From positions 1 to 64,000 of the forward strand of contig NZ_PBYA01000058.1 of assembly GCF_002729955.1 (NCBI RefSeq): a DNA stretch of 64,000 nt. The letters run 5' to 3'. The position numbers were made by a program, and so were the translations under genes. This document shows positions 1 to 64,000 of the stretch, in pieces (position 1 is the stretch's first letter; every line of letters starts with the position of its first letter). This stretch comes from Salinisphaera sp. (GTDB taxonomy: Bacteria > Pseudomonadota > Gammaproteobacteria > Nevskiales > Salinisphaeraceae). The notes beneath the pieces were generated by a model. The model was not told the origin of the DNA, ran no database searches, and saw only the letters and a list, made by a program, of their open reading frames with translations.

Positions 1-1181
1 AGTAGATTGTCGACAATAAGCTGCATACGGTCCCGGTCGGCCGTGATTTCCATGGTTGCGCCCGGCGTGATCACCTCGAGCGTCTTGCCCTCGATCGTAA
101 GCCGCTGACGGGCCACGATTGCCTCGAAGAGCGCGTTCAGGTCGAAGCGCTCGTACTCAAGTTTAGCGTGTTGCTGCTGCCAGGCTGCAAAGTCCAACAG
201 ATTGTCGATGAGTTTGGCCAACTCGATGCTGTTCTGCTGCAGTATTTCGGCCACGTCGGCCTGGGCCGCGTTGAGCTTGCCCACGGTGCCGTCGCGCAGC
301 AGATCGGCGCCTTCGCGGATGCTGGCCAGCGGTGTCTTGAGCTCGTGCGACATATGGCGGATGAACTGCTGCTTTTCGTTTTCTAGGGTGGCCAGCCGGC
401 GGCGCATCCAGTCCAGCCGCGCGCCCAGCGCATCGAGTTCGACGGTGGGCGCGAATACCTTGATTTCCTGTGAGAAATCGCCGTCGCCAAGACGGGTGAC
501 GGCCCCGGAAATCTGGCGCAGCGGGCGGGCGATCACCACCACGAAAAGCGCGGTGAGGGCCAGCGTGCCCGGAATGAGCGCGAACACGCACAGCAGCAGG
601 AAAAAGCGGGCATCGGCGGCCGTGGCCTGTAGACGGGCCAGCTCGCGGTCGATGAACACATTGCCCTGCTGGGTTATGAGGTCGGTCTCACGCTGCATGT
701 CGGTCAGTTCTTCGATCACGCCGCCTACGTCGGCCGGGCGGGCGCGCAGCCGCTCGGCGAGCGCCCGCGCCTGGCGGCGCAGGGTATCGAGGTTCCAGCC
801 CGGCAGGGTGTCGAGCTCTAGCGCGCTGAGCGCGTCGAGCATGGCGTCGAATTCCTGGCTCTGGCGTTCGAAACGCTCCACCAGCTCGTCGCTTTGCAGT
901 ACGCCGTACTGGCGAGCGCTGCGTTCCATGCCCACCAGCAGCGAGCCCAGGCGCTTGCTGTAACGGGTCACTTCCACGCCTTGCAGTACCAGGCGTTCGC
1001 TCTGACCGGTCAGCCGGTCGACATAGGTCACGCCGAAGAGCACCGCCACGATCAGCGGCAGGGCGACCAGGCCGAAACTGCTCAGCAGCAGCCCGGTGAT
1101 CGAACGGGGGCGAAATATCAGGCGGCGCCGACGGTGCTGCTTGCGCGGCGGCTCGGCGACGGCGGAAACGGGACGCGACAT
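1..1181 (-). CDS. Sensor histidine kinase, GlrK/QseE-like (3' end cut by window edge)
   Basis: Membrane histidine kinase of a two-component system, read from ATG at 1181 to the window edge, so about 393 residues are visible and most of the ATPase domain is missing. An arginine-rich cytoplasmic tail precedes a first membrane segment near residues 28-48. A helical periplasmic region follows, then a second membrane segment near 190-212, a HAMP linker and a HisKA domain. The H-box HMSHELKTPLASIREG has the phospho-accepting His279. This H-box and the following dimerisation helix resemble GlrK/QseE, which pairs with the sigma-54 activator GlrR; the partner would lie outside the window. The exact family assignment is inference from motif resemblance. 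It is transcribed divergently from pmbA. Confidence 0.85.
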   Translation of the reverse strand, partial: MSRPVSAVAEPPRKQHRRRRLIFRPRSITGLLLSSFGLVALPLIVAVLFGVTYVDRLTGQSERLVLQGVEVTRYSKRLGSLLVGMERSARQYGVLQSDELVERFERQSQEFDAMLDALSALELDTLPGWNLDTLRRQARALAERLRARPADVGGVIEELTDMQRETDLITQQGNVFIDRELARLQATAADARFFLLLCVFALIPGTLALTALFVVVIARPLRQISGAVTRLGDGDFSQEIKVFAPTVELDALGARLDWMRRRLATLENEKQQFIRHMSHELKTPLASIREGADLLRDGTVGKLNAAQADVAEILQQNSIELAKLIDNLLDFAAWQQQHAKLEYERFDLNALFEAIVARQRLTIEGKTLEVITPGATMEITADRDRMQLIVDNL

Positions 1182-1204
1182 GGGTACAGCATAGCGTGAA
1201 CGAC

Positions 1205-1221
1205 GCCGACGTTGCGTCGGC
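1205..1221. repeat. Inverted repeat between glrK-like gene and pmbA
   Basis: GCCGACG and CGTCGGC form perfect 7-bp arms around a TTG centre in the 95-bp gap between two divergent genes. It could be an operator or a small hairpin in the pmbA leader. No function is assigned. Confidence 0.35.
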
Positions 1222-1276
1222 AGGCCCTGCGGGGCTAACGTCTGGCGCTTGTTTTGCGTCCCGAGAGACCCCCTGC

Positions 1277-2650
1277 ATGACCGGCATTTCTGCAGTCGAT
1301 ACGTCACCCGCTGAAAGCGAGAGCGGCCTGCCACAACTGGCCTGGCTGGAAGCACGCACGCGCGAGTTGCTTGCCGAAGCAGAGCGTCGCGGCGCCGATC
1401 AGGCCGAGGTATCGCTGTCGGCTTCGCGGGCGCTTTCGGTGACCGCCCGAGCGCGCCAGCGTGAATCGGTCGAGCACGAAGGCGATTGCGCGGCGAGCCT
1501 GACCGTTTACTGCGGCCAGCGTAGTGGCAGCGCTTCCACGACCGATCTGACCGGCGACGGGCTGTGCGCCGCCCTCGACCAGGCGCTGACCATCGCCCGC
1601 TTTACCGAAGCCGATACGTTTGCCGGACTCGCCGATGCCGAGCTCATGGCCGGCGAACAGCCCGATCTGTCGCTTTATCATCCCTGGTCGCTGGATGCCG
1701 AGCAGGCGCTGGAAATGGCGCTGGAACTCGAGGCCGCCGCGCTCGATTACGATGAACGTATCGCCCAGACCGAGGGCGCCACGGTCGCCAGTCGCGACGG
1801 TGTAAGCGTCTACGGCAACAGCCACGGCTTCGTCGGCGGCGAGCGCGCCAGCCGCCATGCGCTCAGTTGCCAGCCGCTGGCCCGCGGCGATGCCGGCATG
1901 CAGCGGGAGGTCGCCTTCTCGCAGGCGCGCCACGTTGATGATCTGCAGGCTGTCACGGACGTCGGACGCCTCGCCGCCGAGCGCGCGGTGTCAAGGCTTG
2001 GCGCCCGCACACCGCCGACCACCACGGCATCGGTGCTGTTCACGCCGCGCGTGGCACGGGGGCTGTGGGGACATCTCATCAGCGCGATCAGCGGCGGCGC
2101 GCTCTATCGCAATGCCAGTTTCCTCAAGGATCGGATCGATGAATCGATCGCGGTCGATGCGCTGACGCTGAGCCAGCATCCACACCGGCCGCGTGGGCTG
2201 GCCAGTGCGGCCTTCGATGGCGACGGCGTGGCCACCGCCGAGCGCACGCTGGTTGAGCGCGGCGTGCTGCGGGGCTATGTGCTCTCGGCTTATACCGCCC
2301 GCCGCCTGGGCCTGGCCTCGACCGGCAACGCCGGCGGCGTGTTCAACCTCGACGTGGCCCCCGGCACGGATGATTTCGACGCGCTCGTCGCCGGCATGGG
2401 GCGCGGGCTGGTGGTGACCGAACTCATGGGCCAGGGCGTCAACCTCGTCAACGGCGATTACTCGCGCGGCGCGGCCGGTTTCTGGGTCGAGAACGGCGAG
2501 ATCGCCTATCCGGTCGAGAACGCCACGATCGCCGGCAATCTGGCCGAGATGTACCAGGGTATCGACGCCCTTGGCAGCGATGTCGATTTCGGCGCGGCCC
2601 TGCGTACGCCGTCGGTGTTGATCGGGTCGATGACGATCGCCGGGCAGTGA
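1277..2650 (+). CDS. pmbA: PmbA/TldE, metalloprotease-like modulator of the TldD/TldE pair
   Basis: A 457-residue protein of the PmbA/TldD family; E. coli PmbA has 450 residues. In that family TldD and TldE (PmbA) form a cytoplasmic protease that matures peptides such as microcin B17 and degrades CcdA. Typical features include the N-terminal stretch on coding for self-modification of small substrates and the glycine-rich C-terminal half with GNAGGVFNLDV and MGQGVNLVNGDYSRGAAGF. The frame is open upstream to 1196, but those residues look like non-coding sequence, so ATG 1277 was chosen. The usual neighbour yjgA/darP and the partner tldD are not in the window. Confidence 0.92.
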   Translation: MTGISAVDTSPAESESGLPQLAWLEARTRELLAEAERRGADQAEVSLSASRALSVTARARQRESVEHEGDCAASLTVYCGQRSGSASTTDLTGDGLCAALDQALTIARFTEADTFAGLADAELMAGEQPDLSLYHPWSLDAEQALEMALELEAAALDYDERIAQTEGATVASRDGVSVYGNSHGFVGGERASRHALSCQPLARGDAGMQREVAFSQARHVDDLQAVTDVGRLAAERAVSRLGARTPPTTTASVLFTPRVARGLWGHLISAISGGALYRNASFLKDRIDESIAVDALTLSQHPHRPRGLASAAFDGDGVATAERTLVERGVLRGYVLSAYTARRLGLASTGNAGGVFNLDVAPGTDDFDALVAGMGRGLVVTELMGQGVNLVNGDYSRGAAGFWVENGEIAYPVENATIAGNLAEMYQGIDALGSDVDFGAALRTPSVLIGSMTIAGQ

Positions 2651-2825
2651 TTCGGTCTCGTGTTCGTCTGACAGTCCGCAAATGAACGCGAAGACACGCA
2701 AATAAGGCGGTCGCTAGGGTTGGTTCGGGCTTCGCATCGTAAGCCGGCAGGCAAGCGCCGCCGAGCATCCGGGTCGAATCGCGTACAGGGGTGCCATTCT
2801 TTGCGGGATGACGCTTCGCTACGCC

Positions 2826-2851
2826 GGCCGACTGGCCGACTGGCCGACTGG
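2826..2851. repeat. 8-bp tandem repeat (GGCCGACT x3)
   Basis: Three perfect head-to-tail copies of GGCCGACT followed by a partial GG, inside the gene-free region downstream of pmbA. It is a potential slippage site with no visible coding role. Confidence 0.7.
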
Positions 2852-2939
2852 ATCAATTGCGGTCGAATTGTCCGCAAATGAACGCGATGTGGCTAGGCAG
2901 ATAGATCAGGGGCAAGTGACCCCTGCTACACGCGCGGTC

Positions 2940-2964
2940 GTACATACCCAAGAACGGGTTGTAC
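2940..2964. repeat. Imperfect hairpin in repeat-rich spacer
   Basis: GTACATACCC and GGGTTGTAC pair with one bulged base around an AAGAAC loop. There is no adjacent T-run, so it is not a typical intrinsic terminator. Confidence 0.4.
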
Positions 2965-3177
2965 AAGGCGAGTTTGCTAGGTGTTTCTCATTTGCGCTTT
3001 TCGCGTTCATTTGCGGACTTTTTCCTTCTGGCCGAAGACCGCAAGCCAATACGCAATTGCCGGATTGGCGGCTTGAAGCACTCAGGTCGAATCTTCGACA
3101 GGCGCTGCGGTAATGACGCGATTACGCTGCGCTCATCCAACTCACGAGGCGCTCATTCGAGCGACGAGGCCGGCCCG

Positions 3178-4542
3178 TTAGCGCAGCAGAAACAGTGTGC
3201 CCAGGCCGAGGAAGGCGCCGAAGCCGATGACGTCGGTGATGGTGGTCAGCACCACCGAGCCCGCCAGCGCCGGGTCGATGCCCATCTTCTTCATGGCCAG
3301 CGGAATGGCTACGCCGGCGATGGCGGCGCCGATCTGATTGATAATCAGCGCCACGGCGATGATCACGCCCAGGGTGGGGTTGCCGAACCAGACCTGTGCG
3401 ACCACGCCGACCACCGCGCCCCAGAGGATGCCGTTGATCACGGCCACCGCCAGTTCCTTGATTAACAGCGTCTTGGCGTTGCCGAAGCCGATCTGGCCGA
3501 GTGACAGGCCGCGAATCATGAGCGTGAGCGTCTGCGAGCCGCCGATACCGCCCATGCTGGCTACGATCGGCATGAGTACGGCCAATGCCACCACCTGCGA
3601 CAGGGTGGCTTCGAACAGGCCGACCACCTGGGCCGCCAGAAACGCGGTGAGCAGGTTCGCGCCCAGCCAGGTGGCGCGTCGGCGCGCGCTACGCGCGATC
3701 GGTGCGAAGACGTCTTCTTCCTCGTCGAGGCCGGCCATGCTCATGATCGAATGCTCGGCCTCGTCGCGGATCACGTCCACCACGTCGTCGATGGTGATCC
3801 GGCCGACCAGCTTTTCGTTTTCGTCGACCACCGGCGCCGAGATCAGGTCGAGGTCCTGAAAGCGCTTGGCGACCTGGGCGGCGGACATATCGACCGGCAG
3901 GGCTTCGATATCGGTGTTCATCACCTCGGAGACGTCACGCTCGGGGTCGAGCGTGAGCAGCTTGGCCAGTGTGAGCATGCCCAGATAGCGGCCGTAGCGC
4001 GAAATCACGAACAGCGATTCGGTATCGTCGGGCAGGGTGCCGCGCTGCTGCAGATAGCGGCGTACGACATCCAGCGACACGTCCGGGCGGACGGTGATGG
4101 TGTCGTTGTTCATCAGGCCGCCGGCCGAATCCGAAGGATAGGACAGCACCGCTTCCAGGCGTTCGCGATTGTCTAGGTCCATCGTATGCAGGACTTCGCG
4201 GGTGACCTGCTCGGGCAGGTCCTCAATGAGATCCGCGAGGTCGTCGATCGGCATGCCTTCGGTGGCCGCCAGCAGCACATCGTCGTCGAGGGCGTCGATG
4301 AGTTCGGCGCGCACCTCGTCGTTGACGTGCAGCAGCGTTTCGCCGTGATCGTCTTCGGGAACGAGTCGCCAGACCAGCTCGCGCTTGGTGCGCGGGATCG
4401 ATTCCAGCAGCAGCCCGATTTCCGCCGGGGAGAGCGAATGCAGCATCGGCTTGAGCCGACGCATGCGCCCGGATTCCAGCGCCTCGTTTAGATGCGCGAG
4501 CCGCGATTCCATCTGATTTTCAGTGGTCTTGGCGTCGCTCAT
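3178..4542 (-). CDS. mgtE: Magnesium transporter MgtE
   Basis: A 454-residue magnesium channel of the MgtE family, of usual length. The order is an N-terminal helical MgtE_N domain (about residues 20-130), a CBS pair (about 135-260) that senses cytosolic Mg2+, and a C-terminal membrane domain of five segments. The pore-region stretch ASMGGIGGSQTLTLMIRGL is clear. Start ATG 4542 (MSDAKTTENQ) was preferred over an in-frame codon 36 bp upstream that would add a non-conserved extension. It is the last gene of the block running from kdsD, 204 bp after ptsI, and could also have its own promoter. Confidence 0.95.
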   Translation of the reverse strand: MSDAKTTENQMESRLAHLNEALESGRMRRLKPMLHSLSPAEIGLLLESIPRTKRELVWRLVPEDDHGETLLHVNDEVRAELIDALDDDVLLAATEGMPIDDLADLIEDLPEQVTREVLHTMDLDNRERLEAVLSYPSDSAGGLMNNDTITVRPDVSLDVVRRYLQQRGTLPDDTESLFVISRYGRYLGMLTLAKLLTLDPERDVSEVMNTDIEALPVDMSAAQVAKRFQDLDLISAPVVDENEKLVGRITIDDVVDVIRDEAEHSIMSMAGLDEEEDVFAPIARSARRRATWLGANLLTAFLAAQVVGLFEATLSQVVALAVLMPIVASMGGIGGSQTLTLMIRGLSLGQIGFGNAKTLLIKELAVAVINGILWGAVVGVVAQVWFGNPTLGVIIAVALIINQIGAAIAGVAIPLAMKKMGIDPALAGSVVLTTITDVIGFGAFLGLGTLFLLR

Positions 4543-4568
4543 CGCAGCGCATGCTCGAATCGTTGGGT

Positions 4569-4584
4569 GGTATTTCAAAATACC
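4569..4584. promoter_or_regulatory. AT-rich palindrome upstream of mgtE
   Basis: GGTATTT-CA-AAATACC forms perfect 7-bp arms 27 bp upstream of the mgtE start, in an unusually AT-rich pocket. It could be a repressor operator or a leader hairpin. No known regulator site is recognised. Confidence 0.35.
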
Positions 4585-4746
4585 AGAAAAATATGGATTT
4601 TCCTGCGCTTTTTTTGATGCTAGCCCGTGGGCGGCGCCCCTGGGGCCTCGGGGTTGCCAGCGTGGCTGACCCGGTTCAGCTTAACCGGGCTCTGTTTAAA
4701 GGCGACGACGCCTGTGCGGCCGTGGCACGGCGTGTCAGCGTCTGGT

Positions 4747-6486
4747 TTACCCCACGAGCTGGCGGCTGAGCGTCTCCAGGGCTTCCCGATAGGCCTGGGA
4801 ATCGGTCAGCGCCAGGATTTCACGGGTACGCGTTTTCAGCGCGTCGACGTCGGCGTTCATGATCGCGCGCTTGACCTCGAGCACGCTGGCCGGATGCATG
4901 GAGAATTCGGTGAGTCCGAGTCCGAGCAGCAGGGCGGTGTAGCGCTTGTCCGAGGCCATTTCGCCGCACATCGACACGCTGATGCCCGCCGCGTCCCCGG
5001 CTTCGATGGTCATGCGGATGAGCTGGAGCACGGCCGGGTGCAGCGGGTCGTAGAGGTAGTTGATCTCGTCGTCGATACGATCCATGGCCAGCGTGTACTG
5101 GATGAGATCGTTGGTACCCAGCGAGAAGAAATCGCAGTACTGGGCCAGCAGCGGCGCGGCCAGGGCCGCGGCCGGCACCTCGATCATCGCACCAACCTGC
5201 AGCTGGGCATCGAAGTCCAGGCCGTCGCGCCGGAGCTCGCTTTTGAGCTCGTCGATGAGGTGGTGGGTCTGACGCATTTCCTGAATGTTCGAGACCATGG
5301 GCAGCATGATGCGTAGATCGCCTTCCGCCGAGGCGCGCAGCAGCGCCCGCAGCTGGGTGCGAAACAGGTCGGTTTCCTTCAGGCACAGACGAATGGCGCG
5401 CAGGCCCAGCGCCGGATTGCTCGAGGTCTTGCCGGCGTTGCGACCCACCGTCTTGTCGGCGCCCAGATCGAGGGTTCGAATGGTGACCGGGCCGTCCACC
5501 GAGCGCAGCACGCGCCGGTAGGCGGCCAGCTGTTCCTCTTCGCCGGGCGTTTCGTCGCGGTTCATGTAGAGGAATTCGGTGCGATACAGGCCCACGCCTT
5601 CGGCACCCACTTCGGCGGCGTCGGCGCTGTCGTCGGGCAGTTCGACGTTGGCCAGCATGCGTACGCGCACGCCGTCGGTGGAGACCGCCGGCTCGTCGCG
5701 CAGCATGCCGAGCATGCGCCGGTAGCGTGCGTCGCGTTTCTGGCGATGGCGATAGAACTCGAGCGCGGCCTCGTCCGGGCCGGCGAGCACGTGCCCCGCT
5801 TCGCCATCGACCACGACGGTCTCGTCGTCGAGCAGCAGGCGCCGGGCGTTGTGCATGCCCACGATCGCGGGAATGCGCAGACTGCGCGCCAGAATGGCCG
5901 AGTGCGACAGCGGCCCGCCGTGTTCGGTGACAAAGGCGGCCACGCCTTGCTGGTGCAACAGGATGATATCGGCCGGGGTGAGCTCGTCGGCCACGATCAC
6001 CGGCGGCGGTGCATCCGGGGCTTCCCGCGTTTCGATGGTGCGTTCCTGCTTGAGCAGAATCCGCTGGATACGGGCGGTTACATGGGCGACGTCGTCGCGC
6101 CGGGTGCGCAGATAGCTGTCGTCCATCTGGTCGAACACCGCGGTGAGGTGTTCGGCCTGCATCTTGAGCGCGGCTTCGGCGTTGCAGTGGTGCTCGCCAA
6201 TCAACGCACAGACCGTATCGGTGAGGGCGCTGTCCTGCATCATCAGCAGATGCGTTTCGATAAACGCGCCGATTTCCGAAGGCGCGTTGGCCGGAATCTG
6301 TTCACGAATGTCGGCGAGCTGGTCGCGTGCATCTTCGAGCGCGCTTTGAAAACGCGCGATCTCGGCTTCGACGTGGTCCGGCGAGATCGAATATTCGGGG
6401 ATATCCAGATCGGTACCGTGCACGCGATGCACTGCGCCGATGGCCACGCCCCGCGATACCCCGATGGCCGCCAGCCATAGGCTCAT
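4747..6486 (-). CDS. ptsI: PTS enzyme I (PEP-protein phosphotransferase)
   Basis: Cytoplasmic enzyme I transfers phosphate from PEP to HPr. At 579 residues it is the plain PtsI form, without the N-terminal GAF domain of the nitrogen-type PtsP. The phosphohistidine loop reads GGPLSHSAI with His195, and the PEP-binding barrel motifs (MLPMVSNIQE, LGTNDLIQY, CGEMA) are intact. It lies 37 bp downstream of the HPr gene in the same direction. No EIIB/EIIC permease gene is in the window, so the relay probably has regulatory targets (EIIA, PtsN, HprK) rather than sugar uptake here; that last point is inference. Confidence 0.95.
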   Translation of the reverse strand: MSLWLAAIGVSRGVAIGAVHRVHGTDLDIPEYSISPDHVEAEIARFQSALEDARDQLADIREQIPANAPSEIGAFIETHLLMMQDSALTDTVCALIGEHHCNAEAALKMQAEHLTAVFDQMDDSYLRTRRDDVAHVTARIQRILLKQERTIETREAPDAPPPVIVADELTPADIILLHQQGVAAFVTEHGGPLSHSAILARSLRIPAIVGMHNARRLLLDDETVVVDGEAGHVLAGPDEAALEFYRHRQKRDARYRRMLGMLRDEPAVSTDGVRVRMLANVELPDDSADAAEVGAEGVGLYRTEFLYMNRDETPGEEEQLAAYRRVLRSVDGPVTIRTLDLGADKTVGRNAGKTSSNPALGLRAIRLCLKETDLFRTQLRALLRASAEGDLRIMLPMVSNIQEMRQTHHLIDELKSELRRDGLDFDAQLQVGAMIEVPAAALAAPLLAQYCDFFSLGTNDLIQYTLAMDRIDDEINYLYDPLHPAVLQLIRMTIEAGDAAGISVSMCGEMASDKRYTALLLGLGLTEFSMHPASVLEVKRAIMNADVDALKTRTREILALTDSQAYREALETLSRQLVG

Positions 6487-6523
6487 GTGTTGGCCCGGTT
6501 GTGTGGGCGTGGTTCGATCACGG

Positions 6524-6793
6524 CTACTGGCCTTCGCCGAAGCGATCGCGCACCAGTTCGTCGAGCGCGTCGAGCGCGGCTTCGGCGTCGTCGCCCTCGG
6601 CGGTGACTTCGATACGCGAGCCGCGGGCGGCCGCCAGCATCATCACGCCCATGATCGACTTGCCCGATACCTCGCGGCCGTCCTTGGAGACCCGGATGTC
6701 GGCGTCATACTGAGAGGCGACGGTAACGAACTTGCTGGCCGCGCGCGCATGCAGACCGAGCTTGTTGACGATGGCGAGTTCACGGGTGGGCAT
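6524..6793 (-). CDS. ptsH: Phosphocarrier protein HPr
   Basis: An 89-residue HPr carrying both regulatory phosphorylation sites. His15 lies in KLGLHARAA, the EI-dependent site. Ser46 lies in GKSIMGVM, the site modified by HPr kinase/phosphorylase. Retention of Ser46 fits the hprK gene upstream in the same cluster. It sits between an EIIA gene and ptsI, with gaps of about 40 bp on each side. Confidence 0.95.
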   Translation of the reverse strand: MPTRELAIVNKLGLHARAASKFVTVASQYDADIRVSKDGREVSGKSIMGVMMLAAARGSRIEVTAEGDDAEAALDALDELVRDRFGEGQ

Positions 6794-6835
6794 AACGAGG
6801 GTTGTCGTGTCGATTGAAAACGAATGGGTGAAGGA

Positions 6836-7234
6836 TCAGCGCTCGGATTGAGACGGGCAGGCCATGACGCCGGCTCGCCCGGCCTCGATGGCCGAAGCGG
6901 CCAGGTCGTCGAGCGCGAGCTGCGGGTAATTGTAAACGCGCACCAGCATCGACAGGTTGATGCCGGCGACCACGCGCGCGCCGTACTGGCCCGCCGCGCG
7001 AGTGGCGATATTGCTGGGGGTGGAGCCGAAGGCGTCGGTGATGATCAGCACGCCGTCACCTTCGTCCAGGCGCTCGAGCGCGGCATGCGCGGCGTCGCTG
7101 CGTTCGTCCGGGTCGTCGTGGCGATGAACCTCGAGGACTTCGGTCGGCCGCGACAGTTCACCGATCATGCCGGTGACCGTATCCACGAAATGCGCGCCGA
7201 GCCGGCCGTGGGTGATCAGCAATACCCCGATCAC
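6836..7234 (-). CDS. PTS EIIA component, mannose family
   Basis: A 132-residue stand-alone EIIA of the mannose/fructose family. The phosphohistidine is His9 in the N-terminal strand LLITHG, and ITDAFGSTPSNIA is a family motif. Stand-alone EIIA-Man proteins in proteobacteria that lack permeases usually act as regulatory end points of the HPr relay. The start is GTG at 7234. It lies 24 bp downstream of rapZ. Its regulated partner cannot be read from the sequence. Confidence 0.88.
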   Translation of the reverse strand: MIGVLLITHGRLGAHFVDTVTGMIGELSRPTEVLEVHRHDDPDERSDAAHAALERLDEGDGVLIITDAFGSTPSNIATRAAGQYGARVVAGINLSMLVRVYNYPQLALDDLAASAIEAGRAGVMACPSQSER

Positions 7235-7258
7235 GGGCGCGTCTCGGTTACGAAAAAG

Positions 7259-8116
7259 CTAGTGCAGTTCATTGTGTCTTACCAGCGTCTGGGCATAGGT
7301 TTCACGCAGGCGGCGAGCCAGCTGTTCGACGATATAGACCGAGCGATGCTTGCCGCCCGTGCAGCCGACCGCAATCGTGACATAGGCTCGGTTTTCGCGC
7401 GCGAAATCGGGTAGCCAGCGGCTCACGAAGCCGTGGATATCGTCGAGCATGGCGCGGGTCTGCGGCTGTGCTTCGAGGTGCTCGGCCACCGGTGCGTCCT
7501 GCCCGGTAAGCGCGCGCAGTTCGGGTACCCAGTGCGGGTTGAGCAGGCAGCGCACGTCGAAGACGAAGTCCACGGCCTGGGGCAGCCCGTACTTGAAGCC
7601 GAACGACTGCAGCAGAATCGACATCTCGCCGCTCGCACCGCCTTCGACCCGGTTGCGGATGATATCGCGCAGCTGGTGAATATTGGTATGGCTGGTATCG
7701 ATCGAGACATCGGCGCTGTCGGCGATGGGGGCCAGCAGCTTGCGATCGGTATGCACCGCGTCGATCAGCGAGGTCTGCTCGTCGGTGAGCGGATGCTTGC
7801 GCCGCGTTTCCGAATAGCGGCGCAGGATCGTATCCGTATCCGCATGCAGATAGATGACCTCGATCTCGATGCCGCCCTCGCGCAACGACTGGATACGGTC
7901 GCGAAAGCCGGCGATTTCGCCGCGCCGCGAACGCGAGTCGATGCCCACGGCGAGGCGGTCGAAATCCAGCCCCTCGCTGTTGAGCGTATCCGCCGACACC
8001 CCGCTGAGCAGTCCCAGCGGCAGGTTGTCGATACAGTAATAGCCCAGGTCTTCGAGCATGTGCAGCGCGACCGACTTACCCGACCCCGCCAGACCGCTCA
8101 CCACGATCAGTCGCAT
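7259..8116 (-). CDS. rapZ: RNase adapter RapZ
   Basis: A 285-residue P-loop protein of the RapZ/YvcJ family, equal in length to E. coli RapZ (284). In enterobacteria it binds the GlmZ and GlmY sRNAs, directs RNase E cleavage and so sets glucosamine-6-phosphate synthase levels. The Walker A GLAGSGKS is at residues 8-15, and the conserved C-terminal domain includes SFGFKYGLP, FDVRCLLNPHW and GCTGGKHRSV. A good ribosome site (GAAGGTGAG) precedes ATG 8116. Its place next to ptsN and HPr genes matches the conserved rpoN cluster. Whether GlmZ-type sRNAs exist in this organism is unknown. Confidence 0.94.
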   Translation of the reverse strand: MRLIVVSGLAGSGKSVALHMLEDLGYYCIDNLPLGLLSGVSADTLNSEGLDFDRLAVGIDSRSRRGEIAGFRDRIQSLREGGIEIEVIYLHADTDTILRRYSETRRKHPLTDEQTSLIDAVHTDRKLLAPIADSADVSIDTSHTNIHQLRDIIRNRVEGGASGEMSILLQSFGFKYGLPQAVDFVFDVRCLLNPHWVPELRALTGQDAPVAEHLEAQPQTRAMLDDIHGFVSRWLPDFARENRAYVTIAVGCTGGKHRSVYIVEQLARRLRETYAQTLVRHNELH

Positions 8117-8234
8117 GACTCACCTTCAGGTTTGAATACGCTTGCTACGCCGTTGTGCCGTATTGTGGCCAACATCGTGTCCGGCTGCGAGGGTAGAGTG
8201 GGTTTGCGCCCCCCGGATGACCCCGGCGCGTCGC

Positions 8235-9233
8235 TCACGGCTCGTATGAGGCCGCACTCGCGGCCATCGCCAGGCTCTGGCGCGTGGCGAACTGTTCGTC
8301 GCTGTAGTGGCCCTGCATGCGCAGCAGGTGGTCGCGACAGGCGGCCTCGACCAGTACCGAGAGATTGTGCCCCACGGCCACGGGCAGGGTGATTTCGGGG
8401 ATGTCGACATCCAGTATCCGGCGTTGGGTACGCGTTCCGGTCAGCCGGTCGGGCGCGTCCAGCGTGCCGGACGCCGGTCGCACGAGACGGATGATCAGCC
8501 CCAGCTGCTTGCGTCGCTTGATCGCGGCCTCGCCGAACATGGCGCGGATATTGAGAATGCCCAGGCCGCGCACTTCCAGAAAATCCTGCAGGACGGGCGG
8601 GCAGCCGCCGTTGAGATCATCCGGGCCGAGTAGAGCGAATTCCGGGGCATCGTCGGCCACCAGGCGATGGCCGCGGTTGATCAGCTCGAGGGCCAGTTCG
8701 CTTTTGCCCACGCCGGGGTCACCGGTGAGCAGCAGGCCGATCGACAGCACTTCGAGAAATACGCCGTGTACGGTGATCTGGCGGGCCAGGGCCTCGCCCA
8801 GAAAATGACGCAGCCGATAGGCGGCACGATGGCCACTGGCCGCGGTTTCGAATACGGCGACGCCGGCCTCGCGGAAGGCTTCGCGAAGTGCTTTGATGAG
8901 CGTGCAGCCGTCGGCGACCACGACCAGTTTCGTGGCCCCCGAGGTCACCCGCTCGAGCACGTGGTCGAGCTGGGCTTGTTCGATGGTGTCCAGGTAGGCG
9001 GTCTCGGGCTCGCCGATGACCTGAACCTGCGGCGGATGGATGAAGTTGAGATAGCCGACCATCGGTACACGACGGCCGTTGATGCGGGTCGCCCCCAGCG
9101 TTTGCTGGCCGCCGACCTCGTCCGGCCAGTGCAGGCCGAGCGAGGATTTCAGGCGTGCGTACACGGTTTCCACCGCGACCCGTCGGGCTGCGAGCGATTC
9201 GTCGTCGAACAGGTCGTCGCCGGGGCGTGCCAC
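8235..9233 (-). CDS. hprK: HPr kinase/phosphorylase
   Basis: A bifunctional enzyme that phosphorylates HPr on Ser46 with ATP or PPi and reverses the reaction by phosphorolysis. The N-terminal domain carries the MVGYLNFIHP motif. The kinase domain has Walker A GDPGVGKSE and the family signature LEVRGLGILNIR. Start is uncertain: an ATG at 9308 would overlap ptsN by 62 bp and give 357 residues. GTG 9233, 13 bp after the ptsN stop, gives 332 residues, closer to proteobacterial relatives of about 310-320, and was preferred. Neither start has a clear ribosome site. In the same cluster, its substrate HPr retains Ser46. Confidence 0.9.
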   Translation of the reverse strand: MARPGDDLFDDESLAARRVAVETVYARLKSSLGLHWPDEVGGQQTLGATRINGRRVPMVGYLNFIHPPQVQVIGEPETAYLDTIEQAQLDHVLERVTSGATKLVVVADGCTLIKALREAFREAGVAVFETAASGHRAAYRLRHFLGEALARQITVHGVFLEVLSIGLLLTGDPGVGKSELALELINRGHRLVADDAPEFALLGPDDLNGGCPPVLQDFLEVRGLGILNIRAMFGEAAIKRRKQLGLIIRLVRPASGTLDAPDRLTGTRTQRRILDVDIPEITLPVAVGHNLSVLVEAACRDHLLRMQGHYSDEQFATRQSLAMAASAASYEP

Positions 9234-9246
9234 CGCAGAGGCCGGC

Positions 9247-9711
9247 TTATGCTTCGCTGGTATCGCGAGCGATGAGCGTCTTGTAGAGCTTTTCGTCATC
9301 GCTGGCATCGCGTAGTTCGGCCAGCGTCTGGTTTTCGGAGAACAGCTCCGCCAGGCGGCGCAGCAGCATGAGATGTTCTTCGGTGGATTTCTCCGGCACC
9401 AGCAGACCGAACACCAGATCCACCGGCTGTTCGTCGTTGGATTCGAAATTCACCGGCTGGGGCAGACGCATGAAGGCGCCAATGCAGTCATCGATGCCCT
9501 TCAGGCGCGCATGCGGAATCGCGACGCCGTCACCGATACCGGTGCTGCCGAGCTTTTCACGGGACACCAGACCGTTGAAGATTTCGCTGGCGGTGAGATA
9601 GGGCGTTCCCTGGGTCAGGAATTCGGCCAGTTGCTCGAGCGCGCGCTTTTTACTCTGCACGTCGTCGGCAAGACGTACGCGCTCGGGAGCGACGATATCG
9701 GCGATGTTCAT
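9247..9711 (-). CDS. ptsN: PTS EIIA-Ntr (PtsN)
   Basis: A 154-residue nitrogen-regulatory EIIA. The phosphohistidine is His67 in GVAIPHARL, with the supporting LVFGLLVPE and HLMLLRRLAELF motifs. In relatives PtsN links the PEP-dependent phosphorelay to potassium transport, (p)ppGpp metabolism and sigma-54-related control. It follows hpf after a 67-bp gap holding a very stable hairpin and precedes hprK. No dedicated EI-Ntr (ptsP) is in the window, so the nearby HPr/EI may be its donors (inference). Confidence 0.95.
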   Translation of the reverse strand: MNIADIVAPERVRLADDVQSKKRALEQLAEFLTQGTPYLTASEIFNGLVSREKLGSTGIGDGVAIPHARLKGIDDCIGAFMRLPQPVNFESNDEQPVDLVFGLLVPEKSTEEHLMLLRRLAELFSENQTLAELRDASDDEKLYKTLIARDTSEA

Positions 9712-9746
9712 AAACTTCCTTTAGGCAATACAAAATGCGTGCGGTC

Positions 9747-9779
9747 GTCCGGCCACTGGCAGGCGGCCAGTGGCCGGAC
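9747..9779 (-). promoter_or_regulatory. 14-bp perfect hairpin between hpf and ptsN
   Basis: GTCCGGCCACTGGC and its exact complement flank a 5-nt loop in the 67-bp gap downstream of hpf. No T-run follows directly in the direction of transcription. It may therefore act in RNA processing or stabilisation, or as a partial terminator that lowers downstream expression, rather than as a full intrinsic terminator. Confidence 0.6.
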
Positions 9780-9784
9780 CCGGC

Positions 9785-10117
9785 TCACCCGGCGTCCATG
9801 TTCAGATTGGCGTGCCGGGCCTGCCGGTTGTGGTGATCCTTTTCCTTTTCCTTGTGCTTGAGCGTCTGCCGGTCAAGCTTGTCGACCATGCCGTCGATGG
9901 CGGCATACATGTCGTCCTGGGTGCATTCGGCATGCAGGGTGGCACCGCGGACCTGCATGGTGACTTCGGCCTTGTGTCGAACCTTTTCGACTTCGAGTAC
10001 GACTTCCGCATCGATGACGTCATCGAAATGGCGCTCTATACGATCCATCTTGGACGCCACGTAGTTATGCAGCGCTTCGGTCATGTCGATGTGATGCCCG
10101 GAGATGTTCAGGTTCAT
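9785..10117 (-). CDS. hpf: Ribosome hibernation-promoting factor, short form
   Basis: A 110-residue HPF/YfiA family protein that binds the small ribosomal subunit in stationary phase and promotes inactive ribosomes. The start MNLNISGHHIDMT and the core IERHFDDVIDAEVVLE are typical. It lacks the C-terminal dimerisation domain of long HPF, as usual for gammaproteobacteria, and ends in a His/Lys-rich tail. A strong AGGAG lies upstream of ATG 10117. The position between rpoN and ptsN is the conserved one. Confidence 0.94.
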   Translation of the reverse strand: MNLNISGHHIDMTEALHNYVASKMDRIERHFDDVIDAEVVLEVEKVRHKAEVTMQVRGATLHAECTQDDMYAAIDGMVDKLDRQTLKHKEKEKDHHNRQARHANLNMDAG

Positions 10118-10161
10118 CAGGTACTCCTTGTCGGCTTGTGGAAAAGCGCGTGTGAAGCGGT

Positions 10162-11616
10162 TCAGCTGGCCTGTCGCCGGCGCTCATGCGAGGGCGCGAT
10201 CGACAGGGCTTCGCGATACTTGGCCACCGTGCGACGGGCGACCTTGATACCGTTTCCCAGCAACAGCTCGGCGAGCTTGCTGTCGGAAAGCGGCTTGCCG
10301 GGGCGCTCGTCCGCGACCATGCGCTTGATCATGGCCTGGATCGCCGTTGCCGAGGCGCTGCCGCCATCCGTCGTCGAGACGTGGCTGGAAAAGAAATACT
10401 TGAGTTCGAAAATACCGCGCGGGGTCTGCATGTATTTGTTGGCCGTGGCGCGCGACACGGTGGATTCGTGGATATCGAGCTGTTCTGCCACATCCCGCAA
10501 CACCAGCGGCTTCATGGCTTCTTCACCATATTCCAGAAAAGCGCGCTGTGCTTCAACAATCGTTTGTGCGACCTGCAGCAGCGTGTCGTTGCGGCTTTTG
10601 AGGCTGTTGAGAAAGAAGCGTGCCTCCTGCAGATGCGACTTGAGCGTGGTCTGATCGGCGCTCTTGTCGGCTCGCTTGATCAGCGCCAGATACTGGCTGT
10701 TGATGCGCAGGCGCGGGGCAATCTCGGCATTCAGTGACACCTGCCAACGCGAGGACTGACGGGTGACGAAGACCTCGGGCACCACGTAATTGGATTCGTG
10801 GTCGGAAAACGCCTCGCCCGGATGGGGCTGCAAGGTCTGGATGAGGGCGATCGCGCGTTCCAGCGCCTGCGTCTCGATCTCGAGCCGGCTGGCCAGCGCT
10901 TCGCGATCGCGCGATGCCAGGCATTCCAGCGGTTCTTCGTCGATGATACGCAGGGCGGTATGCCGGCCCGGCGTTGCCGCAGGCAGTTGGCGTAGCTGGA
11001 TGCTCAGGCATTCGGCCAGGCTGCGCGCGGCAACGCCCGGCGGATCGAAGCGATGGATTTCGGCGAGCACCGCTTCGATCGCGGCCTCGTCGGTGTCGAA
11101 ATCCCCGGCCAGGCGTGGTGCCAGCTCCTGCCAGTCGTCGAGCAGGCCGCGTTCGTTGATCGCATCGATGATGTGGTCGGCAATCGCCCGCTGGGTTTCG
11201 GTCAAGCGATGCATGTCCGCCTGCCAGCTCAGATGCGCATGCAGGTCGGGCGTGCTGGTGAGGTTGGCCTGGCGATAGTCCCAGTAGTCTTCGTCGTCGC
11301 TGGTCGGGGCGGGCGCCGGCGAGGCGCTGCCGGCGTAGATGTCGTTCCAGTCGGCATCGACGGGCAGGTTTTCGGGGATCTCGGCGCCGGCCTCGCTGGC
11401 ACTGCGCTGGCTTTCTTCGCTTTCCGCGCGGTTGGCTTCGCGGCTGTCGATTTCGTCGTGACCGTCATCCGCCTCGAGCATGACGTTGGACTCCAGCGCT
11501 TCCTGGATCTCGGTCTTGAGATCCAGCGTGGACAACTGGAGCATGCGGATCGCCTGCTGCAGCGCAGGCGTCATCGTCAGGCTTTGCGACAGATTGAGGT
11601 TCAGCGACTGTTTCAT
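10162..11616 (-). CDS. rpoN: RNA polymerase sigma-54 factor RpoN
   Basis: A 484-residue sigma-54 that directs RNA polymerase to -24/-12 promoters opened by AAA+ activators. The N-terminal Gln/Leu-rich region I begins [17 protein letters not shown]. An acidic linker follows at about residues 50-110, then the core-binding region and the HTH ([17 protein letters not shown]). The diagnostic RpoN box [10 protein letters not shown] is at residues 460-469. Its start overlaps the lptB stop by 4 bp, so the two are translationally coupled. A likely client activator, PilR, is encoded at 56502-57926. Confidence 0.97.
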
Positions 11617-12365
11617 AGTCGGAAATCCTCGCCGAGGTAGACCTCCCTTACCTTGCGGTCGGCCAGAATCGCTTCGCCCGGGCCGTCCGCAATCACGGCG
11701 CCGTCGCTGAGGATATAGGCGCGCTCGCAGATCGACAGCGTCTCGCGCACGTTGTGATCAGTGATCAGTACGCCGATACCACGGTTCTTGAGATGCGTGA
11801 TGATGCTGCGGATATCGCCAATGGAAATCGGGTCGATGCCGGCAAAGGGTTCGTCGAGCAGCATGTACTGCGGCTGGGCCGCCAGCGCGCGTGCGATTTC
11901 CACCCGGCGGCGCTCGCCCCCGGACAGGTTCACGCCCTTGGAATCGGCGATATGGCCGATCGACAGCTCGTCGAGCAGCTGCGCGAGTTCGCGCTCGATA
12001 TCGGCCTTCTTCAGGCCGGGGCGCACCTGCAGGATGGCGCGGATGTTGTCAGCCACCGAAAGCTTGCGAAAGACCGAGGCCTCCTGTGGCAGATAGCCGA
12101 TGCCCAGCTTTGCCCGCGCATGCATGGGCAGGCCGATCAGGCTGCGCTCGCCGAGCATGATCTGGCCCGCGTCGGGGGTGACCAGACCCACGATCATGTA
12201 GAACGAGGTGGTCTTGCCCGCGCCGTTGGGCCCGAGCAGGCCGACCACTTCGCCCGGTGCCAGCGACAGGCTGACGTCCTCGACGACGGCACGACCCTTG
12301 TAGCGTTTGCTCAGGTTCTCGGCGACCAGCCGCTGGCCGTTCGCCGTGGCGGCGGCCGAACTCAC
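11613..12365 (-). CDS. lptB: LPS export ABC transporter ATPase LptB
   Basis: A 250-residue ATPase that powers LptFGC extraction of LPS from the inner membrane. Walker A GPNGAGKT is at residues 45-52, signature LSGGE at 147-151 and Walker B LLDEP at 169-173. The GTG start at 12365 overlaps the lptA stop (GTGA), and the end overlaps rpoN by 4 bp. lptF and lptG are not in the window. Confidence 0.96.
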
Positions 12366-12889
12366 GGCTGCTCGTCCTGCGCGGTCGGCTGAATGGTGAT
12401 GCGTACGCGCTTGCTTTCGCCGCTGCCGCGCTCGGCCTGGGTGCGCTCGGTGTCCAGGTTGTGGCGGATGACCTGACCGTTGATCTCGTCACCGCCACGG
12501 CGGACCACCGCATCGCCACGCAGCACGATGGTGGAATCGTTGTTGGTGTATTCGATCTGGCCGGCGTTGCCGGTGACCACGTCGTTGCCTTCGCGGTCGG
12601 GCTGCTTGTCGAACCTGGCCGGGCTGCCGTGGAGCACGGCCTTGATGTTGCCGCGGTCGTTGATACGCGTGACCACCAGCCGGTGGCCGGTCAGCGTGAG
12701 CCCTCCGCGGGTGAGCACGACGTTGCCCGTGTAGGTGCTGGTGCCGCTTTGCTGGGACAGATCCGCGCTGTTGGATTCGATTCGAATCGGCAGCGGCTGC
12801 TGTGCGGGTGCAGCGCCTGTGGCCAGCACAAGCCCGAGTGCGACCAGCGCGACTGACAGACCCCTACGGCGTGTAAGTGACTTGTACAT
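12362..12889 (-). CDS. lptA: LPS transport periplasmic bridge protein LptA
   Basis: A 175-residue OstA-like beta-jellyroll protein that forms the periplasmic bridge carrying LPS from LptC to LptD. A signal peptide (basic start, hydrophobic [17 protein letters not shown]) covers about residues 1-29. The mature part has repeated strands such as [21 protein letters not shown] and [19 protein letters not shown]. It overlaps the end of lptC by 26 bp and the start of lptB by 4 bp, so the three are tightly coupled. Confidence 0.93.
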
Positions 12890-13415
12890 TTTCGAGCAGT
12901 CTCAGCTTGTCCGTTTTCAGGTTGACCTCCATGCCGTCGCCTTCGACCCGTTGGCCGGGTTCGGTGGCGGTCACATGGGCCTGCGTATCGATACGATCGG
13001 TGTCCGGGCGCACCCAGGCGTTGTCGGTGACGACTTCGACCACGTTGCCGTCGACCCGCGGATGCCGTCCCGTGACGCCGTCGTAAAGATAGATATCGCG
13101 TTCGCCCGCCGGTATGCGGCCGCGCTCGGCGCTTACGTCCCAGTAGGTCTTGGTGCCTGCAAGGTAGTGTACGTCAATATCCGTGAGCCGAGCCGAGTCG
13201 TCCGCGAAGTGCAGGCTCTGGGCAACGGTCATGCGATAGGCGAGCTTGCCGCTGTCGTCCATCTGGCGAACCACGGCATCGCTCATGTAGTAGTCGCTGT
13301 TGTCCGGCGTGGACAGACGCGGCGCATTGTTATCGGTTGCGCGTTCGTTGTTGAACACGCGCAGGCCCAGAAGCACGGCGGATACCACGAGCAGAATGGC
13401 GACAATGCGTAACAT
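12864..13415 (-). CDS. lptC: LPS export complex subunit LptC
   Basis: A 183-residue single-pass inner-membrane protein that passes LPS from LptBFG to LptA. The N-terminal anchor is at about residues 3-19, followed by a periplasmic jellyroll domain (YYMSDAVVRQMDDSGKLAYRM, then VTATEPGQRVEGDGMEVNL). The length matches E. coli LptC (191). It lies 12 bp after kdsC and overlaps lptA by 26 bp. Confidence 0.92.
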   Translation of the reverse strand: MLRIVAILLVVSAVLLGLRVFNNERATDNNAPRLSTPDNSDYYMSDAVVRQMDDSGKLAYRMTVAQSLHFADDSARLTDIDVHYLAGTKTYWDVSAERGRIPAGERDIYLYDGVTGRHPRVDGNVVEVVTDNAWVRPDTDRIDTQAHVTATEPGQRVEGDGMEVNLKTDKLRLLENVQVTYTP

Positions 13416-13427
13416 GGCAGGCGCGCG

Positions 13428-13937
13428 CTAGTGGGCGTTATGGGCGGCGATGATCAGCTCGCAGGCCTCGCGAACCGCGCCCTGGCCGCCGTCGAAGCGA
13501 CTCACCCAGTGGGCTGTGTCGATGACTTCATCGACCGCGTCGGCCACGGCCATGGCCAGACGCGCCTGGCGCATGAGGCCGAGGTCGGGCAGGTCATCGC
13601 CCATGACCGCAGCCTGATCGGGGGTGAGTTCGAGTTCGGCGAGCAGGGCTTCGAAGTCCAGTTGCTTGTCGTGACTGTCGAGATAGATGTATTCCACGCC
13701 CAGCGCATGCAGGCGCGCCGCCACCGCCGGCGACGGGCGGCCGCTGATCGCCGCCACGGCCACGCCGGCCGCCTGCAGCCGCTGGATGCCCAGCCCGTCA
13801 CGCACGCTCATGCTCTTGATCTCTTCGCCGTGGTCGTAGAGATAGAGCTTGCCGTCGGTCATCACGCCGTCGACGTCGAATACGGCCACACGAATATCGG
13901 CCGCGCGTTTCTGGATTTCGCTGAACTCGGGTTTCAT
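13428..13937 (-). CDS. kdsC: 3-deoxy-D-manno-octulosonate 8-phosphate phosphatase KdsC
   Basis: A 169-residue HAD-superfamily phosphatase (C0 type, no cap) that releases phosphate from Kdo-8-P. The catalytic motif DVDGVMTDG contains Asp21 and Asp23; later motifs are AISGRPSPA and MGDDLPDLGLM. It is slightly shorter than E. coli KdsC (188) because the N-terminus is short. The start overlaps the kdsD stop by 4 bp. Confidence 0.94.
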   Translation of the reverse strand: MKPEFSEIQKRAADIRVAVFDVDGVMTDGKLYLYDHGEEIKSMSVRDGLGIQRLQAAGVAVAAISGRPSPAVAARLHALGVEYIYLDSHDKQLDFEALLAELELTPDQAAVMGDDLPDLGLMRQARLAMAVADAVDEVIDTAHWVSRFDGGQGAVREACELIIAAHNAH

Positions 13938-14911
13938 ATCACTCCGGCTCGCAGGAGGTCCTGCATGTTGAGCGCCCCTTGGGGACGGTTGTCGGCATCC
14001 ACCACCAGCAGTCCGCCACCGCCGATGCGGTGTGTCTGCAGCAGTCGCACGGCTTCGGCGGCAAGCATGTCGGCGGTCACGGTTTTGGGTGAACGGGTCA
14101 TGTGTTCGGCAATGCCGGCGTGTTTGATATCGATGTCGTGATCCAGTGTGCGACGCAGATCGCCATCGGTAAATACGCCGGCCAGGCGACCATCGCCGTC
14201 GACGACGCCGGTCATGCCCAGGCCCTTGGCGCTCATTTCCAGCAGCGCCTCGCGCAGTCGTGCATCCGCTGATACCAGCGGCAGCTCGTCGCCGGTGTGC
14301 ATGATGTCGCCCACGGTCAGCAGCAGACGCCGGCCGAGCGCACCGCCCGGGTGGGAGCGGGCGAAATCCTCGGCGGTGAAGTGGCGCGCCTCAAGCAGGG
14401 CGATGGCCAGCGCGTCGCCCATCACCAGCGCGGCGGTGGTCGACGAGGTGGGCGCCAGTTCCAGCGGACAGGCTTCGAGTTCCACGGCGACATCCAGATG
14501 CACGTCGGCGCGTTGTGCCAGCGTGGACTGCGTATTGCCGGTCATCGCGATCAACGGTACGTCCAGACGCTTGATCAGCGGCAGAATGGTCAGAATCTCG
14601 CCCGTTTCGCCGGAATAGGACAGGGCGATGACCACGTCCTGGGCAGTGATCATGCCCAGATCGCCGTGGCTGGCCTCGCCCGGATGCACGAAGAAGGCCG
14701 GCGTGCCCGTGGAGGCGAGCGTGGCCGCGATCTTGCCGGCGATATGCCCGGACTTGCCCATGCCGGTGACCACCACGCGCCCCGGACAGGCGATGAGCGT
14801 TTCGGCCGCGGCCGCGAACTGGGTATCGACACGTGCCGCCAGTGCTGCCACGGCCGCGGCTTCGATATCGATCACGCGCCGGGCCGAGTTCATGATGTCC
14901 TGTGCGTTCAT
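13934..14911 (-). CDS. kdsD: D-arabinose 5-phosphate isomerase KdsD
   Basis: A 325-residue enzyme converting ribulose-5-P to arabinose-5-P for Kdo synthesis. An N-terminal SIS sugar-isomerase domain (about residues 40-170; VVTGMGKSGHIAGKIAATLAS, SYSGETGEI) is followed by two CBS domains (about 205-325). The length matches E. coli KdsD (328). It appears to be the first gene of the long minus-strand block and is divergent from the ABC transporter at 15060. Confidence 0.95.
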   Translation of the reverse strand: MNAQDIMNSARRVIDIEAAAVAALAARVDTQFAAAAETLIACPGRVVVTGMGKSGHIAGKIAATLASTGTPAFFVHPGEASHGDLGMITAQDVVIALSYSGETGEILTILPLIKRLDVPLIAMTGNTQSTLAQRADVHLDVAVELEACPLELAPTSSTTAALVMGDALAIALLEARHFTAEDFARSHPGGALGRRLLLTVGDIMHTGDELPLVSADARLREALLEMSAKGLGMTGVVDGDGRLAGVFTDGDLRRTLDHDIDIKHAGIAEHMTRSPKTVTADMLAAEAVRLLQTHRIGGGGLLVVDADNRPQGALNMQDLLRAGVI

Positions 14912-15021
14912 GGCTTTATTCTAGCGTAGCTGCGACAAGCCAACATGTTGTTCGTTCAGGCTTTCGGCGCGCGGGCCGGCAAGTCCCGGTCGTTGTCGTA
15001 TGCAGGTTTGCATGGGGCCCG

Positions 15022-15027
15022 TATAAT
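15022..15027 (+). promoter_or_regulatory. Candidate -10 box for the yadG-like operon
   Basis: A perfect TATAAT lies 32 bp upstream of ATG 15060, in the 148-bp gap between divergent genes. No good -35 hexamer sits at 16-18 bp; TATGCA is the best candidate at 17 bp. The promoter is therefore only partly supported. Confidence 0.45.
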
Positions 15028-15059
15028 GCGCGCCCTTTTGCTCGACCCGTGCGGCTGCG

Positions 15060-15998
15060 ATGACCGAACCCGCTATTTCCATACAGAACGTCGAAAAGCG
15101 CTACCCGAGCACGCATGCGCTCAAGGGCGTGTCCTTCGAGATTCGCCCGGGCGAATACTTCGGCCTGCTGGGCCCCAACGGGGCCGGAAAATCCACGCTG
15201 ATCAGCATCATCGCCGGGCTTGCCCATGCCACATCCGGCAGCGTGTCCGTGCTCGGCCACGACGTGCGCCGCGATTTTCGCCGTTCCCGGCGCGCGCTCG
15301 GTGTGGTGCCCCAGGAGCTGGTCTACGACCCGTTCTTTCCGGTGCGCGAAATGCTGCGGATCCAGGCCGGCTATTTCGGCTGCGGCAAGGACTACTGGCC
15401 GTGGATCGACGAGCTGCTCGAACGCCTGGATCTGACCGACAAGGCCGATGTTTCGATGCGTGCGCTCTCCGGCGGGATGAAGCGGCGGGTGCTCATTGCC
15501 CAGGCGCTGGTCCACAAGCCGGAGGTGGTCATTCTCGATGAGCCGACCGCTGGCGTGGACGTGGAGCTGCGGCGCACGCTCTGGCATTTCACCCGCGAGC
15601 TCAACGAGGCCGGCCATACCATCGTGCTGACCACGCACTATCTGGAAGAGGCCGAAGAGCTCTGCGATCGCATCGCGATTCTCGACCGTGGACGCCTGTC
15701 GGTACTCGAGGACAAGCGCGCGCTGCTCGATCGTCATCCCTATCGTTTTCTGTCGCTGCAGCTGTCGGGGAACGGTGGCGCCTTGCCGGCCAGCGTCGAG
15801 CGACTCATCGAGGACCGTCACGGCGACACCCTCGATCTGAAGCTCGAGCAGGGCAAGGATTTCATCGCCGACGTAATGGAGCAGATCCGCGATGCGGGCT
15901 ATCGCATTCAGGATGTGCGCACCCGTGAGCCCTCGCTGGAGAATATCTTCGTCGAGCTCACCGATCACTCCAACGACCGCGACGAGGATGCGGCATGA
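15060..15998 (+). CDS. yadG: ABC-2 type transporter ATPase, YadG-like
   Basis: A 312-residue ABC ATPase closest in motif layout to E. coli YadG. Walker A GPNGAGKS is at residues 38-45, signature LSGGM at 136-140 and Walker B ILDEP at 158-162, with the YadG-like run EPTAGVDVELRRTLW and THYLEEAEELC. It overlaps the permease gene by 4 bp. The transported substrate of YadGH is not established. In related genomes the space between kdsD and ibaG commonly holds mla genes, which are absent here. Confidence 0.88.
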   Translation: MTEPAISIQNVEKRYPSTHALKGVSFEIRPGEYFGLLGPNGAGKSTLISIIAGLAHATSGSVSVLGHDVRRDFRRSRRALGVVPQELVYDPFFPVREMLRIQAGYFGCGKDYWPWIDELLERLDLTDKADVSMRALSGGMKRRVLIAQALVHKPEVVILDEPTAGVDVELRRTLWHFTRELNEAGHTIVLTTHYLEEAEELCDRIAILDRGRLSVLEDKRALLDRHPYRFLSLQLSGNGGALPASVERLIEDRHGDTLDLKLEQGKDFIADVMEQIRDAGYRIQDVRTREPSLENIFVELTDHSNDRDEDAA

Positions 15999-16750
15999 AC
16001 TGGCAGGGCTGTTTCACGCTTTTTTCGAAGGAAGTCCGGCGTTTCTACAGCGTCATCCTGCAGACCGTCGGCGCGCCGGTGGTCACCGCGCTGCTATATA
16101 TGGTGGTCTTCGGGCAGGTGCTTCAGGGCCAGGAGATTCAGGGCGTGCCGGCCTCGGCGTTTCTGGTGCCCGGTCTGATGATGATGAGCATCATCCAGAA
16201 CTCCTTCGCCAATACCTCGTCGAGCCTGACCCAGTCCAAGATCAACGGCAATCTGGTGTTTTTGCTGATGACGCCGCTGTCGGCCTTCGAGATCTATCTG
16301 GCCTATATCGGCGCGTCGCTGGTGCGTGCATCGCTGGTGGCGGTGGTGCTGTATGTGGTCACCCAGCTGTTCGTGACGGTGCCGATCGCCAACCCGGTTC
16401 TGGTGTTTACGATGCTGGTCTTCGGCGGCGGTACGCTGGCGGTGATGGGCCTGATCGCGGGCATTCTGGCGAACAAGTTCGACCACCTGGCGGCGTTCCA
16501 GAATTTCTTCATCATGCCGCTTTCGTTTCTGTCGGGGGTGTTCTACTCCATCCACTCGCTGCCCGAGTTCTGGCAGAAGGCATCGCACTTCAATCCGTTT
16601 TTCTACATGATCGACGGGTTTCGACAGGGCTTTTTCGGCGTTGGCGACAGCAATCCGCTGCTCAGCGTGGTGGTGGCGGCGGCATTCTTCGCCTTCGTGT
16701 CGACGATTTGCGTCACCATGCTGGCCCGGGGCTACAAGATTCGTGGCTAG
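15995..16750 (+). CDS. yadH: ABC-2 type transporter permease, YadH-like
   Basis: A 251-residue inner-membrane permease of the ABC-2 family with six predicted membrane segments. It has the family stretch VPGLMMMSIIQNSFANTSSS and the conserved C-terminal ABC-2 signature region SGVFYSIHSLPEFWQ followed by NPFFYMIDGFRQGF. These match the YadH pattern. It is coupled to the ATPase by ATGA overlap. The partners together form a probable exporter with unknown cargo. Confidence 0.88.
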   Translation: MNWQGCFTLFSKEVRRFYSVILQTVGAPVVTALLYMVVFGQVLQGQEIQGVPASAFLVPGLMMMSIIQNSFANTSSSLTQSKINGNLVFLLMTPLSAFEIYLAYIGASLVRASLVAVVLYVVTQLFVTVPIANPVLVFTMLVFGGGTLAVMGLIAGILANKFDHLAAFQNFFIMPLSFLSGVFYSIHSLPEFWQKASHFNPFFYMIDGFRQGFFGVGDSNPLLSVVVAAAFFAFVSTICVTMLARGYKIRG

Positions 16751-16851
16751 GGACTCTGCACAACCTGTCGCGGTCGCGCCGGGTGTCTCGGCGCTCGCGA
16801 ACGGGTCGCTCGTGCTAGCATTTCGCGCCCGATTTCCAAAGACGCCGAATC

Positions 16852-19052
<2,201 letters not shown>

Positions 19053-19056
<4 letters not shown>

Positions 19057-20357
19057 TGCAGCGTCTGGATAGCGCGAGCGCGGATTTCGAAGCACGCTTC
19101 GAAGCGCTCATCGACAGCGATACGCCGGCCCAGGCCGAGATAGACAGTCGGGTGGCGGCGATCATTGCCGACGTGCGCGAACGCGGCGACGAGGCGGTGG
19201 TGGCATACACTCGCGAGCTCGACCGGCATCCGGCGACCGATATGGCCGCGCTGGAAATCGCCCCGGCGCGCCTGAGTGCCGCACTCGAGGCGATGCCGGC
19301 ACAGCCGCGGGCGGCACTGGAAACCGCGGCCGATCGCATTCGGCGCTATGCCGAGTCGCAGAAGATCGAGGCCCAGTCCTACGAGGATGAATACGGCAAT
19401 CGACTCGGTCAGCTGGTGCGGCCGATCGAACGCGCCGGTGTTTATGCACCGGGCGGCAAGGCCGCCTATCCGTCGAGCGTTCTGATGAACGCGCTGCCGG
19501 CCCAAGTGGCCGGTGTGTCGCAGATCATCATGGTGTCGCCGGCGCCCGCCGGCGAGGTCAACGACTGGGTGCTGGCCGCGGCCGCGCTCGCTGGCGTGGA
19601 TCGCTTCTTTACCATTGGCGGTGCCCAGGCCGTGGCGGCGCTGGCCTATGGCACGAACAGCGTGCCCTGTGTCGACAAGATCGTTGGCCCCGGCAATGCC
19701 TATGTGGCCGAAGCCAAGCGCCAGGTTTTCGGTCGGGTCGGTATCGAATCGGTGGCCGGGCCGTCCGAGGTGCTGATCGTTGCCGATGGCAGCGGCGACC
19801 CGGAATGGGCGGCGCTGGATCTGTTCGCCCAGGCTGAGCACGGCGAGGATTCGCGGGCACTGTTGATCAGCCCCGACACGGATTTTCTCGCTGCCGTCGA
19901 GGCCGCTGTCGAGCGCCTCATCGAAGAACAGCCCCGGCGCGACATCATCCGCGCCTCGCTGGCCAATCACGGCGCGTTGATTGCGGTCGCGGACATGGCC
20001 GAAGCCATGGCCCTGTCCAATCGGATTGCCCCCGAGCATCTGGAACTCGCCGTCGCCGACCCGGAGGCGCTGCTGGATTCCATCGCCCATGCCGGCGCGA
20101 TCTTCATGGGGCATCGCACCCCCGAAGCCTTCGGCGACTACTGCGCCGGGCCCAATCACGTGCTGCCCACCGGCCGTACGGCACGGTTTTCCTCGGCGCT
20201 GGGCGTCTACGATTTCCAAAAGCGGCTGTCCATCATTCAGGCCAGCCCGCGCGGTGCAGCCGCACTCGCTCCGGTCGCTGCCGAGCTTGCCGTGGGCGAG
20301 GGGCTGTATGCCCATGCCGCCTCGGCACGCGTGCGCGCCGATGAAAGCGGCGGCTGA
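19053..20357 (+). CDS. hisD: Histidinol dehydrogenase HisD
   Basis: A zinc enzyme that performs the last two oxidations of histidine synthesis. It has 434 residues, the usual length. Conserved runs include [37 protein letters not shown] and [13 protein letters not shown], plus the metal-site region [11 protein letters not shown]. The start could be GTG 19053 or the next codon ATG 19056, which fits the CGGAGG at 19041-19046; the difference is one residue. The usual next gene hisC is absent and the bc1 operon follows. Confidence 0.96.
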
Positions 20358-20362
20358 GTCAG

Positions 20363-20390
20363 CTTTGATTGCGACGCGCTGTGCTATACT
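20363..20390 (+). promoter_or_regulatory. Candidate sigma-70 promoter of the petABC operon
   Basis: CTTTGA at 20363-20368 and TATACT at 20385-20390 are separated by 16 bp, in the 130-bp gap after hisD. A start site near 20397 would leave a leader of about 90 nt before petA. Confidence 0.5.
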
Positions 20391-20487
20391 TTTCAGACTC
20401 CATTGCGGCGTCCTGCCACGCCGCGGATCACGCACCCTTTAGAAAAATCGAACCGGCATTTCTGCCCTGCTCGAAGAGGTTTTACGC

Positions 20488-21087
20488 ATGAGCAAAGAGG
20501 GGGTCGACGTCGGCAAACGCCGATTTTTGACCACCGCCACCGCAGCCGTCGGTGGCGTGGGCGCGGCCTTTGTGGCCACACCGTTCGTCAAGTCCTGGCT
20601 GCCGAGTGCGCGCGCCAGGGCGGCTGGCGCCCCGGTGGAGGTCAACATCGCCGCATTGGAAGAGGGCGCGCTCGTGAGCGTGACCTGGCGAGGTAAACCG
20701 GTCTGGGTCGTGCGCCGCACGCCCGAAATGCTGGAAACCCTGGACGAGATCGCGCCGGAGCTGGCCGATCCGGAATCCAAGGCCGATCAGCAGCCGGAAT
20801 ACTGTCGCAACAAGCACCGCTCGATCGAGCCGGCCGTGCTGGTGATGGTGGGCATCTGTACGCATCTGGGCTGTTCGCCCAAGTATCGTCCGGAGGCCGA
20901 CGGCGGTCAGCTGTCCTACAGTGGCTTCTTCTGCCCGTGCCATGGTTCCAAGTTCGATATCGCGGGCCGGGTCTATTCAGGGGTGCCCGCGCCGCTGAAT
21001 ATGGTGGTGCCGCCGCATCGCTATGAGGGCGACAGCCTTATAGTGGTGGGTGAGGATCCGAACCAGGGCGGCGAGGAGGCTGCGTAA
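20488..21087 (+). CDS. petA: Ubiquinol-cytochrome c reductase Rieske iron-sulfur subunit
   Basis: A 199-residue Rieske protein of the cytochrome bc1 complex. Residues 10-33 hold a twin-arginine-type anchor (KRRFLTTATAAVGG). The 2Fe-2S ligands are Cys124 and His126 in CTHLGC and Cys149 and His152 in CPCHGS; Cys129 and Cys151 can form the stabilising disulfide. It is the first gene of the petA-petB-petC operon and transfers electrons from ubiquinol at the periplasmic side to cytochrome c1. Confidence 0.96.
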   Translation: MSKEGVDVGKRRFLTTATAAVGGVGAAFVATPFVKSWLPSARARAAGAPVEVNIAALEEGALVSVTWRGKPVWVVRRTPEMLETLDEIAPELADPESKADQQPEYCRNKHRSIEPAVLVMVGICTHLGCSPKYRPEADGGQLSYSGFFCPCHGSKFDIAGRVYSGVPAPLNMVVPPHRYEGDSLIVVGEDPNQGGEEAA

Positions 21088-21088
21088 G

Positions 21089-22324
21089 ATGGCAAGCAAG
21101 TTCATGAACTGGGTCGATGCCCGGTTCCCGGCGACCCAGCTGTGGAACGAACACATCGGCCAGTATTACGCCCCGAAGAACTTCAACGTCTGGTACTACT
21201 TCGGCTCCCTGGCCATGCTGGTGCTGGCCAACCAGCTGCTCACCGGTATCTGGCTGGCGATGTTCTACAAGCCGTCGGCCGCCGAAGCCTTTGGCTCGGT
21301 CGCCTACATCATGCGCGACGTGGAGTGGGGCTGGCTGATCCGCTACATGCATTCCACGGGTGCATCGTTCTTCTTCATCGTTGTCTATCTGCACATGTTT
21401 CGTGCCCTGCTGTACGGCTCGTACCGCAAGCCGCGCGAACTGCTGTGGATCTTCGGCTGCCTGATCTTCCTTGCCCTCATGGCCGAGGCCTTCATGGGCT
21501 ATGTGCTGCCCTGGGGCAACATGTCCTACTGGGGCGCGCAGGTGATCATCTCGCTGTTCTCGGCCATCCCCGTGGTGGGTGAACAGCTCACCACCTGGAT
21601 TCGCGGCGACTTCGTGATCGGCGACGCCACGCTCAACCGCTTCTTCGCCCTGCACGTCGTGGCACTGCCGTTCGTGCTGGTCGGTCTGGTGATCGCCCAC
21701 ATCATGGCGCTGCATCACGTGGGGTCGAACAACCCCGACGGTATCGAGATCAAGGCCAACAAGAACGCTGACGGCCATCCGGCCGACGGTATTCCCTTCC
21801 ATCCGTACTACACGGTGAAGGATCTGTTCGGCGTGGGCGTTTTCCTGATCCTGTTCTGCGGCGTAATCTTCTTCGCGCCGGAATTCGGCGGGTTCTTCCT
21901 CGAGCCGCCGAACTTCACGGAAGCGAACCCGTCGGTAACGCCCGAGCATATCGCGCCGGTGTGGTACTTCACGCCGTTCTACGCGATCCTGCGTGCCATC
22001 AACTTCGAAGTGTTGGGCGTGCCGGCCAAGCTGCTGGGCGTGATCGCGATGTTTGGCGCGGTGCTCATCCTGTTCGTGCTGCCCTGGCTGGATCGAAGCA
22101 AGGTCAAGTCGATTCGCTACAAGGGGCCGATCTTCAAGGGCATGCTGGCAATCTTCGTGGTGGCCTTCATCACCCTTGGCTATATCGGCACACAGGCACC
22201 GAGCCCGTTGCTGACTACCATTGCGCAGATTTGTACTGCGGTCTATTTCGCCTTCTTCCTGTTGATGCCGTTCTATAGCGCGATCGACAGGACCAAGCCG
22301 GTTCCGGAAAGGGTAACGGGATGA
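21089..22324 (+). CDS. petB: Cytochrome b subunit of the bc1 complex
   Basis: A 411-residue integral membrane cytochrome b with eight expected helices. Heme-ligating histidines occur in the second helix (RYMHSTGASFFF, VYLHMFRALL) and in the fourth (FFALHVVALPF, VIAHIMALHHVGS). The Qo-site-like motif appears as PEFGG rather than PEWY. ATG 21089 follows GAGGAGG, one base after the petA stop codon; an upstream in-frame extension was rejected. It overlaps petC by 4 bp. Confidence 0.96.
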   Translation: MASKFMNWVDARFPATQLWNEHIGQYYAPKNFNVWYYFGSLAMLVLANQLLTGIWLAMFYKPSAAEAFGSVAYIMRDVEWGWLIRYMHSTGASFFFIVVYLHMFRALLYGSYRKPRELLWIFGCLIFLALMAEAFMGYVLPWGNMSYWGAQVIISLFSAIPVVGEQLTTWIRGDFVIGDATLNRFFALHVVALPFVLVGLVIAHIMALHHVGSNNPDGIEIKANKNADGHPADGIPFHPYYTVKDLFGVGVFLILFCGVIFFAPEFGGFFLEPPNFTEANPSVTPEHIAPVWYFTPFYAILRAINFEVLGVPAKLLGVIAMFGAVLILFVLPWLDRSKVKSIRYKGPIFKGMLAIFVVAFITLGYIGTQAPSPLLTTIAQICTAVYFAFFLLMPFYSAIDRTKPVPERVTG

Positions 22325-23070
22325 TGCGTCGGTTCCTCATTGCGCTGTTTCTGATGATGCCGCTGGCCGCATGGGCGGCCGGTGGTGAGTCCGTGCCGTT
22401 TCATCATGACACCAATCTTGGCAACCAGGCTTCGCTGCAGCGTGGCGCCAAGATGTTCATGAACTACTGCTCCGGCTGTCACTCGCTGCAATACATGCGC
22501 TATCAGCGTATCGCGGACGATCTGGAGATTCCCGAGGACGTCATGGAGAACAATCTCATGATGACCCGCGGCAAGATCCACGACACCATCCAGGGCACGA
22601 TGGACGCCGAAAGCGCTGCCGAGTGGTTCGGCAAGGCGCCGCCGGATCTGTCGTTGACCGCGCGCGAGCGCGGCGCAGACTGGGTTTACAGCTTCCTGCT
22701 GAGCTTCTATCGCGACGATTCGCGTCCGACCGGCGTAAATAACGTCGTGATGAGCAATACGGCCATGCCCGCGGTGCTCGCGCCGCTGCAGGGCTATCAG
22801 GCGCTCAAGCACAGCGAGGGCGAAGGTGAAGGCGAAGGCTCGCACGGTGCCGGCCACGGAGCGCCCGAGTTCGAGCTTATCCAGGAAGGGCAGCTCAACC
22901 CGGCCGAGTACAAGAAGGCCGTGGGCGATCTGACCAACTTCCTCGTCTACGTTGGTGAGCCGGCCAAGCTTGTGCGGTATTCGCTGGGCTTCAAGGTCAT
23001 CGTGTTCCTGCTGCTGTTCACGGCCCTGGCCTATATGCTCAAGCGGGAATTCTGGCGCGATGTGCATTAA
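22321..23070 (+). CDS. petC: Cytochrome c1
   Basis: A 249-residue cytochrome c1 of the bc1 complex. A signal peptide covers about residues 1-20, the heme c motif CSGCH is at 50-54, and a C-terminal membrane anchor spans roughly 222-240. A Glu/Gly then His/Gly-rich insert (SEGEGEGEGSHGAGHG) near residues 164-180 is encoded by repeated GGCGAA-like hexamers and looks expanded. It is the last gene of petABC and lies 25 bp before sspA. Confidence 0.95.
   Translation: MMRRFLIALFLMMPLAAWAAGGESVPFHHDTNLGNQASLQRGAKMFMNYCSGCHSLQYMRYQRIADDLEIPEDVMENNLMMTRGKIHDTIQGTMDAESAAEWFGKAPPDLSLTARERGADWVYSFLLSFYRDDSRPTGVNNVVMSNTAMPAVLAPLQGYQALKHSEGEGEGEGSHGAGHGAPEFELIQEGQLNPAEYKKAVGDLTNFLVYVGEPAKLVRYSLGFKVIVFLLLFTALAYMLKREFWRDVH
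22816..22839 (+). repeat. Hexamer repeat encoding Glu-Gly tract in petC
   Basis: Four tandem GARGGY hexamers encode (EG)4 in cytochrome c1. Replication slippage could change its length between strains. Confidence 0.6.
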
Positions 23071-23095
23071 ACCGCTTCGCGTCCAGCGCTGATTC

Positions 23096-23728
23096 ATGGC
23101 CAGTCGTAGCGCCACGATCACGCTCTATTCGCGCCCGGGCTGTGTGCACAGCCACCGGGTGCGGCTGATCATGGCTGAAAAGGGCGTGGCCAGTTACAAG
23201 GTGGTCGAGCTTCGAGAAGACGAGGAAAGCGAGGATCTTCTCGAGCTCAATCCCTACAACACGGTTCCGACACTGGTCGATCGTGATCTGGTGGTCTACG
23301 ACCCGCGCATCATTCTCGAGTATATCGACGAGCGTTATCCGCACCCGCCGTTGATGCCGGTGGACCCGGTACTGCGAGCCCAGTACCGGCTGGCGATTTT
23401 CCGCATGGAAGCAGATCTTTACGAGCTGTGCGAAGATCTCGATGGCACCCCGGCGGTGGCGCGCAAGGCGCGCGAGCGCATGACTGAGCTGCTGACCACG
23501 CTGGCCGCGGATTTTTCGCCGCGCGAATATATCGGCGAAGAGTTCTCCCTGGTCGATTGCACGCTCGCGCCGATCCTCTGGCGGCTCGAACACTACGGCG
23601 TCAAACTGCCGCCGCGTCATGCGAAAACGCTTGCGAGCTATGCACAGCGCCTGTTCGCCCGGCCCGCCTTTGCCGAGAGTCTGTCGGCGGTCGAGGCCGA
23701 AATGGGTGAGCTGCCGCCCAAGCGCTGA
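23096..23728 (+). CDS. sspA: Stringent starvation protein A
   Basis: A 210-residue glutathione S-transferase-fold protein that binds RNA polymerase during starvation and acid stress in E. coli. The N-terminal thioredoxin-like domain (ATITLYSRPGCVHSHRVRLIM) is followed by the helical domain. The conserved petABC-sspA-sspB order supports the assignment. Length matches E. coli SspA (212). Confidence 0.94.
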   Translation: MASRSATITLYSRPGCVHSHRVRLIMAEKGVASYKVVELREDEESEDLLELNPYNTVPTLVDRDLVVYDPRIILEYIDERYPHPPLMPVDPVLRAQYRLAIFRMEADLYELCEDLDGTPAVARKARERMTELLTTLAADFSPREYIGEEFSLVDCTLAPILWRLEHYGVKLPPRHAKTLASYAQRLFARPAFAESLSAVEAEMGELPPKR

Positions 23729-23857
23729 ACGAACGCCGGCGCGGCGCATGCTCACTCGCCGCGCTCGCCCCGTATTCCCACGTCTTGTTTATATGCGCGA
23801 TCTGCCCCACCTTGGTAGGCAGACAATTCGCTCTGATACTGATTTGAGGTTGTGCCC

Positions 23858-24292
23858 ATGGCCGAACTGACGTCCCGCCGGCCGTACCTGATTCGAGCCC
23901 TGTACGACTGGGTGCTCGACAACGATCTGACCCCGCATCTGCTGGTTGCGGCCGACGCCGACGGCGTCGACGTGCCACGCCAGTTCGTCACCGAAGACGG
24001 CAAGATCACGGTCAACATAAGCCCCGGCGCGGTACGCGGTCTGGCGCTCGAGAACGAGCTGATCACTTTCTCGGCGCGTTTCTCGGGCCAGAGCTACAAC
24101 GTGAGCCTGCCGCCCGGCGCCGTGCTGGCGCTGTATGCGCGCGAAAACGGCGAGGGCATGCTTTTCGGCGACGTGGAAACTACGCCCACGCCCCCCGACG
24201 GTGGCCCGGGCGGCGGCACGGACGACGCCGATATGGATGACGAGGCCGGCGACACCAAGAGCAAGCACCCGCACCTCAAGGTGGTGAAGTAG
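23858..24292 (+). CDS. sspB: ClpXP protease specificity-enhancing factor SspB
   Basis: A 144-residue adaptor that delivers ssrA-tagged proteins to ClpXP. The substrate-binding domain covers about residues 1-110 (RPYLIRALYDWVLDNDLTPHLLV). A flexible acidic linker follows, ending in the ClpX-binding tail HLKVVK, comparable to the LRVVK end of E. coli SspB. ATG 23858 was chosen because TGAGGT sits 7-8 bp upstream; a GTG two codons earlier is the alternative. Confidence 0.94.
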   Translation: MAELTSRRPYLIRALYDWVLDNDLTPHLLVAADADGVDVPRQFVTEDGKITVNISPGAVRGLALENELITFSARFSGQSYNVSLPPGAVLALYARENGEGMLFGDVETTPTPPDGGPGGGTDDADMDDEAGDTKSKHPHLKVVK

Positions 24293-24316
24293 GGCAGGCC
24301 GCCGCGGGCCCTGCCC
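24292..24316. terminator. Weak hairpin between convergent sspB and diaA
   Basis: GGGCAGG and CCTGCCC pair across an 11-nt GC-rich loop in the 34-bp gap between convergent genes. There is no T-run on either strand, so its role as a terminator is uncertain. Confidence 0.3.
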
Positions 24317-24326
24317 GCGCAGGCGC

Positions 24327-25275
<949 letters not shown>

Positions 25276-25373
25276 AGCGGGTCTAGCGCGCCATGCGGCC
25301 GTGCAGTACCAGGCGAGCGCCGCTGCACGCGCGCTCTACGAGCACCCGCGTGCGGGCGCGGTGCCATGAGGCC

Positions 25374-25400
25374 GCGCGCCGAATGCGTGTCGGCGCGCGG
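25374..25400 (-). promoter_or_regulatory. 10-bp perfect hairpin between lpoA and yraN
   Basis: CGCGCGCCGA and TCGGCGCGCG pair around a 7-nt loop 11 bp after the lpoA stop codon, in the direction of transcription. No T-run follows. It could attenuate read-through into yraN-diaA or protect the lpoA mRNA end. Confidence 0.5.
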
Positions 25401-25410
25401 CTCGGTCGGA

Positions 25411-27321
25411 CTAGCGCGCCCAAGGGTCGCGCGTGCTCGAGGCCCCGGCGGCGTCGTTCTTGGCGTCGCTGATCGACGGCATTTCCGCCAGCTCCGGTTC
25501 GCCGTCGCGGAACACCGCCCAGGCCAGATAGCGCCGGATCGTGCCATCGGGATTGACCTTGAGCACGCCGGTCATGCCCTCGAACATATCGTCCGGGCGC
25601 AGGCCGCGCTCAGCGATACGGTCGGCGAGTTTCCAGGCGTCCATGCCCATCGCGAACAGCCGCTCGTAGTGTTCGGCGGTCGTGCCGTAGCGCTGGATCG
25701 CTTCGGCCCGGCGCGAGTCGAGAAAATCGCCGGCACCGACCACCCAGGGCATGTCGACGAACTCAACGCCGTTGAGGTCGATGTCCTCGCCCGGGTCGGG
25801 GCTGCCGGTGTAGGAATGCGAGGTGGTCAGCATGGCCAGGTTGCGGGCCCGGTAGTAGCGCAGCTGGCTACGAATCAGGCGGGCCTGGGAGGGCTGGGCG
25901 GCCACGAAGATGTAGTCGGCGCCGCCACGGCGATAACTCTGCAACAGGCGCTGGATCGGGTCGCGGTGATCCGGCTCGCTGGGCTCGTAGGTCGCCTGGT
26001 CGACGACCTGGCCGCCGCGTTTTTCCAGCTCGCTGCGAAAGGCGTTGAACACGCGCATGCCCCAGTCGCCGCTGGGCACCAGGGCCAGGGCGCGCGTGCG
26101 GCCCTTGGCGGCAGCCTGACGTGCGACTTCGCGGGCTTCGTCTTCGGGGGCGAGAGCGAACTGGTAGAAGCCGGCGTGGCTGTCGGGCGTATCGGTGTAG
26201 TTGAGGCCGACGGTCGGGATCTGGCTGTCCAGCCGGGCCATCTCGGCGACCTTCGGCTTGTCGAGCGGGCCGACCAGAATGCCGACGCGGTCACTCTGTG
26301 CGCGCTGGAGCAGCTCGTTGGCGCTCATGCTGCTGGTATCGTAGATCTGCGGGCGGGCCGGCTTGCTGCTGTCATTTTCGTAGGCAAACATGAAGCCGTC
26401 GCGAATGGCCTTGGCCGCACTCGAGAAGTTGCCCGTCATCGGCAGGGCCAGGGCCACGCTATCGTTTTGCGGGCGCGGGGCCTGGCCAAACTGCTGGCCG
26501 GGCCGGCTGCGCTCGACCGGCGAGGTGCGGGCGCGGTAGTCGAAGCGCTGCTCGAGAATGCTGCGGGTGGCCGGATGCTGCGGGAAACGGTCCTCCCAGG
26601 CGGCCAGGGCCTGATCGCGTTCGTTACGGCTGTTCCAGCGACGCTGACCGATATCCGCCAGCGCCAGCCAGCCGATCGTGGTCTGGTCTGCCTGCTGGGC
26701 GGCCTGGCTTTGCGGGCCCTGGCCGCGGGCGATCGCATCCAGCGCCTTGGCATAGATGTTGTCGTCGTTGCCGCGCAGCATGCGGTCGTCGACCAGCCAT
26801 ACGCCGCGCTGCACCAGGGCGCCGATGCCGGCGATCAGGTCGTTCTGTTCGAATTGCAGCTGCGCGCGTTTTTCCCAGACGCGCTCGGCCACCTGCGGCG
26901 GCGTGCCGCTGCCCGGCGGGGGCAGCTGCTCGAGCGCGGCTGCCGGCGCTGTGCCCACGAGGTTGACCTCGCGGCGTGCCAGCTCGTAGCGCGCCCGTTC
27001 CAGATCGTTGAGCGTGCTCGGCGGAAAGCTCGACAGGATCTGCTTGGCCGTCTGGGCATCGCCGGCCTGGGCGGCTGCAAGCCCCGCTTCGAAGCGAAGC
27101 TGTCGCGCGCGATCCCGGTCGGAGGCGTTCGCCGAGGCCTGGGCATAGAGTTCGGCGGCACGGGCGTAGTCGCCCTGTGCGACCGCCTCCTCGGGGGTGC
27201 CCGTCGGGGCGTTGCCGAACTGGCCCTGCGCCTGACGTAACTGCTCGGCACAGCCGGCCAGCAGCAGGGCGATAAGCAGGACGGCAAGCGGGCCCAGCGA
27301 TAGCTTTTTATAGACGGTCAT
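25411..27321 (-). CDS. lpoA: Penicillin-binding protein activator LpoA
   Basis: A 636-residue outer-membrane lipoprotein that stimulates the transpeptidase of PBP1a across the periplasm. A lipoprotein signal (MTVYKKLSLG, hydrophobic core, LLAGC) puts the acylated Cys at residue 24. A TPR-like helical N-terminal domain precedes a C-terminal periplasmic-binding-protein-like domain (SVALALPMTGNFSSAAKAIRDG onward). The frame is open upstream to 27507, but only ATG 27321 gives the lipoprotein signal at the N-terminus. It is divergent from rsmI. Confidence 0.93.
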   Translation of the reverse strand: MTVYKKLSLGPLAVLLIALLLAGCAEQLRQAQGQFGNAPTGTPEEAVAQGDYARAAELYAQASANASDRDRARQLRFEAGLAAAQAGDAQTAKQILSSFPPSTLNDLERARYELARREVNLVGTAPAAALEQLPPPGSGTPPQVAERVWEKRAQLQFEQNDLIAGIGALVQRGVWLVDDRMLRGNDDNIYAKALDAIARGQGPQSQAAQQADQTTIGWLALADIGQRRWNSRNERDQALAAWEDRFPQHPATRSILEQRFDYRARTSPVERSRPGQQFGQAPRPQNDSVALALPMTGNFSSAAKAIRDGFMFAYENDSSKPARPQIYDTSSMSANELLQRAQSDRVGILVGPLDKPKVAEMARLDSQIPTVGLNYTDTPDSHAGFYQFALAPEDEAREVARQAAAKGRTRALALVPSGDWGMRVFNAFRSELEKRGGQVVDQATYEPSEPDHRDPIQRLLQSYRRGGADYIFVAAQPSQARLIRSQLRYYRARNLAMLTTSHSYTGSPDPGEDIDLNGVEFVDMPWVVGAGDFLDSRRAEAIQRYGTTAEHYERLFAMGMDAWKLADRIAERGLRPDDMFEGMTGVLKVNPDGTIRRYLAWAVFRDGEPELAEMPSISDAKNDAAGASSTRDPWAR

Positions 27322-27418
27322 AAGATTGGAACTCCCAGATTTGCGCGCCTCATCCCCCAAGCGCGTCAGTATGGCCTGCATAATATCAGCGCCATCCCTA
27401 CGACGTCGTGAAACGACT

Positions 27419-28270
27419 ATGCAATCGACCACGGCCGCGCTCTGGATTGTGGCCACGCCCATTGGCAATCTCGGTGATTTCAGCGATCGCGCACGGCGCA
27501 CGCTCAACGACGTGGCGCTGATCGCTGCCGAAGATACCCGCCACAGTGCGCGTCTGACCCGTCATCTGGGCATCGATACGCCGATGATGTCTTTGCACGA
27601 ACATAACGAGGGCGCGCGCATCGATACGATCGTCGAGCGGCTGGCCGCCGGCGATTCGGTGGCCCTGATCAGCGACGCCGGCACGCCGCTGATCAGCGAT
27701 CCGGGTTATGCGTTGGTCGGCGCGGTACGTGCGGCCGGCTATGCCGTACTTGCCGTGCCCGGGGCCTGTGCGGCGATCGCGGCGCTTTCGATTGCGGGCC
27801 TGCCCAGCGATCGATTCGTGTTCGAGGGTTTTCTGCCCTCCAAGGCCACCGCCCGGCGCAGCCGCCTGGCCGAGCTGGCCGATGAAAGCCGCACGCTCAT
27901 CGTCTATGAGTCCAGCCATCGCATCGAACGCTGTGTGCGTGATATGGGGGAGGTGTTGGGCGCCGGGCGACGGATCGGGCTCTGCCGTGAGCTGACCAAA
28001 CTGCACGAACAGAGTGTCCTGCTCGAGGCCGAGGCCCTCGCTGGCTGGCTCGCCGAGGACGACAACCGCCGCCGCGGCGAATTCGTGCTGGTGGTGGAAG
28101 GCGCGCCCGAGGCCAGCCGTGAACGCGGCGAGATCGATCTGGATGCATTGCTCGGCGAGCTGCTGGCGTTGACCGGCACCAAGCAGGCGGCCAAGGCTGC
28201 GGCCCGTCTGACCGGGCGCGCGACCAACGAGATCTATGCCCGGGCGCTTGAGCTTGCCGCTGCCGATTGA
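27419..28270 (+). CDS. rsmI: 16S rRNA (cytidine(1402)-2'-O)-methyltransferase RsmI
   Basis: A 283-residue SAM-dependent methyltransferase of the tetrapyrrole-methylase fold that 2'-O-methylates C1402 in the decoding centre. The glycine loop ATPIGNLGD, the motif AEDTRHSARLTRHLGI and SDAGTPLISDPGY are diagnostic. ATG 27419 was chosen over an in-frame codon 93 bp upstream that adds unrelated residues. It lies divergent from lpoA and just upstream of rnpB. Confidence 0.95.
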   Translation: MQSTTAALWIVATPIGNLGDFSDRARRTLNDVALIAAEDTRHSARLTRHLGIDTPMMSLHEHNEGARIDTIVERLAAGDSVALISDAGTPLISDPGYALVGAVRAAGYAVLAVPGACAAIAALSIAGLPSDRFVFEGFLPSKATARRSRLAELADESRTLIVYESSHRIERCVRDMGEVLGAGRRIGLCRELTKLHEQSVLLEAEALAGWLAEDDNRRRGEFVLVVEGAPEASRERGEIDLDALLGELLALTGTKQAAKAAARLTGRATNEIYARALELAAAD

Positions 28271-28309
28271 TGCACCGCAGCGTAGCCACGGGTGATAGAA
28301 TCCGCGCTC

Positions 28310-28660
<351 letters not shown>

Positions 28661-28832
28661 CTCCAGTTCCCCCCACGCGACGGCCCCGGCCGGCCTTTGC
28701 GCGCCCCGGCGTGGGCGAGCGCCCCACCTGCGCAAACTGCGCGCCGATTTGTGCGCCACGGAATTCCCCGCTCGCAGGTTATGCACGCCAATAAAGGCTT
28801 CGCGGCCGGCAACGGCTTACAAAATCGTCGAG

Positions 28833-28858
28833 CTAAAACCGCTAAAACCCTAAAAAAC
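28833..28858 (+). repeat. Tandem CTAAAACC-like repeat
   Basis: CTAAAACC occurs at 28833-28840 and 28842-28849, then a variant CTAAAAAAC at 28850-28858. The spacing is 8-9 bp in a stretch far more AT-rich than its surroundings. It could be an upstream activating or DNA-bending element for the dcw promoter. Confidence 0.5.
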
Positions 28859-28863
28859 AAAAC

Positions 28864-28883
28864 AAAATGGCAATGCCGTTTTT
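28864..28883 (+). terminator. Weak candidate terminator after rnpB
   Basis: AAAATGGC and GCCGTTTT form an 8-bp stem including one G-U pair, with a 3-nt loop and five T at 28879-28883. The stem has only three G-C pairs and lies about 200 bp beyond mature rnpB, so confidence is low. Confidence 0.3.
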
Positions 28884-28954
28884 GGTCTCAAATTGGGCTG
28901 TGAAGGCTTCAGAAATCACTGTTTTGCTGGGTTTTTTTGCCCTTCGTCGTTTGC

Positions 28955-28984
28955 TTGACACTCGAAAGCGGCACTGCCTATAGT
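28955..28984 (+). promoter_or_regulatory. Sigma-70 promoter of the dcw cluster
   Basis: A perfect TTGACA at 28955-28960 and TATAGT at 28979-28984 are 18 bp apart. The expected start near 28991 gives a leader of about 50 nt to mraZ. It is one of the best promoter matches in the window and is placed to drive mraZ and the division/cell-wall cluster. Confidence 0.8.
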
Positions 28985-28993
28985 GGCGCCGAG

Positions 28994-29018
28994 GGGTAGG
29001 AAGTGGGGCAAAGTGGTT
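28994..29018 (+). promoter_or_regulatory. Candidate MraZ operator boxes
   Basis: GGGTA (28994), TGGGG (29004) and TGGTT (29014) repeat on a 10-bp period just downstream of the predicted transcription start. Characterised MraZ proteins bind TGGGN-type repeats with 5-nt spacers in their own leaders. Only the middle box is a full match, so the site is tentative. Confidence 0.4.
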
Positions 29019-29042
29019 CAACGGCAGAAATGAGGCCGCAGC

Positions 29043-29504
29043 GTGTTCAAGGGGTCGCATCCGGTCACTATCGATGCCAAGGGTCGCATTGCGATCCCGG
29101 CGTCGTATCGCCAGTCGTTGGTTGACGACTGTGCGGGCCGGCTTGTCGTCACCCAGCACTGGGACGGCTGCCTGCTGATCTACCCGTTGTCGGAATTTCA
29201 GGCGTTCGAGAAGAAGCTGCTGGCCAAGGGTGGACTCGATCCGAAGGTGAGAAACATCCAGCGTTTTCTTATTGGCAATGCCCGCGACGTCGAGATGGAC
29301 AAGCAGGGGCGGCTGTTGTTGCCGGCCAACCTGCGTGGCTATGCGCATCTGGAATCCAAGGCGGTGTTGTCGGGTATGGGCAATCTCTTCGAGCTGTGGG
29401 ACGAAGCGACCTACCACGCGCGCTCGGCCGATATCGCTGCCCAGTTGTCGGAAGACGCGGCCAACGGCGAGCTGCCCGACGTGCTCATGGATCTGAGCCT
29501 GTGA
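29043..29504 (+). CDS. mraZ: Transcriptional regulator MraZ
   Basis: A 153-residue protein with two SpoVT/AbrB-type domains, each with the DxxGR signature (VTIDAKGRIAIPASYR and VEMDKQGRLLLPANLR). It forms ring oligomers that bind repeats in its own promoter region and repress the dcw cluster. The start codon is GTG at 29043, giving MFKGSHPVTID as in relatives. It is the first gene of the cluster, 52 bp before rsmH. Confidence 0.95.
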   Translation: MFKGSHPVTIDAKGRIAIPASYRQSLVDDCAGRLVVTQHWDGCLLIYPLSEFQAFEKKLLAKGGLDPKVRNIQRFLIGNARDVEMDKQGRLLLPANLRGYAHLESKAVLSGMGNLFELWDEATYHARSADIAAQLSEDAANGELPDVLMDLSL

Positions 29505-29556
29505 CCCCTTTCATCCACCGCTGCATTTAATCGAAGTCATGAGGACCGCTGCTCAC

Positions 29557-30507
29557 ATGCCGCAGGCCGAACATCAACCGGTGTTGCTCGACGCCGCCCT
29601 GGCAGGGCTTGGCGTGCGTGCCGACGGCGTGTACGTGGATGCCACCTTTGGTCGTGGCGGCCACAGCCGGGGCGTGCTGGCGCAGCTGGGCGAACAGGGC
29701 CGGCTGATTGCCTTCGATCAGGATCCCGACGCCGAGGCGCATGCACAGCCGCTGGTCGACAGCGATGCCCGGTTCAGCTTCGTGCGCAGCTCCTTTGCCG
29801 AGCTGGGCGAGCGTATCGCCGCACTTGGCCTGACCGGTCGCGTTGACGGCGTACTGTTCGATCTGGGTGTGTCGTCACCCCAGTTCGATGTGGCCGAACG
29901 CGGTTTTTCGTTTCGTCATGCCGGCCCGCTGGACATGCGCATGAACCCCGATGCCGGGCAGCCGCTGTCGACGTGGTTGCATGCCGCGAGTCACGGCGAG
30001 ATCGCGTCCGTGATCAAGCGCTACGGCGAAGAGCCGATGGCCGGGCGTATCGCCGGGGCGATCGTCGATGCCCGTGAGGCCGGGCCGATCCAGGACACCG
30101 GGCGTCTTGCCGCGATCGTGGCGGCTGCGATTCCCGCGCGGGTCGCCGCCGGCAAGCGCATTCACCCGGCGACGCGTACCTTTCAGGCCTTTCGTATGTA
30201 CATCAACGACGAGATCGGCGCGCTCGAGCGCGGTCTCGAGTCCGCCTTCGACGTGCTCGCGCCGGGCGGGCGGCTTGTGGTCATCAGTTTTCATTCGCTC
30301 GAGGATCGTCGGGTCAAGCGCTTCATTCGCGCCCAGGCCCGCCCGGCGCCGCCGCCGGTGCCCATGGTGCCCGCCGCCGAGCCGGCCTTGAGCGAAATCG
30401 GCAAGCCCGTACGCGCGGATGCCGCCGAGCTTGCCGCCAATGCCCGTGCACGCAGCGCTATCCTGCGGGTAGCCGAACGTACCGCGGCACCGAAGGTGAC
30501 GGCATGA
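29557..30507 (+). CDS. rsmH: 16S rRNA (cytosine(1402)-N4)-methyltransferase RsmH
   Basis: A 316-residue SAM-dependent methyltransferase (MraW) that N4-methylates C1402, the same base that RsmI modifies at the ribose. Motifs are VDATFGRGGHSRGVL, FDLGVSSPQFD, RTFQAFRMYIN and VISFHSLEDRRVKRF. ATG 29557 aligns with relatives and has GAGGA 11 bp upstream; ATG 29539 would add six residues. It is coupled to ftsL by 4 bp. Confidence 0.95.
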   Translation: MPQAEHQPVLLDAALAGLGVRADGVYVDATFGRGGHSRGVLAQLGEQGRLIAFDQDPDAEAHAQPLVDSDARFSFVRSSFAELGERIAALGLTGRVDGVLFDLGVSSPQFDVAERGFSFRHAGPLDMRMNPDAGQPLSTWLHAASHGEIASVIKRYGEEPMAGRIAGAIVDAREAGPIQDTGRLAAIVAAAIPARVAAGKRIHPATRTFQAFRMYINDEIGALERGLESAFDVLAPGGRLVVISFHSLEDRRVKRFIRAQARPAPPPVPMVPAAEPALSEIGKPVRADAAELAANARARSAILRVAERTAAPKVTA

Positions 30508-30773
30508 GTCGGCCGCTTCTGACCATCATCGGCCTGTCGCTGACCATTCTGGTGAGCGCGGTCGCGGTCGTTCAGGCCAAGCACAAGACGCGCGAAATGG
30601 CGCATCAGCTGCAGGTCGAACGCGTCGAGCGCGACAAGCTGTCGACCGAATGGGCCCAGCTTCAGCTCGAGGAGAGCGCCTGGGCGAACCCCGATCGGGT
30701 GGCCCAGGTGGCCCGTCGTGAGCTCGGTATGGTGCAGCCGCGGCAATATGTCGTGCTGGAGTCGCGGCGATGA
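30504..30773 (+). CDS. ftsL: Cell division protein FtsL
   Basis: An 89-residue bitopic protein. A short cytoplasmic tail and one membrane segment (about residues 5-24) precede a coiled coil (HQLQVERVERDKLSTEWAQL). FtsL forms the FtsQLB complex that activates FtsWI at the septum. It is placed between rsmH and ftsI and overlaps both by 4 bp. Sequence is weakly conserved, so position carries much of the evidence. Confidence 0.9.
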   Translation: MSRPLLTIIGLSLTILVSAVAVVQAKHKTREMAHQLQVERVERDKLSTEWAQLQLEESAWANPDRVAQVARRELGMVQPRQYVVLESRR

Positions 30774-32526
30774 GCCGGCACGACCATCGTCGCAGCGGTC
30801 CGCGCTCCAAGCGTAACCAGACGCCGCCGCCGCCGGGCTGGCGCGGCTGGTTCGTGCTGACGCTGTTCGTGGCCTTTGCCGTGGTCCTGGCAGGCCGGGC
30901 GTTTGATCTGCAGGTGCTCGATCAGGCCTTTCTGACCAAGGAAGGCGACAAGCGTCATCTTCGCAGTGTGTCCGTGCCGGCCGGTCGTGGCGTGATCAAG
31001 GATCGCAACGGGGAACCGTTGGCGCTGTCGGCGCCCACCGAATCCGTTTGGGCAGTGCCCGGCGCGGTGCTGGAGGCGCCCGAGAAGATCGCGCCGCTCG
31101 CACGCGAGCTGAACATGCCGGTTTCCGAGCTGCGCAGTCGCCTGGAAAGCTACAAGGGGCGTCAGTTTCTGTATCTGCGTCGCCAGCTGGCGCCGACCGA
31201 CGCACGCGCGGTAATGGCGGTCGACGCGCCGGGCGTGTTCTTGCAGCGCGAGTACAAGCGCTACTACCCGGCCGGCGAAGCCGCCGCCCAGATCGTTGGC
31301 ATGACCAATATCGACGGTCGTGGCCAGGAAGGCCTCGAGCTCAACCGTGACGATTATCTGCACGGCGAGCCGGGCAGTCGGCGCGTGGTCAAGGATCGGG
31401 TCGGTCGCGTGGTCGAGGATCTGGCCGAATTCCAGCCGCCGCAGGCGGGCCACGACCTGCGCCTGACCATCGATTCGCGCATGCAGTACATGGCCTACCG
31501 TCATATCAAGGCGGCGGTGGTCAAAAACGATGCCAAGGGCGGCATGGTGGTCATGCTCGACCCCACCACGGGCGAGCTGCGGGCGGTGGCCTCCTATCCA
31601 AGCTTCAACCCCAACGATCGCGATTCCATCGATCCCTCCGGCGTGCGCGCACGGGCGGCCACCGACGTCATGGAGCCGGGTTCGACGGTCAAGCCGTTGC
31701 TGCTGGCCAAGGCGCTGGACAGCGGCCTGTTCGACACCGACGACGTCATCCATACCAAGGGCTGGTTCATGGTTGGCCGGCTGACGGTGAAGGATTTCCG
31801 CAATTACGGCGACGTCGATTTCGCCAAGATCCTGCAGAAGTCCAGCAACGTCGGCGCTGCCCATGTGGGGCTGAAAATGGGGGCCGAGGGCGTGTGGCGC
31901 GCCTATAACGATTTCGGTTTCGGCGATATCACCGGCAGCGGTTTTCCCGGTGAGCGTTTCGGCGTGCTCAAGGATTTCTACGAGTGGAACAACGTCGAAA
32001 CGGCCACGGCGTCTTATGGCTATGGCCTGGCCGTGACCGCGTTTCAGCTCATTCGTGCCTATGGCGCGATCGCCGATGACGGCATGTTGCGCAGCCTACG
32101 CCTGATCGAAGGCGAGGGCGCCGATATGCATGTCCCGCCCAGGCGCGTGCTCAAGGCAAAAACCGCGCGCACCATGCGCCATCTTCTGGAAGGCGTGATC
32201 AGCCCGGCCGGTACGGCCACGAAGGCGGCGATTCCCGGTTATCGCGTGGCCGGCAAGACCGGTACCGCCCGCAAGGCCGGTAGCGGCGGCTACAACGCCG
32301 ACCGTCACCAGGCGCTGTTCGTGGGCATGGCACCGGCGGAAAAGCCGGCGCTGGTGACGCTGGTCATGCTCGACGAGCCGAAAAAGGATGCCTATTACGG
32401 CGGTGCCGTCGCCGCGCCCGTGTTTGCCGCGGTCATGCGGGATGCATTGCGCCTGCTCCGGGTGCCACCGGACGACCCGAGTGTGTTGACCGCATCGGCC
32501 GACACGCGATCCAACGGAGCTGGCAC

Positions 32527-32530
<4 letters not shown>
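30770..32530 (+). CDS. ftsI: Peptidoglycan transpeptidase FtsI (PBP3)
   Basis: A 586-residue septal class B penicillin-binding protein. After a membrane anchor (about residues 26-43) comes the pedestal domain, then the transpeptidase with the active-site motif STVK at 305-308, SSN at 358-360 and KTGT at 496-499. All three penicillin-binding motifs are intact. It works with FtsW at the division site. It overlaps ftsL and murE by 4 bp each. Confidence 0.96.
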
Positions 32531-34013
<1,483 letters not shown>

Positions 34014-34017
<4 letters not shown>

Positions 34018-35396
34018 AAGGTCGTCTGTCGGAACTGGCACAGACTTTGAACGCAAGCCTGCACGGCCGCGATGGCGAGTATGCGGGTGCGAGCATCGAT
34101 ACGCGTCGGCTCGAGCGCAATGCGCTGTTCTTCGCGCTGCCGGGCGAACGCGTCGACGGGCACGATTTCGTCGCCCGGGCGGCGAGCCTGGGCGCGGCCG
34201 CAGCGGTCGTCGCCCGCGTCGTGGATTCGCCGTTACCCCAGCTGGTGGTGGCCGACGTGGAGCAGGCTCTGCAGCAGGCGGGGGCGGCGTCGCGGCGCGC
34301 TTTCGACGGCACCGTGATCGGCGTGACCGGCAGCAATGGCAAGACCACGGTCAAGCAGATGCTGGCCGCGATTCTGGCCGAAGCCGGTTCCGTGCTCGCC
34401 ACCGAAGGCAACCTCAACAACCACCTGGGCGTGCCGATTACGCTCATGCGCCTGGACGACAGCGTCAATCGCGCGGTCATCGAAATGGGCGCCTCCCATG
34501 CCGGCGAGATCGCCATGCTGGCCGAACTGGTACGTCCGAAGGTGGGCATGGTCACGAATGCCGGCATGGCCCATATCGAGGGTTTCGGCAGTCGGGAGGG
34601 CGTGGCCCGGGCCAAGGGCGAAATGTTCGCGGGGCTCGACGCCGATGGTATCGCCGTGATCAACGGCGACGACGATTTTGCGCCGCTCTGGCACGAACTG
34701 GCGGGCGATCGCCAGCGGCTGGTGTTCGCCCGCCATGCACGGGCCGAAGCGGATGTGTTCGCCAGCGATATCGAGCTGGGCGCCGACCATAGCCGCTTCA
34801 CCCTGCATACCCCGACGGGCGCGGCCGATATCGTGCTGCCGCTGGCGGGTGCGCACAACATCAGCAATGCGCTGGCAGCCGCCGCCGCGGCCAGCGCCAT
34901 CGAACTCGACGCCGATCTCATCGCGCGTGCGCTCGGGGCGATGAAAGGCGTGGGCGGCCGCCTCGCGATCATCGCCGGCCGCCATGGTGCGCGCCTGATC
35001 GACGACAGTTACAACGCCAACCCCAACTCGCTCGCCGCCGCCCTGGGCTGGCTGGCCCAGCAGCGTGGTGCGCGCTGGGCCGCGCTCGGCGATATGGCCG
35101 AGCTCGGCGACCAGGCTGAACAGGCACACCGCGATGCCGGGCGCGCGGCCCGCGAATCCGGCATCGAACGGCTATGGGTTACCGGCGAACTCAGCCGGCT
35201 CACCGCCGAAGCCTTTGGCCCGGGCGCGCAATGGTTCGCCAACCACGGCGAGCTGATCGCGGCACTCGAAACCGCGCTGTCGGTACGCCAGAGCGAAACG
35301 ACCCTGCTCATCAAGGGCTCGCGCAGCGCACGCATGGATCGCGTGGCCGACGCGCTTGCCCTGCAGGCCAATGCCAAGGCGGGGGTGTCATGCTGA
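34014..35396 (+). CDS. murF: UDP-MurNAc-tripeptide-D-Ala-D-Ala ligase MurF
   Basis: A 460-residue Mur ligase that adds D-Ala-D-Ala to the UDP-MurNAc-tripeptide. The ATP loop GSNGKTT is at residues 106-112, followed by the central-domain motif [12 protein letters not shown] and the C-terminal [10 protein letters not shown]. It overlaps murE by 4 bp and mraY by 7 bp. Confidence 0.96.
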
Positions 35397-36472
35397 CCTT
35401 TCTTGCCGAATGGCTCGAGCCGTTGCACAGCGGTTTTAGGGTATTTCAGTTCATCACGTTGCGCGCGATTCTCGGCGTGCTGACGGCGATGGTGTTTTCG
35501 TTCGTCTTCGGCCCGATGATGATCCGCAAGCTGACGTTCCACCAGATCGGCCAGCACGTGCGCGACGACGGTCCGCAGAGTCATCTGGTCAAGGCCGGCA
35601 CGCCCACCATGGGCGGCACGCTCATCATTGCCGCCGTGCTGGTGGCGACCTTGCTCTGGGGCGATCTGAGCAACCGCTGGGTATGGCTGGTGATGCTGGT
35701 CACGGCTGCATTCGGGGTCATCGGTTTTCTCGACGATTACCGCAAGCTCAAGTTCGGCAACAGCAAGGGGCTCTCGGCCAAGGCCAAATACAGCGCCCAG
35801 ACGCTCGTGGGCCTTGCCGCCGGGCTGTGGCTGTATCTGGGCGCGACCAGTTCCGCCGAAACCAGCGTGCTCATTCCCATGCTCAAGGACGTGTCGGTGC
35901 CGCTGGGCGCCGGTTATATCCTGTGGAGCTATCTGGTGATCGTGGGTTCGAGCAACGCGGTAAATCTCACCGACGGCCTCGATGGGCTGGCGATCATGCC
36001 CTGCGTACTGGTGGCCTCGGCGCTGGCGGTATTCGCCTATGTCGCCGGCAACGTGCAGTTCGCCGACTATCTGGGCTTTGCCTATATCGAAGGCGTGGGC
36101 GAGCTGTCGATCTTCTGTACCGCCATCGGCGGCGCGGGGCTGGGTTTTCTGTGGTTCAACGCCTATCCGGCCCAGGTCTTCATGGGCGACGTCGGCGCGC
36201 TTGCCCTGGGTGCCGCGCTTGGCGTGGTCGCCGTGGCCGTGCGCCAGGAGCTGGTGCTGGTGGTCATGGGCGGCATCTTCGTGGCCGAAACGGTGTCGGT
36301 GATCCTGCAGGTGGCGACCTTCAAGCTTACCGGCAAGCGCATGTTCCGCATGGCGCCGCTGCACCACCATTTTGAACTCAAGGGCTGGCCCGAGCCCAAG
36401 ATCATCGTGCGCTTCTGGATCGTCACGCTGGTGCTGGTCCTGATTGGTTTGTCCACGTTGAAGATCCGATGA
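35390..36472 (+). CDS. mraY: Phospho-MurNAc-pentapeptide transferase MraY
   Basis: A 360-residue membrane enzyme that makes lipid I on undecaprenyl phosphate, the same length as E. coli MraY. Ten membrane segments are expected. Catalytic motifs include TPTMGG, the aspartate pair in [18 protein letters not shown] and the C-terminal [18 protein letters not shown] 35390 was chosen; the longer open frame upstream lies inside murF. Confidence 0.97.
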
Positions 36473-37809
36473 GCGGCCTGCGCGAACAACTCGCCAATGC
36501 CGCCGTGCTGGTGGTTGGCTGCGGCCTGTCCGGCGTTTCCGCAGCGCGTTTTGCGAGTGCCTGCGGCGCGCGCGTGCGGGTGGTCGATACCCGCGAAGAG
36601 CCGCCGGGTGCCGCGGCCCTGGCCGAGGCCTGCCCGCAGGCTAGCCTCGTGGTGGGCGAATTCAACCCGCTGCTGCTCGAAGGCATGAGCCATATCGTGG
36701 TCTCGCCGGGCGTGGATCTGCGCGAGCCGCTGATCCAGGCCGCTCGTGATCGTGGCATGGATGTGGTCGGCGACATCGAATGGTTTGCCCAGGTCGTCGA
36801 TGCGCCGGTGGTCGCGATCACCGGTTCCAACGGCAAGTCCACTGTCACCGCCTGGATGGGCGAGATCGCGAAGACGGCCGGCAAGCGGTATGCCATTGGC
36901 GGCAATTTCGGCACGCCGGCGCTGGATCTGCTGGCCGACGATATCGAACTCTATGTGCTGGAACTGTCGAGTTTCCAGCTCGAGCTGACGCACCGACTGC
37001 CGGCGCAGGCCGCGACGGTACTCAATATCAGCGCCGATCATATTGATCGCCATGGCGATATCGAGCACTACGCCGCGCTCAAGGCGCGCATTTTCACGGC
37101 CGCCGAAGTGGCGGTGATCAACGGCGACGATGCCCGGGTGGCGGCCATGGCCACCGGCACGGCCGAAGTGATGCAGTTCGGCGAAGCCGAAAACGCCGAC
37201 TATCGACTGGTCGAGGCCGACGGCAGGCGTCATCTGGCGCGCGGCGAACAGCCGTGGCTGGCCTGCGACGAGCTGCGTCTGGCGGGTCGTCACAACCAGC
37301 TCAATGCGCTGGCGGTATGGGCGCTGGCCGAAGCCGCCGGTATGGATGAAAAGGCCATCCGTCGCGGTCTTGCACAGTTCGCGGGCCTGCCACACCGCTG
37401 CGAAACCGTGGCCGAAATCGATGGCGTGCGCTGGATCAACGACTCCAAGGGCACGAACCTGGGCGCGATGATGGCATCGCTTTCCGGCATGGATACGCCG
37501 GTGCTGCTGCTGGCCGGCGGTCAGGCCAAGGGCGCCGACTTTACCGCCCTCGGTCCGCTCGCCGCGCAGAAAGCACGGGTCGTGATCGTGTTCGGGCAGG
37601 ACGCCGAACTGATCGCCGCGGCAGTCGAGGATCATGTCGCGGTCGAACGCGTCATGACGCTGCGCGATGCGGTACAGCAGGCTTCGACACGGGCCGAACG
37701 CGGCGATACGGTGCTGCTGTCGCCGGGCTGCGCGAGCTTCGATCAGTTCGACAACTACGTGCATCGCGGCGAGAGCTTCGTGGCCGCCGTACAGGAGCTG
37801 GCGGCATGA
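36469..37809 (+). CDS. murD: UDP-MurNAc-L-Ala D-glutamate ligase MurD
   Basis: A 446-residue Mur ligase that adds D-Glu to UDP-MurNAc-L-Ala. The N-terminal Rossmann-like domain ([16 protein letters not shown]) binds the UDP substrate, the ATP loop is GSNGKST at 119-125, and the C-terminal stretch [14 protein letters not shown] is typical. It overlaps both neighbours by 4 bp. Confidence 0.96.
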
Positions 37810-38957
37810 TTCGCGCACTGCAGAGCATTCAACTGCCGCGGGTACAGCCCGATGTCGCGCTCATGGTCGCGTTGGCGCTGATCGGCGGCATCGGTCTGGT
37901 AATGGTGGGTTCGGCATCGGTCGCGGTTGCCGATCGGCTGACCGACGATCCCATGTATTTCTTCTATCGTCAGGCGGTTTTCGCTCTGGTGGGGCTGGTG
38001 GCCGGCTTTGTCGTGCTGCATGTGCCCATGCGCGTGTGGCAGGCGAATACCTTCACCCTGCTGGGCATCGGTCTGCTGTTACTGGTGATCGTGCTCATTC
38101 CGGGTATCGGCCATGCCGTCAACGGCGCCCGTCGCTGGATCGATCTGGGGCCGTTTTCCATGCAGGCTTCGGAGCCGGCCCGCTTCTGTCTCATTCTTTA
38201 TGTCGCCGGCTATGCTGCGCGCCGCCAGAACGAGCTCGCCACCAGCTGGGGCGGGCTGTTCCGGCCGATGTTCTTCATGGCGCTGGCGAGCTTTCTGCTA
38301 CTGATCGAGCCGGACTTCGGCGCGGCGGCGGTGATGGTGGCCGTGGCGGCCATGATTCTGTTCCTGGCCGGGGCGCGGCTGACCTATTTGCTCGTGCTCG
38401 GCACGCTTGCTGGTGCCGCCGTAGTCGGCCTGGTGCTGTCCTCGCCGTATCGCCTCGCGCGTCTGCTGAGCTTTTCCGACCCGTGGGCGCATCCCTATGC
38501 CAGCGGTTTCCAGCTCACCCAGTCGCTGATCGCCATCGGCCGCGGCGAAATCGCCGGCGTGGGCCTGGGCAATTCGGTTCAGAAACTGTTGTATCTGCCG
38601 GAAACCCATACCGACTTCCTGTTCGCCGTCTATGCCGAGGAATTCGGCCTGATCGGCACGGTGCTGCTGATCGGCCTGTTCGCGACCGTGGTCTGGCGGG
38701 GCTTCGTCATCGCACGCCGTGCGGTGCTCGCCGACCAGCTGTTTGCCGGCTTCGTGGCCTACGGCATGTCCAGCTGGCTGGTATTGCAGGCGTTTCTCAA
38801 TATCGCGGTGAACATGGGCCTGCTGCCGACCAAGGGGCTGACCCTGCCGTTGATGAGCTATGGCGGCTCCAGCCTGGTGATGATGTGCGTGCTCTGTGCG
38901 CTGCTGCTGCGCGTGGATATCGAAACCCGCATGCCCGAAAAGGCAGGTGCGCGATGA
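37806..38957 (+). CDS. ftsW: Septal peptidoglycan glycosyltransferase FtsW
   Basis: A 383-residue SEDS-family glycosyltransferase with about ten membrane segments, partner of FtsI. Conserved signatures are NGARRWIDLGPFSMQASE, PYRLARLLSFSDPW, ETHTDFLFAVYAEEFG and NIAVNMGLLPTKGLTLPLMSY. It overlaps murD and murG by 4 bp each. Confidence 0.96.
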   Translation: MIRALQSIQLPRVQPDVALMVALALIGGIGLVMVGSASVAVADRLTDDPMYFFYRQAVFALVGLVAGFVVLHVPMRVWQANTFTLLGIGLLLLVIVLIPGIGHAVNGARRWIDLGPFSMQASEPARFCLILYVAGYAARRQNELATSWGGLFRPMFFMALASFLLLIEPDFGAAAVMVAVAAMILFLAGARLTYLLVLGTLAGAAVVGLVLSSPYRLARLLSFSDPWAHPYASGFQLTQSLIAIGRGEIAGVGLGNSVQKLLYLPETHTDFLFAVYAEEFGLIGTVLLIGLFATVVWRGFVIARRAVLADQLFAGFVAYGMSSWLVLQAFLNIAVNMGLLPTKGLTLPLMSYGGSSLVMMCVLCALLLRVDIETRMPEKAGAR

Positions 38958-40057
38958 GTGCGCCAGTGGGCAAGACCGCAAACGCGCCGCACGTGCTGAT
39001 CATGGCCGGCGGAACGGGCGGGCACGTCTTCCCTGCGCTGGCGGTGGCCAAGGCGCTGCTGGCGCGCGGCGTGCAGGTGAGCTGGCTGGGCACGGCGGCC
39101 GGTATCGAGGCGCGGCTGGTGCCGGCCAACGACCTGCCGCTGCATACCATCGATGTCGCCGGCCTGCGCGGCAAGGGCATGCTCTCGTGGCTGGCCGCGC
39201 CGCTGCGGCTGGCGCGTGCCTGTCTGCAGGCGCTGGGCGTGGTGCGTCGGGTGGCGCCGCAGCTGGTGGTCGGCATGGGCGGTTTCGCCGCCGGGCCGGG
39301 CGGGCTGGCCGCGCGTCTGACCGGGCGGCCGCTGCTCATTCACGAACAGAACGCTGCCGCGGGGCTGACCAACCGCCTGCTGGCGCGCATGGCCAATACG
39401 GTACTGCAGGCATTTCCGAACACCTTTGCCGGCAACAGGGCCCGCAGCGTCGGCAACCCGGTGCGCGCCGAAATTCTGGATCTGCCAGTGCCGGCAGAGC
39501 GCTTCGCGGATCGCGATGGCCCGGTGCGCCTGCTCGTGCTCGGCGGCAGCGGCGGCGCGCTGGCCATCAACGAACGCGTGCCGGCAGCGCTGGCTCGTAT
39601 CGATACGAACAGGCGTCCGCTGGTTCGTCATCAGGCCGGACGCACGCTCGAACAGGCGCAGGCGGCTTATGCGAAGGCCGGTGTGGAGGCCGATGTGAGC
39701 GCCTTCATCGATGACATGGCCGCAGCCTATGCCTGGGCTGACGTGGTGATCTGTCGCAGCGGTGCTCTCACCGTGGCCGAACTGGCGGCCGCCGGCGTGG
39801 CCGCGCTGCTCGTGCCCTATCCGTTTGCGGTGGACGATCACCAGCGCGCCAATGGCCAGTACCTGGTGGATGCGGGTGCTGCGACGCTGATCGATCAGTC
39901 CGAATTGAGCGTTGAGCGCCTCGCCGAAGAGATCGAGCGCCTGTGCGCCGATCGCAACGCCCTGCGCGAACGCGCCGAGGCGGCTCGCCGCGTGGCCTGG
40001 CCGCATTCGACCGACGATATCGTCGCCGCCTGCTTCGACACCATGGAGGCTGCATGA
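38954..40057 (+). CDS. murG: Lipid II synthase MurG
   Basis: A 367-residue GT-B glycosyltransferase that transfers GlcNAc to lipid I at the inner face of the membrane. The N-terminal loop [14 protein letters not shown] and the C-terminal donor-site region [25 protein letters not shown] are intact. The frame is open far upstream through ftsW, but ATG 38954 overlaps the ftsW stop and fits the family length. Confidence 0.96.
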
Positions 40058-41508
40058 TCGCGCCCCAGGGACGTCACCCCAATGGCGATTTTCAGCCGCT
40101 GGCCGAACGGCCGATGCGGCGCGTACGCACCGTACACATGGTGGGCATCGGCGGCGTCGGCATGGCCGGTATTGCCAGCGTGCTGCTCAACCTCGGCTAT
40201 GCCGTGACCGGCAGCGATATCAAGGACGGCGTCACCACGCAGGCGCTGGCCGCTCAGGGCGCGAAGATATTCATTGGCCATGCGGCGGAGAACGTCGAAA
40301 GTGCGGATGTCGTGGTCGTATCCACCGCGGTGTCCGAGGACAACCCCGAGGTCGCGACCGCACATGAGCGTCTCGTGCCGGTGGTTCGCCGTGCCGAAAT
40401 GCTGGCCGAACTCATGCGTTTTCGCTACGGCATCGCCGTGGCGGGTACTCATGGCAAGACCACCACCACGAGTCTGGTTGCCGCGCTGCTGGCCGGCGGC
40501 GGGCTGGACCCGACCTTCATCGTCGGCGGCAAGGTGCTGGGTGCGAACAGCAATGCTCGTCTGGGCGAGGGGCCCTATCTGGTCGCCGAGGCCGACGAGT
40601 CCGACGCGAGCTTCCTGTTTCTGACGCCGATGATGGCGATCGTCACCAATATCGATGCCGATCACCTGGAAACCTACGGCGGCGAGTTCTCGCGCCTGAC
40701 CGAAACCTTCGTCGAATTCCTGCACCACCTGCCGTTCTACGGCCTGGCCGTGCTCTGCGCCGACGACCCGGTGGTGCGTTCGATTCTGGCCGACGTGGGC
40801 CGGCCGATCGTGACCTACGGTATCGACCACGACGCCGACATCATGGCCGAGGATCTGGCCTTCGACGGCACGGGTACGCGCTTCACGCTGCGCCGTAGCG
40901 GCGAGCCGGGCCATGCCGTCCACCTCAATCTGCCGGGCAAGCACAACGTGCTCAATGCCCTGGCCGCCGCCGCGGTGGCGCACGAGCTGGGCGTGGACAT
41001 GGCCGCGATCGGCGAAGCGCTGTCGCAGTTCGCCGGCATCGGCCGTCGTTGCGAAGTGCATGGCGAGATCGTGCTTGCCGACCAGCGGGTGCTGCTGGTC
41101 GACGACTACGGCCATCACCCGCGCGAACTGGTGAGCATCATCAGCGCCGCGCGCAACGCCTGGCCGGATCGGCGGCTGGTGGTGGTGTTTCAGCCGCATC
41201 GTTTCTCGCGAACCCGCGATCTGTTCGACGACTTCTGCCAGGTGCTGGCGGAGCTGAACGTGCTCGTGCTCTGCGAAGTCTATGCCGCGGGCGAACATCC
41301 GATTGCCGGCGCGGACGGACGGGCGCTGGCACGCGGCGTGCGTGCGCGCGGCAAGGTCGACCCGGTATTCGTCGACGACGTGCAGCGCCTTGGTGACGTA
41401 CTCAGCGGCGTGGTGCGCGACGGCGACGTACTGCTCACTCTAGGGGCCGGCGATATCGGCGCGGTGGCCCAGCAGATGGCTCGTACTTTCAAGGAAGCAA
41501 CGACATGA
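40054..41508 (+). CDS. murC: UDP-MurNAc L-alanine ligase MurC
   Basis: A 484-residue Mur ligase adding the first stem residue, L-Ala. The N-terminal motif [15 protein letters not shown] is characteristic of MurC, and the ATP loop GTHGKTT is at residues 131-137. The C-terminal YGHHPRELV and [16 protein letters not shown] motifs are present. ATG 40054 overlaps the murG stop; E. coli MurC has 491 residues. Confidence 0.97.
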
Positions 41509-42470
41509 ACAACCCGCGTATTACCGATGCGAGCGCGTTCGGCCGTGTTGCCGTGCTGATGGGCGGCTGGTCCGCCGAGCGAGCCGTGTCCCTGGATTCC
41601 GGCACGGCCGTGGGGGCTGCCCTGGAGCGTCGCGGCGTCGATGTCACGGTGATCGACGTCGACCAGCAGCGTGTGCTCGGCCTGGCCGAGGAAGGCTTCG
41701 ACCGCGTGTGGCTGGCATTGCATGGCCGCGGCGGGGAAGACGGCCTGGTTCAGGGCGCGCTCGAGCTGCAGGGGCTGCCGTATACGGGCAGCGGCGTGCT
41801 GGCCAGTGCGCTGTCGATGGACAAGGTGCGCACGAAAGCGCTATGGGCCGCGCAGGGGATTCCCACGCCGGCCCATCGGCTGCTGGATGCGCGCACCGAC
41901 TCGCAGGCCGTGGTCGACGCGCTCGGACTGCCGTTGATCGTCAAGCCCGTGCATGAAGGCTCGACCATCGGCATCAGCAAGGTCGAGCGCGTCGAGGATC
42001 TGGACGCCGCGCGCGCTGCGGCGGCGAAATACGACCGTGAAGTCATGGCCGAGCAGTTCGTGGCCGGGCCCGAATACACGGCCTCGATTCTGGACGGCCG
42101 CGCCTTGCCGCTGATTCATATTGAGCCGTCCAGCGGTTTCTACGACTACGAAGCGAAGTACGTCGCCGACGACACGCTTTATCACTGCCCCTGCGATCTC
42201 GAACAGGGCCGCGAGGCCGAGCTGCAGCGCCTGGCGCTGCGCGCGTTCGAAATCACCGGGGCGCGCGGCTGGGGGCGCGTCGACTTCATGCTCGACGACG
42301 CCGGCCAGCCCTGGTTTCTGGAACTCAACGCCATTCCCGGCATGACTTCGCATTCGCTGGTGCCCATGGCGGCCCGCGCGGCGGGAATGGATTTCGACGA
42401 ACTGGTGTGGCGCATTCTTGCCGCCACGCTGACCACGGCTAATCAGGAGAAAGACAATGAATTGGCGTGA
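41505..42470 (+). CDS. ddl: D-alanine-D-alanine ligase Ddl
   Basis: A 321-residue ATP-grasp enzyme making the D-Ala-D-Ala used by MurF. Motifs are [46 protein letters not shown] and the C-terminal [17 protein letters not shown]. The YTGSG loop indicates the D-Ala (vancomycin-susceptible) rather than D-lactate type. It has a strong AAGGAAG ribosome site and overlaps ftsQ by 14 bp. It corresponds to E. coli ddlB. Confidence 0.96.
42441..42453 (+). promoter_or_regulatory. ftsQ ribosome-binding site (13-mer shared with ftsA)
   Basis: AATCAGGAGAAAG lies inside the end of ddl, ending 3 bp before ATG 42457. The same 13 bases recur in front of ftsA at 43171-43183, with a similar distance to the start. 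Confidence 0.7.
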
Positions 42471-43203
42471 ACCCAAGCGCTGGCGGGATGCCCTGTTGGG
42501 CGCGGGCCTGCTGCTGGGTGTGGCAGCCTGTACCTGGCAGGGCATCAAACCGGAAGGCGAAGCCGCCCGGCACCTGTATATTAGCGGCGATGCGGTGCAT
42601 GTCAGCGACGATCGGATCGCGGAAATCGCGGCCCCGTATCTGGATGCCTCCTTCTTCGACGTCGATCTGGAAGGGCTGCAGGCCAAGCTGGGCAATCTGG
42701 CCTGGTTGCGCGAGGTGAAAGTCTCGCGCCACTGGCCGGATGGCGTGGTCGTACGGTTAAGCGAGCATGAGCCCGTTGCGCTCTGGGGCGAAAACGGCGT
42801 GCTTGCAAAAGACGGGCAGGTTTTCACACCCTCCGCGGATACGCGGCCGACCGGGCTGGCACAGCTCGATGGCCCGGATACCGCGGGTCTGAAGGTCTAC
42901 AACAGGTATCGCAAACTGGCCAAGACGCTGGCGGCGTCCGGCGTCGAGCTGCATAGTCTCGCCCTGGACGCGCGCGGCTCGTGGAGCGCGCAGCTGGCCG
43001 ATGGGCTGGAACTGCGGCTGGGCCGCGACGATATCGATGCCCGCGTGCAGCGCTTCGTGCGCTATGCGCTGGGTGATGAACAGGCGCGCAGGCGACTGGC
43101 CGAAGCCGGCTATGTGGATCTGCGCTATAGCGACGGTTTTGCAGTCGGCGGCACGCGTGCCGCGACCGGCAATCAGGAGAAAGGTGATGAGCAAGCGGCC
43201 TGA
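42457..43203 (+). CDS. ftsQ: Cell division protein FtsQ
   Basis: A 248-residue bitopic division protein with a periplasmic POTRA domain (about residues 38-110; HLYISGDAVHVSDDRIAEIA onward) and a beta domain that contacts FtsB. The cytoplasmic tail is only about 11 residues. The hydrophobic segment is short (about residues 12-24) and ends in VAAC at residue 25, which fits a lipobox; see findings. It overlaps ddl by 14 bp and ftsA by 17 bp. Identity rests on the POTRA pattern and position. Confidence 0.9.
   Translation: MNWREPKRWRDALLGAGLLLGVAACTWQGIKPEGEAARHLYISGDAVHVSDDRIAEIAAPYLDASFFDVDLEGLQAKLGNLAWLREVKVSRHWPDGVVVRLSEHEPVALWGENGVLAKDGQVFTPSADTRPTGLAQLDGPDTAGLKVYNRYRKLAKTLAASGVELHSLALDARGSWSAQLADGLELRLGRDDIDARVQRFVRYALGDEQARRRLAEAGYVDLRYSDGFAVGGTRAATGNQEKGDEQAA
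43171..43183 (+). promoter_or_regulatory. ftsA ribosome-binding site (13-mer shared with ftsQ)
   Basis: AATCAGGAGAAAG ends 3 bp before ATG 43187, inside the end of ftsQ. It is an exact copy of the ftsQ site at 42441-42453. Confidence 0.7.
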
Positions 43204-44422
43204 CCAGAATCTCGTCGTCGGCCTCGATATTGGCACCTCCAAGGTTGCCTGTATCGTTGCCGAGGTGAACGAGGGCAAGCTCGAGATCATTGGTCTGGGT
43301 AGTGCGCCGTCGCGCGGCATGAAGAAGGGGATGGTGGTCAATATCGAATCCACCACCGATTCCATTCGTCGCGCGGTCGAGGAAGCGGAATTGATGGCCG
43401 GCTGCCGGATTCAGTCCGTGCACTGCGGCATATCGGGCGCGCATGTGCGCTCGCTGAATTCGCACGGCATCGTGGCGGTGCGTAACAAGGAAGTCACCGA
43501 ATCCGATATCGAGCGCGTGATCGACGCCGCCTGTGCGGTGGCGATCCCGGCCGATCAGAAGATCCTGCACGTACTGCCGCAGGAATTTGCCGTCGACGAT
43601 AACGAAGGCATTCAGGAGCCGGTCGGCATGTCCGGCGTGCGCCTGGAAGCCAAGGTGCATATCGTGACGGGTGCCGTGACCTCGGCGCAGAATATTCAGA
43701 AATGCGTTGGCCGCTGCGGTCTGGAAGTCTCCAAGCTGTCGCTGGAACAGCTCGCGTCGAGCTATGCGGTGCTCTCCGACGACGAAAAGGATCTGGGCGT
43801 GGCGCTGGTGGATATCGGCGGCGGCACCTCGGATATTGCGGTGTTCGTGAATGGCTCGATCCGCCATACCGCGGTGATTCCGATTGCCGGCGATCAGGTG
43901 ACCAACGATATTGCCGTGGCGCTGCGTACGCCCACCCAGCATGCCGAGGGCATCAAGATTCGCTATGGCTGTGCCTTGCCGGAACTCATCGAGGACGACG
44001 ATGCCATTGAGGTACCGAGCGTGGGCGAACGCCCGCCGCGGCGGCTGTCGCGCTATACGCTCGCCGAGGTGATCAAGCCGCGCTACGAAGAGCTGTTCAT
44101 GCTCATCCACAAGGAGCTGGTGCGCTCCGGCTTCGAGGATCTGCTGGCCGGCGGCGTGGTCATTACCGGTGGCTCATCGAAAATGGAAGGGCTCACCGAT
44201 CTGGCTGAAGAGGTGTTCCACATGTCGGTTCGTCTGGGCACGCCCCAGCGCGTACAGGGGCTTTCGGATGTAGTGAAGAATCCGATCCATGCCACGGGCG
44301 TGGGTCTGCTCGAGTTCGGTAATCGTTCCCAGCCGCGGCCGGGGATCGATATTTCCAATAAAGACAATTCGTTTGCGCAGGTCTGGGAGCGGATGAAGGC
44401 CTGGTTCCAGGGGAATTTCTAG
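43187..44422 (+). CDS. ftsA: Cell division protein FtsA
   Basis: A 411-residue actin-like ATPase that tethers FtsZ to the membrane. The phosphate loop VVGLDIGTSKVACIVAE, the 1C domain with HVLPQEFAVDD, and LVDIGGGTSDIAVF are conserved. The C-terminal amphipathic helix (VWERMKAWFQGNF) is the membrane-targeting sequence. ATG 43187 follows CAGGAGAAAGG; the longer open frame upstream lies in ftsQ. Confidence 0.97.
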   Translation: MSKRPDQNLVVGLDIGTSKVACIVAEVNEGKLEIIGLGSAPSRGMKKGMVVNIESTTDSIRRAVEEAELMAGCRIQSVHCGISGAHVRSLNSHGIVAVRNKEVTESDIERVIDAACAVAIPADQKILHVLPQEFAVDDNEGIQEPVGMSGVRLEAKVHIVTGAVTSAQNIQKCVGRCGLEVSKLSLEQLASSYAVLSDDEKDLGVALVDIGGGTSDIAVFVNGSIRHTAVIPIAGDQVTNDIAVALRTPTQHAEGIKIRYGCALPELIEDDDAIEVPSVGERPPRRLSRYTLAEVIKPRYEELFMLIHKELVRSGFEDLLAGGVVITGGSSKMEGLTDLAEEVFHMSVRLGTPQRVQGLSDVVKNPIHATGVGLLEFGNRSQPRPGIDISNKDNSFAQVWERMKAWFQGNF

Positions 44423-44478
44423 TTTCGCGTTCGATCAACGTCGGTCAATCGCCGGCAGTCGCCGGCCCGACACAAAAG

Positions 44479-44496
44479 TTTTTCCGCAAGGAAAAA
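44479..44496 (+). promoter_or_regulatory. Hairpin with GCAA tetraloop upstream of ftsZ
   Basis: TTTTTCC and GGAAAAA pair around GCAA, a GNRA-type tetraloop, 27 bp before ATG 44524. A T-run precedes rather than follows the stem, so an intrinsic terminator is unlikely. It may influence ftsZ translation or mRNA stability. Confidence 0.5.
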
Positions 44497-44523
44497 GCAC
44501 GGCAACCAAGATAGAGGTGCATC

Positions 44524-45669
44524 ATGCCTGAAGTATTTGAATTTGCAGATCAAAAGACCGATAAGGCCATAATCAAGGTCATCGGCGTCGGCGGTGGCGG
44601 CGGCAACACCATCAACCAGATGGTCAACGGCGGCATCGAGGGCGTGGATTTCATCTGTGCCAACACCGACGCCCAGCATCTGGAGCGTTGCGACGCCGAC
44701 GTGCTCGTACAGCTCGGCATGAACGTCACCCGTGGCCTGGGCGCCGGTGCGGATCCGGCCATCGGCCGTCAGGCCGCCGAAGAGGATCGCGATCGTATTC
44801 GTGAATCCATCGAAGGCGCGGACATGCTGTTCATCACCGCCGGCATGGGCGGCGGCACCGGCACCGGCGCGGCACCGGTCGTGGCCGAGATCGCCCGCGA
44901 AATGGGTATTCTGACCCTGGCGGTCGTGACCAAGCCGTTCCCGTTCGAGCGCGGCCGTCGCATGGAAATCGCCAAGCAGGGCATCGAAGAGCTGGGTCGT
45001 TATGTCGACTCGCTGATCGTGATCCCGAACGAAAAGCTGCTCACCGCGCTGGGCAAGGCCACCACGCTGAAGAACGCCTTCCAGGCGGCCAACAACGTGC
45101 TGCATAACGCGGTGCAGGGCATTTCCGACCTGATCACCCGTCCGGGCGTGATCAACGTCGACTTTGCCGACGTGCGTCGCGTGATGTCGGTCCAGGGCAT
45201 GGCCATGATGGGCCGCGCCACGGCCGTCGGCGACGACCGTGCCCGCGAAGCCGCGGAAGCCGCGCTGGCCTCGCCGCTGCTGGACGATCTGAGCCTGCAC
45301 GGCGCCCAGGGCCTGCTGGTCAACGTCTCCGGCGACGAGAATCTGGGCATCCACGAATTCCAGATCGTCAACGAAGTCATCGCCGACATGGGCGCGGACA
45401 ATGCCGAAGTCATCGTCGGCATGGCCGAAGATCCGAGCATGGGCGACGAAATCTGCGTGACCGTCGTGGCCACGGGCCTGGGTCGTCAGGCCGAAGAGCG
45501 CGAAGCCATTCGTGCGGTCAAGCGTGATGCCGGCGGCCAGATGCGCTACGAGGATCTGGATCGTCCCACCGTGATCCGTAACCGTCCGCAGCAGTCCTCG
45601 CGTGAGAACGCCGCGGTCGATATGGATTACTTCGACGTGCCGGCGTTCCTGCGTAACCAGGCCGACTAA
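44524..45669 (+). CDS. ftsZ: Cell division GTPase FtsZ
   Basis: A 381-residue tubulin homologue that forms the Z-ring. The GTP loop GGGTGTGA is at residues 109-116, with the N-terminal IKVIGVGGGGGNTINQM and the T7-loop region NVDFADVRRVM. The C-terminal peptide DYFDVPAFLRNQAD binds FtsA, ZipA or ZapD; zapD is at 52692-53462. It ends the dcw operon, 101 bp after ftsA. Confidence 0.98.
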   Translation: MPEVFEFADQKTDKAIIKVIGVGGGGGNTINQMVNGGIEGVDFICANTDAQHLERCDADVLVQLGMNVTRGLGAGADPAIGRQAAEEDRDRIRESIEGADMLFITAGMGGGTGTGAAPVVAEIAREMGILTLAVVTKPFPFERGRRMEIAKQGIEELGRYVDSLIVIPNEKLLTALGKATTLKNAFQAANNVLHNAVQGISDLITRPGVINVDFADVRRVMSVQGMAMMGRATAVGDDRAREAAEAALASPLLDDLSLHGAQGLLVNVSGDENLGIHEFQIVNEVIADMGADNAEVIVGMAEDPSMGDEICVTVVATGLGRQAEEREAIRAVKRDAGGQMRYEDLDRPTVIRNRPQQSSRENAAVDMDYFDVPAFLRNQAD

Positions 45670-45697
45670 GCGGCATGGTTGGAGGGCGTCTGCCAGA

Positions 45698-45715
45698 GCC
45701 GGCCTACGGGCCGGC
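45698..45715 (+). terminator. Hairpin downstream of ftsZ
   Basis: GCCGGCC and GGCCGGC pair around a 4-nt TACG loop, 28 bp after the ftsZ stop. No T-run follows. Together with the larger stem at 45729-45766 it may mark the end of the dcw transcript. Confidence 0.4.
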
Positions 45716-45728
45716 GGTAGTCGAAAAC

Positions 45729-45766
45729 ATGCCGGTTGGCGGTAGCCGTGCGCTGCCAACCGGCAT
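45729..45766 (+). terminator. Strong hairpin between ftsZ and lpxC
   Basis: ATGCCGGTTGGC and GCCAACCGGCAT form a perfect 12-bp stem around a 14-nt loop. It is followed by CCCTATGTTAATCT, which is only mildly T-rich. It is a plausible dcw terminator, possibly Rho-assisted, or an mRNA-end stabiliser. Confidence 0.5.
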
Positions 45767-45948
45767 CCCTATGTTAATCTAAGCGGCTTTGCGGACCGGG
45801 CTTTTTCGGGTTCCGGGCGCGAGCAGTAGCAGGACGCGGCGAGTTAAGGCGAAATTAAGCCACTGTGCATAAAGTATCTGACCGTCAGGTGACGGCTTTA
45901 TGACATGGCACGCCGAGCATGACAAACCGCCACAAGGATAAAAACTCG

Positions 45949-46866
45949 ATGCTTAGACAACGCACCTTGAAGAATCCCATCCGGGCGACCGGCGTCGGCT
46001 TGCATACCGGCCAGAAGGTTTATATGACCCTGCGCCCGGCACAGGCTGACATGGGCATCGTGTTTCGTCGTACGGACTGTTCTCCGGTCAAGGAGTTCCG
46101 TGGCGATGCATTCAAGGTGGGCGATACGACGCTGGCGACCACGCTCGTTGACGACGGCGTGCGCGTGCAGACGGTCGAGCATCTGCTTTCGGCCATGGCA
46201 GGCCTGGGCATCGACAACGCGATCGTCGAGCTCTCGTCGGACGAGCTGCCGATCATGGACGGCAGTGCCGGTCCTTTCGTTTTCCTGATTCAGTCGGCCG
46301 GCATCCAGGAGCTGGATGCGCCGAAGAAGTTCATCCGTATCAAGCGTTCGGTTCAGGTCACCGACGGTGACAAATGGGCGCGCTTTGACCCGTTCGACGG
46401 CTTCAAGGTGAGCTTCTGTATCGATTTCGATCATCCGGCGTTCGATTCCGACACCCAGTCTGCGACCGTCGATTTCTCCACGACCTCGTTCGTGCGTGAA
46501 GTCAGCCGTGCGCGGACCTTCGGCTTCATGCGCGATATCGAATTCCTGCGCTCGAACAATCTCGCGCGCGGCGGCAGCATGGATAATGCCGTTGTTCTTG
46601 ACGACTATCGCGTGCTCAACGCCGATGGTCTGCGCTACGACAACGAATTCGTGCGCCACAAGATCCTCGACGCGATCGGCGATCTCTATCTGCTCGGTCA
46701 CGGCCTGATCGGCAGCTATTCCGGCTACAAGTCCGGGCATGCGCTCAACAACAAGCTGTTGCGTGCGCTGCTCTCGGAAGAAAAAGCCTGGGAAGAGGTC
46801 ACCTACGAGGATATCGAGGATTCCCCGATCTCCTACATCAACGCCCGCCCCGTCGCGGCCGCGTAG
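45949..46866 (+). CDS. lpxC: UDP-3-O-acyl-N-acetylglucosamine deacetylase LpxC
   Basis: The zinc deacetylase that commits UDP-acyl-GlcNAc to lipid A. With ATG 45949 (MLRQRTLKN) it has 305 residues, exactly the E. coli length; an upstream in-frame start was rejected. Zinc ligands are His78 (VEHLLSAM), His237 and Asp241 (HKILDAIGD), and the catalytic His264 lies in [13 protein letters not shown] lies about 10 bp upstream. It follows ftsZ as in most gammaproteobacteria. Confidence 0.97.
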
Positions 46867-46875
46867 ATATCCGGG

Positions 46876-47325
46876 CTAGCCGTTGTCGCGGCGCCCGGCC
46901 TCGGCCAGGCGCGCGAGCGCGTCGGCCAGCTGTTTATCGCCAATATAGGCGGCGCTGCGGCGTAGATGCGCCCGCGCCGTATCGCTGATCGTGCGCACCA
47001 CCTCCGGGGGCGGCGTAGGCGTCAGGTCCGGGCGCACCTTGATCTCGACGCCCTCGATATGCAGGCGCATGCGCTGGGCGAGCGCCTGGACGATCGCCGG
47101 CTGCATATAGCGTAGTCGGGTCGCCCAGCCCGCATGGGTGACGTGCAGGCGCAGGCGATAGCCTTCATAGGCCGCGACACGCACATGCGGGCCGGCGGCA
47201 TCCGGCAGAATCTCGAGCAGCGCCTGGCGCATGCGTTCCAGAAAGCGGGCGCGTCCGATCAGATCGGCAATATCCGGGGTCGCTGTATGCAGCAGGGACT
47301 GGATTGATTGCGGTGTCGTCCCCAT
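46876..47325 (-). CDS. DciA-like DUF721 protein (probable DnaB helicase operator)
   Basis: A 149-residue DUF721 protein between lpxC and secA, the common location for DciA in gammaproteobacteria lacking DnaC. The N-terminal KH-like domain (LRLHVTHAGWATRLRYMQPAIVQAL, LHIEGVEIKVRP) matches the family. DciA recruits the replicative helicase DnaB at origins. No family-wide catalytic motif exists, so the role is by homology and position. It is convergent with lpxC and divergent from secA. Confidence 0.85.
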   Translation of the reverse strand: MGTTPQSIQSLLHTATPDIADLIGRARFLERMRQALLEILPDAAGPHVRVAAYEGYRLRLHVTHAGWATRLRYMQPAIVQALAQRMRLHIEGVEIKVRPDLTPTPPPEVVRTISDTARAHLRRSAAYIGDKQLADALARLAEAGRRDNG

Positions 47326-47388
47326 GCTCTTCCCAGGCCGACGCGAACGGATTGTTTCAAGCGTAGCAGCCGGATTCGGCTGCCGTCA

Positions 47389-47418
47389 CTGAAAGGCAGA
47401 CAGGGCCTGCGGTATCAT
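47389..47418 (+). promoter_or_regulatory. Candidate sigma-70 promoter of secA
   Basis: CTGAAA at 47389-47394 and TATCAT at 47413-47418 are 18 bp apart, in the gap between divergent dciA and secA. The start near 47425 would give a leader of about 55 nt. Confidence 0.45.
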
Positions 47419-47479
47419 GCCCGTTTTGCATCGCGCGCGATGTTCGCCGCGCTTCGATCGGGCCAGACGACGAGGGTTC

Positions 47480-50281
<2,802 letters not shown>

Positions 50282-50287
50282 AGCGAT

Positions 50288-51502
50288 ATGGCCGTTAATC
50301 TGAGTGCGCCGGCGCGTCTGCTGCCGGTCGCCGGCGCTGCGTGGGCCGTGGGCGAAGCCGCGATCAAGAAACCCGGTCGCAACGATATGGCGGTGCTCAA
50401 GCTGGCGGATACCGCCACCGTGGCCGGCGTATTTACACAGAACGCCTTCGCCGCGGCGCCGGTGCGCGTGGCACAGCGCCATCTGGCCGCGGGGCCGGCG
50501 CGCGCGCTGTTGATCAACAGCGGCAACGCCAATGCGGGCACCGGCCGGCGCGGCGAAGCCGATGCCCTGGCTTGCTGCCAGAGCGTGGCGGATGCGTTGT
50601 CGCTGGAAGTGGAACAGGTGTTGCCGTTCTCGACCGGCGTGATCGGCCAGCACCTGCCGGTCGAGCGCATGCAGGCCTGCATCGCCGGGCTCGACGCGGG
50701 GCTTCAACCCGATCACTGGCTGGATGCGGCCCAGGCGATCATGACCACCGATACCGTGGCCAAGGGCGCGTCGCGCAGCGTGGATATCGGCGACGGCAGC
50801 ACCGTGACCCTCACCGGCATCGCCAAGGGCTCGGGCATGATCCGTCCCGATATGGCCACCATGCTCGCCTTCATCGCCACGGATGCCGCGATCGATGCCG
50901 ATACGCTCGACACCGCGTTGCGTACCGCGATGACGCATTCCTTCAACGCGATTTCGGTGGACGGCGATACCTCGACCAACGATGCCTGTATTGCCTGTGC
51001 CACCGGCGCCGGCGCTTCGCTTTCGCCGAGCGCGCCCGGCTGGGTGGCTTTTGTCGATGCGCTGACCGATCTCGCCCGCGAACTGGCCCAGGCCATCGTG
51101 CGCGACGGCGAAGGGGCAACCCGTTTCATCACCCTCGATGTGAGCGGCGCCCGCGACGAGGCCGAGGCACGGGCGGTGGCTTTCACCGTGGCCCATTCGC
51201 CGCTGGTCAAGACTGCCTGTTTTGCCGGCGATCCCAACTGGGGGCGTATCCTGGCTGCGGTTGGTCGTGCGCCGGTAGCGGATTTTGCGATCGATCATGT
51301 CGCCATCGCGCTGGACTCGGTCGCGATCGTGGCTGATGGCGAGCCGCGCGACGACTATGCGGAAAGCGATGCGGCCGCGGTCATGGCCCAAAGCGAATAC
51401 ACGATCGCGATCGACCTCGGCCGCGGCGATGCCTCGGCGCGTATCTGGACGTCCGATCTGTCCTACGAATACGTGCGTATCAACGCCGAATACCGCAGCT
51501 GA
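50288..51502 (+). CDS. argJ: Glutamate N-acetyltransferase / ornithine acetyltransferase ArgJ
   Basis: A 404-residue bifunctional enzyme that recycles the acetyl group in arginine synthesis. The self-cleavage and nucleophile residue is Thr191 in DMATMLAFIATDA, which splits the precursor into two chains. GVFTQNAFAAAPV, LINSGNANAGTG and GDPNWGRILAAVG are conserved. It is 6 bp downstream of secA and 6 bp before the MutT-ThiE fusion, so all three may be cotranscribed. Confidence 0.95.
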   Translation: MAVNLSAPARLLPVAGAAWAVGEAAIKKPGRNDMAVLKLADTATVAGVFTQNAFAAAPVRVAQRHLAAGPARALLINSGNANAGTGRRGEADALACCQSVADALSLEVEQVLPFSTGVIGQHLPVERMQACIAGLDAGLQPDHWLDAAQAIMTTDTVAKGASRSVDIGDGSTVTLTGIAKGSGMIRPDMATMLAFIATDAAIDADTLDTALRTAMTHSFNAISVDGDTSTNDACIACATGAGASLSPSAPGWVAFVDALTDLARELAQAIVRDGEGATRFITLDVSGARDEAEARAVAFTVAHSPLVKTACFAGDPNWGRILAAVGRAPVADFAIDHVAIALDSVAIVADGEPRDDYAESDAAAVMAQSEYTIAIDLGRGDASARIWTSDLSYEYVRINAEYRS

Positions 51503-51508
51503 ACCGTC

Positions 51509-52483
51509 ATGCCATCCGATAAGCAGGTGCCGCTGGATATTGCGGTCGGTATTCTGGTCGATCAGGCCGGTCGTCTGTTGATTGCACTGCGCCGGCCCGG
51601 CACGCCCGGGGAAGGGCTCTGGGAGTTCCCCGGCGGCAAGCGCGAAGGCGAGGAGCCGATGCGCGATTGCCTGGCCCGTGAGCTGGCCGAGGAAGTCGGC
51701 GTAACCGACTGCCGGCTCGATACCCCGTTGATCCGGTTCATGCACACCCAGGGCGAACGCCCGGTACGCCTGCATGTCTGGCGTATCGATCAGTGGCAGG
51801 GTGAACCGAGCGGCCTCGAAGGCCAGCAACTGGCCTGGGTCGAGCGCGGGGCGCTGGTCGATTACCCGTTGCTCCCGGCCACGGACGTAATCCTTTGTGC
51901 CCTCGATCTTCCGGGCCGATACCCCATCACGCCGGCACTGAGCGCGGCCGATCCGGATGCCTGGTGGGCCCGCCTCGATTCGCTGCTCGCACAGCCGGAC
52001 ATCCGGCTGCTGCGCCTGCGTGACCAAGGCTTGAGCGATGCCGACTATCAGGCGCTGGCGGCGAAGGTGGTCGAGGCGGCAGGGCGGCACGACGTGGCCG
52101 TACTGGTCGATCGGTCGCTGGCGGTATGTGAGGCCGTGGGCGCGGCCGGGCTGCACTGGTCGGTGGCGCGTCTGCTCGAATCAGGCCGGCCCGAGCTGGC
52201 GCCAGGCCAGCTATTGGCGGTATCGGCCCATACCGGCACGGATCTCGCCACGGCGGTCGAGCGCGGCGCTGATTTCGCGGTATTGTCGCCGGTGGCTGCC
52301 ACGCCCACCCACCCGGGCGCACCGGCGCTGGGCTGGGAGGGCTGGTGCGCGGCTCGCGCCGACCATGCGCTGCCGGTCTATGCCCTGGGTGGGCTGGGCG
52401 AGGCCGACCTCACCGCAGCCCAGCGGCGCAATGCGCAGGGCGTGGCAGCGATCCGGGGCTTCTGGAAGGCCGCGGTCGACTAG
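51509..52483 (+). CDS. mutT: Nudix hydrolase (MutT-like) fused to ThiE/TenI-like domain
   Basis: A 324-residue two-domain protein. Residues 1-130 are a Nudix hydrolase with an intact Nudix box beginning GGKREGEEP and ending RELAEEVG, the type that hydrolyses 8-oxo-dGTP. Residues 145-324 resemble thiamine-phosphate synthase. In that half the usual QYREK, VHLGQED and PTxTK motifs read LRLRDQ, LHWSVA and PTHPG, so canonical ThiE activity is doubtful. This fusion near secA and argJ is known in other gammaproteobacteria such as Pseudomonas. Confidence 0.9.
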   Translation: MPSDKQVPLDIAVGILVDQAGRLLIALRRPGTPGEGLWEFPGGKREGEEPMRDCLARELAEEVGVTDCRLDTPLIRFMHTQGERPVRLHVWRIDQWQGEPSGLEGQQLAWVERGALVDYPLLPATDVILCALDLPGRYPITPALSAADPDAWWARLDSLLAQPDIRLLRLRDQGLSDADYQALAAKVVEAAGRHDVAVLVDRSLAVCEAVGAAGLHWSVARLLESGRPELAPGQLLAVSAHTGTDLATAVERGADFAVLSPVAATPTHPGAPALGWEGWCAARADHALPVYALGGLGEADLTAAQRRNAQGVAAIRGFWKAAVD

Positions 52484-52488
52484 ATCGC

Positions 52489-52692
52489 CTAGTGCGGCAG
52501 GCCGGAATCGTCTGCGTCGTCGGGCAGCATGCCACCGGCGGAGCCGGTGGGGTCGGGAATGCGATTGCTTTCATCGAGCCAGTCGCCGAGGTCGATGAGC
52601 TTGCAGCGGCGCGAGCAGAACGGCCGGTAGGCGTTGTCGGGGCCAATTCGGGCCGGTTTGCCACATTGCGGGCATTCGATCGTCTTGGTCAT
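52489..52692 (-). CDS. yacG: DNA gyrase inhibitor YacG (zinc protein)
   Basis: A 67-residue protein with one zinc finger: Cys7 and Cys10 in CPQC, Cys26 and Cys30 in CSRRC, followed by LIDLGDWLDESNRIP, the family hallmark. E. coli YacG (65 residues) binds the GyrB C-terminal region and blocks gyrase. Its ATG shares a base with the zapD stop codon (TGATG), so it is coupled to zapD. The coaE-zapD-yacG order matches E. coli. Confidence 0.94.
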   Translation of the reverse strand: MTKTIECPQCGKPARIGPDNAYRPFCSRRCKLIDLGDWLDESNRIPDPTGSAGGMLPDDADDSGLPH

Positions 52693-53462
52693 CAGAAACG
52701 ACAGCAGGCCATACGGAATTCGACATTGGACGGGAACTGACGCACCCGCAGCTTCTTGTCCTGCACCTCGACGAAGCGAACCGTGGCGCGATGCCGACCC
52801 GCGCTGATTTCGGGGAATACGCGTGCATCGTCGAGCAGTACGCGGATCAGTTGGGTGCTGGTGTCCATGTTGTGTACGAGCACGCCTTTCTTGGCCGTGT
52901 GCAACGCAGGGCTGGTGCTTTCGCGCAACAGCCGCAGCAGCATGCCGATGGCCTGCTCGAACGGCTGGATATGCCCGGCCCAGGCTTTCAGATCGCGGGC
53001 CTGGTCGGCGTTCTTCTGTGACAGCCAGTGCTGGAACGCCGGCAGATCGAAGCCGCAATCGCCGCCGGCGATGGGGCTGCGGTTGTTCAGGCTGTTGAGC
53101 AGTTCGTTGTCGCGCAGCTGGTAGGAGGCGAACTGCGGCGGCATGGTCTGCATGGCGCGCCCGAGGGTATCGAGTTCGCTCAGCACCTGCTTGAGCGCGC
53201 GCTCGTCCACGTCGTCGCGATCGGCCAGTTTCTCGAACGCGGCATAGCGACTGCCGAGCTCCTTGCTGACCTCGGCGCGGGTGTCATAGCGCGACATCAC
53301 GTTGAGGATGTCGATCAGTGCGTCCAGCGTCGCGCGACGGCCCCACGGGCTTTCGTCGGCTTCGTGATGGCGCAGACGCGCGATCAGGTGCTCAAGACGC
53401 AGGAAGGTTCTTATGCGCTCGTTGAGCGGTTGCTCGTAACAGAACGCGCCGTTATCGGCCAC
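52692..53462 (-). CDS. zapD: Cell division protein ZapD
   Basis: A 256-residue DUF1342 protein that bundles FtsZ filaments by binding the FtsZ C-terminal peptide. The N-terminus ADNGAFCYEQPLNERIRTFL corresponds to the E. coli start region FEHPLNEKMRTWLR. GTG 53462 has GAGGG 6 bp upstream and was preferred over TTG 53468. It follows coaE and is coupled to yacG. Confidence 0.92.
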   Translation of the reverse strand: MADNGAFCYEQPLNERIRTFLRLEHLIARLRHHEADESPWGRRATLDALIDILNVMSRYDTRAEVSKELGSRYAAFEKLADRDDVDERALKQVLSELDTLGRAMQTMPPQFASYQLRDNELLNSLNNRSPIAGGDCGFDLPAFQHWLSQKNADQARDLKAWAGHIQPFEQAIGMLLRLLRESTSPALHTAKKGVLVHNMDTSTQLIRVLLDDARVFPEISAGRHRATVRFVEVQDKKLRVRQFPSNVEFRMACCRF

Positions 53463-53542
53463 AGACAACCCTCGATGAATAAATCAGGCGGTCAGTCTAT
53501 GCGTCTGCACCGGCCAATCAAAGTGTTCGCGCCGTGCCTGGC

Positions 53543-54184
53543 TCAGCCAGGCAGATGCAGCGGCGGCAGGTCGGCCACTTCGCCGTGGGCCAGACGCAGA
53601 TAGCCGGCATGCAGCGCGGCCGCGAGATCGGCAATATCCTTGCGCGGGCCGGTATTGATGAGCACGTCATCGGCGAGCGCCAGCCGCTCGGCCCGGCTGT
53701 CCTGGGCGGCGATCATGCGCCGTGCCAGGTCTTCATTGATCTCGTCGCGCGACATGAGTCGGTCCATCTGCACGACCTCGGGCGCATCGACCACCAGTAC
53801 GCGGTCGACCAGATCACGCATGCTCGACTTGGCCAGCAGCGGCACCACCAGCAGGCAGTAGTCGGACTGGGCCGCATCGCGGCGACGGGCCAGTTCTTCG
53901 CGAATACGCGGATGGGTGATGCGTTCGAGCTCGGCGCGCTGGGCATCGTCGCTAAACACGATTTCGCGCAGGGCACGGCGCCGCAGTCGGCCCTCGTCGT
54001 CGACGATATCGGCGCCAAACCGCTCGACGATCTCTGCCAGGGCCGGCTGGCCGGGTTCGACCACATCGCGTGCGACGACATCGGCATCGATAATGGTGAC
54101 GCCCAGCCGCTCGAAGGCGCTGGAAACCAAGGACTTGCCGCTGGCGATGCCGCCAGTGAGGCCGACGACGAGACTACTCGGCAT
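53543..54184 (-). CDS. coaE: Dephospho-CoA kinase CoaE
   Basis: A 213-residue kinase catalysing the last step of CoA synthesis. The P-loop GLTGGIASGKS is at residues 8-18, and later motifs IDADVVARDVVEPGQPAL and VVVPLLAKS are typical. The pilD-coaE-zapD-yacG order is widely conserved in gammaproteobacteria. Confidence 0.95.
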   Translation of the reverse strand: MPSSLVVGLTGGIASGKSLVSSAFERLGVTIIDADVVARDVVEPGQPALAEIVERFGADIVDDEGRLRRRALREIVFSDDAQRAELERITHPRIREELARRRDAAQSDYCLLVVPLLAKSSMRDLVDRVLVVDAPEVVQMDRLMSRDEINEDLARRMIAAQDSRAERLALADDVLINTGPRKDIADLAAALHAGYLRLAHGEVADLPPLHLPG

Positions 54185-54252
54185 TTGCTATTTCCTTTGC
54201 AGCCGGGATACAGCACGCCGGCGCACCGTCCGGGACGACGATGACCCAACCC

Positions 54253-54273
54253 CTAGCGGCAGCGGGCCGCTAG
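54253..54273 (-). promoter_or_regulatory. 8-bp hairpin overlapping the pilD stop codon
   Basis: CTAGCGGC and GCCGCTAG are exact complements around a 5-nt loop, and one arm includes part of the pilD stop codon. No T-run follows. It may modulate read-through from pilD into coaE. Confidence 0.4.
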
Positions 54274-55151
54274 CTCAAACCGGCGAGGGATGAATATGCG
54301 GCGCCGATTGTATCGCCTGCAACGAGTGTCAGCCAGCCGGCCAGCGCCAGCCAGGGGCCGAACGGCATGGGTTTGCCGCGTTCGAGCAGACCGGTGGCCA
54401 TGAGCGTGCCGCCCACAATCGCGCCGGCAAGCGAAGACATCAGCAGCACCATGGGCAGGGCCTGCCAGCCCAGCCACGCGCCGAGCGCGGCGAGCAGCTT
54501 GAAGTCGCCATAGCCCATGCCTTCCTTGCCGGTGGCCAGGCGAAACGCATGAAAAATCAGCCAGAGCACGAGATAGCCGCCGGCCGCACCGAGAATGGCG
54601 GTGGCCGGATCCACCAGCGCAAACCCCGCGTCGTGGCCCAGGCTGAGCAACAGCCCCAGCCAGAGCAGCGGTAGCACCAGCGTGTCGGGCAGCAGCTGGG
54701 TCTGCCAGTCGATCATCGCCGCCGCGATCAGCGTCCAGGTGAATACGAGCGCGAAGCCTGTCACCGGCGTCATGCCGAATACAGCCAGAACCACCACCGC
54801 CATCGCGGCGCTGACGAGTTCTACCGCGGGATACTGCAACGAAATGGGGTGGCTGCAGTTCGCGCACTGGCCGCGTAGCAGCAGGAAGCTGAGTACGGGG
54901 ATGTTGTGCCAGGGTTTGATCGGCGTGCCGCAATGCCCACAGGTCGAGCGTGGCTGCGATAGCGAAATACGGCGGGTCGAAAGCGTCGCGACCGGCTGGC
55001 CGAGGATTTCGGCGGCACTGGCGCGCCATTCGGCCTGCATCATGCGTGGCAGGCGCAGAATGACGACGTTGAGAAAACTGCCGACGACCAAGCCAAATAG
55101 CGCCACGGCGATATAGCAAAAGACCGGCTGTTCGGCGAATAGGGTGTGCAT
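54270..55151 (-). CDS. pilD: Type IV prepilin peptidase/methyltransferase PilD
   Basis: A 293-residue inner-membrane aspartyl protease that cleaves and N-methylates type IV prepilins and type II secretion pseudopilins. The N-terminal domain has two CxxC pairs (Cys71/74 and Cys96/99). The catalytic aspartates are Asp148 in MIDWQ and Asp216 in GMGYGDFKLL. About eight membrane segments are expected. It follows pilC by 49 bp. Confidence 0.95.
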   Translation of the reverse strand: MHTLFAEQPVFCYIAVALFGLVVGSFLNVVILRLPRMMQAEWRASAAEILGQPVATLSTRRISLSQPRSTCGHCGTPIKPWHNIPVLSFLLLRGQCANCSHPISLQYPAVELVSAAMAVVVLAVFGMTPVTGFALVFTWTLIAAAMIDWQTQLLPDTLVLPLLWLGLLLSLGHDAGFALVDPATAILGAAGGYLVLWLIFHAFRLATGKEGMGYGDFKLLAALGAWLGWQALPMVLLMSSLAGAIVGGTLMATGLLERGKPMPFGPWLALAGWLTLVAGDTIGAAYSSLAGLS

Positions 55152-55200
55152 CGATGTCCGTGCCGGTTGCTGCGGGCGTTGACCGTCGGCCGGGCGAGCG

Positions 55201-56427
55201 TCAGACCACCGAGCCGAGCTTGAAGATCGGCAGGTACATGGCGATGACGAGCCCGCCGACCAGAACGCCGATGATTGCCATGATCATGGGTTCGAGCAGC
55301 GAGGACAAGGAATCCACCTGGTTGTCGACCTCGGCCTCGTAGAAATCGGCCACGCGCGAGCACATGGCATCAAGCGAGCCGGATTCTTCGCCAATCGCGA
55401 CCATCTGCAGGGCCATGCTCGGAAACAGGCCGGTGTTGTTCATGGCCAGCTGCAACTGTACGCCGGAGGAGACCTGATCGCGCATCTGCAGGATGGCCTC
55501 TTCGAACACGATATTGCCGGAAGCGCGAGCGACCGAGTCCATGGCTTCCACCAGCGGCACGCCCGCGGCAAACATGGTCGACAGGGTGCGGGCAAAACGC
55601 GCGACCGCGGCCTTGTAGAGAATATCGCCGATCACGGGCAGCTTGAGCGCCAGCCGATCGTTCATGCGCCTGAATGATCGCGATCGTAATCGCGCCTGGA
55701 AAAAGGCGTAGAAAGCGGCGGCGATGATGCCGATAATCAGCCACCACCAGGCCTGGACCGTTTCCGACAGACTGATGACCAGCAGCGTGAAGGCCGGCAG
55801 ATCGGCACCGAAGCCCTGGAACAGCGACTGGAACTGCGGCACCACGAAATAGAGCAGGATGCCCATGACGATAATCGCGACCACGATCACCGCGCTGGGG
55901 TAGAAAAGCGCCTTGCGCACCTTGGCCTTGATGGCTTCGGTCTTTTCCTTGTAGGTCGCAATCTTGTCGAGCAGGGACTCGAGCGCGCCGGATCGCTCGC
56001 CGGCGTCGACCAGGTTCACGAACAGGTCGTCGAAGTATTTCGGATGACGGGAGAGCGCCTGGGCCAGCGGAATGCCGTCCTCGATATCAGCGCGAATGGC
56101 GTCTACCAGCTCACCCAGCGACGGGTTGTCGGCCCCCTTGGCGATGATCTCCAGCGATTGCACAAGCGGTACGCCGGCGGCCAGCATGGTGGCGAGCTGG
56201 CGCGCGAAAATGGCGATATCGCCGGCCTTGATCTTTTTCTTGCGCTTGCCGCCGAGGCCGAAAATGGTGGTCTGCTTGCGCACGCGAATAGGGTTGATGC
56301 CCTGTTTTCGCAGCGCGACCTTGACCATGGCCTCGTTCGGACCGTCGGTCTGGCCCTTGATGCGTGCGCCGCTTCGATCGGTGCCGATCCAGAAGAAAGT
56401 CTGGTTTTCGCTCATCGTGCTTGCCAT
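55201..56427 (-). CDS. pilC: Type IV pilus inner-membrane platform protein PilC
   Basis: A 408-residue GspF/PilC-family protein that couples the pilus ATPases to pilin assembly. Two GspF domains are visible (FARQLATMLAAGVPLVQSLEI and FARTLSTMFAAGVPLVEAMDS), each with a following membrane segment, and a final anchor near residues 375-400. An alternative ATG four codons downstream is possible. The usual upstream neighbour pilB is missing here. Confidence 0.94.
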   Translation of the reverse strand: MASTMSENQTFFWIGTDRSGARIKGQTDGPNEAMVKVALRKQGINPIRVRKQTTIFGLGGKRKKKIKAGDIAIFARQLATMLAAGVPLVQSLEIIAKGADNPSLGELVDAIRADIEDGIPLAQALSRHPKYFDDLFVNLVDAGERSGALESLLDKIATYKEKTEAIKAKVRKALFYPSAVIVVAIIVMGILLYFVVPQFQSLFQGFGADLPAFTLLVISLSETVQAWWWLIIGIIAAAFYAFFQARLRSRSFRRMNDRLALKLPVIGDILYKAAVARFARTLSTMFAAGVPLVEAMDSVARASGNIVFEEAILQMRDQVSSGVQLQLAMNNTGLFPSMALQMVAIGEESGSLDAMCSRVADFYEAEVDNQVDSLSSLLEPMIMAIIGVLVGGLVIAMYLPIFKLGSVV

Positions 56428-56501
56428 GTTGCCCCGTACCGCTAGCCGTCAGTAATCGGCGTCCCCTGTGCCGCATAACGCTTTATCGGCGGCCGCGGCT
56501 A

Positions 56502-57912
<1,411 letters not shown>

Positions 57913-57926
<14 letters not shown>

Positions 57927-59556
57927 TGACGTTGCTTGGCATGGGCGATGCGGGGGTCGGAGCGGGCGATGTGCGTCTGGGGGCGAATACGATACGAAAG
58001 CAGGCTCCGCCGGAATGTGCAACCGGCACAAGCTGGGCGCCGTTGGCGTCGCACAGCTCGGCGGCGATATGCAGCCCCAGGCCGGTGCCTTCGCGGGTGG
58101 TGGTAAAGAACGGTTCCAGGATCTGGTTGAAAATGGTCTCGTCTATGCCCGGGCCGTTGTCGCAAACGTCCAGGCAGAACCGGTCGCTACGATTGCGGTG
58201 CCCGCTCAGATGTATCGTGAGCACGACGCCATCGCGACGTGCATAGGCCTTGGCATTATCCCAGAGATTGAACAGCACCTGACGCAGGTGATCAGGATCG
58301 AATTCGACCTGCAGCTGCGGGTCGATGGCTTCCACGTCGAAATCCGGCGAATCATCGTCGAAGGTGAGGTAATCCTCGATCGCATCGTCCAGCCAGTTCG
58401 ACAGGGCGAGTGTACGCCGCGACGTCTGCGAACGTCGTGACAGCCCGAGCACGCTGTTGATGATGCCGTCGATGCGGCGCGTATGCCGATGGATGATGGC
58501 CAGCATCCGGTTGTCGTCCGGGCCCAGCGACGGCGACTCGGCCAGCAGCTGGCCGGCGTGACTGATTGCGCCGAGTGGGTTGCGGATCTCGTGGGCGATA
58601 CTGGCGGACAGACGGCCGATCGACATCAGCTTGAGCTGCTGGGCCTGCTCGTTCTGGCGCAGCGCATCCTCCAGGAAGATGAGCGCGCCGGCGCGGTCGT
58701 TGTCGCCCAGCATCGAAAAGACCGGCAGCAAGGCGTGCGAGCCCGCGCGGATGATTTCGCTCGCCGCGGGGTTGTGCGCCGACCACTGCGACAGCGCGCT
58801 ATCCAGCGCGGGCGACAGTCGCGCCAGCGCGCGCCCGGCATGCGAGCGCTCGTCGAGCTCCAGCAGGCGGATGGCGGCGTCGTTGATCAGCTGTACCTGA
58901 CGCCGGCCGTTGACGACCACGACGCCGACTTCCATCTGTTCAATGATGTGGCGATTGAGTGCGGCCAGGTCGCGCACCTCGCTGGCGCGTTCGGCAGCCA
59001 GCGCCTCGCTTTCACGCACGCGCAGCGCCAGCCAGTGGGCAACCCCGGCGGTGATGAAGAACACCCCGCCCAGGATGCCCGCTTGCACGAACTCGGCGTG
59101 GCCGCCCGGCAGCTGCAGCGCGCGCCAGGTCTCCTGGCCGAGGATGCCGAGCGCGGCGCATGCGGCCAGCAGCGTGGCCACGCGACTGGGCAGCAACATG
59201 CCCGCCGCTGCCACCGGCGTGATCAAGAGCATGCCCAGTCCGCCGGACACCCCGCTGCCGGCAAGGGTGAGGGCAGTGAATACGACGATATCCACCGCGC
59301 AGGCCACCACGACCTGTATCCGCAGCGCCGGTTTGCGCAGCAGCGCCGCCACCAGGCCCAGTGCGCAGAGGGCCAGATACAGCAACGAAGTCATGCGAAA
59401 TGCGTCGGGCAGTTCGACATCGAACATGCCCTCGGCGGCGCCGAACAACAGGGCCCCGACCAGCCCGAAGCTGATCAGGCTGCGATACATGTTCAGCGTG
59501 GTGATCGCCCGCCAGTCTTCGGCATGACGGATCAGCCCACCGGCGCGTGTGCCCAT
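57913..59556 (-). CDS. pilS: Sensor histidine kinase PilS
   Basis: A 547-residue membrane kinase paired with PilR. Up to six membrane segments occupy about residues 25-180, followed by a PAS-like region (about 205-300) and a HisKA domain with His322 in ASIAHEIRNPLGAI. The ATPase domain has VLFNLWDNAKAYA, CDNGPGID and GTGLGLHIAAELC. ATG 59556 forms TGATG with the stop of the upstream small gene, which favours it over an in-frame codon at 59595. Confidence 0.93.
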
Positions 59557-59801
59557 CAACGAGGGTCGCGGTCGCGCGGTCTGTGCGCGCTGCAATTGGC
59601 ATCGTTACAGATCGGCGCGCCGTTTGCGTCCTCGTCGGCAAGCGCCAGCGGCAGATGTACGCCGCAACGGCTGCAACGCACCGTCTTCTCGAAGCGCGGC
59701 GGCTTGGATTCGTGCTGCGAGGCGCGACGCGGGCCGAGCAGCTGTCTGACCACGAGCCAGCCGAGGCCAATTAATAGAAGAAGTCCGAGCAGACGTGCCA
59801 T
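59556..59801 (-). CDS. Small membrane protein with zinc-ribbon-like tail (PP0621-like)
   Basis: An 81-residue protein with an N-terminal membrane segment (ARLLGLLLLIGLGWLVV), a basic linker and a cysteine-rich tail (CSRCGVHLPLALA and PICNDANC). The CxxC pair plus CxxxxC suggests a minimal zinc ribbon on the cytoplasmic or membrane surface. Similar small proteins often precede pilS in gammaproteobacteria. ATG 59801 was chosen; ATG 59849 would add 16 residues, and neither has a good ribosome site. Its stop overlaps the pilS start. Function unknown. Confidence 0.75.
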   Translation of the reverse strand: MARLLGLLLLIGLGWLVVRQLLGPRRASQHESKPPRFEKTVRCSRCGVHLPLALADEDANGAPICNDANCSAHRPRDRDPR

Positions 59802-59972
59802 GGCGTGAAATCGACCGAGAAAAGCCGCGATTGATTGCGTCGCCATCATACGTTAGGAATGCGAATGCCGCCGAGTCGCTGCGCGCGGCTCGCATGCAAA
59901 GTTGTCGCGTCGAAGTTCAAGAGCGACAATGCGCAGCATCTCGACGAATTGATTCTGCAAAAAGGCGATTCC

Positions 59973-61136
59973 ATGAACGTTCACGAATATCAGGCCAAGG
60001 AAATCTTTGCGCGCTACGGCGTACCTGCCGGCGAAGGCAAGGTCGCAGCGTCCGCGGATGAGGCGGTCGAAGCCGCTAAATCGCTCGGCGGCGACAAATG
60101 GGTGGTCAAGGCCCAGGTGCATGCCGGCGGCCGCGGCAAGGCCGGCGGTGTGAAGATCTGTTCCAGCGTGGACGAGGTCAAGCAGGCCGCGGCCGACATG
60201 ATCGGCGGCGAGCTCAAGACCAAGCAGACCGGCGATGTCGGCCTGCCGATCAACTCGGTCTATGTCGAAAAGCCGGCCGATATCGAGTCCGAGCTGTATC
60301 TGTCGGTGCTGGTCGATCGCGCCACGCGCCGCGTGACCTTCATCGCCTCGCCCGAAGGCGGCATGGATATCGAGGAGGTGGCCGAGTCCACCCCCGAAAA
60401 GATCACCCAGGTCGCGATTCATCCGGCCGCCGGTTTCCAGGCCTATCAGGGCCGCCAGCTCGGTTTCTTCCTGGGCCTGGACAAGAAGCAGGTCGGCGAA
60501 TTCGTGAAGGTCATGAAGGGCCTGTACGAAATGTTCGTTGAATGCGACGCCTCGCTGGTCGAGATCAACCCGCTGGTCACCACCAAGCAGGGTGGTCTGG
60601 TCGCCCTAGACGGCAAGCTCAACTTCGACGACAACGCGCTGTTCCGGCACAAGGAGTTCGCCGACATGCGCGATCTCAGCCAGGAAAACGAGCGCGAAGC
60701 CCAGGCCGCCGAGCACGATCTGAACTACATCCAGCTCGACGGCAACATCGGCTGCATGGTCAACGGTGCCGGCCTGGCCATGGGCACCATGGATCTGGTC
60801 AAGCTGCATGGCGGCGAGCCGGCCAACTTCCTGGACGTGGGCGGCGGTGCCACCACCGAGCGCGTCACCGAGGCGTTCAAGCTGATTACCGCCGGCGAAG
60901 GCGTGAAGGCGATTCTGGTCAACATCTTCGGCGGCATCGTGCGCTGTGATCTGATTGCCGAAGGCATCATCACCGCGGCCAAGGATGTCGGCATCAACGT
61001 GCCGGTGGTCGTGCGCCTGGAAGGCACCAACGCCGAAGAGGGCCGCAAGCTGCTCGAGGAGAGCGACTTCGATCTCATCGCCGCTCAGGACCTGACCGAC
61101 GCCGCCAAGAAGGTCGTCGCCGAGGCCAAGGGCTAA
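59973..61136 (+). CDS. sucC: Succinate-CoA ligase beta subunit SucC
   Basis: A 387-residue ATP-grasp subunit of succinyl-CoA synthetase, which makes ATP or GTP in the TCA cycle. [34 protein letters not shown] and [18 protein letters not shown] are diagnostic. ATG 59973 is preceded by AAAGG; the longer frame upstream was rejected. sucD follows 54 bp downstream. The sucAB genes are not adjacent. Confidence 0.97.
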
Positions 61137-61190
61137 GCCCGGCCCGCCGATCGATCTTTCAACGAACACGCTTTAGACCAGGATCAACTC

Positions 61191-62060
61191 ATGAGCATTC
61201 TCGTCAATAACGACACCAAACTCATCGTCCAGGGCTTCACCGGCTCCCAGGGCACCTTTCATTCCGAACAGTGCATCGCCTACGGCACCAACATCGTGGG
61301 CGGCGTGACCCCCGGCCGCGGCGGCGAAACCCATCTAGACCGTCCGGTGTTCAACACCTGTGCGGATGCGGTCGCCGAAACCGGCGCCAACGCCACCATG
61401 ATCTACGTGCCGGCCCCGTTCGCGGCCGATGCGATTCTCGAAGCCGAAGCCGCCGGCATCGAAACCATCATCTGTATCACCGAGCATATTCCGGTCATGG
61501 ACATGCTCAAGGTGCGCTCGGTGCTGGACGAGTCCAACTCCGTGCTGATCGGCCCGAACTGCCCCGGTGTGATCACCCCCGGCGAATGCAAGATCGGCAT
61601 CATGCCTGCGCATATCCACAAGAAGGGCAAGATCGGCATCGTCTCGCGCTCTGGCACGCTGACTTATGAAGCGGTCTTCCAGACGACCAACATCGGCCTC
61701 GGCCAGTCCACGTGCGTGGGCATCGGCGGCGATCCGATCCACGGCCTGGACTTCATCGACGTGCTCGAGATGTTCGAAAACGACGACCAGACCGAAGGCG
61801 TTGTGATGGTGGGCGAAATCGGCGGTACCGCCGAGGAAGAGGCTGCCGAGTTCATCAAGAACAACATGAAGAAGCCGGTCGTGGCCTATATCGCCGGCGT
61901 GACCGCGCCCCCCGGCAAGCGCATGGGCCATGCCGGTGCCATCATCTCCGGCGGCAAGGGCACGGCCGACGACAAGTTCGAAGCACTGGAAGCCGCCGGT
62001 GTGGCCACCGTGCGTTCGACCGCCGAAATCGGCAGCAAGATGGAAGAAATCCTGGGCTGA
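61191..62060 (+). CDS. sucD: Succinate-CoA ligase alpha subunit SucD
   Basis: A 289-residue CoA-binding subunit, the same size as in E. coli. The phosphohistidine is His247 in [19 protein letters not shown]. CoA-binding residues lie in [13 protein letters not shown], and [20 protein letters not shown] is conserved. It is transcribed with sucC and ends before a good terminator. Confidence 0.97.
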
Positions 62061-62098
62061 TCGATGCATTGATTGCATCGTCATCCGCTGGATGATCG

Positions 62099-62133
62099 AA
62101 GCCGGCGTCCGCTCCTGCGGCGCCGGCTTTTTT
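62099..62133 (+). terminator. Intrinsic terminator of sucCD
   Basis: AAGCCGGCG and CGCCGGCTT form a 9-bp stem around a 13-nt loop, followed by a run of six T at 62128-62133. It lies 38 bp after the sucD stop and is the clearest intrinsic terminator in the window. Confidence 0.85.
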
Positions 62134-62350
62134 GTGGGTGATAGTTATGGACATTTGCTGCGTGTCGTGGCCGCTAACCTAAAGGGCCGCCAACTCGTGG
62201 AAGTCGACAGCCCGGTGTGAATGCCATTCGATTTCAAAACGAACGGCTCGCAGCCAAATGACACCCGCGAGAATCACGATGTAGACGTTATAGAGTTACA
62301 CATTGCATACATGCTCGAATGAGCCGACAGTTCAATTGAGCACAATCGAA

Positions 62351-62779
62351 ATGAGCAAGACCTACGAACTCAGCTGCGACTGCGGCCATGTGACCATGAC
62401 CGCGTACGACCAGCCGAAGCTGTCGCTGCACTGCCACTGCGGCAGCTGTCGGGATCTGTACAACGTGGATGTGCTGTCGGCCACCGGCTGGGCGCATGAG
62501 AATGTCGATCTGCCGGACGAATCCAAGCTGTTTGTGCACAAGGTCGACGGCAAGCAGATGACGCGCTATGGCTGCCCGAAATGCGGCCTGACCCTGTACG
62601 GCGTGCACAAGCCGGGTATCCCCGTGATCCCGCACGGGCTGTTCCGCAAAGCCAACGGCGGCACGCTGCCGCAAGAGCTGGCGCCCACGCTGCATCTGTT
62701 CTATCGCGAGCGGGTGCTCGATATCAACGATGAACTGGACAAATGCGACGACGGCTCGGCGGTGGGTTTGAGCGGCTGA
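62351..62779 (+). CDS. GFA-fold zinc protein (Gfa-like), function unknown
   Basis: A 142-residue protein with the zinc-binding pattern of the glutathione-dependent formaldehyde-activating (GFA) family: CDCGH, CHCGSCR and CPKCG. Family members share the fold but many lack the enzyme activity. It has a probable start at ATG 62351 and no close operon partner, with sucD terminated upstream and nadE 142 bp downstream. No formaldehyde genes are nearby, so a specific role cannot be assigned. Confidence 0.75.
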   Translation: MSKTYELSCDCGHVTMTAYDQPKLSLHCHCGSCRDLYNVDVLSATGWAHENVDLPDESKLFVHKVDGKQMTRYGCPKCGLTLYGVHKPGIPVIPHGLFRKANGGTLPQELAPTLHLFYRERVLDINDELDKCDDGSAVGLSG

Positions 62780-62921
62780 ATCGGGCCGACCCGGCGGGCT
62801 GGGCTGCCAGGGTGGTGGCGAACGGGTCACAAGCGCGAGGCGCTGGCGTATCCTTGGCAACTGTCATGTACAGCGCGCCGCACGAACGGAAGTCGGCACG
62901 CGTCGAGGAGTTGAATACGGC

Positions 62922-64000
62922 ATGGGCGAATCTTCGCTACGTATCGCACTGGCCCAGCTCAATGTCTGGGTGGGCGATATCGAGGGCAATGCACGCCAGA
63001 TGATCGAGGCCGCTGCCACCGCGCGCGATCGCGATGGCGCCGACATCGTGGCCTTTCCGGAAATGGCATTGCTGGGCTATCCGCCGGACGATCTGTTGCT
63101 GCGGCGCGGACTGCCCGGCGCCATCGAATCCGCGTTGGCGTTGCTTACCGAGCGGCTGGCCGGCATTACCGCCATCGTTGGCTATCCCGAGTATGTCGAC
63201 GACGTCATCTATAACGCCGCCGTGGTGATTCGCGACGGTGAGCGTATTGCCCACTACCGCAAGCAGTGCCTGCCCAACTACGGGGTGTTCGACGAACGCC
63301 GGCATTATCGCGCCGGCGAGTCGCCCTGCATATTCGAGCTGGACTCGCATCGTGTCGGCGTGACCATCTGTGAGGATATCTGGGAGCAGGGGCCCGCCGC
63401 CCAGGCCAAGGCGGCCGGTGCCGAGGTGCTCATCAACCTCAACGCCTCGCCGTTTCATGTCGAGAAGCAGGCCGAGCGCGAGGGCCTGCTGGCCAAGCGC
63501 GCCCAGGCGAATGATCTGGCCATCTGCTACGTAAACTGTGTCGGGGGCCAGGACGAGCTGGTATTCGACGGTCGTTCCTGCGCGGTGGACCGTTCCGGCC
63601 AGCTGACGCTGCGTGCGCCGGCGTTCGAATCGGGCGTTTTTTGTGTTGATACGCAGGCGCAGTCTGGTACGCAAGGCGCCCCCTCGATCGTGGCCGAGGA
63701 ATCCGACGAAGCGCTGGTCTATGACGCCCTGGTGCGCGCGACCCGCGATTATGTCGATCGCAACGGCTTTCCGGGTGCATTGATCGGCGCTTCCGGCGGC
63801 ATCGATTCGGCCCTGGCGATGGCGATTGCCGCAGATGCCCTGGGCGGCGAGCGGGTCTGGGCGGTGTCGATGCCGTCGCGCTACACGGCCGATATCAGCA
63901 ACGTGGATGCGGCCGAGCAGGCCGAGCGCATGGGCGTGAAATACGACGAACTGCCGATCGAAGCCGGCTTTACTGCGCTGCTGGATACGCTCGCACCGCT
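62922..64000 (+). CDS. nadE: Glutamine-dependent NAD+ synthetase NadE (3' end cut by window edge)
   Basis: The first 359 residues of a two-domain NAD synthetase. The N-terminal nitrilase-like glutaminase domain has the Glu-Lys-Cys triad regions FPEMALLGYP, YRKQCLPNYGVF and VTICEDIWE. The synthetase domain begins with the ATP loop GASGGIDSALA. The sequence runs off the window at 64000, and the complete enzyme would be about 540 residues. GAGGAG at 62905-62910 precedes ATG 62922. Confidence 0.94.
   Translation, partial: MGESSLRIALAQLNVWVGDIEGNARQMIEAAATARDRDGADIVAFPEMALLGYPPDDLLLRRGLPGAIESALALLTERLAGITAIVGYPEYVDDVIYNAAVVIRDGERIAHYRKQCLPNYGVFDERRHYRAGESPCIFELDSHRVGVTICEDIWEQGPAAQAKAAGAEVLINLNASPFHVEKQAEREGLLAKRAQANDLAICYVNCVGGQDELVFDGRSCAVDRSGQLTLRAPAFESGVFCVDTQAQSGTQGAPSIVAEESDEALVYDALVRATRDYVDRNGFPGALIGASGGIDSALAMAIAADALGGERVWAVSMPSRYTADISNVDAAEQAERMGVKYDELPIEAGFTALLDTLAP

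Follow-up and report, generated by a model that had tools for sequence, protein, structure and literature searches.

The 527-bp spacer at positions 2651-3177 of the window (the whole stretch of DNA analysed here, 64,000 nucleotides long) apparently holds gene-less relatives of a class of mobile element that we have not found described. Its repeats are copies of a periodic arm that is scattered over the genome and that, in inverted orientation, brackets small genes of the GxxExxY family in bacteria and archaea. We consider it probable that these arms are the ends of a GxxExxY-associated mobile element, whose route of movement we leave open, with homing by recombination as the main rival. A complete element would consist of an arm, a GxxExxY gene and a reversed arm, about 0.45 kb altogether, and gene-less forms such as that at 2870-3018 would be its dispersed, non-autonomous relatives.

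The spacer separates two ORFs that we take to be pmbA (1196..2650, forward strand, its last 201 residues having homologues in all 41 of the 41 genomes searched) and, convergent to it, mgtE (3178..4578, reverse strand, with synteny in relatives). The 17-mer GTCCGCAAATGAACGCG occurs exactly at 2674-2690 and 2870-2886 on the forward strand and at 3002-3018 on the reverse strand, which agrees with an earlier note on this DNA that had counted the motif twice direct and once inverted in the spacer. The 64-kb window has no further match at up to 3 mismatches; in a shuffle control, the mean was 0.58 matches at this threshold, and three matches were reached in 1 of 100 shuffles. As an exact repeat, the motif extends to 20 nt between 2673-2692 and 3000-3019, and to 18 nt once 2870-2887 is included. 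The same note had seen two copies extend at a period of 9-10 bp. This is the case for the copy at 2674, which runs on as GTCCGCAAAT GAACGCGAAG ACACGCAAAT AAGG, and for that at 3018, which, read backwards, runs on as GTCCGCAAAT GAACGCGAAAA GCGCAAAT GAGAA, whereas the copy at 2870 has no periodic continuation.

We distinguish two components among these repeats. A single outer arm of about three decamer units (2673..2707, forward strand) is the older one, and a decayed counterpart of it is present in G006, the nearest relative by neighbour protein. The second is an inward-facing arm pair of 149 bp without a GxxExxY gene (2870..3018), whose arms are absent from the aligned G006 spacer; its left arm (2870..2887, forward strand) has no third unit, while its right arm (2985..3019, reverse strand) has continuing units. 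Two small predicted hairpins lie within this element, CAGGGG-N7-CCCCTG at 2907..2925 and an imperfect one, GTACATACCC / GGGTTGTAC, at 2940..2964. A known RNA family was rejected for the spacer, because Rfam gave no match within 2400-3400 at E <= 1.

The window's own genome (G000; other G numbers denote other genomes compared) comprises 3.84 Mb in 58 contigs and contains 94 sites of the 17-mer at up to two mismatches, 29 of them exact, as compared to 0 for a reversed-pattern control. These sites group into 60 clusters. The genome-wide motif search that the earlier note had called for thus shows that the motif is not restricted to this spacer, and its reading of a dispersed element, rather than of decayed coding sequence, holds. 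Aligned, the sites read GTCCGCAAAT GAACGCGAAT AAACGCGAAT AA, with a period of 10. In a manual count of neighbouring site pairs, 20 of 34 face inward, 4 outward and 10 in the same direction; with up to 3 mismatches allowed per arm, 28 inward pairs lie within 450 bp. The protein-binding array that the earlier note had also envisaged is plausible from the 9-10-bp period; binding itself is something that we infer from the sequence. At one locus (L039, 1501-2257), a related arm, GACCGCGAATG..., stands in four direct copies about 250 bp apart, which form a tandem array.

In the 28 pairs, arms show no greater similarity within an element than between elements (similarity/complementarity of 17.8 versus 17.6; 1722 of 5000 shuffles as high, and 1188 of 5000 once tandem copies are excluded). 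We therefore reject simple pairing between arms as the reason why they are conserved; the result favours conservation of a recognised consensus instead. Between the arms, 18 of the 28 interiors match no other genome stretch searched (E 1e-4), and the other 10, among them one subfamily, match some other stretch at the same threshold. The unmatched interiors are not as in ordinary MITEs or as in simple MITE copying; either the interiors decay fast while the arms are kept, or the arms are able to bracket different DNA.

A target-site duplication at a fixed offset was found neither in 26 of the 28 pairs (two tandem copies were excluded from this test) nor at 69 GxxExxY loci. The longest direct word common to the outer flanks of the pairs was 5.9, versus 5.7 after shuffling (36 of 200 as high), where the true ends are uncertain. 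For the outer flanks of GxxExxY loci it was 6.2 versus 5.6 (0 of 200), though the shuffle mixes genomes of different composition, which may explain the longer words. By eye, a loose AAGACA / TCTTTC motif can be seen 5-12 nt outside many arms in G000 (e.g., L032, L033, L043 and L050), and the true ends of the element may thus lie further out. Furthermore, at some of the orthologous sites discussed below, the sequence outside the arms differs too, such that the true ends are not fixed.

The link to GxxExxY comes from a spacer between two genes that, judging from their translations, are presumably carA and carB. At this site (L078/L096), an arm pair of the window's dialect encloses an ORF of 127 amino acids that leaves little room on either side, with its ATG placed where the third decamer ends and its stop codon a few bases short of the right arm. 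The protein matches TIGR04256 (E 2e-43, 147.3 bits against a cut-off of 35) and PF13366 (PDDEXK_3; E 8e-42). G000 has three PF13366 genes, and all three are located at such arms. The other two, L097 and L098, are found at contig ends (C42 and C25), and what these contigs cover of their arms is of the CCACAGATTTCACAGATTTACACAGATT type: for L097 the left arm is visible and the contig ends inside the gene, and L098 lies between CACAGAT-type arms, the left one being cut by the contig start. The metH spacer is where the assembly breaks between the end of C42 and the start of C25; the two sides carry different GxxExxY genes and like arms, which suggests two elements in tandem.

Among the residues that are invariant in 49 GxxExxY sequences are E26, Y29, D65, E75 and K77, of which D65, E75 and K77 form the D ... 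E-x-K motif of PD-(D/E)XK nucleases. An AlphaFold2 model of the protein (pLDDT 93.5) has its best match in the PDB with 4ic1 (SSO0001, a Cas4 nuclease), at a Foldseek E of 4e-4 and with Z 10.1 and rmsd 3.6 over 100 aligned residues, and the next-ranked folds are lambda-type exonucleases, Hjc and restriction-type folds; by sequence, the PDB gave one weak match (E 0.086). Family, motif and predicted fold together thus point to a PD-(D/E)XK protein, while the fold alone does not establish a function. At least 542 relatives from many bacterial phyla and from archaea were found in a scan of genome contigs. The phages searched gave no GxxExxY match, and 8 of 72,556 plasmid records match, all at less than 60% identity. 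The open-access literature searched yielded no description of flanking arms or of mobility for GxxExxY and no occurrence of six typical arm strings; the family name occurs there in two papers, one of them on reverse transcriptases, where it is mentioned in another context. A prior description may exist in subscription papers, preprints or supplements.

The association of arms with GxxExxY genes extends far beyond the window's genome. For the best 80 of the at least 542 loci, 200 nt upstream of the gene were compared with the reversed 200 nt downstream, and positions displaced by 1-2.2 kb within each locus served as controls; 77 loci were testable, three being dropped for flanks of less than 40 nt. 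At a score of at least 30, arms were detected at 51 of 77 loci, as compared to 2 of 530 shifted controls, and at a score of at least 24 at 57 of 77 loci (controls 23 of 530). At some of the 26 loci that failed at the higher score, arms can still be made out by eye, either outside the tested stretch or on a single side. Self-similarity of the flanks was seen at period 9 in 23 of 154 and at period 10 in 36 of 154, versus 0 and 8 of 1060 controls, and other periods were rare. Among relatives, where a PF13366 family search gave 29 loci and no separate shifted control was run, arms were present at 25 of the 28 testable loci, L097 being excluded for its position at a contig end; of the three negative loci, L258 and L259 have a right arm only, with the left one unclear, and L098 is truncated where its contig ends. 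In other groups, we hand-picked eight GxxExxY carriers (three Planctomycetes, two alphaproteobacteria, one betaproteobacterium, a Methanosarcinales archaeon and NC10), such that this count covers GxxExxY-bearing genomes. The arm pattern occurs in these genomes (G061-G068, in order) 82, 114, 5, 42, 6, 3, 37 and 80 times, and the reversed pattern 0 times.

The arms come in several dialects, which are arrays based on CGCAAAT, CGCAGAT/CACAGAT, CGCAAAG/CGCAGAG, ACAGGAT or ACAGAAT, and these dialects follow the protein. Across 76 loci, the similarity of two arms rises with the identity of their proteins (Mantel r 0.49, or 0.48 with the G+C of the flanks held constant; 0 of 2000 permutations). In 60 of 76 cases, a locus has the dialect of its nearest protein, where the null has a mean of 24.6 and a maximum of 40. 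In the protein tree, whose 107 rows come from a short alignment and which has many weak forks, the dialects need 40 changes, as compared to a mean of 57.5 when shuffled (0 of 200 as low). One group in this tree (support 94/83, under the tool's star) has 11 rows from five phyla by label, and all 8 rows with a dialect label are ACAGGAT/ACAGAAT. It should be kept in mind that near-copies and common descent of linked DNA can also produce dialect clustering and co-variation, and that related genomes are not independent. However, G000, G005, G007, G009 and G013 each have a carA-carB GxxExxY of the AAT dialect and a metH-spacer GxxExxY of the GAT dialect. Since two dialects are thus found in one genome, sorted by protein, the host's base composition does not account for them. 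The carA-carB GxxExxY of G009, a genome of the same genus as G000, has zero distance in the protein tree from that of Salinisphaera sp. UBA1666, which makes Salinisphaera the most likely genus.

The number of dispersed arms likewise varies with the gene. At up to one mismatch, the core has 61 copies in G000 and 0, 16, 0, 5, 22, 6, 42, 2, 10, 4, 0, 0 and 60 copies in 13 relatives of the same genus, and it is present in 15 of 61 genomes searched, G000 included. Genomes with the cognate gene have 61, 22, 42, 10 and 60 copies of the AAT dialect, and those without it 0, 16, 0, 5, 6, 2, 4, 0 and 0 (p 0.002). For the GAT dialect of 9 bp, the median is 65 with the gene (n=11) versus 1 without (n=15; p 3e-5), in counts that include overlapping matches and come from relatives that are not independent. 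Dispersed arms thus are abundant mainly where the cognate GxxExxY exists. There are exceptions to this: G002 (16 and 39 copies) and G053 (56 copies) have arms and no PF13366 match, and G020 and G004 carry a GAT-type gene, yet only 3 and 7 copies.

The sites at which presence and absence of the element were compared include a set of 12 that were hand-picked and not random. At pmbA-mgtE, seven relatives (G001, G003, G005, G007, G009, G010 and G021) have 33-80 nt between the aligned neighbour proteins and no arms, and the spacer of G016 measures 104 nt; G002, G004, G008 and G011 have 138-929 nt without the window's core, and G013 carries arms of another dialect, of the CACAGAT/CGCAGATGAA type. 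The elements at L034 and L043 are absent from G006. The L061 spacer is element-free in G004, G006, G011 and G012, holds a CGCAAAT element in G000, and in G008 a GxxExxY of the CGCAAAG dialect. G004 lacks the element at the L040 and L075 sites, as does G008 at L075, and at each of the two sites G006 has its own arm pair. The carA-carB spacer is 118-130 nt long and armless in G004, G006, G008 and G012; in G000, by contrast, the element takes up almost all of it, leaving 12 and 9 nt to the aligned flanks. This spacer is occupied in 7 loci, two of which (L100 and L244) encode the same protein and could come from a single genome. Such presence/absence at orthologous sites, as is expected of a mobile element, was found at L034, L043, L061 and pmbA-mgtE. 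The long persistence of elements at orthologous spacers is as compatible with slow vertical inheritance as with movement.

Between two metH genes, a GxxExxY is found in 11 genomes (G000, G004-G007, G009, G010, G013, G018, G020 and G027), and arm relics can be seen by eye in G001 and G003. That the element has split metH was rejected, since two metH ORFs already exist in relatives without GxxExxY at this site (G008, G011, G012 and others). In the metH spacer of G002 (L337), there are two small ORFs that by eye look like an antitoxin-toxin pair of the RelB/YafQ type, in the place where other genomes have GxxExxY.

We propose that the arm acts as a short array of 9-10-bp units, each about one turn of the DNA helix, to which the GxxExxY protein would bind, most likely on one face of the DNA. 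The protein would then cut nearby and move or copy the element, and in trans its gene-less relatives, into intergenic spacers, either by transposition or by homing via recombination. In the rival reading of homing rather than transposition, GxxExxY would cut an empty spacer allele into which recombination then copies the element, and the scattered gene-less arms would be old, decayed homing elements. This is conceivable, though we think it unlikely. It would account for the reuse of the same spacers (metH in 11 genomes, carA-carB in 7 loci), for elements of different dialects in the L061 spacer of G000 and G008 and other arms at pmbA-mgtE in G013, and for the lack of a target duplication in the pairs and loci compared. 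However, the dispersed matches, which number from tens to a hundred or more per genome, exceed what allelic homing predicts.

Somewhat less likely still is that the arms act in RNA, such that a hairpin in an operon transcript is excised by RNase III as in the intervening sequences (IVS) of 23S rRNA, with GxxExxY as a passenger. The window's pair at 2870-3018 does fold well, at -36.6 kcal/mol as single-stranded DNA (z -5.9), and 48 of 83 GxxExxY genes are flanked by two ORFs that point the same way (wide set, 38 of 58; relatives, 10 of 25; from crude ORF calling on 83 of 106 loci). Moreover, terminal inverted repeats and processing by RNase III are described for 23S IVS (PMC4990558). Yet the near-equal complementarity of arms within and between elements argues against this explanation, an RNA stem needs neither a 9-10-bp periodicity nor a co-variation of dialect and protein, and the window's pair sits between convergent genes. 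Nor does the window's element belong to the 23S IVS themselves, as it is flanked by protein-coding genes and has no Rfam match at E <= 1, and G000 gave no PF05635 match.

It is improbable that the arms are regulatory or structural sites of the host, bound by a nucleoid or regulatory protein, alongside which GxxExxY tends to insert. The helical-turn periodicity and the intergenic location would suit such sites, and a number of elements sit within tens of bases of ORF ends. But a single genus shows copy numbers between 0 and about 60, several relatives have spacers without the sites, and the dialect tracks GxxExxY and not the host.

Hardly any weight can be given to a purely local duplication, which the 94 dispersed copies at up to two mismatches contradict, or to the classic REP moved by a RAYT that the earlier note had raised, since, although the elements are small and extragenic with inverted copies and the genome has six Y1-transposase (RAYT-type) genes, the fetched flanks of these six contain no core at up to 3 mismatches (L094, one of these loci, has a single site at 4 mismatches), and the two single arms tested fold into a hairpin no better than shuffles (z -1.15 and +0.60). 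The RAYT-type gene at L095 is flanked by palindromes of the GTAGGTTGGNTTAG...AACCCAAC type, different in sequence from the arms, which by eye look like what is probably the genome's real REP. A palindrome similar to the GTAGGTTGGNTTAG.. type beside the RAYT-type gene is also found in the interior of the arm pair at L056.

The logic closest to that of the GxxExxY arms is that of the REP-RAYT papers (PMC2817692, PMC3733652): a RAYT gene lies between two inverted repeats, the repeat is dispersed in tens to hundreds of copies, and repeat and protein co-vary (PMC2817692). The system described here shares with REP/REPIN and RAYT the gene flanked by inverted repeats, the dispersal of the same repeat and the repeat-protein co-variation. 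It differs in that the arms are arrays of 9-10-bp units instead of a GTAG/CGTC-tagged palindrome, and in that the partner is a PD-(D/E)XK family protein and not a Y1 HUH transposase. With MITEs it has in common the short inverted terminal arms (28 inward pairs), the predominance of gene-free copies and a gene-bearing form with the same ends. In apparent contrast to MITEs, no target-site duplication was found in the flanks compared, the interiors are shared only in a minority, and the partner is no known IS transposase.

If the arms indeed are the ends of a GxxExxY-associated mobile element, a common protein family of at least 542 relatives, hardly mentioned in the open-access literature searched, would supply the enzyme for a mobile element that is widespread and whose ends are of a new type. 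This would also give a cause to a class of repeats found between bacterial and archaeal genes, and the dialects would constitute a recognition code of 9-10-bp units versus protein clade that is directly testable.

The design may be more general. We see an even chance that periodic-arm elements form a superclass that spans the phyla of bacteria and archaea, in which a small protein gene, lying between inward arrays of units that its product recognises, spawns tens to a hundred or more gene-less copies per genome, such that much unexplained intergenic repeat DNA would be of one origin. A second, parallel class would be formed by genes for PF05635 four-helix-bundle (IVP) proteins, and would link the puzzle of the 23S rRNA intervening sequences to the same design. 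The 23S IVS with its S23p protein (PF05635) likewise has a small ORF between inverted terminal repeats, and the Coxiella IVS (PMC4990558) is the closest in layout. It is unlike the GxxExxY element in that the proteins are unrelated, the period is 7 bp versus 9-10 bp, and the window's element lies outside rRNA. PF05635 gave a match in 26 of 150 genomes drawn from the phylum. Of 30 such loci (L277-L306), 25 were tested, five weak or partial matches being excluded, and one of the 25 fell at an edge; inward arms were found at 15 of the 24 testable loci, as compared to 0 of 96 controls. These arms have a period of 7 in 22 of 49 flanks, versus 3 of 194 in controls. The TAGGCAG array, with 0 copies in G000 and in two of six PF05635 genomes, has 39, 26, 15 and 6 copies in the other four (overlaps counted).
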